A stretch of 44,305 nucleotides of DNA from Nitrospirota bacterium (lineage in GTDB: Bacteria; Nitrospirota; Thermodesulfovibrionia; Thermodesulfovibrionales; Dissulfurispiraceae), in NCBI GenBank assembly GCA_021791055.1, contig JAJYXI010000079.1, positions 1-44,305 of the forward strand, given 5' to 3'. Positions 1 to 44,305 of this stretch are shown here, piece by piece; position 1 is the first letter of the stretch; each line of letters opens with the position of its first letter. The notes under the pieces were generated by a model. It saw only the letters and a list, made by a program, of their open reading frames with translations. It searched no databases and was not told the origin of the DNA. The translations under genes and the position numbers were made by a program.

Positions 1-127
1 GACATAGATAGAGACCTGGTCACGTAAATAATGGGTCTTCGGAAAAGCAAACTCGAAATTCAGGACTAAAACTTCAATAAAGGACAGGATAATTTAAAAA
101 CTGACTTTTTCTACAGACTCGTTAGGC

Positions 128-526
128 TTATACCGCTATCCTTTCCTGCTTCACTCCGCCAACCGATGCTATGGTCTCGAAGTCACTGTCGAGATGTAAG
201 ACTATAGCAGCCTTCTCATAAGCAGCAGCCGCTATAAAAAGGTCTGTTGTGGAGACATTCTTCCCTTTTCTGTCAAGCCTGAATCCCCATTCCGCCGCCC
301 TTGCAATAACAGTCTCGTCTATCGGTATCTGCGGCAGTGAAGAAAGCGTCTCTCGCAGTAGTTGAAATGTCTTTTCGTCTTTAGCTCCGCGCAGTATTTC
401 AACAATCACAATGCCGCATGAGACAGCATTATCCTTTTCAAGCGTTTCCCTGACCCTCTCTTTAACATTCTTTGAACCGTTAGGCCTTAAATACTCTATC
501 CATGCAGAGCTATCTATGAGGAACAT
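128..526 (-). CDS. vapC: VapC-type PIN-domain ribonuclease toxin
   Basis: This is probably the toxin of a type II toxin-antitoxin pair, a PIN-domain RNase of about 132 residues, the usual VapC size. The PIN signature is visible: an N-terminal acidic residue in FLIDSSAWIEYLR, a middle acidic region around VEILRGAKDEK, and a late TTDLFIAAAA segment ending in HLDSDFE. I chose the start at 526, so that the protein begins MFLIDSS as PIN proteins usually do; a start six codons upstream is open but adds only a charged stub. The gene overlaps the end of the upstream antitoxin gene by 17 bases, typical of translationally coupled vapBC. RNA substrate cannot be told from sequence. Confidence 0.88.
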   Translation of the reverse strand: MFLIDSSAWIEYLRPNGSKNVKERVRETLEKDNAVSCGIVIVEILRGAKDEKTFQLLRETLSSLPQIPIDETVIARAAEWGFRLDRKGKNVSTTDLFIAAAAYEKAAIVLHLDSDFETIASVGGVKQERIAV

Positions 527-725
527 CTCTTCTCCTTCTTTCAAGAAGCTCCTTTAGAGAAAATGAAAGCTCAACCTTCCCTTCGAGGTCAAGCAGCTTT
601 CTTGCCTTTTTTCTCTTAATAAACTCCTCAAGGGCTTTTTCTACAGTCTCTTTTTTGGTTCTTGCACCTGAAAGAGCTTTTGCCTCTTCCAACAACTTCT
701 CGTCTATCGCTAATGTCGTCCTCAT
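510..725 (-). CDS. vapB: VapB-type antitoxin
   Basis: This 71-residue protein precedes and overlaps vapC and is its likely antitoxin and autorepressor. The N-terminal half, MRTTLAIDEKLLEEAKAL followed by KKETVEKALEEFIKRK, is the ribbon-helix-helix pattern of the VapB/DUF2191 family, which binds operator DNA as a dimer. The C-terminal charged tail would wrap the toxin. A strong ribosome binding site (GAAGGAGG) lies 7 bases before the ATG. A sigma-70-like promoter carrying a palindrome lies just upstream, which fits autoregulation. Confidence 0.88.
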   Translation of the reverse strand: MRTTLAIDEKLLEEAKALSGARTKKETVEKALEEFIKRKKARKLLDLEGKVELSFSLKELLERRRRDVPHR

Positions 726-753
726 TTATGCCTCCTTCATGCATATATAATAA

Positions 754-784
754 GCATATTATCATATGCCTTTGATCTTGTCAA
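754..784 (-). promoter_or_regulatory. vapBC promoter with overlapping palindromic operator
   Basis: On the minus strand TTGACA (784-779) and TAATAT (761-756) are separated by 17 bases, a good sigma-70 promoter. The -10 box sits inside the palindrome GCATAT-GATA-ATATGC (769-754). Placing a dyad over the -10 box is the normal arrangement for repression by a VapB-VapC complex. A further GCATATATAATAAGCATAT-like repeat lies just downstream. Confidence 0.7.
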
Positions 785-828
785 AAAATATTCGCATAAT
801 CCGTAGCCATTCATTGCAAGATATATGC

Positions 829-984
829 GGGGTGTGCTGAAAAAGACTTTACACTTCAGAATGTTCAGTTACATTTGTCTTGAACCCGTCATCTACAACA
901 TTGCTCACCACTTGGGTGAAGCCTTAATAATCTTTTGGTATGCATAAAGAATCACACTTTGTAAAGGCTTTTTCAGTATGCCCC
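829..984. mobile_element. MITE-like element with 25-bp terminal inverted repeats
   Basis: Bases 829-853 (starting GGGGTGTGCTGAAAAAG) and 960-984 (ending CTTTTTCAGTATGCCCC) are inverted copies with four mismatches in 25. They enclose 106 bases with no open frame of note. Short length, no transposase and imperfect terminal repeats fit a non-autonomous MITE or an IS remnant. I see no clear target-site duplication, and I cannot assign a family. The rest of the 726-1061 gap holds the vapBC promoter and AT-rich sequence. Confidence 0.6.
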
Positions 985-1061
985 ACATACATCATTACGG
1001 ATATTTCAATATTATGATTTAACTCATATACTCACTCATTCCTGTCATGTTATAAATAATC

Positions 1062-1994
1062 ATGAACAACATCGGTTGGCTGCACATATCAAGGAGAATA
1101 ACACAGATAGGATTTCTGCTCCTCATCTTTCTCATGCCTGTCTTCGACATACTGAGATACGACACAGCTACTAAAGAACTCTTTATTTTCGGACAGGTAT
1201 GGTCGCTGGGATTAAAGCCGGGATTCTATAATGACACTTCAATTTACGGAGCAGCACATGTTGCCATACATTTCTTCTTAAAGGCAATACTGCCTTGGGT
1301 TATAGTCCTTTCCATATTCCCCCTGTTAGGAGTTCTTCTCGGAAGGTTTTTCTGCGGATGGTTATGTCCTGAAGGCGCATTATTCGAGCTTGCTGACTTC
1401 CTGAACCTCAAGACCCTCGGCCGCAGAAGCCTCTATAAGAAAAAACCCAATGACCCGGATATAAAACCCGGCAACAGACTTCTTTACGGCGTGCTGGCAG
1501 TCTTATTCTTATTAATAGTGCCTCCGCTCACAGGCATAGCATTAACAGGTTATTTCATAGCACCTAAAACAATATGGCATCAGATAACAACAGGTAATTT
1601 TACATTCGGGGTGAAGGCGGGAATCATCGGGGTATCGATATACATGTTTGTAACATCGATTTTAGTGCGCCACACCTTCTGCAAATATGTTTGCGCAGCA
1701 GGATTAATGCAGATGCTCTTCGGCTGGATAAGCCCTGTATCATTAAGGATAAATTTCGACAGGGAAAACCTCTCAAGATGCACTGACTGCAGGGGATGCG
1801 AGAAGGTATGCTTTATGGATGTCAAGCCGAGACAGGCAAGGAGGGATATAATCAGTTGCGTGAACTGCGGGGAGTGCATTGCAGCATGCAGGAAAGAGCT
1901 TGGTGATAAAAATCTCTTCAGCTATCAATTTGGAAAGGACAGGTTGGCGGACAAGACGGACGGGATATTGGTTAAGCCTGTGGTTGATAATTAA
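1062..1994 (+). CDS. NapH/YccM-like polyferredoxin membrane protein
   Basis: This 310-residue membrane iron-sulfur protein probably moves electrons between the quinone pool and periplasmic or cytoplasmic partners. It has several hydrophobic helices, the two Cys motifs of the NapH/NosR/CcoG group (CGWLCPEGALFE near residue 97 and CKYVCAAG near 208), and a C-terminal pair of 4Fe-4S motifs, CTDCRGCEKVC and CVNCGECIAAC. No partner nitrate or nitrous-oxide reductase is nearby, so the role is open. There is no clear ribosome binding site before the ATG, so the start is moderately certain. Its stop overlaps the stop of a decayed phosphate-transporter fragment on the other strand. Confidence 0.82.
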   Translation: MNNIGWLHISRRITQIGFLLLIFLMPVFDILRYDTATKELFIFGQVWSLGLKPGFYNDTSIYGAAHVAIHFFLKAILPWVIVLSIFPLLGVLLGRFFCGWLCPEGALFELADFLNLKTLGRRSLYKKKPNDPDIKPGNRLLYGVLAVLFLLIVPPLTGIALTGYFIAPKTIWHQITTGNFTFGVKAGIIGVSIYMFVTSILVRHTFCKYVCAAGLMQMLFGWISPVSLRINFDRENLSRCTDCRGCEKVCFMDVKPRQARRDIISCVNCGECIAACRKELGDKNLFSYQFGKDRLADKTDGILVKPVVDN

Positions 1995-2140
1995 ACAATA
2001 GATATCAGAACCTTGCAGATAGCCCATGCAAGGAAGACGCATGCAGGAATGGTTAAAATCCATGCAATTACAATATTCCCTCCAACTCCCCACTGTCTCA
2101 TATCTGTTGGCAATAGCATAAAAGAAGTCAGAATGCGATG
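1991..2140 (-). pseudogene. C-terminal remnant of a PiT-family phosphate permease
   Basis: Reading the minus strand from about 2134 to the stop at 1993-1991 gives a frame containing WGVGGNIVIAWILTIPA, which closely matches the last transmembrane segment of PiT-type inorganic phosphate transporters. The frame is closed upstream by a TGA at 2143-2141 and the rest of the permease (some 300 or more residues) is absent, since the phoR stop lies at 2165. This is a broken relic, not a functional gene. Its place behind phoBR on the same strand suggests an ancestral phoB-phoR-pit cluster that lost the transporter. Confidence 0.72.
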
Positions 2141-2164
2141 TCAAACGAAATGCCTTTACGGGTT

Positions 2165-3439
2165 CTATAAATACCTGTCTATTATTATGTTTACCCTTGT
2201 GCCCCTTGCAGGCTCGCTCTCTATCCTCATATTCCATTCATGCGCAGCGATTAGATGTTTGACAATAGCCAGTCCCAGCCCTGTTCCTCCAAGCTCCCTC
2301 GACCTTGCCCTGTCGATCCGATAGAACCTTTCGCCAAGCCTGTGCAGATGATTTTGAGGCACACCGATACCTGTGTCCTGAACATAAAGCGTAACTCTTC
2401 CGCCTGTCTCATCTATGCCCACGGTAACTCCGCCCTTTTCTGTAAATTTTATGCCGTTGTCAACAAGATTGAGTATTACCTGAATGAGTTTGTCCTTATC
2501 GGCATAGATCGTCTGTGTGCCGTCAGATATAGCCTTTTTCAAATAAAGGCCTTTCCTGTCCGCCTTTTCTCTCAGGGTCATAAAGACCGTATCGATAACC
2601 TGTTCTACATCGACTTCCGTCTTTTTGATGGGGATATCGCCAAGTTCTATCCTCGACAGCGTAAGAAGATCATCCACAAGGCTGTTAAGCCTTTCGCTGT
2701 GGCTTTTTATCATGCCTAAAAATCGCACAGCATTTTCCTTATCATCCATGGCTCCGTCGAGGAGGGTCTCTGCAAATCCCTTTATTGCGGTTATCGGTGT
2801 CTTTATCTCATGCGATACATTCGCCACAAAATCCTTTCTCATTTCTTCGAGCTGCTTCAGCCTCGTAATGTCATGCAGGGTAAGGACTGTGCCTGTTACA
2901 GAATCGCCTGCCAAATCTCTTGAATATACAGGAACTGCCGTTGCAATAAGATGCATGTCTTTATGAGGTTTGTATATGCTTATCTCCTCTGAAATGATAT
3001 TTCCCGAATCCACGGTATTTCTGAAAATATCTACAAGCTGCATATTCCTTAAGACCTCCACCATCTGCTTCCCCTCTATATCTTCGTTCACAGCCATGAG
3101 GTTTCTGAATGTCTGGTTGGCAAGAATCACCGTCCCCCGCACATCTGTAATTAGAACACCGTCCGACATCCCTCTTAGTATCGCTTCCATCCTCTGCATC
3201 TCGGCCTCTGCAAAGTCAAGTCTCGTCCTTGTCTTCTCTATTACAGAGATAATATTGTTTGCAATACCGCCCAGATCTCCCTTCCACTTTGGGAACAGTC
3301 TCGCATTGAGGTTGCCTGCTGACAGATCTTTCAGGAAATAGGCTATCTCTTTTATAGACGCTGAAATGCGGCTCAGTCGAAAAACAAGAAAAATTACTGC
3401 AATGGAGAGGGTTATGATTATGAAAAGCTCATGGTTCAT
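2165..3439 (-). CDS. phoR: PhoR-type sensor histidine kinase
   Basis: This 424-residue membrane kinase is the likely partner of the PhoB regulator encoded just upstream. In order it shows one N-terminal transmembrane helix (LFIIITLSIAVIFLVF), a HAMP-like linker, a PAS domain from about residue 80, the HisKA phosphoacceptor motif SHEIKTP near residue 210, and ATP-binding boxes including LVDNGIKFTEKGG and GGTGLGLAIVKH. The single helix and short periplasmic part are typical of PhoR, which senses phosphate through the Pst complex rather than directly. The ATG at 3439 has an in-frame stop two codons upstream, fixing the start. Specificity for phosphate is inferred from architecture and the adjacent PiT remnant. 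Confidence 0.85.
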   Translation of the reverse strand: MNHELFIIITLSIAVIFLVFRLSRISASIKEIAYFLKDLSAGNLNARLFPKWKGDLGGIANNIISVIEKTRTRLDFAEAEMQRMEAILRGMSDGVLITDVRGTVILANQTFRNLMAVNEDIEGKQMVEVLRNMQLVDIFRNTVDSGNIISEEISIYKPHKDMHLIATAVPVYSRDLAGDSVTGTVLTLHDITRLKQLEEMRKDFVANVSHEIKTPITAIKGFAETLLDGAMDDKENAVRFLGMIKSHSERLNSLVDDLLTLSRIELGDIPIKKTEVDVEQVIDTVFMTLREKADRKGLYLKKAISDGTQTIYADKDKLIQVILNLVDNGIKFTEKGGVTVGIDETGGRVTLYVQDTGIGVPQNHLHRLGERFYRIDRARSRELGGTGLGLAIVKHLIAAHEWNMRIESEPARGTRVNIIIDRYL

Positions 3440-3465
3440 AGCTCATGGCTCATAGAAAAATTATT

Positions 3466-3499
3466 GCTATGAGCTATCAGCTATGAGCTATCAGCTATA
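3466..3499. repeat. Short tandem repeat between phoB and phoR
   Basis: The 14-base unit GCTATGAGCTATCA occurs at 3466-3479 and again at 3480-3493, followed by a partial third copy that runs into the phoB stop codon. Related words (AGCTCATGGCTCAT) extend into the phoR start. It could form weak hairpins. No function is evident. Confidence 0.7.
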
Positions 3500-4214
3500 A
3501 TTCTGCCTCAACAAAATATCCGATGCCGCGCATTGTCTTTATATACTTGGGATTGTTCGGGTCTTCCTCTATCTTGGCCCTTAGCCTTCTTATATGGACA
3601 TCCACAGTCCTCGGCTCCACATAAACATCATTCCCCCACACAGCATCAAGGAGATGATCCCTGTTGTATATCTTATTGGGCCTTTCTGCAAGATACAAAA
3701 GCAGCTTAAATTCAGTTGCGCTCAGCTTTATCTGACGGCTGCCAACTGAGACTATGTATTTTTCCTTATCAATGAGCATATCCTTTATCTTCAATATATT
3801 GCCTTCTCCGGTCACTGCCCCGGATACAGGCGCTTCACGAGCCTTTTCTGCCCTCCTCAGTATTGCCTTTGTCCTCGCTATCAACTCCCTCGTACTGAAA
3901 GGCTTGGTAATATAATCATCCGCTCCCATTTCGAGGCCGAGGACCTTGTCAAACTCTTCACCCTTTGCAGTGAGCATTATGATGGGCACATTGGATGTGT
4001 CGGGGCTGCTCCTGATAATTTTGCAAAGCTCAAGCCCCTGAATTCCAGGGAGCATAAGATCCAGTATGATAAGGTCGTACTTATTGCCTTTTATTTTTTT
4101 CAGGGCGGCTTCTCCGTCATAGGCATAATCGACAGAAAAGCCCTCTTTTTTGAGGTTGTACGAGATTAATTCAACGATATCCGCTTCATCGTCTATGACA
4201 AGGATATTTCTCAT
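3495..4214 (-). CDS. phoB: PhoB-type response regulator
   Basis: This OmpR/PhoB-family DNA-binding regulator of 239 residues has a receiver domain with the acidic pair in VIDDEAD, the phosphoacceptor aspartate in LIILDLMLPG near residue 53, and the conserved lysine in YITKPFS. A winged-helix domain follows, with the typical TVDVHIRRLRAKIEEDP recognition region and the ending IKTMRGIGYFVE. I placed the start at the ATG at 4214, one codon inside a TTG, because it shares one base with the aroB stop (TGATG), giving translational coupling. It precedes phoR, the common phoBR order, and probably governs phosphate-starvation genes elsewhere. Confidence 0.88.
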   Translation of the reverse strand: MRNILVIDDEADIVELISYNLKKEGFSVDYAYDGEAALKKIKGNKYDLIILDLMLPGIQGLELCKIIRSSPDTSNVPIIMLTAKGEEFDKVLGLEMGADDYITKPFSTRELIARTKAILRRAEKAREAPVSGAVTGEGNILKIKDMLIDKEKYIVSVGSRQIKLSATEFKLLLYLAERPNKIYNRDHLLDAVWGNDVYVEPRTVDVHIRRLRAKIEEDPNNPKYIKTMRGIGYFVEAEL

Positions 4215-5287
4215 CAACTAAGCGCCTTCCTTATAACTTCGATATCGATGCCCTTTTGAATTTTTACTTTCCCAATCTTCTCAGGCAGGATAAATTTCAT
4301 TTCCCCTGCCTCCACCTTTTTGTCCAGCTTCATATGTGAAATAAGTTTATCAGCATTCAAGTCAGCAGGCAATTCAGAAGGCAAACCGTATGAATCTATG
4401 ACAGCCTTTATCTTCAGGGCATCTTTTTTATTTAGAAAACCCATTATCTCGGAAAGCCATGCCTCAAGGTTCATGCCTATGGCAATCGCCTCGCCGTGAA
4501 GAAATCTTGAGTATCCAGTTTCTGTCTCTATGGCATGACCGATGGTATGCCCATAATTAAGGATTGCCCTTAATCCCGACTCCCTCTCGTCCCTCGAAAC
4601 CACTTCTGCCTTTATCTCGCATGAGCATTTGATGATAAATTTAAAGGCATCCATATTTAGATTTAAAATCTCATCCCTTCTGTTTTCCATAAAATTAAAT
4701 AGTTCTTCATCCCATATCACGCCGTATTTTATTATCTCTGCAATGCCGCATAAAATCTGTCTTTTCGGCAGGGTCTTAAGAGTGTCAATATCTATCCATA
4801 CGAGTCTCGGCTGATAGAAAGTGCCTATCATGTTTTTCCCGAGTTCGTGGTTCACGCCGGTTTTCCCGCCGACCGAACTGTCGACCTGAGAAAGGAGTGT
4901 TGTAGGCGCCTGAACAAAGTGAATTCCCCGCATGTATATCGATGCAACAAAACCTGTTATATCGCCGATCACACCGCCTCCGAGGGCGATAAGACATGAT
5001 TTTCTGTCGAGTTTATTTTTTAAAAGCTCGGTCAGTATCTGGTAGGTCTGGTTGTAATTCTTATACTCCTCGCCATCGGGAATGATGACATGAAGAGGCT
5101 CAAATCCTGCGTTTTTAAGAGAATTTATAACTACATCTCCGTAAAGGTTAAAAACCGTGGGATTGCTTATTACAACCACTTTGCTGAAATCGAACCCTTT
5201 AAGCCTCTCTCCGATATTTGAGAGGACTCCGCTGTCAATCACAATGTCATAGCTTCTTTCACCGAGATTGACTCTTACTGTTTCCAT
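4214..5287 (-). CDS. aroB: 3-dehydroquinate synthase
   Basis: This enzyme converts DAHP to 3-dehydroquinate, step two of the shikimate pathway, in the cytoplasm. The length of 357 residues is normal for AroB. Visible family features include the NAD-binding GGGVIGDITGFVAS, the TTLLSQVDSSVGGKTGVN substrate motif, and metal-binding histidines in LNYGHTIGHAIE and FLHGEAIAIGM. The start at 5287 follows an AGGA-type ribosome site. It lies 4 bases downstream of aroK, the usual aroK-aroB pairing, and is coupled to phoB. Confidence 0.95.
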   Translation of the reverse strand: METVRVNLGERSYDIVIDSGVLSNIGERLKGFDFSKVVVISNPTVFNLYGDVVINSLKNAGFEPLHVIIPDGEEYKNYNQTYQILTELLKNKLDRKSCLIALGGGVIGDITGFVASIYMRGIHFVQAPTTLLSQVDSSVGGKTGVNHELGKNMIGTFYQPRLVWIDIDTLKTLPKRQILCGIAEIIKYGVIWDEELFNFMENRRDEILNLNMDAFKFIIKCSCEIKAEVVSRDERESGLRAILNYGHTIGHAIETETGYSRFLHGEAIAIGMNLEAWLSEIMGFLNKKDALKIKAVIDSYGLPSELPADLNADKLISHMKLDKKVEAGEMKFILPEKIGKVKIQKGIDIEVIRKALS

Positions 5288-5291
5288 ATTC

Positions 5292-5804
5292 CTAATCCTT
5301 CTTTATTCCTGTCTTCTCGATTATCTCCTCTGCCACCTGAAGGGGGCTCTTACCCTCCGTATCTATCATTATATCAGCCTTTTCATAATACGGCTTTCTG
5401 AATTCGAGGAGCTCCTTTATCTTTTGTAGGGGATCTTCCACCTGAAGGAGCGGCCTGTCGTTGTTATTGCTCGTCCTTTTAAGGATGGTCTCTGGAGATG
5501 CAGTAAGACAGACTATCACGCTTTTTTTTCTCAGGTTGTCCATATTTTCCTGCCTGAGCACAGCGCCTCCGCCTGTGGATATGACTGTATTTTCCATCTC
5601 CGAAAGCCGCCTTATAACATCGGACTCTATCTCTCTGAATTTAGGCTCGCCGTATTGCTTAAAGATCTCTGTTATAGCCATCCCCTGCTCTTTCTCTATC
5701 TCGGTATCGGCATCAACAAGTGCATAGCCGAGCCTCTGAGACAATATCCTGCCCGCCTCTGTTTTCCCTGTCCCCATGAAACCTGTAAGGACAATGTTCT
5801 TCAT
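5292..5804 (-). CDS. aroK: Shikimate kinase
   Basis: This 170-residue kinase phosphorylates shikimate at the 3-hydroxyl using ATP. It shows the P-loop GFMGTGKTEAG near residue 8, the DADTEIE substrate segment near residue 31, the STGGGAVLR glycine loop, and the NDRPLL lid arginine. I start at the ATG at 5804 giving MKNIVLTG. A longer frame reaches 5891, but those extra 29 codons come from repeat-like sequence (IHKLIYPFTHSPIHSKI) and are unlike the family. It forms an operon with aroB. Confidence 0.94.
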   Translation of the reverse strand: MKNIVLTGFMGTGKTEAGRILSQRLGYALVDADTEIEKEQGMAITEIFKQYGEPKFREIESDVIRRLSEMENTVISTGGGAVLRQENMDNLRKKSVIVCLTASPETILKRTSNNNDRPLLQVEDPLQKIKELLEFRKPYYEKADIMIDTEGKSPLQVAEEIIEKTGIKKD

Positions 5805-5814
5805 AAAATCTCCG

Positions 5815-5922
5815 ATTTTACTGTGAATAGGTGAATGAGTAAATGGGTAAATGAGTTTATGGATAAAAACTCCTTTTGCGCATTCACTCATATACTCATT
5901 TTCTCATTAACTCATTAACTCT
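5815..5922. repeat. Low-complexity ACTCATT-type repeats between aroK and the nuclease gene
   Basis: This gap between divergent genes holds many copies of a short word in both orientations: GTGAATGAGTAAATGGGTAAA on the left, and ATTCACTCATATACTCATT, CTCATTAACTCATTAACTC on the right. The two arms are partly complementary and could fold. Similar words occur at 1020-1040. No convincing promoter boxes stand out. Confidence 0.6.
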
Positions 5923-5939
5923 TTATGTTAATATATTCC

Positions 5940-6476
5940 ATGAAACTTTCTTATTATACAAGATTTTCATTAATTATTATCCTCCTTTTATTCATTACAT
6001 TCCCCACAGTAAATGCATCGCAGCAGAAATTCCGCGTTACAGAAGTCAATGACGGCGATACGATAAGCATAAGGACAAGGAGCTTTGCAGGAGTACCCCT
6101 TAAGATAGAACGTGTCAGGCTTATAGGCATTGATGCACCGGAGTTGAAGCAGGAGCCGTGGGGAAGGCTCTCAAAGAGATACCTTAAAAAACTCATAAGC
6201 GAAAGCGACTGGGTTGTAAATGTGGAGCTTGATGTTGAACATAGAAACAGATATGGAAGGCTTCTCGGCTATCTATTGGATAAAAAAGGACAGTTGATTA
6301 ATGAGAAAATGATTGAGAATGGATATGCAATGCTTTATACAATCCCGCCGAATGTGAAATATACGGAAAGGTTTATTGCTGCACAGAAAAGGGCGCAGAT
6401 GCGCAGGGTAGGAGTCTGGGGCAAAAAAGGTCTAAGAAAGAGTCCGGAGCAGTGGAGAAGGGAACATCCGAGATAA
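5940..6476 (+). CDS. Secreted thermonuclease-like protein (SNase family)
   Basis: This 178-residue protein has an N-terminal hydrophobic signal or anchor (YYTRFSLIIILLLFITFPTVNAS) and a staphylococcal-nuclease fold. Key residues are visible: the calcium-binding VNDGDTI, the RLIGIDAPE segment with its catalytic region, the catalytic RYGRLLGYL arginine, and the closing AQKRAQMRRVGVWG. It probably cleaves nucleic acid outside the cytoplasm. The start could also be the ATG at 5925, since neither has a strong ribosome binding site. It stands alone and converges on pgi with 2 bases between stops. Confidence 0.85.
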   Translation: MKLSYYTRFSLIIILLLFITFPTVNASQQKFRVTEVNDGDTISIRTRSFAGVPLKIERVRLIGIDAPELKQEPWGRLSKRYLKKLISESDWVVNVELDVEHRNRYGRLLGYLLDKKGQLINEKMIENGYAMLYTIPPNVKYTERFIAAQKRAQMRRVGVWGKKGLRKSPEQWRREHPR

Positions 6477-6478
6477 CA

Positions 6479-7804
6479 TTATATTTCAAACTTCTTTTGC
6501 TGTCTGTATTTTTCAAACTCCTCTCTCTTTGCCTCATATCCCTTCTTTCCCATCATTCCATATGTCAGATTCTTCCCCTCCTCGACACCGGGCTGGTTAA
6601 AAGGATTGATGCCGTATAAAAGGCCGGTTACGGCAGTGCTTATCTCAAAGAAATGAAACAATTGTCCGAGGTGATAGGCGTCTATTTTTGGAATTTTAAT
6701 TGTTATGCCCGGCCTCCCTTTTTTTGTAAGGGCTATCTCCGACGCCTCCTGCTCTATCTTTATCAATTCGCCGAGTGTATGCCCCGAAAGATAACTCAAC
6801 CCCTCCATATTCTGAAAGACCGGGGGTATTTCCATATCCGCCCCGTAATCCTCCACGGACAGGAAAACAACTACCTTGTCTTCCGGTCCTTCCATCCACA
6901 ACTGAAGCTGAGAATGTTGATCCGTAGTGCCTACGGACGGATAAGGCGTAAGACCTTTGCCGTCTTTTCCGAGGCTTTCGGCCCAGATCTGGCAGAACCA
7001 CTCGGAAAAAGATTTCAAACGGTCGGCATAGGGCATAATAACGGTGATATTCCTGTTTTTAAGCTGCTGCATAAGATAAAGTCCCGAAGCAAACATATAC
7101 GCCGGATTTTGGCGCAAGTCCGGATTCATGCATCTGTCATGAATATCCTTCGCGCCCTTCAGCATTTCATCCGAATCGATGCCTATCGCCTCAGCGAGCA
7201 GAAGTCCGACGGCGCTTAAAACAGAGTATCTGCCGCCGACGCCTTGGGGAACAGGCAAAGACCTCAACCCGTGATCGTCCACTATCTTTCTGAGATTTCC
7301 CTTCTCCGGATCTGTCGTGACGATTATATGTTCTTCCGCTTTCAGGGATTGCTCTTTCAGTTTTTGCCAGATAATCATGAATGAAGCTATCGTCTCCGCA
7401 GTGCTGCCCGATTTCGTTATCACATTTATGACTGTCTTTTTAAGGTCTATCAAACTTAGTATATTCTTTAATGTTGCAGGGTCTACATTGTCATAAATAA
7501 AAACCCTCGGCTTGTTCTTGAAATTATGGAAAGGTCTTAGGGAATCCATGATAGACCTCGGACCGAGCGCTGAACCGCCTATGCCGAGCAGAATAAAATT
7601 TTCAAACCCTCCCGCATACTTGCCGAGTTCTTTTATCCGTGAGGTATCGGCTTTGTGCAGGTCGAGGAATTCGAGTTCCGGATATTTTCTCTGCATCAGA
7701 GATTCATTGATTCTTTCGATATCTATACGGTCGAAATCTTCGGATACAAGCCCGCTTTTGCCGATGGAATTTTGCATGAGATTGGAAAAATCTATCCTAA
7801 TCAT
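6479..7804 (-). CDS. pgi: Glucose-6-phosphate isomerase
   Basis: This 441-residue enzyme interconverts glucose-6-phosphate and fructose-6-phosphate. It carries SIS-fold features: the FILLGIGGSALGPRSI loop near residue 70, TKSGSTAETIASF near 130, PQGVGGRYSVLSAVGLL near 185, and a C-terminal INPFNQPGVEEGKN with the catalytic lysine region. Its length matches the short bacterial or archaeal-like PGI type rather than the 550-residue E. coli form. The start follows AAGGAGG at good spacing. It begins 9 bases after the chemoreceptor stop and may be co-transcribed. Confidence 0.93.
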   Translation of the reverse strand: MIRIDFSNLMQNSIGKSGLVSEDFDRIDIERINESLMQRKYPELEFLDLHKADTSRIKELGKYAGGFENFILLGIGGSALGPRSIMDSLRPFHNFKNKPRVFIYDNVDPATLKNILSLIDLKKTVINVITKSGSTAETIASFMIIWQKLKEQSLKAEEHIIVTTDPEKGNLRKIVDDHGLRSLPVPQGVGGRYSVLSAVGLLLAEAIGIDSDEMLKGAKDIHDRCMNPDLRQNPAYMFASGLYLMQQLKNRNITVIMPYADRLKSFSEWFCQIWAESLGKDGKGLTPYPSVGTTDQHSQLQLWMEGPEDKVVVFLSVEDYGADMEIPPVFQNMEGLSYLSGHTLGELIKIEQEASEIALTKKGRPGITIKIPKIDAYHLGQLFHFFEISTAVTGLLYGINPFNQPGVEEGKNLTYGMMGKKGYEAKREEFEKYRQQKKFEI

Positions 7805-7813
7805 TCGTCCTCC

Positions 7814-10294
7814 TTACACCTTAAACCACCCTACCATCGAATTTAATTCTACGGCAAGCCTTGATAGATCTTCCGATGCACGCTTTATCTCGGCAACCGA
7901 ATTGCTGAGTTGTCTTGTTATGACAGCTATATTCTCCATATTATGGGAGACCTCCTCTGAGGCAGAAGACTGCTCCTCTGTGGCTGCAGCTATCCTCTGA
8001 ACCATATCAGCAACCTGCTCTACATATCCTGCTATCTCATCTATTGACTTCGATGTGCTGTTTACCTGTTCAAGCACCTTCCCTACAGACTCCCTTTCCT
8101 CCTTCATAAAGTTCACTGATTCCGAAATCTCTGTCTGCATTGTCCTTACTGTGTTTGCAATATCATCTGTGGCGCCGGTTGTCCTTTCTGCAAGCTGTCT
8201 GACATTGTCAGCCACCACCGCAAATCCCCTTCCCTGCTCGCCTGCCCTTGCTGCTTCTATGGCTGCATTAAGGGCAAGTAGATTTGTCTGGTCAGCAATC
8301 TCCTTTATCAGGGTTATGATGTTATTTATCTCTGCAGATTTCTGTCCAAGGGATTCTATCTTTTCAGCAGACTCTTTTACGGTATCCGCAAATTTGGTCA
8401 ACTTTTGAGCAGTAATGTTCATCGCCTCTTTTCCCTGAATAGCTATTTTCTTCATCTTCTGGGCAGCCTCTGCCGTATCGGATGCATTCTTTGCCACATC
8501 AAGTGTCGTCTGCGACATCTCTGTCATGGCAGTTGCAGACTGCTCTGTCTGCATAGACTGATCCTGAGAGCCTTTGTCAAGCGTAGCAGAAGTAGCAGAC
8601 AATTCCTCTGAACTGTTTGCAAGGCTTCCGGTGGCAGTTTTTATTTTTCCTACTATATCCCTCAGGTTTGATACCATCTCTGAAATATGCGTCTGTACGA
8701 CACCGACCTCGTCTTTACTGATCTTGCCTGTTTCACCTGTGAGTTCGCCATGTGCAACCTTATCAGAGACAACCACGAGTTCGTTTAATGGTCTTGCTAT
8801 GGATCTGTAAATCCATGTGCCGAATATGAGCCCGACTACAATCGCCCCCGCGCTTATAGCGCCGATGCATGCCGTGCTGAAATGGGTCATCCTGTTTACT
8901 TTACCAAGCGCCTTTTCCTGCTCGCCGCGGGCAACTATAACTCCTTTCTCCCCCTCCTGCCTCTGCTGCGCAACAAGCTCTTTCAGCCTGGCATTTAAAG
9001 CCATAGACTCTTCATTGACCGTTAAAACAAGACGCAGTTGCCCTACCACGCCGTTCTTTGAGAACAATAACCCCTTTACCTCGGTAAACGATGCAGCAAC
9101 TGCCTTTACGAGTCCCAAATCCTCTGTCTTTTTTGCCGACGAAAGCGACTCGATTATCTTCTTCTGTACTGTCTCGATGGTTTCAAACTTCTTTTTGATT
9201 TCAGTATTCACCTCGTTCAGTTCGGAGACCGTCCTTAAGCTAAACAGTCTCCCTATAAGCCCTTCTACAGCAAGTCCGTTGGAGATAAGGTCATTGCCCA
9301 ATGCCAGTATGCTCCCTGCTGTGGTCGAACCGGTTATCGACTCGTCAAAACCTTTGTTTACCGCATTAAACCTGTCTGTGGCGCTTTCCACCTCCGATGT
9401 CATAAGAGCGCTCAATTGCGCTATACTCTGCATAACGTATTTTACGGACTGGTCGAATTTCTTTCGCATCTCGTCATCCGGCTTCGATAAAAGCGCGTTC
9501 TTCACATCCACAAGACCGTTTGAGCCTGTAACCATTTTATCCAGTTCCTGCATATCGGCAAGAAGCGATTTAACGGTCGGGGTTGTCCCTTCGGTTTTTA
9601 CCATGTCACTGTGGGTTACTTTCCGCGTGGCTGTTATATACTGATTCCTTGCAATAATTACCGCATTTTTATTTTCTGCTGCCTGCAGCGATGTTATGGA
9701 CAGTTTGATATCCTTAATCGCATCTGATACTGCCTGGACATTCTTAAGCTTCTGGTAAATCTTTCCGACATTTTCGCGTGATGATGAAATCTGTTCTGCG
9801 GAAAACTTCTGTGTCTTTTTTATTGAGGCATCGAGGTTTCTTAATTTTTTTATGACGTCCTGAAGCTTAGAACTCATCTGTTTATCCACGACCTTCATAG
9901 CATCTTCCACCCTGATGCGCTCCTCTATCGTTTTAAATATCTTTGTGCTGATATCTATTAGTTCCGCAACCCTCCCCTTAATGTCTTCTCCCTTTAATTT
10001 CGAAAGGTCTTCAACCGCTTTTTTTACCTCATTGATGCTCTTTTCGGCATCTCCTTTTGAAATGCTGAAGTCTTTCATATTGTCAGAGGATACCACCTTC
10101 AGTAGATTGGAGGTATGCTCCTGCAATGCCTTCTGGAATTCGATGGTTTTAAGCTGAAAAGGGGTTGAATGCTCTGTAAGAACAGAGAGATTCTCCTGAA
10201 CGAAACGCATGCTTATGAGGCTGAATCCGCCTATGACTGCAAACCCTATCGCCGTTAATATTGTGGCAATATATAATTTCTTTTTAATCGTCAT
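7814..10294 (-). CDS. Methyl-accepting chemotaxis protein
   Basis: This 826-residue chemoreceptor has a transmembrane helix near the N-terminus (LYIATILTAIGFAVIGGFSLI), a very long helical periplasmic region of some 450 residues, a second membrane helix (ACIGAISAGAIVVGLIFG), a HAMP domain, and a cytoplasmic signalling domain with the conserved hairpin tip (EIADQTNLLALNAAIEAARA, then GRGFAVVADNVRQLAERT). The start at 10294 follows GGAGGGG and gives MTIKKKLYIA; the longer frame to 10351 is less likely. The gene directly follows a PstS-like binding protein (gap about 80 bases), which might present the ligand. The unusually large sensor part has no domain I can name. Confidence 0.92.
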   Translation of the reverse strand: MTIKKKLYIATILTAIGFAVIGGFSLISMRFVQENLSVLTEHSTPFQLKTIEFQKALQEHTSNLLKVVSSDNMKDFSISKGDAEKSINEVKKAVEDLSKLKGEDIKGRVAELIDISTKIFKTIEERIRVEDAMKVVDKQMSSKLQDVIKKLRNLDASIKKTQKFSAEQISSSRENVGKIYQKLKNVQAVSDAIKDIKLSITSLQAAENKNAVIIARNQYITATRKVTHSDMVKTEGTTPTVKSLLADMQELDKMVTGSNGLVDVKNALLSKPDDEMRKKFDQSVKYVMQSIAQLSALMTSEVESATDRFNAVNKGFDESITGSTTAGSILALGNDLISNGLAVEGLIGRLFSLRTVSELNEVNTEIKKKFETIETVQKKIIESLSSAKKTEDLGLVKAVAASFTEVKGLLFSKNGVVGQLRLVLTVNEESMALNARLKELVAQQRQEGEKGVIVARGEQEKALGKVNRMTHFSTACIGAISAGAIVVGLIFGTWIYRSIARPLNELVVVSDKVAHGELTGETGKISKDEVGVVQTHISEMVSNLRDIVGKIKTATGSLANSSEELSATSATLDKGSQDQSMQTEQSATAMTEMSQTTLDVAKNASDTAEAAQKMKKIAIQGKEAMNITAQKLTKFADTVKESAEKIESLGQKSAEINNIITLIKEIADQTNLLALNAAIEAARAGEQGRGFAVVADNVRQLAERTTGATDDIANTVRTMQTEISESVNFMKEERESVGKVLEQVNSTSKSIDEIAGYVEQVADMVQRIAAATEEQSSASEEVSHNMENIAVITRQLSNSVAEIKRASEDLSRLAVELNSMVGWFKV

Positions 10295-10373
10295 ATCGCA
10301 ACCACCCCTCCGTATATTATTCGATGGGATTGCGCAGAGTTCCGGCAGCACCCCTGCGCAATCCGGCTTAAGC

Positions 10374-11174
10374 CTAATCCTTTATATATTTTTTCCCTTC
10401 GCCTTTGAGAAAATCTATAATTTTTTTGACATTAGGAGACGGATCGCCCTTGGTTATAAACATAAGCGGACGGCCTATCTCTGGCGTCTCGACAACCTTT
10501 ACCTTTCCTTTATACTCGGGGAGGTTGACAAATCCCGCGCTGACAGCGCCGATTCCTTCGGGAAGGCTTGCCACATTGTCTATCTCCTTCCTCGTGGTCT
10601 CCACCTCGATAGCTCCTACGACATAAGCTTCTTTATCCATAATTTGTTTCTGAAATACCTTTTTTGTAGCTGAGCCTGCATGTGAGGTGACCACTATTAC
10701 CGGTATATCCTGGCCTCCCACATCTTTCCAGCTTGCGATCTTTCCTGTATGAAGGCCTTTTAACTGCTCTTTTGTGAGTTTTGTTACGGGATTCGATGGA
10801 TGGACTATGACCTTGATAATATCGGAAGTTATGACATGGCCTTTCAGGTCAGCAGATGCCTTCATCCCTGTGGCAGCCTCCATGCTTTCGATTGCCTCTA
10901 TAAGTTCCTCCGAAGCCATCGATGCATCGGCCTTGTCTTTAACAAGGTCTGCAAGGCCGTTTCCCGTGCCGTTGCCCACTATGCTCAACTTTATTCCCAA
11001 TGCCTTCTCTATAGCGTCCTTGGCAGGCTCCATAACCCTTTTCTGGACCGTTGTCGAGCCGTGAAGCCTGACCATATCTTCGGCATCTACATCAAACGGC
11101 GTTACATAAAGAATTGCTGCGGACAGAAAAACCGTGATTAATAGAAAATTTAAAAATGTCCTGATCTTTTTCAT
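10374..11174 (-). CDS. PstS-like periplasmic substrate-binding protein
   Basis: This 266-residue exported protein has a signal peptide (to about residue 31) and the GSTTVQ motif and overall pattern of the PstS/phosphate-binding family, including TGMKASADLKGHVI, IASWKDVGG and the GSATKKVFQK segment. It probably binds phosphate or a similar oxyanion. No pstC, pstA or pstB genes are present, so it is not part of an intact ABC transporter here. It lies just upstream of a chemoreceptor on the same strand. A strong AGGAGGGG site precedes the ATG. Confidence 0.82.
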   Translation of the reverse strand: MKKIRTFLNFLLITVFLSAAILYVTPFDVDAEDMVRLHGSTTVQKRVMEPAKDAIEKALGIKLSIVGNGTGNGLADLVKDKADASMASEELIEAIESMEAATGMKASADLKGHVITSDIIKVIVHPSNPVTKLTKEQLKGLHTGKIASWKDVGGQDIPVIVVTSHAGSATKKVFQKQIMDKEAYVVGAIEVETTRKEIDNVASLPEGIGAVSAGFVNLPEYKGKVKVVETPEIGRPLMFITKGDPSPNVKKIIDFLKGEGKKYIKD

Positions 11175-11311
11175 CTCTTCCCCTCCTGTTTTACTTTGCT
11201 TTATTGAATATTACAAAAGACCTTGCCAATTACTTTTTATTCCGGCTTATCACCTCCTTGCATGGCCAAAAATACCGTTCTTCATGTTTTTCAAATACTA
11301 CCCAAGCTACT

Positions 11312-11515
11312 TCAAGTCTGTTTGTTTTTGATTTGCCTTCCTTTATCACCCCCCTTTATGCTGGATTTATATCCCCTTGAAGACTTAAGAGAAAAACTGT
11401 TCTTTAGTACCAGCATCACGACCAACGCAAGTATTATTGCGATACCCATAAATTTAGCGAGTTTGAGCGCCATAAAAATCAGGATTATGGCTATTATTAT
11501 GAGCCAGTTTAACAT
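11312..11515 (-). CDS. Small membrane protein after atpI
   Basis: This 67-residue protein starts 3 bases after the atpI stop. The first 40 residues are almost entirely hydrophobic (LNWLIIIAIILIFMALKLAKF, then IIILALVVMLVL-like), giving one or two membrane helices. The last 25 residues are charged and encoded partly by a C/G-run intergenic repeat (CACCCCCCTTTATG... on the plus strand), so the natural C-terminus may be repeat-derived. I do not recognise a family; its position suggests a link to the ATP-synthase accessory genes. Confidence 0.5.
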   Translation of the reverse strand: MLNWLIIIAIILIFMALKLAKFMGIAIILALVVMLVLKNSFSLKSSRGYKSSIKGGDKGRQIKNKQT

Positions 11516-11518
11516 AGG

Positions 11519-11890
11519 TCATGCGCCCTTTTTGGCCGCAATCAGACTTTCTTTGATCATGATAATAAATACTATCGTAAAACCGGCGAGAAGTCCATAC
11601 GCCTTTATAACGCCGAATATGGCGAGTATTATCAGCACCGAAAAAATCACCAAAAGCCTGAACGTGCTTAAAACCATCATCTTCGCCCGCGCCTGTCCCG
11701 CTCCGAGCAATGCTGTCACGCTCCACACGATACCCCTTAGATTGCCTATGCCGACAATGCCTCCGATCAATATGCTCAGAGAGAATCTCCATTCCGTAAA
11801 AAATATAGAGATAACCGCCGACGCTATCAGCATGACCGCCGACTGCTTGTATATCCTCTTAACCATCAACTCCCATGATCCTTGTTCCAT
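11519..11890 (-). CDS. atpI: ATP synthase subunit I-like protein
   Basis: This 123-residue protein has four hydrophobic helices and the pattern of the ATP-synthase I (AtpI/UncI) family, an accessory factor for c-ring assembly and magnesium handling: a short N-terminal amphipathic part, SAVMLIASAVISIFF, FSLSILIGGIVGIGNL, a basic loop, then two more helices. No structural ATP-synthase genes (atpB, atpE, atpF) are in the window. It lies downstream of atpZ with a 246-base gap. The assignment rests on hydropathy, size and neighbourhood. Confidence 0.68.
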   Translation of the reverse strand: MEQGSWELMVKRIYKQSAVMLIASAVISIFFTEWRFSLSILIGGIVGIGNLRGIVWSVTALLGAGQARAKMMVLSTFRLLVIFSVLIILAIFGVIKAYGLLAGFTIVFIIMIKESLIAAKKGA

Positions 11891-11897
11891 AATAACC

Positions 11898-12086
11898 TCA
11901 AAGAGATATTTTCAATATATAGCGCGGGTCTGCTTCAATGACTTTATCAACAGAACTTTTTAATCACATTCTCTTATATCCGTCATCAGCATCGGCGGCA
12001 TATATTATGCCAAAGCATATGTTATCTTTGTTCTGCATAAAAACAACACTTATAAAGGCGTTGAAGCGGACTTGCGCTATATGTAA
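11898..12086 (-). other. Unexplained frame with one internal TGA between atpZ and atpI
   Basis: On the minus strand one frame runs 63 codons from 12086 to the stop at 11900-11898 with a single internal TGA at 11966-11964. The translated parts look protein-like (ICFGIIYAADADDGYKRM before the TGA, VDKVIEADPRYILKISL after it). No strong ribosome site or start is visible. It may be a decayed gene or chance; I cannot assign a function. Confidence 0.25.
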
Positions 12087-12136
12087 TTACGGATGTCGCT
12101 CCAATACTTTGTCTTCCCGCACCTATCTCGTATTAC

Positions 12137-12358
12137 TCATTTTTCTTGTTTCCTTGCCACCCTTACCAGTTCCATGAATCCGGCGATTATGCCGATAACC
12201 AAAAAAATCACCGTCAGATACGGCGACGTTCCGAACAATTTGTCGAGCGCATATCCTATGGCAAGTCCTATAAATGTAGATACCACGAGATGTATCCCTA
12301 CGCTGCTCGCCTCAAGGAGTTGCCTAAATAAAGGCTTTTCAGGCTGTTTCTCCTGCAC
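12137..12358 (-). CDS. atpZ: AtpZ/AtpI-like ATP synthase accessory protein
   Basis: This 73-residue protein has two membrane helices separated by a short loop (VGIHLVVSTFIGLAIGYALDKLF and PYLTVIFLVIGIIAGFMELVRV), the hallmark of the F0F1-ATPase gene 1 family. AtpZ works with AtpI in magnesium or calcium handling or assembly of ATP synthase. It starts with GTG immediately after the TAG of the upstream TorD-like gene, so the two are translationally coupled. The structural atp operon is not in the window. Confidence 0.78.
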   Translation of the reverse strand: MQEKQPEKPLFRQLLEASSVGIHLVVSTFIGLAIGYALDKLFGTSPYLTVIFLVIGIIAGFMELVRVARKQEK

Positions 12359-12910
12359 CTATTCGCCCCCTCCGGTTTCGAATGCTTCCACCTCTGATAA
12401 TATAAACTCCTTCAATATATTTGCAACCTCTTTATAAAAAACTGTTCCGGCATATTTCTGAAATTCGTTGCAATATTCGGGTATCCATTTAACAAGATGT
12501 TCTTCAAGAAACTTTTTCTGAAGCTCCGAAATGCCGTTTTCTATCAAATAGCTCATAAAGAGCATCTCTGCTGATATGTGGTCAGGGATAAGACTTATAT
12601 CTTCATCCATCATAATCCCTGCTGAGCTGTAAAACAACTGCACTTCCTCTGTAGCCTTTCCCCAGAGCCCCGGCTTTTCGCCCAATGGATAATTATAAAA
12701 GGATTCGTATGGCAGAAGGTGTCCACCGGGACTTAAAAAGATATAGGCAAAATCTATTCTTATCTCCTGCGGAGAATCGGCAAACTTCATCTGAAACACC
12801 TCTTTCAGTTGCATCAGCATCTCATCCGAAGGCTCATCGATAAAAAGACCCGCAAAAAGCCTGTATAATTCTGCCCGCTCAATATCTTCCACATTATAAT
12901 AAAATGGCAA
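12359..12910 (-). CDS. TorD/DmsD-family molybdoenzyme chaperone
   Basis: This 183-residue cytoplasmic protein matches the TorD/DmsD/NarJ helical chaperone family, which binds twin-arginine signal peptides and helps load molybdenum cofactor. Signatures include the ERAELYRLFAGLFIDEPS start, HLLPYESFYNYPLG and the PDHISAEMLFMSYLI segment. The start is a TTG at 12910, favoured because AGGAGG lies 7 bases upstream and no ATG is suitable. No molybdopterin oxidoreductase is encoded in the window, so its client must lie elsewhere or beyond the nearby ferredoxin/NrfD modules. Confidence 0.8.
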   Translation of the reverse strand: MPFYYNVEDIERAELYRLFAGLFIDEPSDEMLMQLKEVFQMKFADSPQEIRIDFAYIFLSPGGHLLPYESFYNYPLGEKPGLWGKATEEVQLFYSSAGIMMDEDISLIPDHISAEMLFMSYLIENGISELQKKFLEEHLVKWIPEYCNEFQKYAGTVFYKEVANILKEFILSEVEAFETGGGE

Positions 12911-13081
12911 GACTTACCTCCTGTTTGCCTCATATCAAGAGCCCGTATTCCTCGCAGGTTCTTTATTATTATAACTTCTTTTCATATTGTGGAATCCTCC
13001 CTGAACTTATTGTTTGTAAATATTTTGTAAAAATTTTAAGATATTTAAAAATTGTTTTCAAGCAAAAACAGGAGGGAAGCA

Positions 13082-14194
13082 ATGGGGAGGATTCGTAATG
13101 CTAAAAAAATTATCCTTGTTCTAAGCGCAGCAATTTTTATTGCCACATACGGTGTATCTCTCACATATCCTACTAAAACAGAGGCCCTGCTCCAGACAGG
13201 AGATAATGCCCCCGATTTCACCCTTAAGGACATCGAAGGCAGGGAGACAGGGCTATCCCGATTCTCACAGAAAAAGGCTGTCATAATCCTTTTCTGGTCG
13301 ACATGGAGCGTCAATTCTTCCGTTGCGCTCAAGAGATTTGAAGAATATTACAAGAAGTACAAAGACAGAGAGATTCTGGTTGTCGGCATCAATGCGGATA
13401 ATCAGACTATATCCGATGAAGACATGGAAGCGATAAAAAAACTGGTTAAAGAGCTTAATATCTCCTTCCCTATTTTAGTTGACAGGGGACTGAAAACATT
13501 TCATAGCTACAATGTCATAGCCCTGCCATCCACCATTGTTATAGCGGAAGGCAAAGTCTCTTACACCCTTCCAGGGCTTCCGCTGGTGGGAACAGAGGAT
13601 ATGTTTGATTACCTTCTGGTTTTAGCAGGTGAGACGCCTCTAAAAAAGGTTGAGCCTAAATACATGCCACCTTACAATGTGGTGGCAGATACAAATATTG
13701 CCCGTCAGTTCATAAAAAAAGGCATGAACGAGATGGCCCGCGCATTCCTCCAGAAGGCAATCAACAAGGATCCCAGATATATACCTCCATATATAGAACT
13801 GGCCAAAATCTATGAATCCCAGGATAAAGGCAAAGAGGCAGAGGAAATCCTGAGAAAGGCACTGACTGCGGATACTGAAAATATAATCGCAATGAGCGAG
13901 CTGGGCTATCTCCTTGCAAAAAAGGGAAGACCAAAGGAGGCAATAGAAATCCTCAGCAGGGCGATAAAAATGGATTCATACACGCCAGCCTATTATTACA
14001 TGGCATATGCCCTTGCAAAAAACGGACAGATGAAAGAGGCTCTTATTGCCTTTGATTCAGCCATTTCCCTTAATCCATATGATCCAGCAATATATTTACT
14101 GAGGGCTGAGGTTTATGAGGGCAGTAGAATGTTAAAAGAGGCTGCATCTGACTACAAGCGCTACCTTGAACTTCTCCTGAAAGTTGGCTATTAA
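13082..14194 (+). CDS. TlpA-like thioredoxin-fold protein with TPR repeats, redox cysteines missing
   Basis: This exported 370-residue protein has an N-terminal signal or anchor (IILVLSAAIFIATYGVSLTY), a TlpA/AhpC-like thioredoxin domain (about residues 40-170, GDNAPDFTLKDIEG to ALPSTIVI), and four or so TPR repeats to the C-terminus. The active-site CxxC is absent: the region that should read WCxxC is FWSTWSVNSS. It therefore cannot act as a dithiol oxidoreductase and more likely binds a partner. The ATG at 13082 follows AGGAGGG; an upstream ATG at 13052 lacks a site. It is divergent from torD. Confidence 0.85.
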   Translation: MGRIRNAKKIILVLSAAIFIATYGVSLTYPTKTEALLQTGDNAPDFTLKDIEGRETGLSRFSQKKAVIILFWSTWSVNSSVALKRFEEYYKKYKDREILVVGINADNQTISDEDMEAIKKLVKELNISFPILVDRGLKTFHSYNVIALPSTIVIAEGKVSYTLPGLPLVGTEDMFDYLLVLAGETPLKKVEPKYMPPYNVVADTNIARQFIKKGMNEMARAFLQKAINKDPRYIPPYIELAKIYESQDKGKEAEEILRKALTADTENIIAMSELGYLLAKKGRPKEAIEILSRAIKMDSYTPAYYYMAYALAKNGQMKEALIAFDSAISLNPYDPAIYLLRAEVYEGSRMLKEAASDYKRYLELLLKVGY

Positions 14195-14220
14195 GGTATG
14201 GATTTATTTTCTTTATTCTT

Positions 14221-14249
14221 GGATGTGGCAGGCAAACCCTGCCACATCC
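14221..14249. terminator. Perfect 12-bp hairpin between convergent genes
   Basis: GGATGTGGCAGG (14221-14232) and CCTGCCACATCC (14238-14249) pair perfectly around a 5-base loop. It lies between two convergent stop codons (14194 and 14268), so it probably acts on both strands. There is no clear U-tract, so it may be a weak or Rho-assisted terminator. Confidence 0.65.
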
Positions 14250-14267
14250 ATCAAGTGCAGATGTATA

Positions 14268-15521
14268 CTAATGAGACTTCTCGAAACTGAAAACAGGAAA
14301 TATCTTATTAAATATCCAGAACAGTATGAAAGGCATAATAAAGATACTTAATGCTCCACCGAGTCCCTCCTTGAAGGTTTCCCAGTCATGTGGAATTATC
14401 GGCAGATGGTAGTGCATGTACCCTGCAAATGTCAGAGAGAATGCCTGCCCGCCGATAACAACATTCCAACGCATCATGAATACTCCGAATAAAACAAGGA
14501 TTGTTCCGACCACGGCCCTTCTTATGGTCAATCCCGGCATCAAAAAAAGGATGAATGGCACAAGGTTTCCGAGGCCGTATTGCAGGATGAATATATCGAC
14601 AAAGTCCCTTCCATAGATAACGCTCCTTAAAACATCCCATGACTTAACCGCAGTGTATCCCCTGAAGATAAGGTCTAAAAGCTCAAGGCTTATGGCAGCT
14701 ATCAAGAAAAACAATAAGTATCTGGCTGTCATCTTTATTACATGCATCTCGACACCCTTTATTTCTTCCGTGGTCTGGGGCATATAAGATGGCTTCTTCT
14801 TTCTGGATACAAGTATTTTCCTTATCTCCATAGTTACTATGTATGTCAGCATGCAAAGAGCAATTCCTGACACTATAGCAGACATTATGAATATGACAGG
14901 CATAAGGGGCGTCATCCATAATGCGTTTGCCTTAACAGAGCCAAAGATAAACCCTGCATAACCATGAAGAAACATAGCCACCGGTATGCCGACCCCTGCA
15001 AGTATCTTAATGGCCTTCTCGTCTCTTTTCAGAGACTCCTCGCTTATATCATATACCCCGAGGGTCAATGCACAGAAAACGAGATATTTAAACCACTCAA
15101 ACAGGGTTTTATCCTGCTTTTCCTTGAGAGGCAGGGCAATCTCAACAAAATGTTTCCTGTATATGAACCACAGCTCCGATGCGACTATCGCTCCATATGC
15201 GGAAAAGACGATGCCAAAGGCAGCTATTGCAGAGGTGAAGTGAGGGGTCATGAAGATATTAAAACCTCTGAACGGAAACTGGAGATGCAGAACTATCGGC
15301 ATGGGCGCTACAAACAAAAGGGCAAAGGAGAACACCAGCGCAAACCGTGCCATGTCCTTTAACTGCTTAACCCCGAAGACATGATAGAGGGACGAGAGGA
15401 CAAAGGCACCTGCAACAAGTCCCGTCATAAAAGGATACATTACTATCTGTATGCTCCAGTAGATGAATTCATTGGGATAAACAAACAGTTCTTTTATAGT
15501 CCAGACTTCTCCGTGAACCAT
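14268..15521 (-). CDS. NrfD/PsrC-family quinone-interacting membrane subunit (module 1)
   Basis: This 417-residue integral membrane protein has about nine hydrophobic helices and NrfD/PsrC features: an early YWSIQIVMYPFMTGLVAGAFVLSS helix and the FAPMPIVLHL-like LFVAPMPIVLHLQFPFR, MFLHGYAGFIFGSV and ANALWMTPLMPVIFIMSAIVSG segments. Such proteins exchange electrons between menaquinone and a ferredoxin-like subunit, here the protein encoded 1 base upstream. It ends the four-gene module 17855 to 14268. The catalytic molybdenum subunit usual for PsrABC or NrfABCD-like systems is missing. Confidence 0.86.
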   Translation of the reverse strand: MVHGEVWTIKELFVYPNEFIYWSIQIVMYPFMTGLVAGAFVLSSLYHVFGVKQLKDMARFALVFSFALLFVAPMPIVLHLQFPFRGFNIFMTPHFTSAIAAFGIVFSAYGAIVASELWFIYRKHFVEIALPLKEKQDKTLFEWFKYLVFCALTLGVYDISEESLKRDEKAIKILAGVGIPVAMFLHGYAGFIFGSVKANALWMTPLMPVIFIMSAIVSGIALCMLTYIVTMEIRKILVSRKKKPSYMPQTTEEIKGVEMHVIKMTARYLLFFLIAAISLELLDLIFRGYTAVKSWDVLRSVIYGRDFVDIFILQYGLGNLVPFILFLMPGLTIRRAVVGTILVLFGVFMMRWNVVIGGQAFSLTFAGYMHYHLPIIPHDWETFKEGLGGALSIFIMPFILFWIFNKIFPVFSFEKSH

Positions 15522-15522
15522 G

Positions 15523-16296
15523 TTATCTCACCTCCATGCTCAGATTTGTATAATACACCTGTGGTTTGGTTCCGTATTCTTCTTTCAAGACCCATACCCT
15601 TTCGGTCATTATTGTTTTTGTCACAGGGTCATTAGGGTCTTTGAGATTCCCCAGCTTCCTCGATCCAAAGACACATGCCTGGACACACGCAGTCTTTAAT
15701 CCCTTTGATATCCTGTGGTAGCAGAAGTTGCATTTTTCAGCCGTACGATATTTTGGATGGAAGAATCTCACGCCGTAAGGGCATGCCATTATACAGTATC
15801 CGCAGCCTATGCACCATTTTCTGTCCACAAGCACAACACCGTCGGCAGCCTGATAGGTGGCTCCCACAGGGCATACCTGCACGCATGATGGGTTTTCGCA
15901 CTGGTTGCACAGCTTGGGGACAAAGAATGCCTTATCTATATCCTCTTTTTTGATATCCTTATATTTCCCCATTCCGAGGTCTATTTTGGTGGAGGTAAAG
16001 CCGTCCCTTCCTGCATTTGTGGCGTCGGCATGAACCTTTCCATCCTTTGTCATGACATATCTCTCGATCCATGTCCTCGATACGCTGGACTCATAAGGCA
16101 CCTCGTTCTCAAGTTTACATGCCTTGACGCAAAGACCGCAGCCGCAGCACTCATGGGCATCGATGAGAAAAACCCTTCTTATGTTACTTGTTGAAGCCAA
16201 TATATGTTCGGGCTTTACGAGTTCAAAGAGCCCCTTTGCAAGTCCGGCCGTTATAACACCCTTTAAAGACAGCTTGAAAAAATCTCGCCTCGTCAT
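15523..16296 (-). CDS. Tat-exported ferredoxin subunit with four 4Fe-4S motifs (module 1)
   Basis: This 257-residue protein of the DsrO/NrfC/PsrB type begins with a twin-arginine signal (MTRRDFFKLSLKGVITAG), so it acts in the periplasm. Four cysteine clusters are visible: CCGCGLCVKAC near residue 50, CNQCENPSCVQVC, CIGCGYCIMACPYG, and CNFC with a distant CVQACVFGSRKLG. It would carry electrons between the multihaem cytochromes upstream and the NrfD membrane subunit downstream. The start at 16296 follows AGGAGG; longer reading to 16350 would bury the Tat signal. Confidence 0.9.
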   Translation of the reverse strand: MTRRDFFKLSLKGVITAGLAKGLFELVKPEHILASTSNIRRVFLIDAHECCGCGLCVKACKLENEVPYESSVSRTWIERYVMTKDGKVHADATNAGRDGFTSTKIDLGMGKYKDIKKEDIDKAFFVPKLCNQCENPSCVQVCPVGATYQAADGVVLVDRKWCIGCGYCIMACPYGVRFFHPKYRTAEKCNFCYHRISKGLKTACVQACVFGSRKLGNLKDPNDPVTKTIMTERVWVLKEEYGTKPQVYYTNLSMEVR

Positions 16297-16306
16297 AATA
16301 TTCCTC

Positions 16307-16774
16307 CTATTTCGGTTTAGACGCTTTGTGCGGATTGTGGCACATAACACATTCTATCCCCGGGTTATGCTCATCCGGATTTATACCCTTTATCTTGCTC
16401 CTTATGGTAGTCGGATAGGGCAAATAAGAATGGCATCTGATGCAAAGATTCCGGCTCCTGTCAATGGTAAGCTTTGGAGGATCCGCTGGATGGTCTATTG
16501 CCGGTCCGTGGCAGTTCTCACACTGGATAATGGCATGCGGGGTAGTGGATATCTGTGAATACTGCTCGGAATGGCAGTCCTTACAATATTCCCTGCCCTG
16601 AAATTTAACCTTTACTGCCTTCCAGTCCTCTTCATTGCTCTTCCGATGCCAGCCGTACATGTACCCTCTTTCCCATACACCGAAATCCTTTGGAACAATA
16701 AAAAGACGTGCGATCAGGACAATAGCCACCAGACCGATTACAACAAGAAGCGGCCTGAACACATGATTCTTCAT
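16307..16774 (-). CDS. Membrane-anchored tetrahaem cytochrome c (module 1)
   Basis: This 155-residue protein has an N-terminal anchor (PLLVVIGLVAIVLIARLFIV) and four haem-c sites: CKDCH, CENCH, CIRCH and CVMCH. It should face the periplasm. GGAGGAG precedes the ATG. It lies between the 11-haem cytochrome and the ferredoxin gene, 10 bases from the latter, and probably relays electrons inside the same complex. I do not recognise a named subfamily. Confidence 0.85.
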   Translation of the reverse strand: MKNHVFRPLLVVIGLVAIVLIARLFIVPKDFGVWERGYMYGWHRKSNEEDWKAVKVKFQGREYCKDCHSEQYSQISTTPHAIIQCENCHGPAIDHPADPPKLTIDRSRNLCIRCHSYLPYPTTIRSKIKGINPDEHNPGIECVMCHNPHKASKPK

Positions 16775-16810
16775 ATCTCCTCCCCAAAAAAACCGATTAT
16801 TTTTAGTAGC

Positions 16811-16845
16811 GCCGGGGATAACATCGTTCCTACATTATCCCCGGC
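16811..16845 (-). other. Perfect 11-bp hairpin inside the cytochrome operon
   Basis: GCCGGGGATAA (16811-16821) and TTATCCCCGGC (16835-16845) form a GC-rich stem with a 13-base loop between the 11-haem and tetrahaem genes. No U-tract follows on the minus strand, so full termination is unlikely. It could stabilise upstream mRNA or set the ratio of the two cytochromes. Confidence 0.6.
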
Positions 16846-16853
16846 AGAATCTG

Positions 16854-17855
16854 TTATCCGCTTATAAAATTCTTAGGATTCCTATACTCATGGCACTTCA
16901 CACAATCCTTCTTTGCCTGGGCCTCTGTAACCCTCCATGCATGCGGTTTATGGCAGTCAACGCACTTCATATTCATACCCTTTATGTGCAGCTCGTGTTT
17001 GCCTACTCTTAACTGGTCGCTGTGGCAGCCCATGCATGTGCCGTAGTCGGGTCTAACCTTCTTATGCGGCTTATGACATTCGTAACACTTAAACTGCATA
17101 GGCGCATCAGCAGGCACATTTATCTTTATCGCCTTCTTTATAATCTGCTGAGACGGCTGGAAGTATTTCACATCTATTGTTCCCTCAGCAATCAATTTCT
17201 TTCTTACAGACTCATCGCCGTGACAGAAGAGACACTTATTCCTTCCCGGTTTCAGATCCTCTGTACGGTCTGTATGACAATTAATGCAGGCTAATTTTTC
17301 CATCCCTGTGCCATGCACCTCTTTATCCTTATGGCACTGCGTACAGAATCTCTCTTCAGGCAGGAACTTATGTGCAACATACCCGTGGCATCTGGTGCAT
17401 TCTATCTTTTCCATAAATACATGTTTTGCATGGTATCTCGACTTGTTCACCTTTGCTGCTGCCGGGTATTTAGGATTACCCTCCCAATGGCATTCCATGC
17501 ACAATTGAGAAGGCACTATGATTTTACCATGTCTCGGCTCGACCTGCTTCTGTCCGAGAAAGACAAATCTGTACAACTGCACCACCTGTTCCTTCTTTGT
17601 AGAACGGTGGCATTCATGGCAGGTAACCACATTATGCTTGCTCTGAGCCCATCTCTCCTGTGCATAATCATGCACGTGGCACAACTGGCATGCATTCGGG
17701 TCATTCTCGAAATAGTCATTGATCTTATATCCTGCAAAACCTACACCGACCAGAAAAAATAAAATGAACAGAGCAATGATAATCCTGGCCTTACGGGAAA
17801 CCTTCTCTGAATACCACTTGATCAATCTGTCAAACAATCTGAATGGGTTAAACAC
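16854..17855 (-). CDS. NapC/NirT-like 11-haem cytochrome c (module 1)
   Basis: This 333-residue protein has an N-terminal membrane anchor (IIIALFILFFLVGVGFAGY) and eleven CxxCH haem motifs, from CQLCH near residue 57 to CVKCH near the end. The anchored N-terminal part with CQLCH and CHECH and the spacing to CMECH resembles the quinol-oxidising NapC/NrfH group; the C-terminal half adds further haems, so this is an extended relative. Translation starts with GTG preceded by GGAGG. It opens the four-gene operon with the tetrahaem cytochrome, ferredoxin and NrfD protein. Confidence 0.88.
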   Translation of the reverse strand: MFNPFRLFDRLIKWYSEKVSRKARIIIALFILFFLVGVGFAGYKINDYFENDPNACQLCHVHDYAQERWAQSKHNVVTCHECHRSTKKEQVVQLYRFVFLGQKQVEPRHGKIIVPSQLCMECHWEGNPKYPAAAKVNKSRYHAKHVFMEKIECTRCHGYVAHKFLPEERFCTQCHKDKEVHGTGMEKLACINCHTDRTEDLKPGRNKCLFCHGDESVRKKLIAEGTIDVKYFQPSQQIIKKAIKINVPADAPMQFKCYECHKPHKKVRPDYGTCMGCHSDQLRVGKHELHIKGMNMKCVDCHKPHAWRVTEAQAKKDCVKCHEYRNPKNFISG

Positions 17856-17916
17856 CTGAACCTCCGCGCACTAAGTTTGTAATAATATTTTTATTTTTAT
17901 TTTTTTAAAACAAAAT

Positions 17917-19203
17917 TCACTTAAGCTCGGTCAGAGTCCTGTATGCTGCACTGATAGTCTTTTCTATATCCGCCTTTGTATGGGCAATGGAGATAAACCC
18001 TGCCTCAAATTGCGATGGTGCTAAGTTTATCCCGCGGTTCAACATCCCCATGAAAAATTTAGCAAACCTTTCTGTATCGGATGTCTTTGCCGTTTTATAG
18101 TCGTATACATCCTTATCGGTAAAGTATGTGCAGAACATTGTCCCTGCCCTGTAAAACCTTGTCTTCACGCCTGCCCTTTTTGCGGCGTCCTTCAGCCCAT
18201 CTTCGAGGCGCTGCATTGTCTTTTCGAGTTTTTCGTATGTATCTTTCTTTGAAAGGATCTTTAATGTCTCTATTCCCGCTGTCATTGCAATGGGATTTCC
18301 TGCCAATGTCCCTGCCTGATAAACAGGCCCCTCAGGAGCGACCATGGACATAATCTCCCTTTTTCCTCCATATGCGCCCACAGGCAGCCCGCCTCCTATA
18401 ACCTTTCCGAGACATGTCATATCGGGAATTACCTTATAATATTCCTGCGCTCCTCCGAAGGAGACCCTGAAGCCTGTCATTACTTCATCGAATATGAGGA
18501 CAATGCCGTATTTCTCTGTCTCTTTCCTCAATGCCTCCAGAAAGCCGGGTTTAGGCAGAACGCATCCGATGTTGCCGACCACGGGCTCAACAATGACGCA
18601 TGCAATGCTTTTCCACTCTTTTTGAACCATGCTTTTAAAGGCTTTGATATCATTGAATGGAAGGGTTATGGTATTTTTAGCATATGACTTCGGAACACCG
18701 GGGCTGTCGGGAACGCCGAATGTCGTGGCGCCAGAGCCAGCCTTCACTAAAAGCCCATTTGCATGTCCGTGATAGCATCCCTCGAACTTTATTATTTTGT
18801 CCCTCTTGCTAAAACCCCTCGCAGCCCTTATGGCGCTCATCGTCGCCTCTGTGCCGGAGTTCACCATCCTTATCTTCTCAATGGAAGGATAAGCCTTGAT
18901 TACCATCTGTGCAAGCTCTATCTCAAGGGATGTAGGAGCGCCAAAACTCGTGCCGTTTTCAATTGCCGTTTTGAGGGCTTTAACAACAGAGGGATGGGAA
19001 TGTCCCACTATCATAGGCCCCCATGAAAGGACATAATCTATATACTCGTTGCTGTCTACATCATAAATCCTGGAGCCTTTTGCCTTTTTGATAAATATAG
19101 GTGAGCCGCCGACTGCCTTGAATGCCCTGACAGGGCTGTTCACGCCGCCGGGCATCAATTCAAGGGCCCTTTTATAGAGCATCTTTGATTTCTCTATTTC
19201 CAT
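17917..19203 (-). CDS. hemL: Glutamate-1-semialdehyde 2,1-aminomutase
   Basis: This 428-residue PLP enzyme makes 5-aminolevulinate in the C5 route to haem. It has full family length, the N-terminal [11 protein letters not shown] motif, the [16 protein letters not shown] segment, the PLP-binding [10 protein letters not shown] aspartate and the Schiff-base lysine in [17 protein letters not shown]. It lies directly upstream of an 11-haem cytochrome operon, fitting a cell with high haem demand, though other hem genes are absent. A TTGACA/TAAATT promoter lies upstream. Confidence 0.96.
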
Positions 19204-19228
19204 AGCTAAAACCCCAAAAAAACAAAAG

Positions 19229-19258
19229 AATTTAGCACAAACACTTTAGGTTTGTCAA
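19229..19258 (-). promoter_or_regulatory. Sigma-70-like promoter of hemL
   Basis: On the minus strand TTGACA (19258-19253) and TAAATT (19234-19229) are 18 bases apart, and the hemL ATG follows about 26 bases later. The -35 box is perfect and the -10 box is fair. Confidence 0.55.
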
Positions 19259-19404
19259 AAGTTTAATTATTTAATGATTTAATAATTATATTTATATTCG
19301 CTGTGGGCGGTTAATCAGATCGAATGGAAAATCGAATGACAAGTGGTAAAAATATAAAGACAGTGGAAGCTGGTATTATCGCTGGCTCTTTTTATGAGTC
19401 GTTA

Positions 19405-19442
19405 CAGGGCAGTCTTCCGGTATTGCCTTTCAGACCGCCCTG
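19405..19442 (-). terminator. Hairpin after the NrfD-CBS gene
   Basis: CAGGGC-A-GTCT (19405-19415) pairs with AGAC-C-GCCCTG (19432-19442), an 11-bp stem with one mismatch, a few bases after the stop at 19449. No strong U-tract follows, so termination efficiency is uncertain. The rest of the 19204-19448 gap is AT-rich and holds the hemL promoter. Confidence 0.5.
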
Positions 19443-19448
19443 CCTGAT

Positions 19449-21116
19449 TTATGATACTAAATGTTTATTTTCTTTCTTTTCAAGCTCCCTCACAATATCT
19501 ATCCTTGAGACCATGCCTACCGGATGCCCCTCCTTATCCACTATAACTATTCTCTTTATCTTTTTCTCTGTAATAGTTTTAATAAGTTCTTCTAAAGGGG
19601 TATTCTCAAAGGCAGTGACAGCAGGTGAGGTCATTATATCCTTTGCGGTATTGCCGAGTTTTTCTCCCCGTTTTTCCTTTGGAAGGATCAGGTCTCCAAG
19701 TTTTTCCACAAAATGAGGGTCACGCTGTATCTCGCTGTAAATGATATCCGACTCTGAAATCACGCCTATAACCCTGTTATCCCTATCCACAACAGGGAGT
19801 CCGCTTATATGTTTAGAAATAAGGATTTTGCCTATTTCGTCTACAGTGGTATCGGGAGTAACAGTAACAAGTTTTCTGCTCATTGCATCGCTGGCAACGA
19901 GGGCCTTCTTCCAGAACCTCACCTTTCCTGTATAAACAGGAATGGTGAATTTAAGCAAAAGGGTATACATGAGCGCGCCCGCAGCCCATATCCCAACTGT
20001 TACCACTATCTCCTGCATGGTCGGGATATACTCGTAGATCTCTCCGAGGGTGTCGGGAACAAAACCGGGTATTACAAGTCCCATGCCCTTTTCTATATAT
20101 ACACCCATAATGAGGAATACACACCCCATATTGAGGGTCAGAAAGTTCTCACGGGTCTTTGGCAGAAGCAACAGAATAAAGGCAATAATATTCAGTACCG
20201 TAGCCGTCCATATCCAGGGGACGAGGTTTGCATGTCCATGGAGGCCGAAGTAGAGATATTTAATGGGATACACATGAATGGTGCCTGAATAAAACTCCTT
20301 GAACACCTCTGCGCCTAAAAGAAAGAGATTTATGGCCATAGCATAGGCCACAAGCTCTGCAATCTTAAAGATAGCACGGTTTTCAATATCAAGTTTCCAT
20401 ATCTTTCTGACGATCTGGAAGATGATGAGCATTAAAGCAGGCCCGGAGCAGAATGCAGAGGCAATGAATCTGGGGGCCACAATAGAGGCATTCCAGAACG
20501 GCCTCGCCGGCAGACCATTGTAGAGGAATGCTGTTACGGTATGGATGCTGACTGCCATGGGAATGGAAAGTATTATTAAAGGCCATATACTCGGCAAATA
20601 CTCCTTACCGTGGGATATCCTGTACAGGACATAAAAGACGATTATGATATTAACAGTAAGGTAACCGTTCAATACGATCACATCCCACGCCAGAAGGGAT
20701 GATGGGAAATTCATCGCACCTATAACAGGCAGGATATGCCATACCCTGAATGGCTGCCCCATGTCAACTATTATAAAGAGTATACACATGGTGATGGCAG
20801 TTATGGCGAGGAGTTCGCCGAATAATGCCACCTCCTTAATGGGTTTAAATTTGTAGACATATGCAGGGATGATAAGATACACAGCAGCAGCAGCCACTCC
20901 CACAAGGAATGTAAAGTTTGATATGTACATTCCCCATGAGACCTGGTCCCTCATGGCAGTAGTTATAAGGCCCCTGTTCAACTGGTCGATATATGCGCTC
21001 AGCCCCAGAAGAATTAGAAAAGACAGAAATGCAAGCCATGCGTAGTATTTCTTGCTTCCCCTCATGATTTCTTTAAATGCAATGAGAAAATCTCTTACTG
21101 CCACTGCTTGAACCAT
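19449..21116 (-). CDS. NrfD/DsrP-type membrane subunit fused to a CBS-domain pair (module 2)
   Basis: Residues 1 to about 405 form a ten-helix NrfD/HybB/DsrP-like quinone-interacting membrane protein (for example MYISNFTFLVGVAAAAVYLI, MGQPFRVWHILP and LHGHANLVPWIWT). Residues 408-555 are two CBS repeats: SDAMSRKLVTVTPDTTVDEI to VIGVISESDI, and DIMTSPAVTAFENTPLEEL to VGMVSRIDIV. CBS pairs usually bind adenosine nucleotides and regulate the attached protein. The two parts lie in one uninterrupted frame, so this is a true fusion. The family is normally 380-420 residues without such a tail. The gene follows the ferredoxin gene by 9 bases. Confidence 0.9.
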   Translation of the reverse strand: MVQAVAVRDFLIAFKEIMRGSKKYYAWLAFLSFLILLGLSAYIDQLNRGLITTAMRDQVSWGMYISNFTFLVGVAAAAVYLIIPAYVYKFKPIKEVALFGELLAITAITMCILFIIVDMGQPFRVWHILPVIGAMNFPSSLLAWDVIVLNGYLTVNIIIVFYVLYRISHGKEYLPSIWPLIILSIPMAVSIHTVTAFLYNGLPARPFWNASIVAPRFIASAFCSGPALMLIIFQIVRKIWKLDIENRAIFKIAELVAYAMAINLFLLGAEVFKEFYSGTIHVYPIKYLYFGLHGHANLVPWIWTATVLNIIAFILLLLPKTRENFLTLNMGCVFLIMGVYIEKGMGLVIPGFVPDTLGEIYEYIPTMQEIVVTVGIWAAGALMYTLLLKFTIPVYTGKVRFWKKALVASDAMSRKLVTVTPDTTVDEIGKILISKHISGLPVVDRDNRVIGVISESDIIYSEIQRDPHFVEKLGDLILPKEKRGEKLGNTAKDIMTSPAVTAFENTPLEELIKTITEKKIKRIVIVDKEGHPVGMVSRIDIVRELEKKENKHLVS

Positions 21117-21125
21117 CTATTCCTC

Positions 21126-22052
21126 CTATCTTCCGTAAGCAAAGAAATAATAAAACTTGGGGTTTGTATTCAGATCCTCTTTGAGCCTGAAGACCCTTTT
21201 GTGTTCAATGGCGTATCTGATCTCACTTTGGGGGTCAAGGAGATTGCCGAACTTCCTTGCTCCAACAGGACAGATCTCCACGCATGCAGGGTATCTGCCG
21301 TTCCTTGTCCTCTGTACACAGAAGGTGCACTTTTCAACCACTCCTTTATAGCGAGGGCGGTTTCCGAGGTAGTGAGTGTTGGGATTTATCTTTTCAGCAG
21401 GCCTTTTAGGCTCTCCCCAGTTGAATCTCCTTGCTCCATAAGGACATGCTGCCATACAGTATCTACAGCCTATGCACCAGTTGTAGTCTACAACTACGAT
21501 GCCATCAGGCTCCTTCCATGTAGCCTGTGTCGGGCATGCCCTCACACAGGGGGGATTTTCGCACTGCTGGCATTGAACAGGCATATAAAAATGTCCCGAC
21601 TCAGGGACTTGCTCTGGATTATAGTATTTTTCGGACTCTTCAAGGTCTATCCATTTTTCGCCCTTTTTAAATCTAAGCACCGTTATCCACTGTACCTGAG
21701 GGTCTATAGACTGATTGTTTTCTTCCACACATGCATAAACGCATCTCCTGCAGCCAATGCACCTTGAAAGGTCGAGTCCGTAGCCGAATAATACGCCGGG
21801 CATAGGCTTCTCGCTGCCTATATGTATCGCCTTTTTGTATTTCTGCTCGTATTCTTTTTCAAGACGCTGTATGACCTTTTTCTTCTCATCGTCATTCATT
21901 TCCCTGAAGTGCTTCTGAAAAAATGCCTCCCAGAAAGATGCATCAGCCTTATTAAGGGGCAGTGCAGTGCCTGCAAGGCCGAGGGCAGCGCCTTTTAAGA
22001 ATGTCCTTCTGTCAAGCTTCACTCCCAATGGATTACTGCGTATCTTAGACAT
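21126..22052 (-). CDS. Tat-exported ferredoxin subunit with four 4Fe-4S motifs (module 2)
   Basis: This 308-residue DsrO/PsrB-like protein carries a twin-arginine signal (LDRRTFLKGAALGLAGTALP), placing it in the periplasm. The cysteine clusters are CIGCRRCVYAC, CQQCENPPCVRAC, CIGCRYCMAACPYGARRF and CTFC with CVEICPVGARKFG. A helical insert of about 60 residues (EMNDDEKKKVIQRLEKEYEQ) sits between the signal and the first cluster. I start at the ATG at 22052 after AGAGG; a longer frame to 22292 would run through the upstream cytochrome gene and is rejected. It links the tetrahaem cytochrome to the NrfD-CBS subunit. Confidence 0.9.
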   Translation of the reverse strand: MSKIRSNPLGVKLDRRTFLKGAALGLAGTALPLNKADASFWEAFFQKHFREMNDDEKKKVIQRLEKEYEQKYKKAIHIGSEKPMPGVLFGYGLDLSRCIGCRRCVYACVEENNQSIDPQVQWITVLRFKKGEKWIDLEESEKYYNPEQVPESGHFYMPVQCQQCENPPCVRACPTQATWKEPDGIVVVDYNWCIGCRYCMAACPYGARRFNWGEPKRPAEKINPNTHYLGNRPRYKGVVEKCTFCVQRTRNGRYPACVEICPVGARKFGNLLDPQSEIRYAIEHKRVFRLKEDLNTNPKFYYFFAYGR

Positions 22053-22089
22053 ATCGTTACCTCTGTTTGAATTTCTAAATTTTGCATTT

Positions 22090-22611
22090 TTATTTGATAT
22101 CTGCCGGTCTTGCCGGAGGAGGCAGCGGTTGTAATGGCTTAAATGGCGGGTCATGCGGCCAGTGGCAGTGGACACAGAGCCTGTACTGTTTTTCTCCATT
22201 CCACATTCCTGTCCTTTTACCGTGCAGTCCTGCCTTCCAATCGCGGAATACCACGCCATGGCATTGAGCGCAAAGATAGTAGGACTCATCAAAACTTATT
22301 AGCTTGCCATTGGCAAGTCTCAGCTTATCTCTGTCATCAGGATTGTGGCAGTCAAAACACCAACCTCCGGGCATGTGCTTTAGAGTTATGTCCTGGTGCA
22401 TTTGCTCAAGCTTCCTCTGTTTCTTGTTAACAGGCATATACTTGTGGCACTGTGAGCATGGGAATATTCCGGGTGAAAATGGAGGGGGTGGTACAAGGAA
22501 TTTTTTCGGGACCTCCTGCCCTTTTGATTCAGCAAAAGAGAATACTGCACAAACAAGGGGAAATAATGCAATAAGTATTGCCAGACCTATCTTCTTACCG
22601 TATATATTCAT
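22090..22611 (-). CDS. Exported tetrahaem cytochrome c (module 2)
   Basis: This 173-residue protein has a signal peptide (IGLAILIALFPLVCAVFSFA) and four haem-c sites: CSQCH, CFDCH, CAQCH and CVHCH. A proline-rich stretch (VPPPPFSPG) precedes the first haem and another ends the protein. The start at 22611 is preferred over a TTG at 22620. It is the first gene of a three-gene module with ferredoxin and NrfD-CBS and has its own promoter upstream. It resembles, but is longer than, the trihaem DsrJ. Confidence 0.86.
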   Translation of the reverse strand: MNIYGKKIGLAILIALFPLVCAVFSFAESKGQEVPKKFLVPPPPFSPGIFPCSQCHKYMPVNKKQRKLEQMHQDITLKHMPGGWCFDCHNPDDRDKLRLANGKLISFDESYYLCAQCHGVVFRDWKAGLHGKRTGMWNGEKQYRLCVHCHWPHDPPFKPLQPLPPPARPADIK

Positions 22612-22655
22612 CGCCTCCAAACCTCACTCTGATAGGATTTGTTAAAAAGTTTTGC

Positions 22656-22684
22656 ATTATAACATTGCCCTTAATATATTTCAA
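22656..22684 (-). promoter_or_regulatory. Sigma-70 promoter of redox module 2
   Basis: TTGAAA (22684-22679) and TATAAT (22661-22656) on the minus strand are exactly 17 bases apart, with the cytochrome start about 45 bases downstream. This separates the module from the sigma-54-driven operon that ends at 22712. Confidence 0.68.
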
Positions 22685-22711
22685 GGTTTTTTTGTTTTAT
22701 ATTAAATTTTT

Positions 22712-23491
22712 TTATGGCAGGGTTACCGTAGCAGACTGACCCGGGCGTATTATAGTCGTTGGGTCAAAGCTGAATTTAACATCCACTTCATATAGAGGCT
22801 TCCCGTTCCTGATACCATCAGGCTCCATGCCAATGCGGTTGATCACACCTTTATATTTTTTACCGGCAACCTTCACAGAAACCTTCTGTCCCTTGGATAG
22901 CGCTGATAATTCTTCGCCGGCAATCTTAATCCTTGCCAGCATATGCCCTGCCTCTGCAAGGACAAACAGAGGGATGGGCTGCATGGCGGATACAATGGTC
23001 TGTCCGACCTCGGCTTTCCGCTGCAGTACAACACAATCAAAGGGAGCGCTCACCTCACTGTATTCCAGATTCAGTTCTGCCTGGATCAAGACAGCCTGAG
23101 CCGCCTGGTATTCAGAATTGGATGTTACAAAACCTATTCTGGCCAATTCCAGCTCATGGTCTGCTATGAGGTCGCGTTCATGCATTTCTTTTGCCCTTTT
23201 CAATTCCCGTTGTGCCTCTTCGCTTTTTACCTTTAGTCGCTCAACCTCTGCACTTGCCTTTTCCATTTGTGCTTTAAAAGGACGTTCGTCCAGCCTCAAT
23301 AAAGGTTGCCCATTGCGCACATGATCACCTATATTGACCAGCACCTCGGATACAACTCCTGATACCGGAGTGCTAAGCTCTACTTTACGAGACCAGTGCA
23401 GAGTAGCATCTATGTCTTTAGCCCATAATGCGGCAGGCAATATAAAGGCCAGTATAAAACAAACCATCGCTGAATCTGCTATTTTATTCAT
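22712..23491 (-). CDS. RND-type periplasmic membrane-fusion protein
   Basis: This 259-residue adaptor of the HlyD/AcrA family has a signal peptide (VCFILAFILPAALWA), split lipoyl halves around a coiled coil (VSGVVSEVLVNIGDHVRNGQPL and YSEVSAPFDCVVLQRKAEVGQTI), and a beta-barrel part (GHMLARIKIAGEE, GQKVSVKVAGKKYKGVINRIG). It is shorter than usual MFPs. It overlaps the tolC-like gene by 8 bases, so the two should act together. No inner-membrane RND or ABC pump gene follows; the operon ends here. Confidence 0.88.
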   Translation of the reverse strand: MNKIADSAMVCFILAFILPAALWAKDIDATLHWSRKVELSTPVSGVVSEVLVNIGDHVRNGQPLLRLDERPFKAQMEKASAEVERLKVKSEEAQRELKRAKEMHERDLIADHELELARIGFVTSNSEYQAAQAVLIQAELNLEYSEVSAPFDCVVLQRKAEVGQTIVSAMQPIPLFVLAEAGHMLARIKIAGEELSALSKGQKVSVKVAGKKYKGVINRIGMEPDGIRNGKPLYEVDVKFSFDPTTIIRPGQSATVTLP

Positions 23492-24806
23492 TGCTGCCTC
23501 CTTTAAATACCACCTTACCTGTCAGGGCATCAAGCCTTGCCCATGCCAGTGTCAGTGCATATCTTGTCTGTGCAAGGCGAAGTCTTGCCTCAGAATATCT
23601 GACCATGGCATCTCCGAGATATGCCTTTAATCCCTGCTCATAGATGGTTCTGCTGCGGTCAAGATAAAGGTCGCTGTACTTTATCAGCGACTGAACCTCT
23701 TCAAGCTGATAGTGCAAAACCTTTATCTGCTGCCATGCCTCAAGTACTGCCTGCCTGAGATCCATTTCCCTGCGCGAGAGTCGGGCCTCAAGACGGTGCA
23801 GTTCTGCTGCATAGCCGGCAATGCCGGCTTCTGTGCGACCACCTGCAAATAAGGGTATTTCCAGTATAAGTCCAGCACGCAGCCTATCCCTTGAGCCAAA
23901 CTCCCGCTCATGAGCAGATGCCTCAAATTCGGCAGAGAGGATGGGATTCCCCTCTGCACGGGCTGCCTTCAGTCGTTCGCGGGCAGCCTCGACTTTAGCA
24001 CGCAGGGCTAAAATCGCCGGGTCATTAATAAAGGCTTTCTTTGTGAGTTCTTCCACCTCCGTCAATTCACGATTGATATACGGCAGTTCCGGTTCTGCGA
24101 GTGTAACAGGCGGCATACCAGGGCAATTAAGCGCCTCTGCAAGGAGTGCACGGGTAAGTTGCTGCCTCATCTCGCTAACAGCCCGCTTTCTGCGTGCCTC
24201 CATGTATTTGCTCTCTGCCTCTAAGAAATCCAGCTCAGAGGCCTGTCCCAATTCTTTGCCGCCGGTTAGCCGCTGATATATGTAAAAAACCACTGCCACT
24301 GCCTCTCTATCTCTAATGAATTCAAGGTCTGCAAGGAGCACATCAAAGAACCGCTCCATAATCTCCATACGCCGCCTGTTCAGGGTATCCGTATAAAGCA
24401 GCCTGTTAGCCTTTATCTCGGTTTCTGCTGCGGAGACCTTGAGACTGCTTTTGCCAAAATCGAATATCTTCTTCTTTGCATAGAAACTCAGGCTTGAATC
24501 ATTGTGGGATTGGTCCGGGGCTGGTTTTGGAGGTTCAACCCACTGTGCACGACCAAATAATGAGGCATTGACCCCGAGGTCTGATTTTATGCCGAGATAT
24601 TTGGCCTCAGCCTGTTTTAGTTCTGCCTTTGAAAGGGCAATGTCTGGATGTGGCTCGCCTGCAAGCTGGAGTGCATATTCAAGGGTCAGTGGTTCCGGCA
24701 AAGGGGAAATATTATTCCCCTCGGCATGCAGATTGGATGTTGATAAAACCAGTATGTAAAAGAGCGCTGCAAAAAAAACCTGCCATGGAGCAAAGCAGGT
24801 TTTCAT
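23484..24806 (-). CDS. TolC-family outer-membrane channel protein
   Basis: This 440-residue exported protein shows the TolC/OEP pattern of two long helical repeats: LTLEYALQLAGEPHPDIALSKAELKQAEA at the N-terminus and RLRAGLILEIPLFAGGRTEAGIAGYAAELHRLEA in the second half. It would form the outer-membrane channel for the adaptor downstream. Its ATG overlaps the stop of the selenoprotein-like thioredoxin gene (ATGA), implying coupling and a shared job with the sulfur proteins. Confidence 0.88.
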   Translation of the reverse strand: MKTCFAPWQVFFAALFYILVLSTSNLHAEGNNISPLPEPLTLEYALQLAGEPHPDIALSKAELKQAEAKYLGIKSDLGVNASLFGRAQWVEPPKPAPDQSHNDSSLSFYAKKKIFDFGKSSLKVSAAETEIKANRLLYTDTLNRRRMEIMERFFDVLLADLEFIRDREAVAVVFYIYQRLTGGKELGQASELDFLEAESKYMEARRKRAVSEMRQQLTRALLAEALNCPGMPPVTLAEPELPYINRELTEVEELTKKAFINDPAILALRAKVEAARERLKAARAEGNPILSAEFEASAHEREFGSRDRLRAGLILEIPLFAGGRTEAGIAGYAAELHRLEARLSRREMDLRQAVLEAWQQIKVLHYQLEEVQSLIKYSDLYLDRSRTIYEQGLKAYLGDAMVRYSEARLRLAQTRYALTLAWARLDALTGKVVFKGGSNE

Positions 24807-25342
24807 TTTGTCTTTTCTTTTAATCTCTGCTGTTTGTACTTTATAAAAGGAATCTCTTTATACATGCCTTTCACAACATATTCGCCAAACCATAAAAACT
24901 CCTCGGCAGTCTGGGTGGCGCCGATGTATCTTGTTATCTCATTTCCATTCAGGTCATAGAAAACAATTGTGGGAGTGGCGCGGACACGATTAATTTTTGC
25001 ATATTTTTTCTGAGGCATGGTCTTTCCCTTGAAATCCGTGATCTCCGCATCACCCCTCATGTCCACAGTGAAGATGAGAAAGTGCTTCTTATAAAATTTC
25101 TGGACTTCCTGCTGGATGAATATCTTTTCACGCATCCAGTGGCAAAATGGTCAATCATCCTCTTCGAAAAAGAGCATGATGCCTTTCTTGCCCTGCTTCT
25201 GGGCGGTCTGGAGCTCTTCCGGAAGGTCCCCGAATGTTGCATCAAAAAATCCGGCAGCGGAGCCGCCTGCATTTGGTGAAGCAGCCTGCGATATGCCGGT
25301 CAGCATCAATATTGTCAGCAGGATTACACTGAGAGTTTTCAT
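24803..25342 (-). CDS. Probable selenocysteine-containing thioredoxin-like protein (UxxC)
   Basis: One frame runs from the ATG at 25342 (after GAGGTGGG) to the stop at 24803, interrupted only by a TGA at 25153-25151. Decoded as selenocysteine (U64), the product is 179 residues: a signal peptide (LSVILLTILMLTGISQAA), then a thioredoxin fold of the SoxW/DsbD-C-terminal type with FFEEDD-U-PFCHWM where homologues have CxxC, and the cis-proline RATPTIVF. The paralogue at 35937-36332 has FYEKGCRWCERM at the same place. A 7-bp hairpin follows the TGA. The alternative is a nonsense mutation or base error; the intact 115 codons downstream and the exact active-site position argue against decay. It should reduce disulfide or persulfide bonds in the periplasm. 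Confidence 0.8.
25112..25139 (-). promoter_or_regulatory. Candidate bacterial SECIS hairpin
   Basis: In the minus-strand mRNA CUGGAUG (25139-25133) pairs with CAUCCAG (25118-25112), seven perfect pairs around the 14-base loop CGUGAAAAGAUAUU. The loop begins 18 bases after the UGA and has G as its second base. As I recall the rules, bacterial SECIS loops have a G in the first two positions, 3-14 bases, and start roughly 16-37 bases from the UGA, so this fits. Confidence 0.65.
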
Positions 25343-25352
25343 ATCCCACCTC

Positions 25353-25874
25353 TTATTTTTTGTACATCTCTATAACATCATTTATGAGATCTTCAACCAA
25401 TTTTTCAACAGGGTCAAGGACGTCTTTGCCGCTGTCATCTTTCCAGATAAGATGTCTGTAAGAGAGATACACCTTCTTCTCATCATCGGGCAGGGTATAG
25501 ACCATTATCTGGTAAGGGCAGAATGCAAGAAAGTGGGGATTCCTCTCCATCATATCCCTTGAGATGACAGCGCTGCAGAATTCAAGGACATTTGCCTTTC
25601 CGAATATCTTTTTTGTCCTGCCAAGCTCCCTGCCGGTCCTCTCCAGCATCTCGCCAACATGGGAGACGCTGGATACGGTCAGGCCCCTCTCATTTAGTGC
25701 CGTCTCCAGTCCCTTCCATATCTCATCATAATCGGCATATACTGAATAGATAACAACAGGCTCCTTACACCTGCTATCTTCGACACCCCCCTTTAATTCC
25801 CCCCTTAGTAAGGGGGGATATAGGAAGGTGAGGGCAAATAAGACAAAAGCAAAAAGTATATATCGGTTCAGCAT
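25353..25874 (-). CDS. DUF302-family exported protein
   Basis: This 173-residue protein has an N-terminal signal (LFAFVLFALTFLYP) and the DUF302 pattern: a YSVYADYDEIWKGLETALNERGLTV start, a central FGKANVLEFCSAVISRDMME segment and LAFCPYQIMVYTLPDDEKKVYLSYR. DUF302 proteins are often linked with sulfur or redox genes, but their function is not settled. Residues 20-31 (PPLLRGELKGGV) are encoded by a C/G-run inverted repeat that appears to have inserted after the signal peptide. It is the second gene of the rhodanese operon. Confidence 0.82.
   Translation of the reverse strand: MLNRYILFAFVLFALTFLYPPLLRGELKGGVEDSRCKEPVVIYSVYADYDEIWKGLETALNERGLTVSSVSHVGEMLERTGRELGRTKKIFGKANVLEFCSAVISRDMMERNPHFLAFCPYQIMVYTLPDDEKKVYLSYRHLIWKDDSGKDVLDPVEKLVEDLINDVIEMYKK
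25784..25817. repeat. C/G-run inverted repeat inside the DUF302 gene
   Basis: CCCCCCTT (25799-25806) and AAGGGGGG (25810-25817) pair around AGT, next to another run CACCCCCCTTTAA. Such elements usually lie between genes; here the copy keeps the frame and adds about twelve residues after the signal peptide. A related half element occurs near 11350. Confidence 0.6.
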
Positions 25875-25905
25875 ATCTTTTAGTATAACAAAACTCTACG
25901 GCTGT

Positions 25906-26808
25906 TTATTTCCCGGCGCTTTCATCGATTATGGGCAGACTCTGGTCGCTGGACCATTCATCTATTCCGCCAAAGTATATACGCGCATTATATCCCATGT
26001 TCTTCAGTACTGCAAATAAAAATGCCGCCTTCGGTCCCCAGTTGCAGTAAGTTATAACTTCCCTGTCCTTTGTAACGCCCTTTTTATTGAGTATGCCGGC
26101 AACCTCTTTGGGTGATTTAAAGGTCTCTTTCGGGTCCTGAAGGTCGTGCCACTCAAGGAGTTTTGCCCCCGGTATATGACCCATGCTCGATTCACCGGTA
26201 AATTCATCCGGCAGCCTTCCATCCAATATATGGATGCCCTTTTTTAAGTTCTTTGCAAGCCAGTCCGCATTAACCACAAATTCTTTCCTCAGATTAGACT
26301 TGAAGACAGATGGTTTTATAACCGGGACATCTGCGGTTAATGGATGTTTCTCTTCTTCCCACCGCTTCTTGCCTCCTGAAAGTATCCGGGCCTTATCCTG
26401 TCCGTATATCGCAAGTACCGTCCATGCAAGGCCAGCGCCTTTATCCAGTTCAGTGCCGCTGTCATAAATGATTACCTTTGAATCATTACTTATGCCGATG
26501 CCTCCCAGAATTTCTTCCACCCTTTCAGGCCGTATTGGAAAGCCGGTTTGCCTCTGATAATCCCTGTCTATGGACGTTTTTATCTTGCTGATGGGAAGAA
26601 CCACGGCGCCGGGGATATGGGACTTCTTGTAAATACCCTCCTCGGTAGCCTCAACTATCACAACACCGGGCTTCCCCATTATTTTTGACAGTTCCGAGGG
26701 CTTTATCAGGACATCCGAACCCTCGGCCTTTCCAGATGCGCCCTGAATAAACAAAAGGGCCAATAGAAGATATATGGCAGATGCAAAAACTTTCCTCATC
26801 GATCTCAT
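25906..26808 (-). CDS. Exported two-domain rhodanese (thiosulfate sulfurtransferase)
   Basis: This 300-residue protein has a signal peptide (FASAIYLLLALLFIQGASG) followed by two rhodanese domains, the SseA/TST layout. The inactive N-terminal domain spans SELSKIMGKPGVVIVEATEEG to IIYDSGTELDKGAGLAW; the C-terminal domain ends in the active loop VITYCNWGPKAAF, where Cys would carry the persulfide. The loop lacks the usual second Arg (CRxGxxA), so its preferred donor may differ. It starts the operon with DUF302, the selenoprotein, TolC and MFP, and sits behind a sigma-54 promoter with an SD of CGGAGG. Confidence 0.9.
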   Translation of the reverse strand: MRSMRKVFASAIYLLLALLFIQGASGKAEGSDVLIKPSELSKIMGKPGVVIVEATEEGIYKKSHIPGAVVLPISKIKTSIDRDYQRQTGFPIRPERVEEILGGIGISNDSKVIIYDSGTELDKGAGLAWTVLAIYGQDKARILSGGKKRWEEEKHPLTADVPVIKPSVFKSNLRKEFVVNADWLAKNLKKGIHILDGRLPDEFTGESSMGHIPGAKLLEWHDLQDPKETFKSPKEVAGILNKKGVTKDREVITYCNWGPKAAFLFAVLKNMGYNARIYFGGIDEWSSDQSLPIIDESAGK

Positions 26809-26848
26809 CTTTAAACCTCCGGTGAATTTTTATATTTTATTATTTAGT

Positions 26849-26864
26849 AGCATAATCTATGCCA
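26849..26864 (-). promoter_or_regulatory. Sigma-54 promoter of the rhodanese operon (P3)
   Basis: The minus strand reads TGGCATAGATTATGCT, with GG and GC at the -24/-12 spacing (GG-N10-GC) and TGGCA and TGC intact. Expected start of transcription is near 26838, 30 bases before the rhodanese ATG. The preceding gene encodes a sigma-54 activator. Confidence 0.78.
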
Positions 26865-26905
26865 AAAAAGGGATTCAGAAATTAAAAGATTCTCCAGGAT
26901 ATAAA

Positions 26906-26954
26906 TGTTCAAAGAAGAACAGAAAGGCAGATTGCAAATGTTCCTTTATGAACA
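26906..26954. promoter_or_regulatory. Paired activator sites upstream of P3
   Basis: Two perfect palindromes, TGTTC-AAAGAA-GAACA (26906-26921) and TGTTC-CTTTAT-GAACA (26939-26954), have centres 33 bp apart. They lie about 75 and 108 bp before the predicted start, the usual place for enhancer sites of NtrC-type activators. The same motif recurs upstream of both sox promoters. Confidence 0.78.
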
Positions 26955-26961
26955 GGGGCTT

Positions 26962-28302
26962 CTAAATGAGCTTGTATTTCACCATTCTTAATCTAAGCTG
27001 TCTCCTCGTAATGCCGAGGCGGGCTGCTGCCCTTGTCTGATTCCAGTTCTCTTCCTCAAGGGTCTTTAAAACTACAGCCCGTTCGAGCTCATCGAGTTTG
27101 AAGCCTGAAAGGTCGGTTATACCCTTTGAGACGGCATCTCCTGAGCCTTTATTGATTATTTTATTCGGAAGGTCATCAAGGGCGATAGTCTCCTGTTTGG
27201 TCAGTACAATGGCCCTCTCTATGATATTCTCAAGCTCCCTTATATTTCCTGTCCAGTCATAACTCAAAAGTGCGTCCATTGCCATCTGATCGATCCCCTT
27301 TATGAATTTCTGGTTCTCAAGGGCATATTTTTTTATAAAGAGGTGGGCGAGCAAGGGAATATCTTCTTTCCGTTCCCTCAAGGGCGGCATATGTATGGAT
27401 ATTACATTAAGGCGGTAGTAAAGGTCCTCCCTGAATCCTCCTGTCTCGATCTCCTTTTCGAGATTTCTGTTTGTTGCCGCAATTATCCTGCAATCGGCTT
27501 TTATCGGCTTGTTCCCCCCTATCCTGTAGAATTCTTTTTCCTGTATAACCCTCAGTAGTTTCACCTGCATGGATAAGGGCATCTCTCCTATCTCATCAAG
27601 GAAAAGCGTTCCTTTGTTGGCTGTTTCCACCTTGCCTATCTCCTTTGACATCGCTCCGGTATATGCACCTGCCTCGTGTCCGAAGAGTTCATTCTCGATG
27701 AGATCCTTGGGTATTGCAGCACAGTTTATTGCCACGAAGGGAAACTCCCTTCTCTGAGATGCATTGTGTATGGCCCTTGCCACAAGCTCCTTGCCTGTCC
27801 CTGACTCTCCTGTTATGAGTATATTTGCACGGCTGCTGCTGACAACATCAATAGCAGATAAAACATCCTGAATTGCCCTGCTGTTACCGATTATACCGTA
27901 TTGTTCCTGTTGGTACCCTGTTTGACTTTTTACCGATATATGGCTGTGAATCAATGCATGTTTGATTATGGCAAGCATCTCGTCATGCTCGATGGGTTTG
28001 GTGAGATAATTGGCAGCGCCTATCTTCATTGCCTCCACTGCATTCTCTATGCTGCCATAGGCTGTGATCACTATGACAGGAAGCTCCGGCGTCTTCTCCT
28101 TCACCCACTTTAACAGGTCAAGCCCTGACCTGCCTGGAAGCCTCATATCCGTAATAATTAAATCAAAGCCTGAATCGGCAAGCCTTGAAACAGCCTCCTC
28201 ATAACTCCTCGCTGTCTCAACATGAAATCCTTCCTGCTTTAAGAATTTATTGAGCACGAGGAGTATATTTCTTTCGTCATCCACTACCAGTATTTTTTCC
28301 AT
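26962..28302 (-). CDS. NtrC-family sigma-54-dependent response regulator
   Basis: This 446-residue activator has a receiver domain (VVDDERN, phosphoacceptor in LIITDMRLPG near residue 53), an AAA+ central domain with Walker A GESGTGKE, the GAYTGA sigma-54 contact loop (a GAFTGA variant found in active proteins), Walker B LFLDEIGEM, and a C-terminal Fis-type helix-turn-helix (NQTRAAARLGITRRQLRLRM). The ATG is 2 bases past the kinase stop. It is the third gene of a binding-protein/kinase/regulator unit between the sox genes and the rhodanese operon and is the prime candidate to bind the TGTTC-N6-GAACA sites. Confidence 0.93.
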   Translation of the reverse strand: MEKILVVDDERNILLVLNKFLKQEGFHVETARSYEEAVSRLADSGFDLIITDMRLPGRSGLDLLKWVKEKTPELPVIVITAYGSIENAVEAMKIGAANYLTKPIEHDEMLAIIKHALIHSHISVKSQTGYQQEQYGIIGNSRAIQDVLSAIDVVSSSRANILITGESGTGKELVARAIHNASQRREFPFVAINCAAIPKDLIENELFGHEAGAYTGAMSKEIGKVETANKGTLFLDEIGEMPLSMQVKLLRVIQEKEFYRIGGNKPIKADCRIIAATNRNLEKEIETGGFREDLYYRLNVISIHMPPLRERKEDIPLLAHLFIKKYALENQKFIKGIDQMAMDALLSYDWTGNIRELENIIERAIVLTKQETIALDDLPNKIINKGSGDAVSKGITDLSGFKLDELERAVVLKTLEEENWNQTRAAARLGITRRQLRLRMVKYKLI

Positions 28303-28304
28303 GA

Positions 28305-29810
28305 CTACCTTTTTGTATCTACCCCTTCCATGGCTAAAGATTCCAATTTAAGCCCGCCGGCATTCGCAATATGTCTATCTCCCGCTAAAAGCCTTATAAC
28401 GAAATGCGCTCCCCTTTCAGACGGGATTAATTTTATATCGCCGTGATGGGCTAATATTATCTTATAAACAGTGGCAAGGCCGAGTCCGGTGCCGTCAGCC
28501 CTTGTTGTAAAGAAGGGCTGGAATATCTTCTGGGCTATCTCCCCTGGTATTCCGGGTCCTGTGTCCTTTACATAAATCTCCAGCCACTCATCCGATACCT
28601 TGTATTCTACTGTTATGGCACCATCCCTTTTCATTGCCTGGATTGCGTTCATAAAGAGATTTACAAACACCTGCTTTAATAGTGTGGGGTCGCCCATGAT
28701 CCCGGGAACCATGTCTTCATTCTTTTTAATCACCTTCACATTAGACTCTTCAAGATCGGGCTCCAGCAGGTCGATAACCCTGTTTATAATATCGCCCACA
28801 TCACAATAAACAAAAGATGGCGAAGGCATTTTTGCAAACCTGAAAAATTCGTCGGCCATCATGGTCATTTCGCGGGTCTCGTCTTTGATAACGGCTATAT
28901 ACTCCCGCATTTCCGCCATATCATCGGATCGCTCGATTCCCGAGATGGCGCCGCGAATGGAATGGAGGCTGTTCCTTAATTCATGGGCTATCTGTGCCGA
29001 CATCTCTCCCACTGTTGCCATACATGTAAGCATCTCCCTTTCCTCCGACATCCTCCTGAATTCAGACAGGTACCTCTTAAGGTCTTCTATCATATTATAA
29101 AAGGCGTGCCTCAACTGTACCGTCTCATCCCTGTCCGATGGATCATACAGTTTGATATGCCTTAAGCCTATCTCTTTTTCGAATGCCTCTATCTCCTTTG
29201 AGAGAGATGTTATAGGACGCGTCATTATCATTGAAACAATAAATGAACCGCCGATGCCGACGGCAAATATGATTAATGAAAGATACATGAGCTGGATTAT
29301 TGTCTTTTTGAATTCCTTATTGAGGGCTGCATCTTCGGCGTCAAGATCAAAGTCGATCTCAAGCCCTCCCAAAATATCCCCCGATATTCCGATGGGTATA
29401 AACATCCGGCTTTCGCCCTCATTTCTAAATGTGCCGCTGCTTGCATCCTCAAGTTTCTTTAACAGTGCGTCATCAAGTTTGCCTATTTTTTCCAGCGTAT
29501 CCGAGGAGATGACAATTCCCTGTTTATCTATAATCTTTATGGCCTTTGCCTGGCCTGAAGATTTCAACAGCCGGATCTGCTCCATCAAAAAACCGTAATC
29601 TTCAGAGATGATGGCGTCAGAGGCATTTATCGCCAGTTTCTCGGCAACGCTTTTGTGGAACTGCTGGCGCTGAATATTGAGATTTCTCCTGGATGAGGAA
29701 AGAACCACTATGCTTACAGATATATAGATTGTCACTATCAGCAGCATCATATAAAGGACGCCCTTGGTTTTTATGCTCGTCCGCTTATTCAGGTCTCTTA
29801 AGGCTTTCAT
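28305..29810 (-). CDS. Membrane sensor histidine kinase
   Basis: This 501-residue kinase has two membrane helices ([19 protein letters not shown] near residue 20 and [21 protein letters not shown] near 180) flanking a small periplasmic sensor domain, then HAMP, the HisKA motif [11 protein letters not shown] near residue 280 and an ATPase domain with [25 protein letters not shown] and [13 protein letters not shown]. It is coupled to the upstream tandem binding protein and the downstream sigma-54 regulator, its obvious partner. The arrangement suggests a ligand-bound binding protein triggers the kinase. Confidence 0.92.
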
Positions 29811-29812
29811 AT

Positions 29813-31405
29813 TTACTCGCCCTCCATTATCCTGAATGCCTTTATCCCTGTCTGCTGCAGTTGCCGGTTCTGCCTTTTGGAGTACCGTGAGAGATGTCTT
29901 TTTACATCATCGACAAACCTTCTGTCCATGTCTTTCCTTGCGCTTAATACCCATTCAGGAAGTGAAAGGGTTTTAGCAAGTATCACGATGCGGCTCAAGT
30001 CTATGTCATTCTCCATGGACTTCAACGCCTGAAGGCTCACAAACCCTGCATCAACCGAGCCTCTATAGACCTGCATGATCACATTCTCATATGTCTTCAG
30101 CTCCACAAACTTTATTCCATTCATCGGCACTCCGCCGGCAGTTAATAAATTCTTCTGGGAAAGATAACCTCCGTCTGAATGCAGGGATGTTATGCCAATC
30201 CTCCTGGCAGCCAGGTCTTTAACTGTTTTAATATTGCTTACCGCGTGAACAATAATCACTCCCGCGTTGTCCACAGGATTGCCGGCCTCAGCAGCAATTC
30301 CCCTTACCCTGCCTGTCTTTTTTGTCTCCATATAGAGATAGTGGTTCTGGAGGAAGAAATCCCCCTCTCCATTATTCATCATTTTTATAAATGCCTCCAC
30401 ATTCTCAGGGATAATAAGCTGAAACTTGCTTCCTGTCATTCTCTCGAGGTGCTCTATCAAGGGATTTAACTGGATAAAGACATCGGGACCAAAGGATACG
30501 GGCTCAACAATAAATCTCTTTCCTCCATGCTGCTTCAGGATTATGCCTTCCTTCTCTCCGGGGATGCTGCTCATCAAGACCCTTACTATGTCATAGTCGC
30601 TGTCCTTTGTCTCTGAAAAGCCGTCAACTCCTGCTCCGATACTGCCGAGGATATCCTTTTTGTTTTTCAGACTGTTTACAGAAAGCATTGCATTTTTGAG
30701 ATTATGTACAAGGCCTTTGCCGATGGCTGCCCTTGCAACAAAGAGATACTGGGGAATGGAATATGAATACCTCAGCACCCTGAGACCGCTGTTTAAATAT
30801 GGCTTTGCCGCCATCTCAGGCACCCCTGTGGCATCAAACATCCTGGCCATTACAGCGGTCAGCGAACTCTCATCCGAGCCTAATTTCACAACCTCGAGGA
30901 AGTCCTTGTCCGAAATCCCCACTCTCTGGAGCATTATCTTTGGCAGAAGGCCTGAACCGGGGCACTTGTATCTGCCATATGCAAAGCTCTTATCCAAAAG
31001 GTCGGCGGTCTTTTTAACAGGGGAATCGTCGCGAACAACCAGAACGCTTCTCTCCTCTGTGGAGCCATTTATGCTGAGCCTCACAAGGGGCACAATTGAT
31101 GTCTTGCTGTATGCATCGCAATAGATAGTGGGGCAAAGGAATGCTATATCCGCATCTCCCTTTTCGAGATGCTTAAGCACATCAGCGGTCTCCCTTGCCA
31201 CTTTGATTTTTATGGATATGTTCAGCTTATCCTCAAGGTATCTCTTCAACGGAAGGAAATTTTTATACATGGTTGACGGCGACTGAAGAGGGATGAGCAT
31301 CATGGTTATCTGCTGTTTGGATAACGCAGGTGAATTACAGAGAAGGACAAGGGCAATTATCAGAATAATCCTTTTAAAAAGAGTGGAATGGAAGAAAAAC
31401 CTCAT
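29813..31405 (-). CDS. Tandem PhnD-like periplasmic binding protein (sensor component)
   Basis: This 530-residue exported protein (signal IILIIALVLLCNSPALS) contains two consecutive PhnD-type binding domains: the first from ITMMLIPLQSPSTMYKNFLP (about residue 33) to about 265, the second from VSFGPDVFIQLNPLIEHLERM (about 290) to near 500. The PhnD fold binds phosphonates, phosphite and other oxyanions. Encoded directly before a kinase and regulator and with no transport genes nearby, it more likely senses a ligand, perhaps a sulfur oxyanion, than imports it. That ligand is an inference. Confidence 0.85.
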   Translation of the reverse strand: MRFFFHSTLFKRIILIIALVLLCNSPALSKQQITMMLIPLQSPSTMYKNFLPLKRYLEDKLNISIKIKVARETADVLKHLEKGDADIAFLCPTIYCDAYSKTSIVPLVRLSINGSTEERSVLVVRDDSPVKKTADLLDKSFAYGRYKCPGSGLLPKIMLQRVGISDKDFLEVVKLGSDESSLTAVMARMFDATGVPEMAAKPYLNSGLRVLRYSYSIPQYLFVARAAIGKGLVHNLKNAMLSVNSLKNKKDILGSIGAGVDGFSETKDSDYDIVRVLMSSIPGEKEGIILKQHGGKRFIVEPVSFGPDVFIQLNPLIEHLERMTGSKFQLIIPENVEAFIKMMNNGEGDFFLQNHYLYMETKKTGRVRGIAAEAGNPVDNAGVIIVHAVSNIKTVKDLAARRIGITSLHSDGGYLSQKNLLTAGGVPMNGIKFVELKTYENVIMQVYRGSVDAGFVSLQALKSMENDIDLSRIVILAKTLSLPEWVLSARKDMDRRFVDDVKRHLSRYSKRQNRQLQQTGIKAFRIMEGE

Positions 31406-31437
31406 TTTTAAATTATATAGGAAAGGTGGGGGGATTT

Positions 31438-31467
31438 CGCAAGGGGGACAGACAGGTCCCCCTTGCG
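31438..31467 (-). terminator. Strong hairpin after soxB
   Basis: CGCAAGGGGGAC (31438-31449) and GTCCCCCTTGCG (31456-31467) form a perfect 12-bp stem with a 6-base loop, 17 bases after the soxB stop. No U-tract follows, so it could be a partial terminator or a 3' protective structure that lowers expression of the sensor genes relative to sox. Confidence 0.6.
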
Positions 31468-31483
31468 TGTAGAGAGAAAGAGT

Positions 31484-33145
31484 TTAGACTATCATCTTCG
31501 GCCTTGCAGGCTTTATCTTTATAGTCTTCTTCTTTTTGATATAATTGATGACAATATCATAAACAGGAGGCCCCGGCTGTTCCTCCATGGAAGCCCATCC
31601 TGCCATTGTGTATTCCTTGTCAGGGTGAACAGCCTTGCCCCGGACCTTCAGGTCATGTATCCTGTTGCCCATTTTTTCATTCACCTTAACAGTGAAGTCC
31701 AGGCCCGCTGACCTCACCATGTCTCCTCCCTGCTGTTTATATGGGTCGGGATTGAAGATATTGTCAGATATGTCTTCCAGTATCTCTTTCAGGAAGCTGC
31801 CTTTTATCTTTGTCTTGTATGTATTTGCATATGTGATGGCTGTCTGTGAATAGACATCATCTGCTGTAATAGGCCCCGGGAGAATTGTCCTTCCCCACCT
31901 GAAGCCTGCAGAAAGGGCGAACTCTGCATCGTAGTGGTCGATCATCGCCTCACATATAAGGTCATCAAAGGTGCCGTCCAGATTGCCTCTGCGGTAAAGG
32001 ATATCCTCTGTGTGTCCCAAAACCTCATCAAGCTTTGCCTTGTGGGGCCTTCTTATATCCTCTACGAGCTTTGACATTTCAGGGTCGGGATCTATCATCT
32101 CGGACATAACAGGTATGAGCCTGAATGAATAATCAACCATCTTCTTATTCTTCACCTCGATGTCCATCCTTGAGAGGAACTTTCCATAACAACCCGTGTT
32201 TACCACAAGGGTCTTGCCCACCTGTATGGGCTTTGGTATTCCATCATGGGTATGGCCGCCGAAGATTACATCGATGCCCTTCACCCTGCTTGCCATCTTC
32301 TTGTCCACATCACAGCCGTTATGGGAAAGAACGATAACGAGGTCGACACCCTTTGCCCTCACCTCATTCACGGTCTTCTGCATGTTTTCGTCTTTGATGC
32401 CGAATGACCAGTTCGGTATGAATCTCCTCGGATTGGCTATGGGCGTGTAGGGAAATGCCTGGCCTATTACTGCAACAGATAGGCCATTGACCGTTTTTAT
32501 TTCATAGGGTTTGAATATGGGGTCTCCCCATGTGGATTCGTTGACATTCTGGGCAACAAAGGGGAAATTCATCATCTTTACAAGCTCAAGAACCCTCTCT
32601 TCGGGATATGTGAATTCCCAGTGGCCTGTCATGACCTCGCAGCCGAGGAGATTAAAGACCCTCACCATGTCTTCTCCGCGGCTCCAGAGGGCTGTTGCAG
32701 ATCCCTGGAGGGTGTCGCCGCCATCAAGATACAAAACCTTGTTATGCCTTTCAGCCTTCACCCTCTTAATCAGTGGGGCTATATGGGCAACTCCTCCAAC
32801 CTTTCCGTATTTCTTTGCAAGGGCCGAGAAGTTGTCGCTGGTATATGCATAGGCCTCAAGGGTATCAGGCTTATACCCATAATATTTCAGAAGATCCTTG
32901 CCCGTAAGATGCGGCGGCTTGCCCTTATTTATACCCACCCCTATGTTTACATCAGGCTCCCTGTAATACATGGGAATGAGCTGCGCATGGATGTCTGTGG
33001 TGTGCAGTATTGTGATATTTCCTTTTGAATCGAATTTGAACAGATTCTCCGGCCTTAAACTCTTTGCGAGGGCTGCCGGTGATACAGCAGCAGTTCCTGC
33101 AGCGAGTGTCGCCATCCAGAGAAATTCCCTTCTTGTAAGCGCCAT
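31484..33145 (-). CDS. soxB: SoxB sulfate thioesterase
   Basis: This 553-residue periplasmic enzyme hydrolyses sulfate from the Cys-bound S-sulfonate on SoxY. It has a twin-arginine signal (LTRREFLWMATLAAGTAA) and dimanganese metallophosphatase motifs: HTTDIHAQ near residue 48, LDGGDTLQGS, VLSHNGCD and GGHTHDG, plus a 5'-nucleotidase-like C-terminal domain. Length is close to the family norm. It is the last sox structural gene of the operon; soxCD do not follow. Confidence 0.95.
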   Translation of the reverse strand: MALTRREFLWMATLAAGTAAVSPAALAKSLRPENLFKFDSKGNITILHTTDIHAQLIPMYYREPDVNIGVGINKGKPPHLTGKDLLKYYGYKPDTLEAYAYTSDNFSALAKKYGKVGGVAHIAPLIKRVKAERHNKVLYLDGGDTLQGSATALWSRGEDMVRVFNLLGCEVMTGHWEFTYPEERVLELVKMMNFPFVAQNVNESTWGDPIFKPYEIKTVNGLSVAVIGQAFPYTPIANPRRFIPNWSFGIKDENMQKTVNEVRAKGVDLVIVLSHNGCDVDKKMASRVKGIDVIFGGHTHDGIPKPIQVGKTLVVNTGCYGKFLSRMDIEVKNKKMVDYSFRLIPVMSEMIDPDPEMSKLVEDIRRPHKAKLDEVLGHTEDILYRRGNLDGTFDDLICEAMIDHYDAEFALSAGFRWGRTILPGPITADDVYSQTAITYANTYKTKIKGSFLKEILEDISDNIFNPDPYKQQGGDMVRSAGLDFTVKVNEKMGNRIHDLKVRGKAVHPDKEYTMAGWASMEEQPGPPVYDIVINYIKKKKTIKIKPARPKMIV

Positions 33146-33166
33146 TTGACCTCCTCCTAAGCTGTT

Positions 33167-34000
33167 CTAAAACCTGAGACCGGGCACCTGAATCGGCAGC
33201 CCATTGGCCTGATAGGTTAAATAGAATTCCAGATTGCGGATATCCTCGCTCTCATATTCCGGCAGCTTATCCACCCTCATGTTTTTAATGCAGTCATTTA
33301 TAATCCTTCTCTGAATGGTGCCTGTGGACTGCCATGCCATCCTGTATGTAGGCCAGTGGTCTGCATGGTGTCTGTTTGTCGAAAGTATATTTGCCCGTGT
33401 CTTATGGCCTGAATACTTTATGTGGCATATAGCGCAATTCCAGTTCCACTGCCCGAGCCTCGTGTAGTACATCTTCTTTCCGGCCTCATAGAATGGCTTT
33501 GCAGGGCCGTCTATGCTGATCTTGATAGGCATGCCGTTGGAAAGGGACTTAACAAACAATTCAACGGCAACTATATCAGGGGTGTCATACTTCCAGGGCT
33601 TTGCACCCATCTGATTTTCACGGCACCTGTTAATCTGCACCGGAAGGGTGATTATGCCTTTGATGCCGGCATTGTATTTTGGATAGGTGGTTGCAGCGCC
33701 TTTTAACTTTTCCCCATTCTGTCCGTGGCAGCTTGCACATGACTTTCCTTTGCTTCCATCAACCTTCTGGAATAGGGCCTTTCCATCGTCAAGCAGCATC
33801 TCGGCCGGATTGCCCTCTTCTGCCATCTTCTTTGTGGCATCACCATAAAACTCATTGTATCTCTTCTCATACTCCTCCGCCGAGATATTCGGAGTGTATT
33901 CCTGAATCTCCCCGGCAATGGAATTTTGCGGCGTAATAACAGATATAGCGCCTGCTATAAGCAGCAGTGCAATTAATCCCCCTAAAGCTCTTTTAATCAT
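33167..34000 (-). CDS. soxA: SoxA dihaem cytochrome c
   Basis: SoxA with SoxX conjugates thiosulfate to the SoxY cysteine. This 277-residue exported protein (signal ALGGLIALLLIAGAISVI) has two haem sites, CASCHGQNG and CAICHIKYSG, the dihaem form. The conserved end of the family, RRIINDC with the putative catalytic cysteine, follows the second haem, then NLEFYLTYQANGLP. It sits between soxZ and soxB in the minus-strand operon. Confidence 0.93.
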   Translation of the reverse strand: MIKRALGGLIALLLIAGAISVITPQNSIAGEIQEYTPNISAEEYEKRYNEFYGDATKKMAEEGNPAEMLLDDGKALFQKVDGSKGKSCASCHGQNGEKLKGAATTYPKYNAGIKGIITLPVQINRCRENQMGAKPWKYDTPDIVAVELFVKSLSNGMPIKISIDGPAKPFYEAGKKMYYTRLGQWNWNCAICHIKYSGHKTRANILSTNRHHADHWPTYRMAWQSTGTIQRRIINDCIKNMRVDKLPEYESEDIRNLEFYLTYQANGLPIQVPGLRF

Positions 34001-34026
34001 TTGCCCACCTCCTTTATTTTCTTAAG

Positions 34027-34356
34027 TTACTGAGGATTGATCTGAACCGTATCTTCAAATGTACCGCCTTTATTGTCCTTATATACTATCTTGAGGGGCG
34101 CTGCCTTATCTGCCTTTACATAGAAGGTCATGAATGGGTCGGCGCTGATGGCTATCGTCCACTCCATGCTGCTTACGAGGTCGTTTCCATAATAAACTTT
34201 TACATCGTTGATGTAATATGCAGGGATTGGCTTTCCCGCCTTATCCTTCCTCAACCCTGTCTCCATGGGGTGAGTTATCAATGCCTTTACAGGGATTACC
34301 TCACCCTTTTTTATGCCCTGCGGTAACTTTATCCTTATTTTCCCAACTTCTGCCAT
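34027..34356 (-). CDS. soxZ: SoxZ sulfur-carrier partner
   Basis: SoxZ forms the SoxYZ heterodimer that holds sulfur intermediates. This 109-residue protein matches the family: start KIRIKLPQGIKKGEVIPVKALITHPMETG, middle KPIPAYYINDVKVYYG and a C-terminal FYVKADKAAPLKIVYKDN with an immunoglobulin-like fold. It has no signal peptide and is presumably exported bound to SoxY through the Tat pathway. It follows soxY by 55 bases with a good ribosome site. Confidence 0.94.
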   Translation of the reverse strand: MAEVGKIRIKLPQGIKKGEVIPVKALITHPMETGLRKDKAGKPIPAYYINDVKVYYGNDLVSSMEWTIAISADPFMTFYVKADKAAPLKIVYKDNKGGTFEDTVQINPQ

Positions 34357-34371
34357 TATATCCTCCTTTTA

Positions 34372-34391
34372 AAATTTGAAATTTCAAATTT
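34372..34391. repeat. Perfect 20-bp palindrome between soxY and soxZ
   Basis: The 20 bases from AAATTTGAAA to TTTCAAATTT read the same on both strands, followed by the repeats GAGATTTGAGATTTT. It could pause transcription or be an intergenic repeat; it has no U-tract beyond its own sequence. Confidence 0.6.
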
Positions 34392-34411
34392 GAGATTTGA
34401 GATTTTTAATA

Positions 34412-34897
34412 TTATCCTCCGCAGCCGCCGATGGTCACCTTTACTGATTTAATACCCTCGTAGAGTTTCCCCGTGCTGGTCTCAAAGACTGCGCGGACAT
34501 TGGAGGTCTTCCTCATCTTGATCCTCAATGCAAGTTCAGCCTTCCCGTTTGCAGGTGTCAGATTAGAGCTCGCCACATAAGGCTGGATGTTCCCTTCTGC
34601 ATAGATATAGATCTTTTTGACATAGTTATCTTTCTCCATGGGCAGATCCGAGGTAACCGTTATGGGAACAACGGCTCCGTTTTCTGCGATAATCGGCGCC
34701 TTTATATCCACATGCCCGGTCTCTATCTTGCGGTCTCCAAAGTGTCTTTTCAAAACATCGCCGATCTTTTCTTCAGCTTCTGCTGCAGATGTCGGCTTAA
34801 CAAGGCCCGGCAGGGTGCCTGCCATCAGGAATGCAGCGCACGCAGCGCCCGTTGCCTTGATAAATTCTCTCCTTGAAAGTCCAATATTTTCCTTCAT
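34412..34897 (-). CDS. soxY: SoxY sulfur-carrier protein
   Basis: This 161-residue protein carries sulfur intermediates on the cysteine of its swinging C-terminal arm; the protein ends VTIGGCGG, the expected motif with the reactive Cys. A twin-arginine signal (LSRREFIKATGAACAAFL) sends it to the periplasm with SoxZ. The core ITVTSDLPMEKDNYVKKIYI and NVRAVFETSTGKLYEGIKSVK is typical. A GGAGG site precedes the ATG. Confidence 0.95.
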   Translation of the reverse strand: MKENIGLSRREFIKATGAACAAFLMAGTLPGLVKPTSAAEAEEKIGDVLKRHFGDRKIETGHVDIKAPIIAENGAVVPITVTSDLPMEKDNYVKKIYIYAEGNIQPYVASSNLTPANGKAELALRIKMRKTSNVRAVFETSTGKLYEGIKSVKVTIGGCGG

Positions 34898-34924
34898 TCC
34901 TACATACCTCCTTATCTTTGGCTT

Positions 34925-35341
34925 TTATTTTTTCTTTAAACTGTAGAGAAATTCCACGATGTCATCAACCCGCTTGTCAATCAGCTTCTTTTGTTCCTCA
35001 GCAGACAGCTTTTCTTCTCCCTTAAAAATCAGAAGCTTGCTGGCCCCATAAGGCGGCATAAAGGTATCAGGATTAAATTTCCTTGCATCATATACCCACT
35101 GCCTCACTGTGTCCCTGTCTTTCTCGGCATAGCCCTTCATGACTTCCACCAGATCCGGCGCAATGTCGCTTGGGAACTCAATCTTAGGGAAATGGTGGCA
35201 TGACACACAATTGGCGACCGGCCTGCCGAGAGCAAGCTTTTCACCATTTTTTGCATCGCCTGCCACGGCGACCATGGGAATAGCAACAAGGGCAAAAAGC
35301 AGCGCCGTTATTGCCATCCTAAAGACTCTCTTCTTTTCCAT
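34925..35341 (-). CDS. soxX: SoxX monohaem cytochrome c
   Basis: This 138-residue exported protein (signal RMAITALLFALVAIPMVAVA) carries one haem site, CVSCHHFP, and a likely methionine ligand in FNPDTFMPPYG. It partners SoxA in forming the SoxY-thiosulfate adduct. The ATG at 35341 follows AGGAGGAGG; a longer frame to 35368 has no such site. It precedes soxY by 28 bases. Confidence 0.88.
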   Translation of the reverse strand: MEKKRVFRMAITALLFALVAIPMVAVAGDAKNGEKLALGRPVANCVSCHHFPKIEFPSDIAPDLVEVMKGYAEKDRDTVRQWVYDARKFNPDTFMPPYGASKLLIFKGEEKLSAEEQKKLIDKRVDDIVEFLYSLKKK

Positions 35342-35360
35342 ACTTACCTCCTCCTTTTTA

Positions 35361-35858
35361 TTATTCAACCTTTATATAGGCAAAGCCTTCATCCTGAAGC
35401 TCTACAACCCTTACCTGGCCCGAATCAGTGAGTTTGCAGAAGGGCTTGAGTTTACCCTTGTCTATCTTCATCCTTTTCAGGGTGATATCGCACTCTTCAA
35501 CTTTCACTCCATAGCCGTCCACAAGGCTCGCAAGCATCTCATCTATGGACTTTTGAAGTTTTTCGTCTATCTGTTTGGATTCAAATTGGGTTCCGCTTTT
35601 GTCCTTAAGCAGAAACTGCACACAGGCACCATTGGCGACGAGTCTCACATCATAAGCAATATTCTTTGTTGTGTAGTAGTTGACGAGATTGTACATGTTG
35701 CGGAGCAAACCGTCAAATCTCTTGGCATCCCCAAAGTCGCAGTGATAAACGGCCTTTCTCTCCTTTTCTTTCTCAGATGCTTTGCCTATGGATGGCATTA
35801 AAATGAGCGCCAATGCAAGACATAAGATTGAGACCTTTAGAAAATTCCCCTTTTTCAT
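35361..35858 (-). CDS. Exported DsrE-like protein
   Basis: This 165-residue protein has a signal peptide (LKVSILCLALALILMPSIG) and a DsrE/DsrF-like fold: KAVYHCDFGDAKRFDGLLRNMYNLVNYY, then YDVRLVANGACVQFLL. It holds a cysteine in the VEECDITL segment that may bind sulfur, as in DsrE. Its periplasmic position differs from cytoplasmic DsrE. The ATG at 35858 follows GGGGGAG. It lies between the soxW-like gene and soxX, so a sulfur-relay role in Sox is plausible. Confidence 0.78.
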   Translation of the reverse strand: MKKGNFLKVSILCLALALILMPSIGKASEKEKERKAVYHCDFGDAKRFDGLLRNMYNLVNYYTTKNIAYDVRLVANGACVQFLLKDKSGTQFESKQIDEKLQKSIDEMLASLVDGYGVKVEECDITLKRMKIDKGKLKPFCKLTDSGQVRVVELQDEGFAYIKVE

Positions 35859-35936
35859 AATCTCCCCCTTTTGTCCCGATGTATTCAGGACAACTTTTTG
35901 AAATTTTACCTTGCGACAGAACAAGGTGACCGGTTA

Positions 35937-36332
35937 CTAACAGCCTTTATTCTTATTTTTTATCCCATCTACATAATTACAGAGCAGGTCATTGAAATCC
36001 TCTTTTGTTACAGCGCCCGGAACCCTTAATAATTCCCCGCCATGGGCATTTAAAAATATAACCGTTGGAGTGCCCATTACCCTGTATTTTCTGGCAAGGT
36101 CTTTTTCCAGCATGCCCGTTTCCTGTATCTTTTTTCCCCCATGGACATCTACCCTTATAATATCTGCATTCCTCAGAAGGATACTTTTTATTGACATGTC
36201 ATTCATAATATTATCCATGCGCTCACACCACCTGCACCCTTTCTCATAAAAATACAACACCTTGATATCGGATGCTGCTGCGGTAGATGAAAGGAAGAAA
36301 AAAACTGAAATTATAAGTATTAGCTGTCTCAT
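35937..36332 (-). CDS. SoxW-like exported thioredoxin
   Basis: This 131-residue protein has a signal peptide (QLILIISVFFFLSSTAAASD) and a thioredoxin fold with the active site FYEKGCRWCERM and the cis-proline MGTPTVIFL. SoxW proteins keep Sox cysteines reduced in the periplasm. I start at the ATG at 36332; an upstream ATG at 36365 overlaps a sigma-54 promoter, and a start there would sit before its transcription start. No ribosome binding site is evident, and the leader would be about six bases long. It opens the sox operon. Confidence 0.82.
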   Translation of the reverse strand: MRQLILIISVFFFLSSTAAASDIKVLYFYEKGCRWCERMDNIMNDMSIKSILLRNADIIRVDVHGGKKIQETGMLEKDLARKYRVMGTPTVIFLNAHGGELLRVPGAVTKEDFNDLLCNYVDGIKNKNKGC

Positions 36333-36348
36333 TACTCTTTTAGTTTTT

Positions 36349-36364
36349 TGCAAGATATATGCCA
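36349..36364 (-). promoter_or_regulatory. Sigma-54 promoter of the sox operon (P2)
   Basis: The minus strand reads TGGCATATATCTTGCA, a close match to TGGCAC-N5-TTGCW with the strict GG-N10-GC spacing. Predicted transcription start is near 36338, only about six bases from the soxW-like ATG. Two paired activator palindromes lie upstream. Confidence 0.8.
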
Positions 36365-36396
36365 CAAAGATATTCCTTGGTATTGGCTGAATCTAT

Positions 36397-36444
36397 TGTT
36401 CTTTTCTGTACAGTTTCAAATTATCCAATGTTCAATTTTGAACA
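36397..36444. promoter_or_regulatory. Paired activator sites upstream of P2
   Basis: TGTTC-TTTTCT-GTACA (36397-36412) and the perfect TGTTC-AATTTT-GAACA (36429-36444) have centres 32 bp apart, about 66 and 98 bp before the predicted P2 start. This repeats the layout seen at P3 and P1. Confidence 0.75.
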
Positions 36445-36471
36445 TAAGTGGCAAAGCCATCTTGCCTCCTT

Positions 36472-36508
36472 AAAAAAATTGCGACCCTTCACAAAGAAAG
36501 GGCCGCAA
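36472..36508 (-). terminator. Rho-independent terminator between P1 and P2
   Basis: On the minus strand UUGCGGCCCUU and AAGGGUCGCAA form an 11-bp stem (one G-U) with an 8-base loop, immediately followed by seven U residues (36478-36472). This is a textbook intrinsic terminator. Confidence 0.88.
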
Positions 36509-36548
36509 GTGCACGGGGTGTCTCTATAATTAATAGAGGGTTTATGCA
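36472..36548 (-). ncRNA. Candidate sigma-54-driven small RNA (about 75 nt)
   Basis: The predicted P1 start near 36548 is followed after about 75 bases by a strong terminator ending at 36472. The RNA would have a 6-bp hairpin (CUCUAU/AUAGAG, 36538-36522), a C-rich unpaired stretch (ACACCCCGUGCACU) and the terminator stem. A G-U pair in that stem exists only in the minus-strand RNA (A-C on the other). It could also be a terminated leader of the sox operon. Confidence 0.6.
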
Positions 36549-36558
36549 TCTTGCCATT

Positions 36559-36574
36559 AGCAAATTCCTTGCCA
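36559..36574 (-). promoter_or_regulatory. Sigma-54 promoter before the small RNA (P1)
   Basis: The minus strand reads TGGCAAGGAATTTGCT, matching TGGCA(C/A)G-N4-TTGCW with intact GG and GC at standard spacing; it is the best of the three promoters. It points toward the terminator at 36508-36472, not straight into a gene. Confidence 0.8.
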
Positions 36575-36626
36575 GACTAATTAACCTTATAATTTCAATA
36601 ATAATATGATTTTAAGACAAAATATC

Positions 36627-36674
36627 TGTTCAATAAGGTACAGCTCAAAACCCAATTATGTCCAAAAATGAACA
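36627..36674. promoter_or_regulatory. Paired activator sites upstream of P1
   Basis: TGTTC-AATAAG-GTACA (36627-36642) and TGTCC-AAAAAT-GAACA (36659-36674) have centres 32 bp apart, about 86 and 118 bp before the predicted P1 start. Each differs from the palindrome by one base. The near site has the same GTACA half as the near site of P2. Confidence 0.72.
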
Positions 36675-36755
36675 CATGGGCAGAATGAGGTAGGATAGGA
36701 AAAGTGGACATGCAAGTTCCATCTCGGGTGCTGACCCGTAAAAATTTTTATCCTA

Positions 36756-37829
36756 TCATGCCTTTTCGTCTGGATCTTCGGTCATGGATGACTCATCGAG
36801 GTCTATTATCTTTTTTCCTTTTATATAATCCTTGGTCTTATAGCTTGTTATATTCAGCATCTTTTGGATGATATTATTCATCCTTTCACACTGGTCATCA
36901 AAGATATCCATTTCTTCCTTTGTTACAGGCTCGTTGTCCTTAAATTTCTCTCTTAAAAGGGCTACGAGATTATATACGACGGTCATGGGCTGCCTCATTT
37001 CATGGGCTGTTGCCCCTGCAAGCTCAACAATAGCAGCGAGCTTTTCACGCTCTATATTCCTTTCTATCTCGAGACTGAGCCTTCTTGATAAGTAAAGTGT
37101 TATCGCTGTTACAAAAACAATGCTCACTGCACCTACTATTAATAATGAAATAACCGTTCTTCGGAGTTTCATAGAGTGGATGAGGTCTGATTTCTCCATG
37201 GGAATGCTTATGTCTATTCCTCCCTTTATATCTCCGTAGCTGTATCCATGCTTTGAATGGCACTTAAGACATGGCTCCTCTATCCTTAAGGGAACAAGAT
37301 ATTTAAAAACCCTGCTTCCGTCGTATCCCCTAAAAACCGTGACCGATTCTGAAGATATACCCCTTTCAAATGTCTTAAGGGTATTCCTCTCCCACTCATC
37401 CGGGACATTGTACGGATTCACAGGCTTCAGGCTTACAATATGGAATTTGTAACCATGTCTCTGGTTTGCTATTTCCGAGAGCTGCCTTGTCATATATGCC
37501 GGATTAATCTTTGTGTATTTCTTGCCGGCAACAGAGACAATATCCCTGTCCGGTATATCGAGGTACGGGTTCGGCGGAGTATCTGGCGTAACCTCCACAT
37601 AAACCCCTCCGTGCTGGGCATTCCAGATACGGGTGATCATTATCAGCTCAAAAAATGCCTTCGCAGTCTCTTTTAATTCGGATAGCTGGTCTTCATCCAT
37701 CTTTTTCTTTTCCCACGCTATCAAAAGGAAAAGGAATATTGTCAGCGCAAACAAGAATGGAAGTAAAAACATTAATGTCACTCTGACAGGGCCGGCAGAT
37801 CTGCTTATTTCTGCAAAAAACTTCTTCAC
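36756..37829 (-). CDS. Haem-c sensor-domain protein with HisKA but no ATPase domain
   Basis: This 357-residue membrane protein has a first helix (LMFLLPFLFALTIFLFLLIA), a periplasmic DUF3365/Tll0287-like domain with a haem-c site (CLKCHSKHGYSYGDIKGGIDISIPM near residue 200), a second helix (VISLLIVGAVSIVFVTAITLY), and a HisKA segment with GATAHEMRQPMTVV near residue 285. The protein ends about 70 residues later with no recognisable ATP-binding domain, so it cannot be a normal autokinase. It may be a haem redox or gas sensor acting with another kinase. It faces the sox control region and is divergent from a cytochrome gene. Confidence 0.82.
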   Translation of the reverse strand: MKKFFAEISRSAGPVRVTLMFLLPFLFALTIFLFLLIAWEKKKMDEDQLSELKETAKAFFELIMITRIWNAQHGGVYVEVTPDTPPNPYLDIPDRDIVSVAGKKYTKINPAYMTRQLSEIANQRHGYKFHIVSLKPVNPYNVPDEWERNTLKTFERGISSESVTVFRGYDGSRVFKYLVPLRIEEPCLKCHSKHGYSYGDIKGGIDISIPMEKSDLIHSMKLRRTVISLLIVGAVSIVFVTAITLYLSRRLSLEIERNIEREKLAAIVELAGATAHEMRQPMTVVYNLVALLREKFKDNEPVTKEEMDIFDDQCERMNNIIQKMLNITSYKTKDYIKGKKIIDLDESSMTEDPDEKA

Positions 37830-37894
37830 GATTAAATTTTACCTCCGCAACCGCTGCTCACACAAGGTAAAAAAGTTGTAAACATAAAAATATC

Positions 37895-37922
37895 TTGACA
37901 TCAGCAAAGCGGTTTTTATAAT
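37895..37922 (+). promoter_or_regulatory. Consensus sigma-70 promoter of the monohaem cytochrome
   Basis: TTGACA (37895-37900) and TATAAT (37917-37922), both perfect, are separated by 16 bases. A small dyad TTGAGA-ATATC-TCTCAA (37924-37940) covers the predicted start and could be an operator. Strong expression is expected. Confidence 0.8.
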
Positions 37923-37957
37923 ATTGAGAATATCTCTCAAATAAAGGAGGTGAGGTT

Positions 37958-38413
37958 ATGAGGAATACAACCCTAACAGTCTTTGTTTTAGCATCCATTT
38001 TCGCATTATCTTCAATTTCGTGGTCTGAGGAGATAACTTACAGAAAGCACATAAAACCTGTCTTTGATTCAAAGTGCATAGGCTGCCATGGCCCTCAATC
38101 GCCTGAACTGCCAGAGTTTGAAAAAGACAAAAAGAAGTACAAGGAAATGTCTAAAGGACCGAGGATGGACAGCTACACTTACCTGACTTCCTTCGTTGGC
38201 TGGCCTGATACAGGGGCCATAATGAGAAGACTCGATGACGGCAAAAACACAAAGGATGGCAAGCCGGGCAATATGTATCAGCATCTCGGCTCAACAGAGG
38301 AAGAGAGACAGCAGAACCTGAAGCTTTTCAAGGATTGGGTAGGCAACTGGACATTAAAGAAGTGGAAGGAAATAACAAAAGAAGAGCTTGACGCTATAAA
38401 GGTGAAGTATTAA
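37958..38413 (+). CDS. Exported monohaem cytochrome c
   Basis: This 151-residue protein has a signal peptide (LTVFVLASIFALSSISWSEE) and one haem site in YRKHIKPVFDSKCIGCHGP. The rest, with PRMDSYTYLTSFVGWPDTGAIMRRLDDG, is not a class I cytochrome pattern I can name. It stands alone behind a consensus promoter and an AGGAGG site, so it may be an abundant electron carrier, perhaps accepting electrons from Sox proteins, which is speculation. Confidence 0.82.
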   Translation: MRNTTLTVFVLASIFALSSISWSEEITYRKHIKPVFDSKCIGCHGPQSPELPEFEKDKKKYKEMSKGPRMDSYTYLTSFVGWPDTGAIMRRLDDGKNTKDGKPGNMYQHLGSTEEERQQNLKLFKDWVGNWTLKKWKEITKEELDAIKVKY

Positions 38414-38428
38414 GGATTATGATGGAAA

Positions 38429-38563
38429 GACAGGTAAGACATAGTATTTTCGCTCATTCTCGGCGGGCATCCAAGCCCGCCTCCGAGGCTAAGCCAGCCC
38501 GCTTAGGCATCCATGCCACGCTTGGGCTGCCTAAGTCCGCTCAAATACTATGCCTTACCTGTC
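38429..38563. repeat. 135-bp palindromic element
   Basis: GACAGGTAAGACATAGTATTT (38429-38449) and its inverse at 38543-38563 match in 20 of 21 positions. Inside are nested hairpins: GGCGGGC/GCCCGCC (38462-38468 and 38475-38481) and CTTAGGC/GCCTAAG. It fills most of the gap 38414-38631. The GC-rich, nested structure is unlike the neighbouring AT-rich DNA and suggests a MITE or REP-type element. Confidence 0.72.
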
Positions 38564-38631
38564 TGATTATTTAGAAGTTTTTATTTTCTTTCAGAACCAA
38601 TTGCGATTAAGTCTCTTTATCTGAGATTTTT

Positions 38632-38937
38632 ATGTGCGTGGCGTTGATAGGCGGGATGGACAGGCTCGAAAGAAACTATATCAGCGAGGCCGAAAGGATG
38701 GGCATAGACCTTAAGGTTTATACCAAATCAGAAATAGGCATCGCTTCAAAGGTCAGAAATGTAGACGCCGTGGTGATTTTCACAAATAAAGTATCGCATA
38801 AAGCAAAAAGGGAGGTGATGAACACGGCTAAAGCAAAGAATATTCCGGTTTTCATGTATCACTCATGCGGCATATGCACGCTGAGGGATTGTCTGAGTTG
38901 TCTGAAAAATATGAAAGGAGGAGCTAAGGATGCTTAA
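38632..38937 (+). CDS. DUF2325-family protein
   Basis: This 101-residue protein fits DUF2325: VALIGGMDRLERNYISEAERMGIDLKVY, then VDAVVIFTNKVSHKAKREVMNTAKAKNIPVF and a closing HSCGICTLRDCLSCL. Several C-terminal cysteines (C, CxxC and CxxC) could bind a metal or cofactor. The function of the family is unknown. It overlaps the outer-membrane protein gene by 8 bases and so belongs to the feo operon. The start lacks a clear ribosome site. Confidence 0.7.
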   Translation: MCVALIGGMDRLERNYISEAERMGIDLKVYTKSEIGIASKVRNVDAVVIFTNKVSHKAKREVMNTAKAKNIPVFMYHSCGICTLRDCLSCLKNMKGGAKDA

Positions 38938-39736
38938 AAGGATTTTGTTTGCTGTATTTATGACATTAATTATAACAGGAACGACAGGGTTTGCAGAGGA
39001 AGCAAAAAAGATTCAGGACAATTCTTTCTTGCTGGAGGAGGCATATAACCAGGAAGACGGCGTGGTCCAGCACATCCAGGCATTCCAGTACATGAAAAAT
39101 AAAACATGGGCGTATACCTTTATACAAGAATGGCCGGTTCCAAAGCAGACGCATCAGCTTTCATATACCATCCCTGTTTATCATTTGAACGAGGACGGGA
39201 ATGCGACGGGTATCGGCAATGTGCTGCTGAACTACCGCTACCAGCTTATTCCTCCTAAAGGGCCTATAGCCCTTGCACCACGACTCTCTTTAGTCCTTCC
39301 CACAGGAGATTACAAGAAAGGCTTTGGAAAAGGTGCCCCTGGGCTGCAGATAAATATCCCGCTTAGTGTGGAGCTTTCTGATAAATTTGTGACCCACTGG
39401 AATGTTGGGACAACGTTCACCCCCAATGCCAAGGGGACAGGTGGTGCAAAGGCACACACCCTCGATTTCAATTCCGGAGCGAGCATCATCTGGCTGGTGA
39501 CAGAGAACTTCAACCTGATGTTTGAGACAGCGTGGAATTCCAGCCAGTCTGTAGAGGCGAATGGCACGAAGAAGGTAGATAACACCCTGTTCATTAACCC
39601 AGGTGCCCGCTTCGCAATAAACTTTAAATCGGGACTACAGATTGTGCCTGGAATTGCGTTCCCTATTGGCGTAGGGCCTTCAAAAGGAGAACGCGGGATA
39701 TTTTTATATCTTTCTTTTGAACATCCTTTGTTCTGA
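38930..39736 (+). CDS. Outer-membrane beta-barrel protein
   Basis: This 268-residue exported protein (signal ILFAVFMTLIITGTTGFAEE) has alternating beta-strand pattern ending in a C-terminal aromatic (FLYLSFEHPLF), as in outer-membrane barrels. Strands such as APRLSLVLPTGDYKKGFG and GLQIVPGIAFPIGV resemble the transporter or MetA-pathway barrel family. Its position before feoA suggests a channel for ferrous iron or another metal across the outer membrane. GGAGGAGC precedes the ATG. Confidence 0.78.
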   Translation: MLKRILFAVFMTLIITGTTGFAEEAKKIQDNSFLLEEAYNQEDGVVQHIQAFQYMKNKTWAYTFIQEWPVPKQTHQLSYTIPVYHLNEDGNATGIGNVLLNYRYQLIPPKGPIALAPRLSLVLPTGDYKKGFGKGAPGLQINIPLSVELSDKFVTHWNVGTTFTPNAKGTGGAKAHTLDFNSGASIIWLVTENFNLMFETAWNSSQSVEANGTKKVDNTLFINPGARFAINFKSGLQIVPGIAFPIGVGPSKGERGIFLYLSFEHPLF

Positions 39737-39768
39737 AGGATAACAACGAAATTTTAAAAGGGGAGAAT

Positions 39769-39993
39769 ATGTTACCACTTGGACTTTTAGGCACAGGAGA
39801 AAGGGCAGAAGTGATTGAAATAGTTTCAGGAAGGCATCTTAATACAAGGATAGAGGACATAGGGGTTCGCATCGGAAGGATAATTGAAATGCTCAGCAAT
39901 GAAGGAAAAGGCCCCATTCTTGTAAAAGCTGATGAGTCACGGATTGCCATTGGCAGGGTCATGGCGATGAAGATAATGGTAAAAAGGCTATAG
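39769..39993 (+). CDS. feoA: FeoA-family protein (first copy)
   Basis: FeoA is a small SH3-like cytoplasmic partner of the FeoB ferrous-iron transporter. This 74-residue protein has the family pattern (GTGERAEVIEIV, LNTRIEDIGVRIGRIIEML, and the last strand RIAIGRVMAMKI). AAGGGGAG precedes the ATG. It is followed by a second feoA copy and feoB. Confidence 0.85.
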   Translation: MLPLGLLGTGERAEVIEIVSGRHLNTRIEDIGVRIGRIIEMLSNEGKGPILVKADESRIAIGRVMAMKIMVKRL

Positions 39994-40039
39994 GCAATAG
40001 GCTAAGGGTTAAAACAAAAAGAGAAAGGAGAATAATGGA

Positions 40040-40267
40040 ATGAATCTATCAATGCTTAAACCAGGTGAACATGGAAAGATAACAAAAATCGGGGCTATCG
40101 GCCCTTTAAAAAGAAGGCTTATGGACATGGGAGTGCTCGTGGGCGAAAAGGTGAAAGTAGAAAAGGTAGCGCCGCTCGGCGACCCAATTGAAGTGACAAT
40201 AAAGAATTATAACCTCTCCCTTCGCAAAAAGGAGGCAGAGGGAATAGAAGTGGAGGCGATAAGATGA
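40040..40267 (+). CDS. feoA: FeoA-family protein (second copy)
   Basis: This 75-residue protein is another FeoA: LKPGEHGKITKIGAIGPLKRRLMDMGVLVG, then PIEVTIKNYNLSLRKKEAEGIEV. Its sequence differs much from the first copy, so the two probably are not recent duplicates. The stop overlaps the feoB start (ATGA). Confidence 0.9.
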   Translation: MNLSMLKPGEHGKITKIGAIGPLKRRLMDMGVLVGEKVKVEKVAPLGDPIEVTIKNYNLSLRKKEAEGIEVEAIR

Positions 40268-42516
40268 GTTCGGAGTTAGGAGTTAAGAGTTTAGAGTCAA
40301 GACCTTCGATAGCACATAACGCATCACGCATTGTGCATAACGAATCTATAGCCGTTGCGGTTGCAGGGAATCCGAATTCGGGTAAATCCACGCTCATAAA
40401 CGCAATTGCAGGAACAAGGCTGCATGTCGGCAACTGGCCTGGCGTTACTGTAGAAAAGAAATCAGCGATATTCGAGTATGAGGGCAGGAAAATAAAGCTA
40501 ATTGACCTGCCGGGCACATACAGCCTGAGCCCTTATACTCAGGAAGAGATAATCGCAAGGGACTATCTCGTTCACGAAAAGCCCGATGTGATAATAGATG
40601 TTGTGGATGCCACAAACTTGGAAAGAAATCTGTATCTCACTATACAACTACTGGAATTGGGCATACCGGTTGTCATTGCCTTAAACATCTACGATGAGGC
40701 GGAAAAGAAGGGTTATAGTATCGATATAAATGCCATGGAGAAAATGCTCGGCGTCAGGATAATCCCGACGATAGCTACTAAAAAATCCGGGCTTGACGAT
40801 CTGTTAAAGGCGGTTACCGGGATTGCGGACAATCCATCACTGCACAATCCTAAAAATTTGCATTATGAGGATGATATCGAATCCGCCGCCGCTACCGTAG
40901 AGATACACATTAAAAAGAGTTATCCGCAGCTTGCCGATAAATATCCTCTCAGATGGCTTTCATTAAAACTTATGGAAGGGGATTCGCATGTGCGGAAAGA
41001 GATAAATCTTTCCGGAGACGGGGCATTTATCGAGGATTCGACAGCGCATCTGAAAAAGGCTCACGGCGAGGATATAGAGTCCATAATGGCCGATGAGCGT
41101 TACGCGCAGGCATCGGGCCTTACACACGAGGTGCTGAAAAAGCCTGAGTTGAGAAAGATGGAGATGACCGAAAGGATAGACAGGGTAGTCCTGAACAGGT
41201 TCTTAGGCATACCCATTTTTCTTGCCGCCATGTGGCTCGTATTCAAGTTCACCTTCGACGTATCCACTCCCTTCGCGGACTGGATAGACGCTATGACTGC
41301 CGGGCCCTTTAAGAGGTGGGCGGAAGCTATTCTCGGCTTTATCCATGCTCCTGAATGGACGGTCTCGCTCGCAACCGACGGAATAATTGCGGGAGTCGGG
41401 TTTGTCATAGTGTTCGTGCCGGTAATATTCGCCATGATGTTTTTTATAACTTTTCTCGAAGGCAGCGGTTATATGGCGAGGGCGGCATTCGTTATGGACA
41501 GGGCGATGCATGCCATAGGCCTTCACGGCAAATCGTTCATACCGATGCTTCTCGGGTTTGGCTGCAACGTGCCTGCCGTCTACGCTACGAGGGTTCTTGA
41601 AAATCCGAGGGACAAGGCGCTTACATCGCTGCTTATACCGTTGATGTCCTGCGGGGCGCGGCTCCCTGTATATGTGGTGTTCATAGGCGCGTTTTTTGCG
41701 CGAAACGCCGGAACGGTGCTCTGGTCTCTGTATGTCATGGGCATAACGCTTGCGATCTTAATGGGTATCATATTCAAGAAAACCCTTTTCAAAGGCGAAT
41801 CTCCAATGTTCATAATGGAGCTTCCTCCATACAGGATGCCTTCTCTCAGGAGCCTTATGATACACACATGGGAAAAGGGAAAGCACTTTCTCATTAAGGC
41901 AGGAACGTATATCCTTGCGGTATCCATACTTGTATGGTTCCTTTTGAACCTGCCGTGGGGAGTCGAGAACAAAAAGGATTCGTATTTAGGAAAAATGGGA
42001 CAGGTAATAGCTCCTGCGCTGGAACCTCTCGGCTTCGGCAACTGGGAGGCAGCGTCGTCGCTTGTCTCAGGTCTGATCGCCAAAGAGATAGTTGTAGGGA
42101 CAATGGGAGAGATATACGTCCAAAAGGCGGAGGGCGATAAAAAAGAAAAGCCTTCTCTTACCGACGACCTGAAAGAAATCGGAACGTCCTTTGCGGGCGC
42201 CGCTAAAGATTCGGCTGCGAACATATTCTCGACCTTCGGGATAGCGAGCCTTAGCAGCGAGGAATCTACGGAAGAGACTGCGGAAAGAACGCCTCTCAGG
42301 GATGTAATTAAAACCCAGTTTACGCCGCTCACCGCTTATGCCTTCATTACATTCGTCCTGCTCTATATGCCGTGCGTTGTGGTTGCCATAGCCATGAGGC
42401 AGGAATTCGGCACATGGAAGTGGTTCGGAATTGCATTTGCATACCAGATGGCGCTGGCATGGGTGGTGGCGTTTGTGGTTTATCAGGGAGGAAGATTGTT
42501 GGGGATTGGAGGATAG
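40264..42516 (+). CDS. feoB: FeoB ferrous-iron transporter
   Basis: This 750-residue inner-membrane protein imports Fe(II). It has an N-terminal G domain with GNPNSGKSTLIN near residue 36, the switch WPGVTVEKK, DLPGTYSLSPYT and NIYDEAEKKG (a variant of the usual NxxD), and a membrane domain with Gate motifs (ARAAFVMDRAMHAIGLHGKSFIPMLLGFGCNVPAV and PLMSCGARLPVYVVF). Residues 2-29 are an unusual extension encoded by a repeat-like run (GAGTT words), probably not part of the ancestral protein. Family size is normal otherwise. Confidence 0.95.
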   Translation: MSSELGVKSLESRPSIAHNASRIVHNESIAVAVAGNPNSGKSTLINAIAGTRLHVGNWPGVTVEKKSAIFEYEGRKIKLIDLPGTYSLSPYTQEEIIARDYLVHEKPDVIIDVVDATNLERNLYLTIQLLELGIPVVIALNIYDEAEKKGYSIDINAMEKMLGVRIIPTIATKKSGLDDLLKAVTGIADNPSLHNPKNLHYEDDIESAAATVEIHIKKSYPQLADKYPLRWLSLKLMEGDSHVRKEINLSGDGAFIEDSTAHLKKAHGEDIESIMADERYAQASGLTHEVLKKPELRKMEMTERIDRVVLNRFLGIPIFLAAMWLVFKFTFDVSTPFADWIDAMTAGPFKRWAEAILGFIHAPEWTVSLATDGIIAGVGFVIVFVPVIFAMMFFITFLEGSGYMARAAFVMDRAMHAIGLHGKSFIPMLLGFGCNVPAVYATRVLENPRDKALTSLLIPLMSCGARLPVYVVFIGAFFARNAGTVLWSLYVMGITLAILMGIIFKKTLFKGESPMFIMELPPYRMPSLRSLMIHTWEKGKHFLIKAGTYILAVSILVWFLLNLPWGVENKKDSYLGKMGQVIAPALEPLGFGNWEAASSLVSGLIAKEIVVGTMGEIYVQKAEGDKKEKPSLTDDLKEIGTSFAGAAKDSAANIFSTFGIASLSSEESTEETAERTPLRDVIKTQFTPLTAYAFITFVLLYMPCVVVAIAMRQEFGTWKWFGIAFAYQMALAWVVAFVVYQGGRLLGIGG

Positions 42517-42518
42517 TC

Positions 42519-42647
42519 ATGGAATTTGTGGATATTTTATTGATGGGATTAATTATCGCTGGAGCGGTATATCTCTTATACCGCTCTTTGTGGAAGAAGA
42601 AAGGACATTGTCCTGGATGTGATTCAGAAACATGCACAAAAAGGTAA
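42519..42647 (+). CDS. FeoB-associated Cys-rich membrane protein
   Basis: This 42-residue protein has one helix (EFVDILLMGLIIAGAVYLLYRSL) and a C-terminal GHCPGCDSETCTKR. Such small FeoB-associated cysteine-rich proteins commonly follow feoB and may aid iron handling. The ATG is 2 bases past the feoB stop after GGAGG. Confidence 0.85.
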   Translation: MEFVDILLMGLIIAGAVYLLYRSLWKKKGHCPGCDSETCTKR

Positions 42648-42669
42648 GCGCATTATGATAAAATAATTC

Positions 42670-44130
42670 ATGAAAATACCCCGCGTCATGTCCACCCAGC
42701 ACCCTGACAATGTCCTTCTGCCATTTTTTGCTGAAAGCCAAGACATGTCCGGTGATGATGAAATTCAGGAGGCGTATTATGCCTTTTCACATCTGGGATG
42801 CGACGAGCAGATGTGGGACTGCGAGGGCAAAGAGGTCGATGACTTTGTCGTAAGAAAACTCCTCACAAAGTATGAACATTTCTTCCAGCAAACAAAACTC
42901 GGTGAAGATGTATTCCTCACATTAAGGGTTCCGAACCCTGATGTGGAAAAACAAGAAGCAAAAGTTCTTATCGAGACCCTTGAGAGCATCCCCCGCTCAT
43001 GCGATGCAGCAAGACTCTTTTACGGCAAGGACATCCCCCCCATCTTTGAGGTCATCCTTCCCATGACCATGTCCTCTCAAAGCCTGAACAGGATTTATTA
43101 CTATTACAAGGACTTTGTTGTCGGCAAACAGAGCCAACCCTTTTATCCGGGAGACATAACCATATCCGAATGGATTGGGGAGTGCAAGCCCGAAAGAATA
43201 AATGTTATACCCCTCTTTGAAGACAAGGAGCATCAGCTCGAGGCGCATAATATAATGAGGGAATATCTAAAAGGCAAGGACATTAAGCATCAGCGGGTAT
43301 TTATAGCGAGGTCGGACCCTGCCATGAATTACGGAATGGTAAGCGCCATCCTCTGCAACAAGATTGCCCTTCAGCGATTGAGGAGGCTTTCCGAAGAAAC
43401 AGGGGTTAAAATATATCCCATACTCGGAGCCGGCTCTGCGCCGTTCAGGGGGCATCTTGCGCCGGATACAATCGACATGATACTGGAAGAATACCCCGAT
43501 GTCCAGACATTCACCATACAGTCGGCGTTTAAATACGACAACCCTGTTCCTTCTGCAATTTCTGCAATCAACAAGCTCAAGACATCCCGGATGATGCGTG
43601 GTTACGATATAGACGAGGGAAAGTGCATAGAGATAATAGACAAGGTATCGATAGAATACAAGCGGCAGATAGAACATCTCGCACCAATAATCAATTATAT
43701 AGCGAGCTTTGTCCCAAAAAGGAGAATGAGAAAGCTGCATGTAGGCCTGTTCGGATATGCAAGGAGCGTAGGAAAAGTCACTCTTCCCCGCGTTATAAGT
43801 TTCTGCGCTGCATGCTATTCCATCGGGCTTCCTCCGGAAATCCTCGGACTAAATATACTCACCCCTGAAGACATTGCCTGCATGAAGGATATGCATGTCA
43901 ATTTTATATTTGACATGAAAACTGCCATGTCATACTTCAATGAGGATGTCCTCACAATACTGCCTGATGAGGTAAGGTCATCCCTAAAACTGGACTGGGG
44001 CGATTATAAGATTAACCCCGAGCATAAGGCAGTCACATCGAGGATTATAAAGGCTGTTAAAAATAAGGAAAACACCAATTTACAGGGCATGCTTGTGGAA
44101 GCAGCCCACATAAGGAAGTTCCTCGGATAG
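42670..44130 (+). CDS. ppcA: Archaeal-type phosphoenolpyruvate carboxylase
   Basis: This 486-residue enzyme makes oxaloacetate from PEP and bicarbonate. It is the short archaeal type, with the start IPRVMSTQHPDN, the conserved LGAGSAPFRGHLAP (GxGxxPFRG) and FGYARSVGKVTLPRVI. The usual bacterial enzyme is about 900 residues. This type occurs in archaea and a few bacteria, and fits an autotrophic carbon-fixation lifestyle, though that is inference. It follows the feo genes by 22 bases but need not share their function. Confidence 0.93.
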   Translation: MKIPRVMSTQHPDNVLLPFFAESQDMSGDDEIQEAYYAFSHLGCDEQMWDCEGKEVDDFVVRKLLTKYEHFFQQTKLGEDVFLTLRVPNPDVEKQEAKVLIETLESIPRSCDAARLFYGKDIPPIFEVILPMTMSSQSLNRIYYYYKDFVVGKQSQPFYPGDITISEWIGECKPERINVIPLFEDKEHQLEAHNIMREYLKGKDIKHQRVFIARSDPAMNYGMVSAILCNKIALQRLRRLSEETGVKIYPILGAGSAPFRGHLAPDTIDMILEEYPDVQTFTIQSAFKYDNPVPSAISAINKLKTSRMMRGYDIDEGKCIEIIDKVSIEYKRQIEHLAPIINYIASFVPKRRMRKLHVGLFGYARSVGKVTLPRVISFCAACYSIGLPPEILGLNILTPEDIACMKDMHVNFIFDMKTAMSYFNEDVLTILPDEVRSSLKLDWGDYKINPEHKAVTSRIIKAVKNKENTNLQGMLVEAAHIRKFLG

Positions 44131-44136
44131 CAGAAT

Positions 44137-44158
44137 AGAGGGAAATAACCTCCCCTCT
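44137..44158 (+). terminator. Weak terminator after ppcA
   Basis: AGAGGG (44137-44142) pairs with CCCTCT (44153-44158) around a 10-base loop, followed by TTATT. It begins 6 bases past the ppcA stop. Confidence 0.5.
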
Positions 44159-44218
44159 TTATTAACAACAAATAAATCAAAAAGCTTACTATAAGGAAGT
44201 GAGCTGAAAGGAGAGCAC

Positions 44219-44280
44219 GGCAATTACAATCTGTTAAGGTAATTCAACCAAGAAAAAACCTAACAGAGGAGGTAATTGCC
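44219..44280 (+). promoter_or_regulatory. Nested hairpin leader masking a ribosome binding site
   Basis: GGCAATTAC (44219-44227) pairs perfectly with GTAATTGCC (44272-44280), and CTGTTAAGG (44231-44239) nearly with CCTAACAG (44259-44266). The strong AGGAGG site (44267-44272) and the bases before the ATG lie in or beside the stem, so folding may limit translation. Confidence 0.6.
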
Positions 44281-44305
44281 ATGCATGGGAAAGATTATAA
44301 CAAGC
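44281..44305 (+). CDS. Start of an unidentified gene (cut by the window)
   Basis: An ATG at 44281 follows AGGAGG at 8 bases and opens with MHGKDYNK. Only eight codons are present, so no family can be given. A folded leader that hides the start is common for transposases, which is one possibility. Confidence 0.4.

Follow-up and report, generated by a model that had tools for sequence, protein, structure and literature searches.

The window, i.e. the whole stretch of DNA analysed here, is the 44,305-nt contig JAJYXI010000079.1 of assembly GCA_021791055.1 (its own genome is designated G000 below). On its minus strand lies a gene, here named trx(U), which begins with an ATG at 25342, ends with a TGA of its own at 24805-24803 and carries a further TGA in frame at codon 64 (Table 1). 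The first-pass annotation, made from the sequence alone, had placed a gene with an in-frame TGA here; its coordinates proved correct, and the strand could be added. After readthrough of codon 64 the active site becomes FFEEDD-U-PFCHWM, and the readthrough product matches the Pfam family Thioredoxin_2 (PF13098) with 69.5 bits (gathering cut-off 27). The hydrophobic N-terminal signal peptide predicts export to the periplasm, and both results agree with the earlier description of an exported thioredoxin-like protein.

Along the minus strand, the genes run from a thioredoxin-like protein with CRWC (the paralogue already noticed in the first pass) through a DsrE-like protein, a probable soxX, soxY, soxZ, soxA, soxB, a phosphonate-type binding protein and a two-component pair to the rhodanese, DUF302, trx(U), tolC and hlyD genes, followed by a multihaem cytochrome, a dsrO-like gene and dsrP. 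The linkage to rhodanese, DUF302 and TolC that had been proposed at the outset was confirmed by profile matches, but was incomplete, as a sox set and dsr genes lie around these neighbours. The CBS domains on the DsrP-like protein suggest that nucleotides control this electron-transfer subunit of dsr.

Table 1 Features of the trx(U) region, with positions in the window
Feature	Position	Strand	Remarks
dsrP with C-terminal CBS domains	19449..21116	minus	NF045798, 424 bits; CBS by Pfam
dsrO-like Fe-S protein	21126..22292	minus	194.2 bits vs cut-off 200; ORF start probably too far upstream
HlyD/RND-type periplasmic adaptor	22712..23491	minus	no inner-membrane pump gene adjoining
tolC-type outer membrane efflux protein	23484..24806	minus	start overlaps trx stop (ATGA)
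trx(U)	24803..25342	minus	predicted 179-aa exported thioredoxin-fold selenoprotein; terminal TGA overlaps tolC start (ATGA)
Candidate SECIS with lower stem (UUUUGC/GCAGGA)	25107..25147	minus	two-part layout common to the other Sec genes
Candidate SECIS, upper hairpin	25112..25139	minus	CUGGAUG-loop-CAUCCAG, +12 to +39 after TGA; weak alone
In-frame TGA, codon 64	25151..25153	minus	first residue of UxxC (U-P-F-C); homologue codons TGA or TGC/TGT
N-terminal signal peptide, about residues 1-20	25283..25342	minus	from sequence; model helix 3-15, low confidence up to residue 26
DUF302 protein	25353..25874	minus	74-82% identity in the other Sec genomes
Two-domain rhodanese (3-mercaptopyruvate sulfurtransferase-like)	25906..26808	minus	profile matches
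soxB	31484..33145	minus	TIGR04486, 821.9 bits
soxA	33167..34000	minus	TIGR04484, 228.3 bits
soxZ	34027..34356	minus	108.1 bits
soxY, GGCGG type	34412..34897	minus	TIGR04488, 148 bits
Probable soxX	34925..35368	minus	57.3 bits vs cut-off 61
DsrE-like protein	35361..35924	minus	profile match
Cys paralogue, thioredoxin-like, CRWC	35937..36365	minus	sequence and profile match

When 396 genomes of the phylum were searched for homologues of trx(U), three close ones (63-68% identity) were found in G210, G194 and G186, all from another family than the window genome, and all three have TGA at codon 64. The codon was read again as TGA in the public records MHEL01000019 (G210), CAKKRA010000405 (G194) and JAHFEP010000028 (G186), titled Nitrospirae or Nitrospiria. 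In G085, a member of the order to which the window genome belongs, the codon is TGT; a TAA inside this homologue, considered as its state at codon 64, was rejected because it lies elsewhere in the gene. Scanning 84,980 species genomes added 28 further loci, proteobacterial and nearly all from Gammaproteobacteria, with Thiocystis minor, Thiohalomonas and Sedimenticola among their hosts. These loci carry TGC or TGT at codon 64 wherever the motif could be read (27 Gammaproteobacteria were counted with a Cys codon), so that, with G085 included, Cys occupies this position in 28 homologues. Among the hosts of the Cys form that bear names are known sulfur oxidisers, and many of the 27 Gammaproteobacteria oxidise sulfur. 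In the alignment of 32 proteins, column 64 is C or U without exception. The initial placement of the TGA at the first cysteine of a CxxC motif is thus upheld, and the homologue alignment suggested at that stage, in search of Cys or TGA, gave TGA in three genomes and Cys in 28 homologues.

Both sides of the TGA are intact, as had been stated. When the window gene is compared with the other three Sec genes, dN is 0.20-0.26 on either side of the codon, with dS of at least 1.3 or saturated, and among the genes of G186, G194 and G210 the dN/dS downstream of it is 0.04-0.11; the values point to purifying selection on both halves, at a dN/dS of about 0.1. The up- and downstream parts also align to single full-length Cys proteins. 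Two separate products, with termination at the UGA and reinitiation at an ATG that lies 15 nt further on (TGG ATG) and opens a frame of 110 aa, are on these grounds the least probable of all readings, the more so as neither the signal peptide nor the first strand nor the UPFC site would be part of the reinitiated product. A sequencing error or a fresh nonsense mutation, in which case the true codon would be TGC or TGT or the gene dead, deserves hardly more credit. The window sequence does come from a metagenome-assembled genome (MAG), and the Cys homologues do carry TGC or TGT at this codon, but an identical TGA stands in three assemblies of another family, for which one shared error is not credible, and the part downstream of it is strongly constrained. 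As the same codon is kept in three assemblies and the coding constraint persists, the TGA is neither an error nor the mark of a dead gene. These comparisons show UGA 64 to be translated and to stand where the relatives have a catalytic Cys.

The four Sec forms constitute one clade in the tree (support 99/95) with Cys forms around it, and a single Cys-to-Sec change would suffice to account for them; the direction, from Cys to Sec, is suggested by the position of the Cys forms outside the Sec clade. No relatives were seen in viral contigs (close search), and plasmid DNA gave no match.

The surroundings of trx(U) recur in the related genomes. G194 and G186 repeat the order sox - YeeE - DUF302 - trx(U) - tolC, the sox genes there being 55-87% identical. 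In G194 and G210, hlyD is succeeded by a soxYZ pair, and G194 has two soxYZ pairs. Between hlyD and a second soxYZ pair, G194 encodes a protein of 523 aa that includes a thioredoxin domain of the DsbH type (L050:10761-12332). All four Sec genomes pair trx(U) with DUF302 and with rhodanese or YeeE, and sox genes occur in all four stretches examined. Among the gammaproteobacterial loci with enough sequence, nearly all have tolC after trx, and many also hlyD; in several of them a TlpA-like redoxin immediately precedes trx. The link to TolC and HlyD therefore extends well beyond G000: between Nitrospirota and Gammaproteobacteria, no other neighbourhood is as well conserved as the trx-tolC-hlyD trio. 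An inner-membrane pump gene was looked for in the trio and none was found, either in Nitrospirota or in the gammaproteobacterial loci. In many genomes the family adjoins tolC with no sox gene in the stretch examined. The overlap of the trx stop with the tolC start (ATGA) is present in four of four Sec genomes and in none of the nine Cys genes checked.

It should be added that three congeners of the window organism were searched and have no trx gene, and that the identity of its sox, DUF302 and trx genes to the copies in another family of the phylum amounts to 55-87%. The region (22712-26808 and 31484-35368) looks like an island that was either transferred or patchily kept.

The selenocysteine machinery, selA, selB, selC and selD, had been named as the first thing to look for in the genome. 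Three of the four genes were identified by profile in the G000 assembly (99.75% complete, 87 contigs), namely selA (534 bits), selB (381 bits) and selD (329 bits), but selC was absent from the assembly in tRNA searches with ARAGORN and Rfam. The selD gene has an in-frame TGA of its own, in the context AAG-U-AAK, i.e. it encodes a second selenoprotein, SelD of the Sec type, and the TGA is followed, 17 nt downstream, by the GUC-loop hairpin GGGUCC-GUC-GGACCU. Two tRNA-Sec matches in G000 were considered as selC and rejected: the first (47.7 bits) is tRNA-Ser(UGA) according to both ARAGORN and Rfam, and the second (44.3 bits) proved to be a tRNA-Cys of the SelC-like kind, with anticodon GCA. The latter (G000:C71:61270-61392), missed by ARAGORN, combines an acceptor stem of 8 bp with a very long variable arm; the same long tRNA-Cys(GCA) is present in congeners, and G000 has an ordinary tRNA-Cys elsewhere. 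The long tRNA fits the SelC-like tRNA-Cys class known in Nitrospirae, in which some tRNAs decode UGA (PMC7609411). Some Nitrospirae are reported to have tRNA-Sec within or close to selB (PMC8124441); in and near selB of G000 none was seen.

Genuine tRNA-Sec(UCA) was found in the congeners G001 and G002 (71.4 and 65.4 bits) and, furthermore, in G085, G186 and G210. In G001, selC is located about 500 bp upstream of a long gene which, as read from its sequence, is of the radical-SAM type. The G000 copy of this gene lies at the end of contig C27 (G000:C27:40800-41537), and the contig matches G001 until approximately 64 bp short of selC, where it runs into what reads as a transposase end. The simplest reading is that selC of G000 was lost in an assembly gap at a repeat, and the end of C27 would then illustrate how a tRNA of key importance may drop out of an almost complete MAG. 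In G194, a MAG of 430 contigs rated 96% complete, the TGA gene is present and no convincing selB, selC or selD was detected, which is likely due to incomplete assembly.

The missing selC and the SelC-like tRNA-Cys with its 8-bp acceptor stem, from a class with UGA-reading members in Nitrospirae (PMC7609411), leave some room for a UGA read otherwise than as Sec, whether a tRNA-Cys variant inserts Cys, a changed code gives Trp or Gly, or plain readthrough occurs. We consider this very improbable: the tRNA-Cys in question has a GCA anticodon, trx(U) itself terminates in TGA, selA, selB and a Sec-type selD are intact in G000, and the congeners have a normal tRNA-Sec(UCA).

The hairpin downstream of codon 64 had been put forward as a bacterial SECIS element with a G in its loop. 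Its 7-bp stem (CTGGATG...CATCCAG) begins 11 nt past the TGA and its loop 18 nt past it, with an energy of -8.7 kcal/mol in the gene's own sequence, inner pairs included. Under the strict bSECIS rule (16-37 nt from UGA to a loop of 3-9 nt, a G in the first two loop positions, minimum free energy of -7.5 kcal/mol or lower; PMC13188914), a search of the kind proposed in the first pass found stem, spacing and energy as expected, but the rule for the loop G fails in the minimum-energy structure. In the other three Sec genes spacing and G are as the rule has them, and in that scan one of the three reaches the energy limit; all three can also fold AGGAAAA-GGU-UUUUCCU. Across the family, Sec sequences fold with a mean energy of -12.2 kcal/mol and Cys sequences with -7.9, and stems of at least 7 bp form in every Sec sequence tested versus one of 27 Cys sequences. 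The hairpin of the window gene is not significant by itself against dinucleotide shuffles (z = -0.68), and 64% of synonymous recodings of the same sequence form a stem of at least 7 bp (P = 0.64). As the amino acids nearly dictate the stem and the strict loop rule is broken, it is weak evidence when taken alone. The Cys forms have a near-constant WMKxNVLNQ in this stretch and the Sec forms WMREKIFIQ or WMKEKVFP, so the amino acids after the active site may have given way to an RNA element in the Sec forms. Since the hairpin proves nothing by itself, it is on conservation that the case for Sec rests, and on that basis UGA 64 of trx(U) almost certainly means selenocysteine.

An AlphaFold2 model of trx(U) (mean pLDDT 89.9) has the thioredoxin fold, with residue 64 immediately before the helix 65-74, the usual place of the attacking Cys. 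Among the matches listed, the closest solved structure is the Helicobacter pylori protein 4fyb (Z 17.0, 2.2 A over 140 residues). This thioredoxin-fold protein (4fyb/4fyc, annotated DsbC), which we take to be HP0377, is likewise exported and gives the best PDB profile match (E 3e-11), but it shares 24% identity with trx(U) over the aligned part and comes from a different taxon and setting. The C-terminal (gamma) domain of DsbD is also among the nearest solved structures (Z 12.9); this domain and DsbH, both periplasmic reductants, resemble trx(U) in fold and by weak profile matches, but the scores fall far under the curated NCBIfam cut-offs (34.5 of 190 bits for DsbH, 21.2 of 330 for DsbD). The selenoprotein TsoB, a rhodanese/DsbD fusion-like protein (NF045694), is matched weakly in its C-terminal thioredoxin part (27.8 bits, cut-off 805), but is a fusion of 572 positions listed with two Sec residues. 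No NCBIfam model is matched by trx(U) above its cut-off, and no curated model for the subfamily itself was found.

By setting, the nearest counterparts are SoxS/SoxW of alphaproteobacterial sox clusters. SoxS, whose gene adjoins a YeeE-like soxT, is a periplasmic thiol-disulfide oxidoreductase that removes false disulfides from SoxYZ (soxSRT; PMC10451225, PMC11582611). The neighbours of trx(U) differ, being DUF302, TolC and HlyD, and no sequence match to a solved SoxS was seen: no entry named for the P. pantotrophus protein appeared in the sequence search (E up to 10) or among the 50 fold matches listed. As stated in the first pass, selenothioredoxin-like proteins are known, and a PF13098 UxxC family has already been listed (PMC13188914, Table 1; PMC9312934). 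The thiol:disulfide interchange selenoprotein in those lists shares with trx(U) the Pfam family, the UxxC motif and Sec in place of the N-terminal active-site Cys; in comparison with the listed example WP_011366075.1, likened by family and motif only, trx(U) is a stand-alone, exported protein of approximately 180 aa in a sox/dsr and tolC-hlyD setting. The kind of protein is therefore already known and the setting is new, and the open-access literature yielded no paper on this subfamily, on Sec in it, or on selenoproteins within a sox cluster.

Taken together, we consider it highly probable that trx(U) is an exported thioredoxin-fold selenoprotein in which UGA 64 is read by SelB and which may serve Sox carriers as a periplasmic reductase. 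SelB would read the codon as selenocysteine, aided by the hairpin that follows it, so that the active site becomes UPFC, and the mature protein would act in the periplasm as a reductase, as its fold and neighbours suggest. Its most likely partner in the periplasm would be SoxY or a sulfur carrier, for instance the DUF302 protein or the rhodanese. A disulfide, persulfide or sulfane-sulfur adduct on that partner would be attacked by the selenolate of residue 64, and Cys 67 would then resolve the mixed bond, with electrons from a membrane donor of the DsbD/CcdA/SoxV type. TolC and HlyD might be involved through export of sulfur compounds or as part of a shared envelope unit.

The most likely function, judged from fold and gene neighbours, is that of a thiol/persulfide reductase for the sulfur carriers of Sox, although the Sox-linked part taken separately is a tentative assignment. 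It may be too narrow, because the family stands beside tolC in many stretches without a sox gene. Nearly as likely is a general role of the Sec protein in the redox chemistry of envelope disulfides or metal(loid)s, tied to TolC/HlyD efflux instead of to Sox chemistry; the trx-tolC-hlyD neighbourhood, conserved beyond all others and often with no sox in the stretch examined, is consistent with it, and a link to metal resistance is known for many selenoproteins associated with transporters (PMC13188914). Against this general role stand the pairing of trx(U) with DUF302 and rhodanese or YeeE, with sox genes in the stretch examined, in four of four Sec genomes, and the want of an adjoining inner-membrane pump gene. 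The sulfur oxidisers among the Cys-form hosts, whose physiology is general knowledge, also speak for the Sox-linked role.

A wider proposal, which we regard as unlikely though worth stating, is that trx of the PFCHWM type, TolC and a small HlyD adaptor form an undescribed, pump-less envelope unit that handles or exports reduced sulfur in sulfur oxidisers, and that this unit was upgraded once to Sec in Nitrospirota and joined there to sox and dsr. Since the tolC start lies within the trx stop in all four Sec genomes, translation of tolC could depend on Sec insertion, and the unit would then be selenium-gated.

Gene callers that take TGA as a stop would truncate trx(U) before its active site, and the gene is probably mis-annotated wherever it is present. 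With the approximately 28 Cys relatives, some of them in named or cultured strains, Sec and Cys become directly comparable in periplasmic sulfur handling. Furthermore, trx(U) points to a conserved trx-tolC-hlyD trio common to Nitrospirota and Gammaproteobacteria, and it would place selenium within a sox/dsr sulfur-oxidation cluster, a meeting point of sulfur and selenium chemistry.
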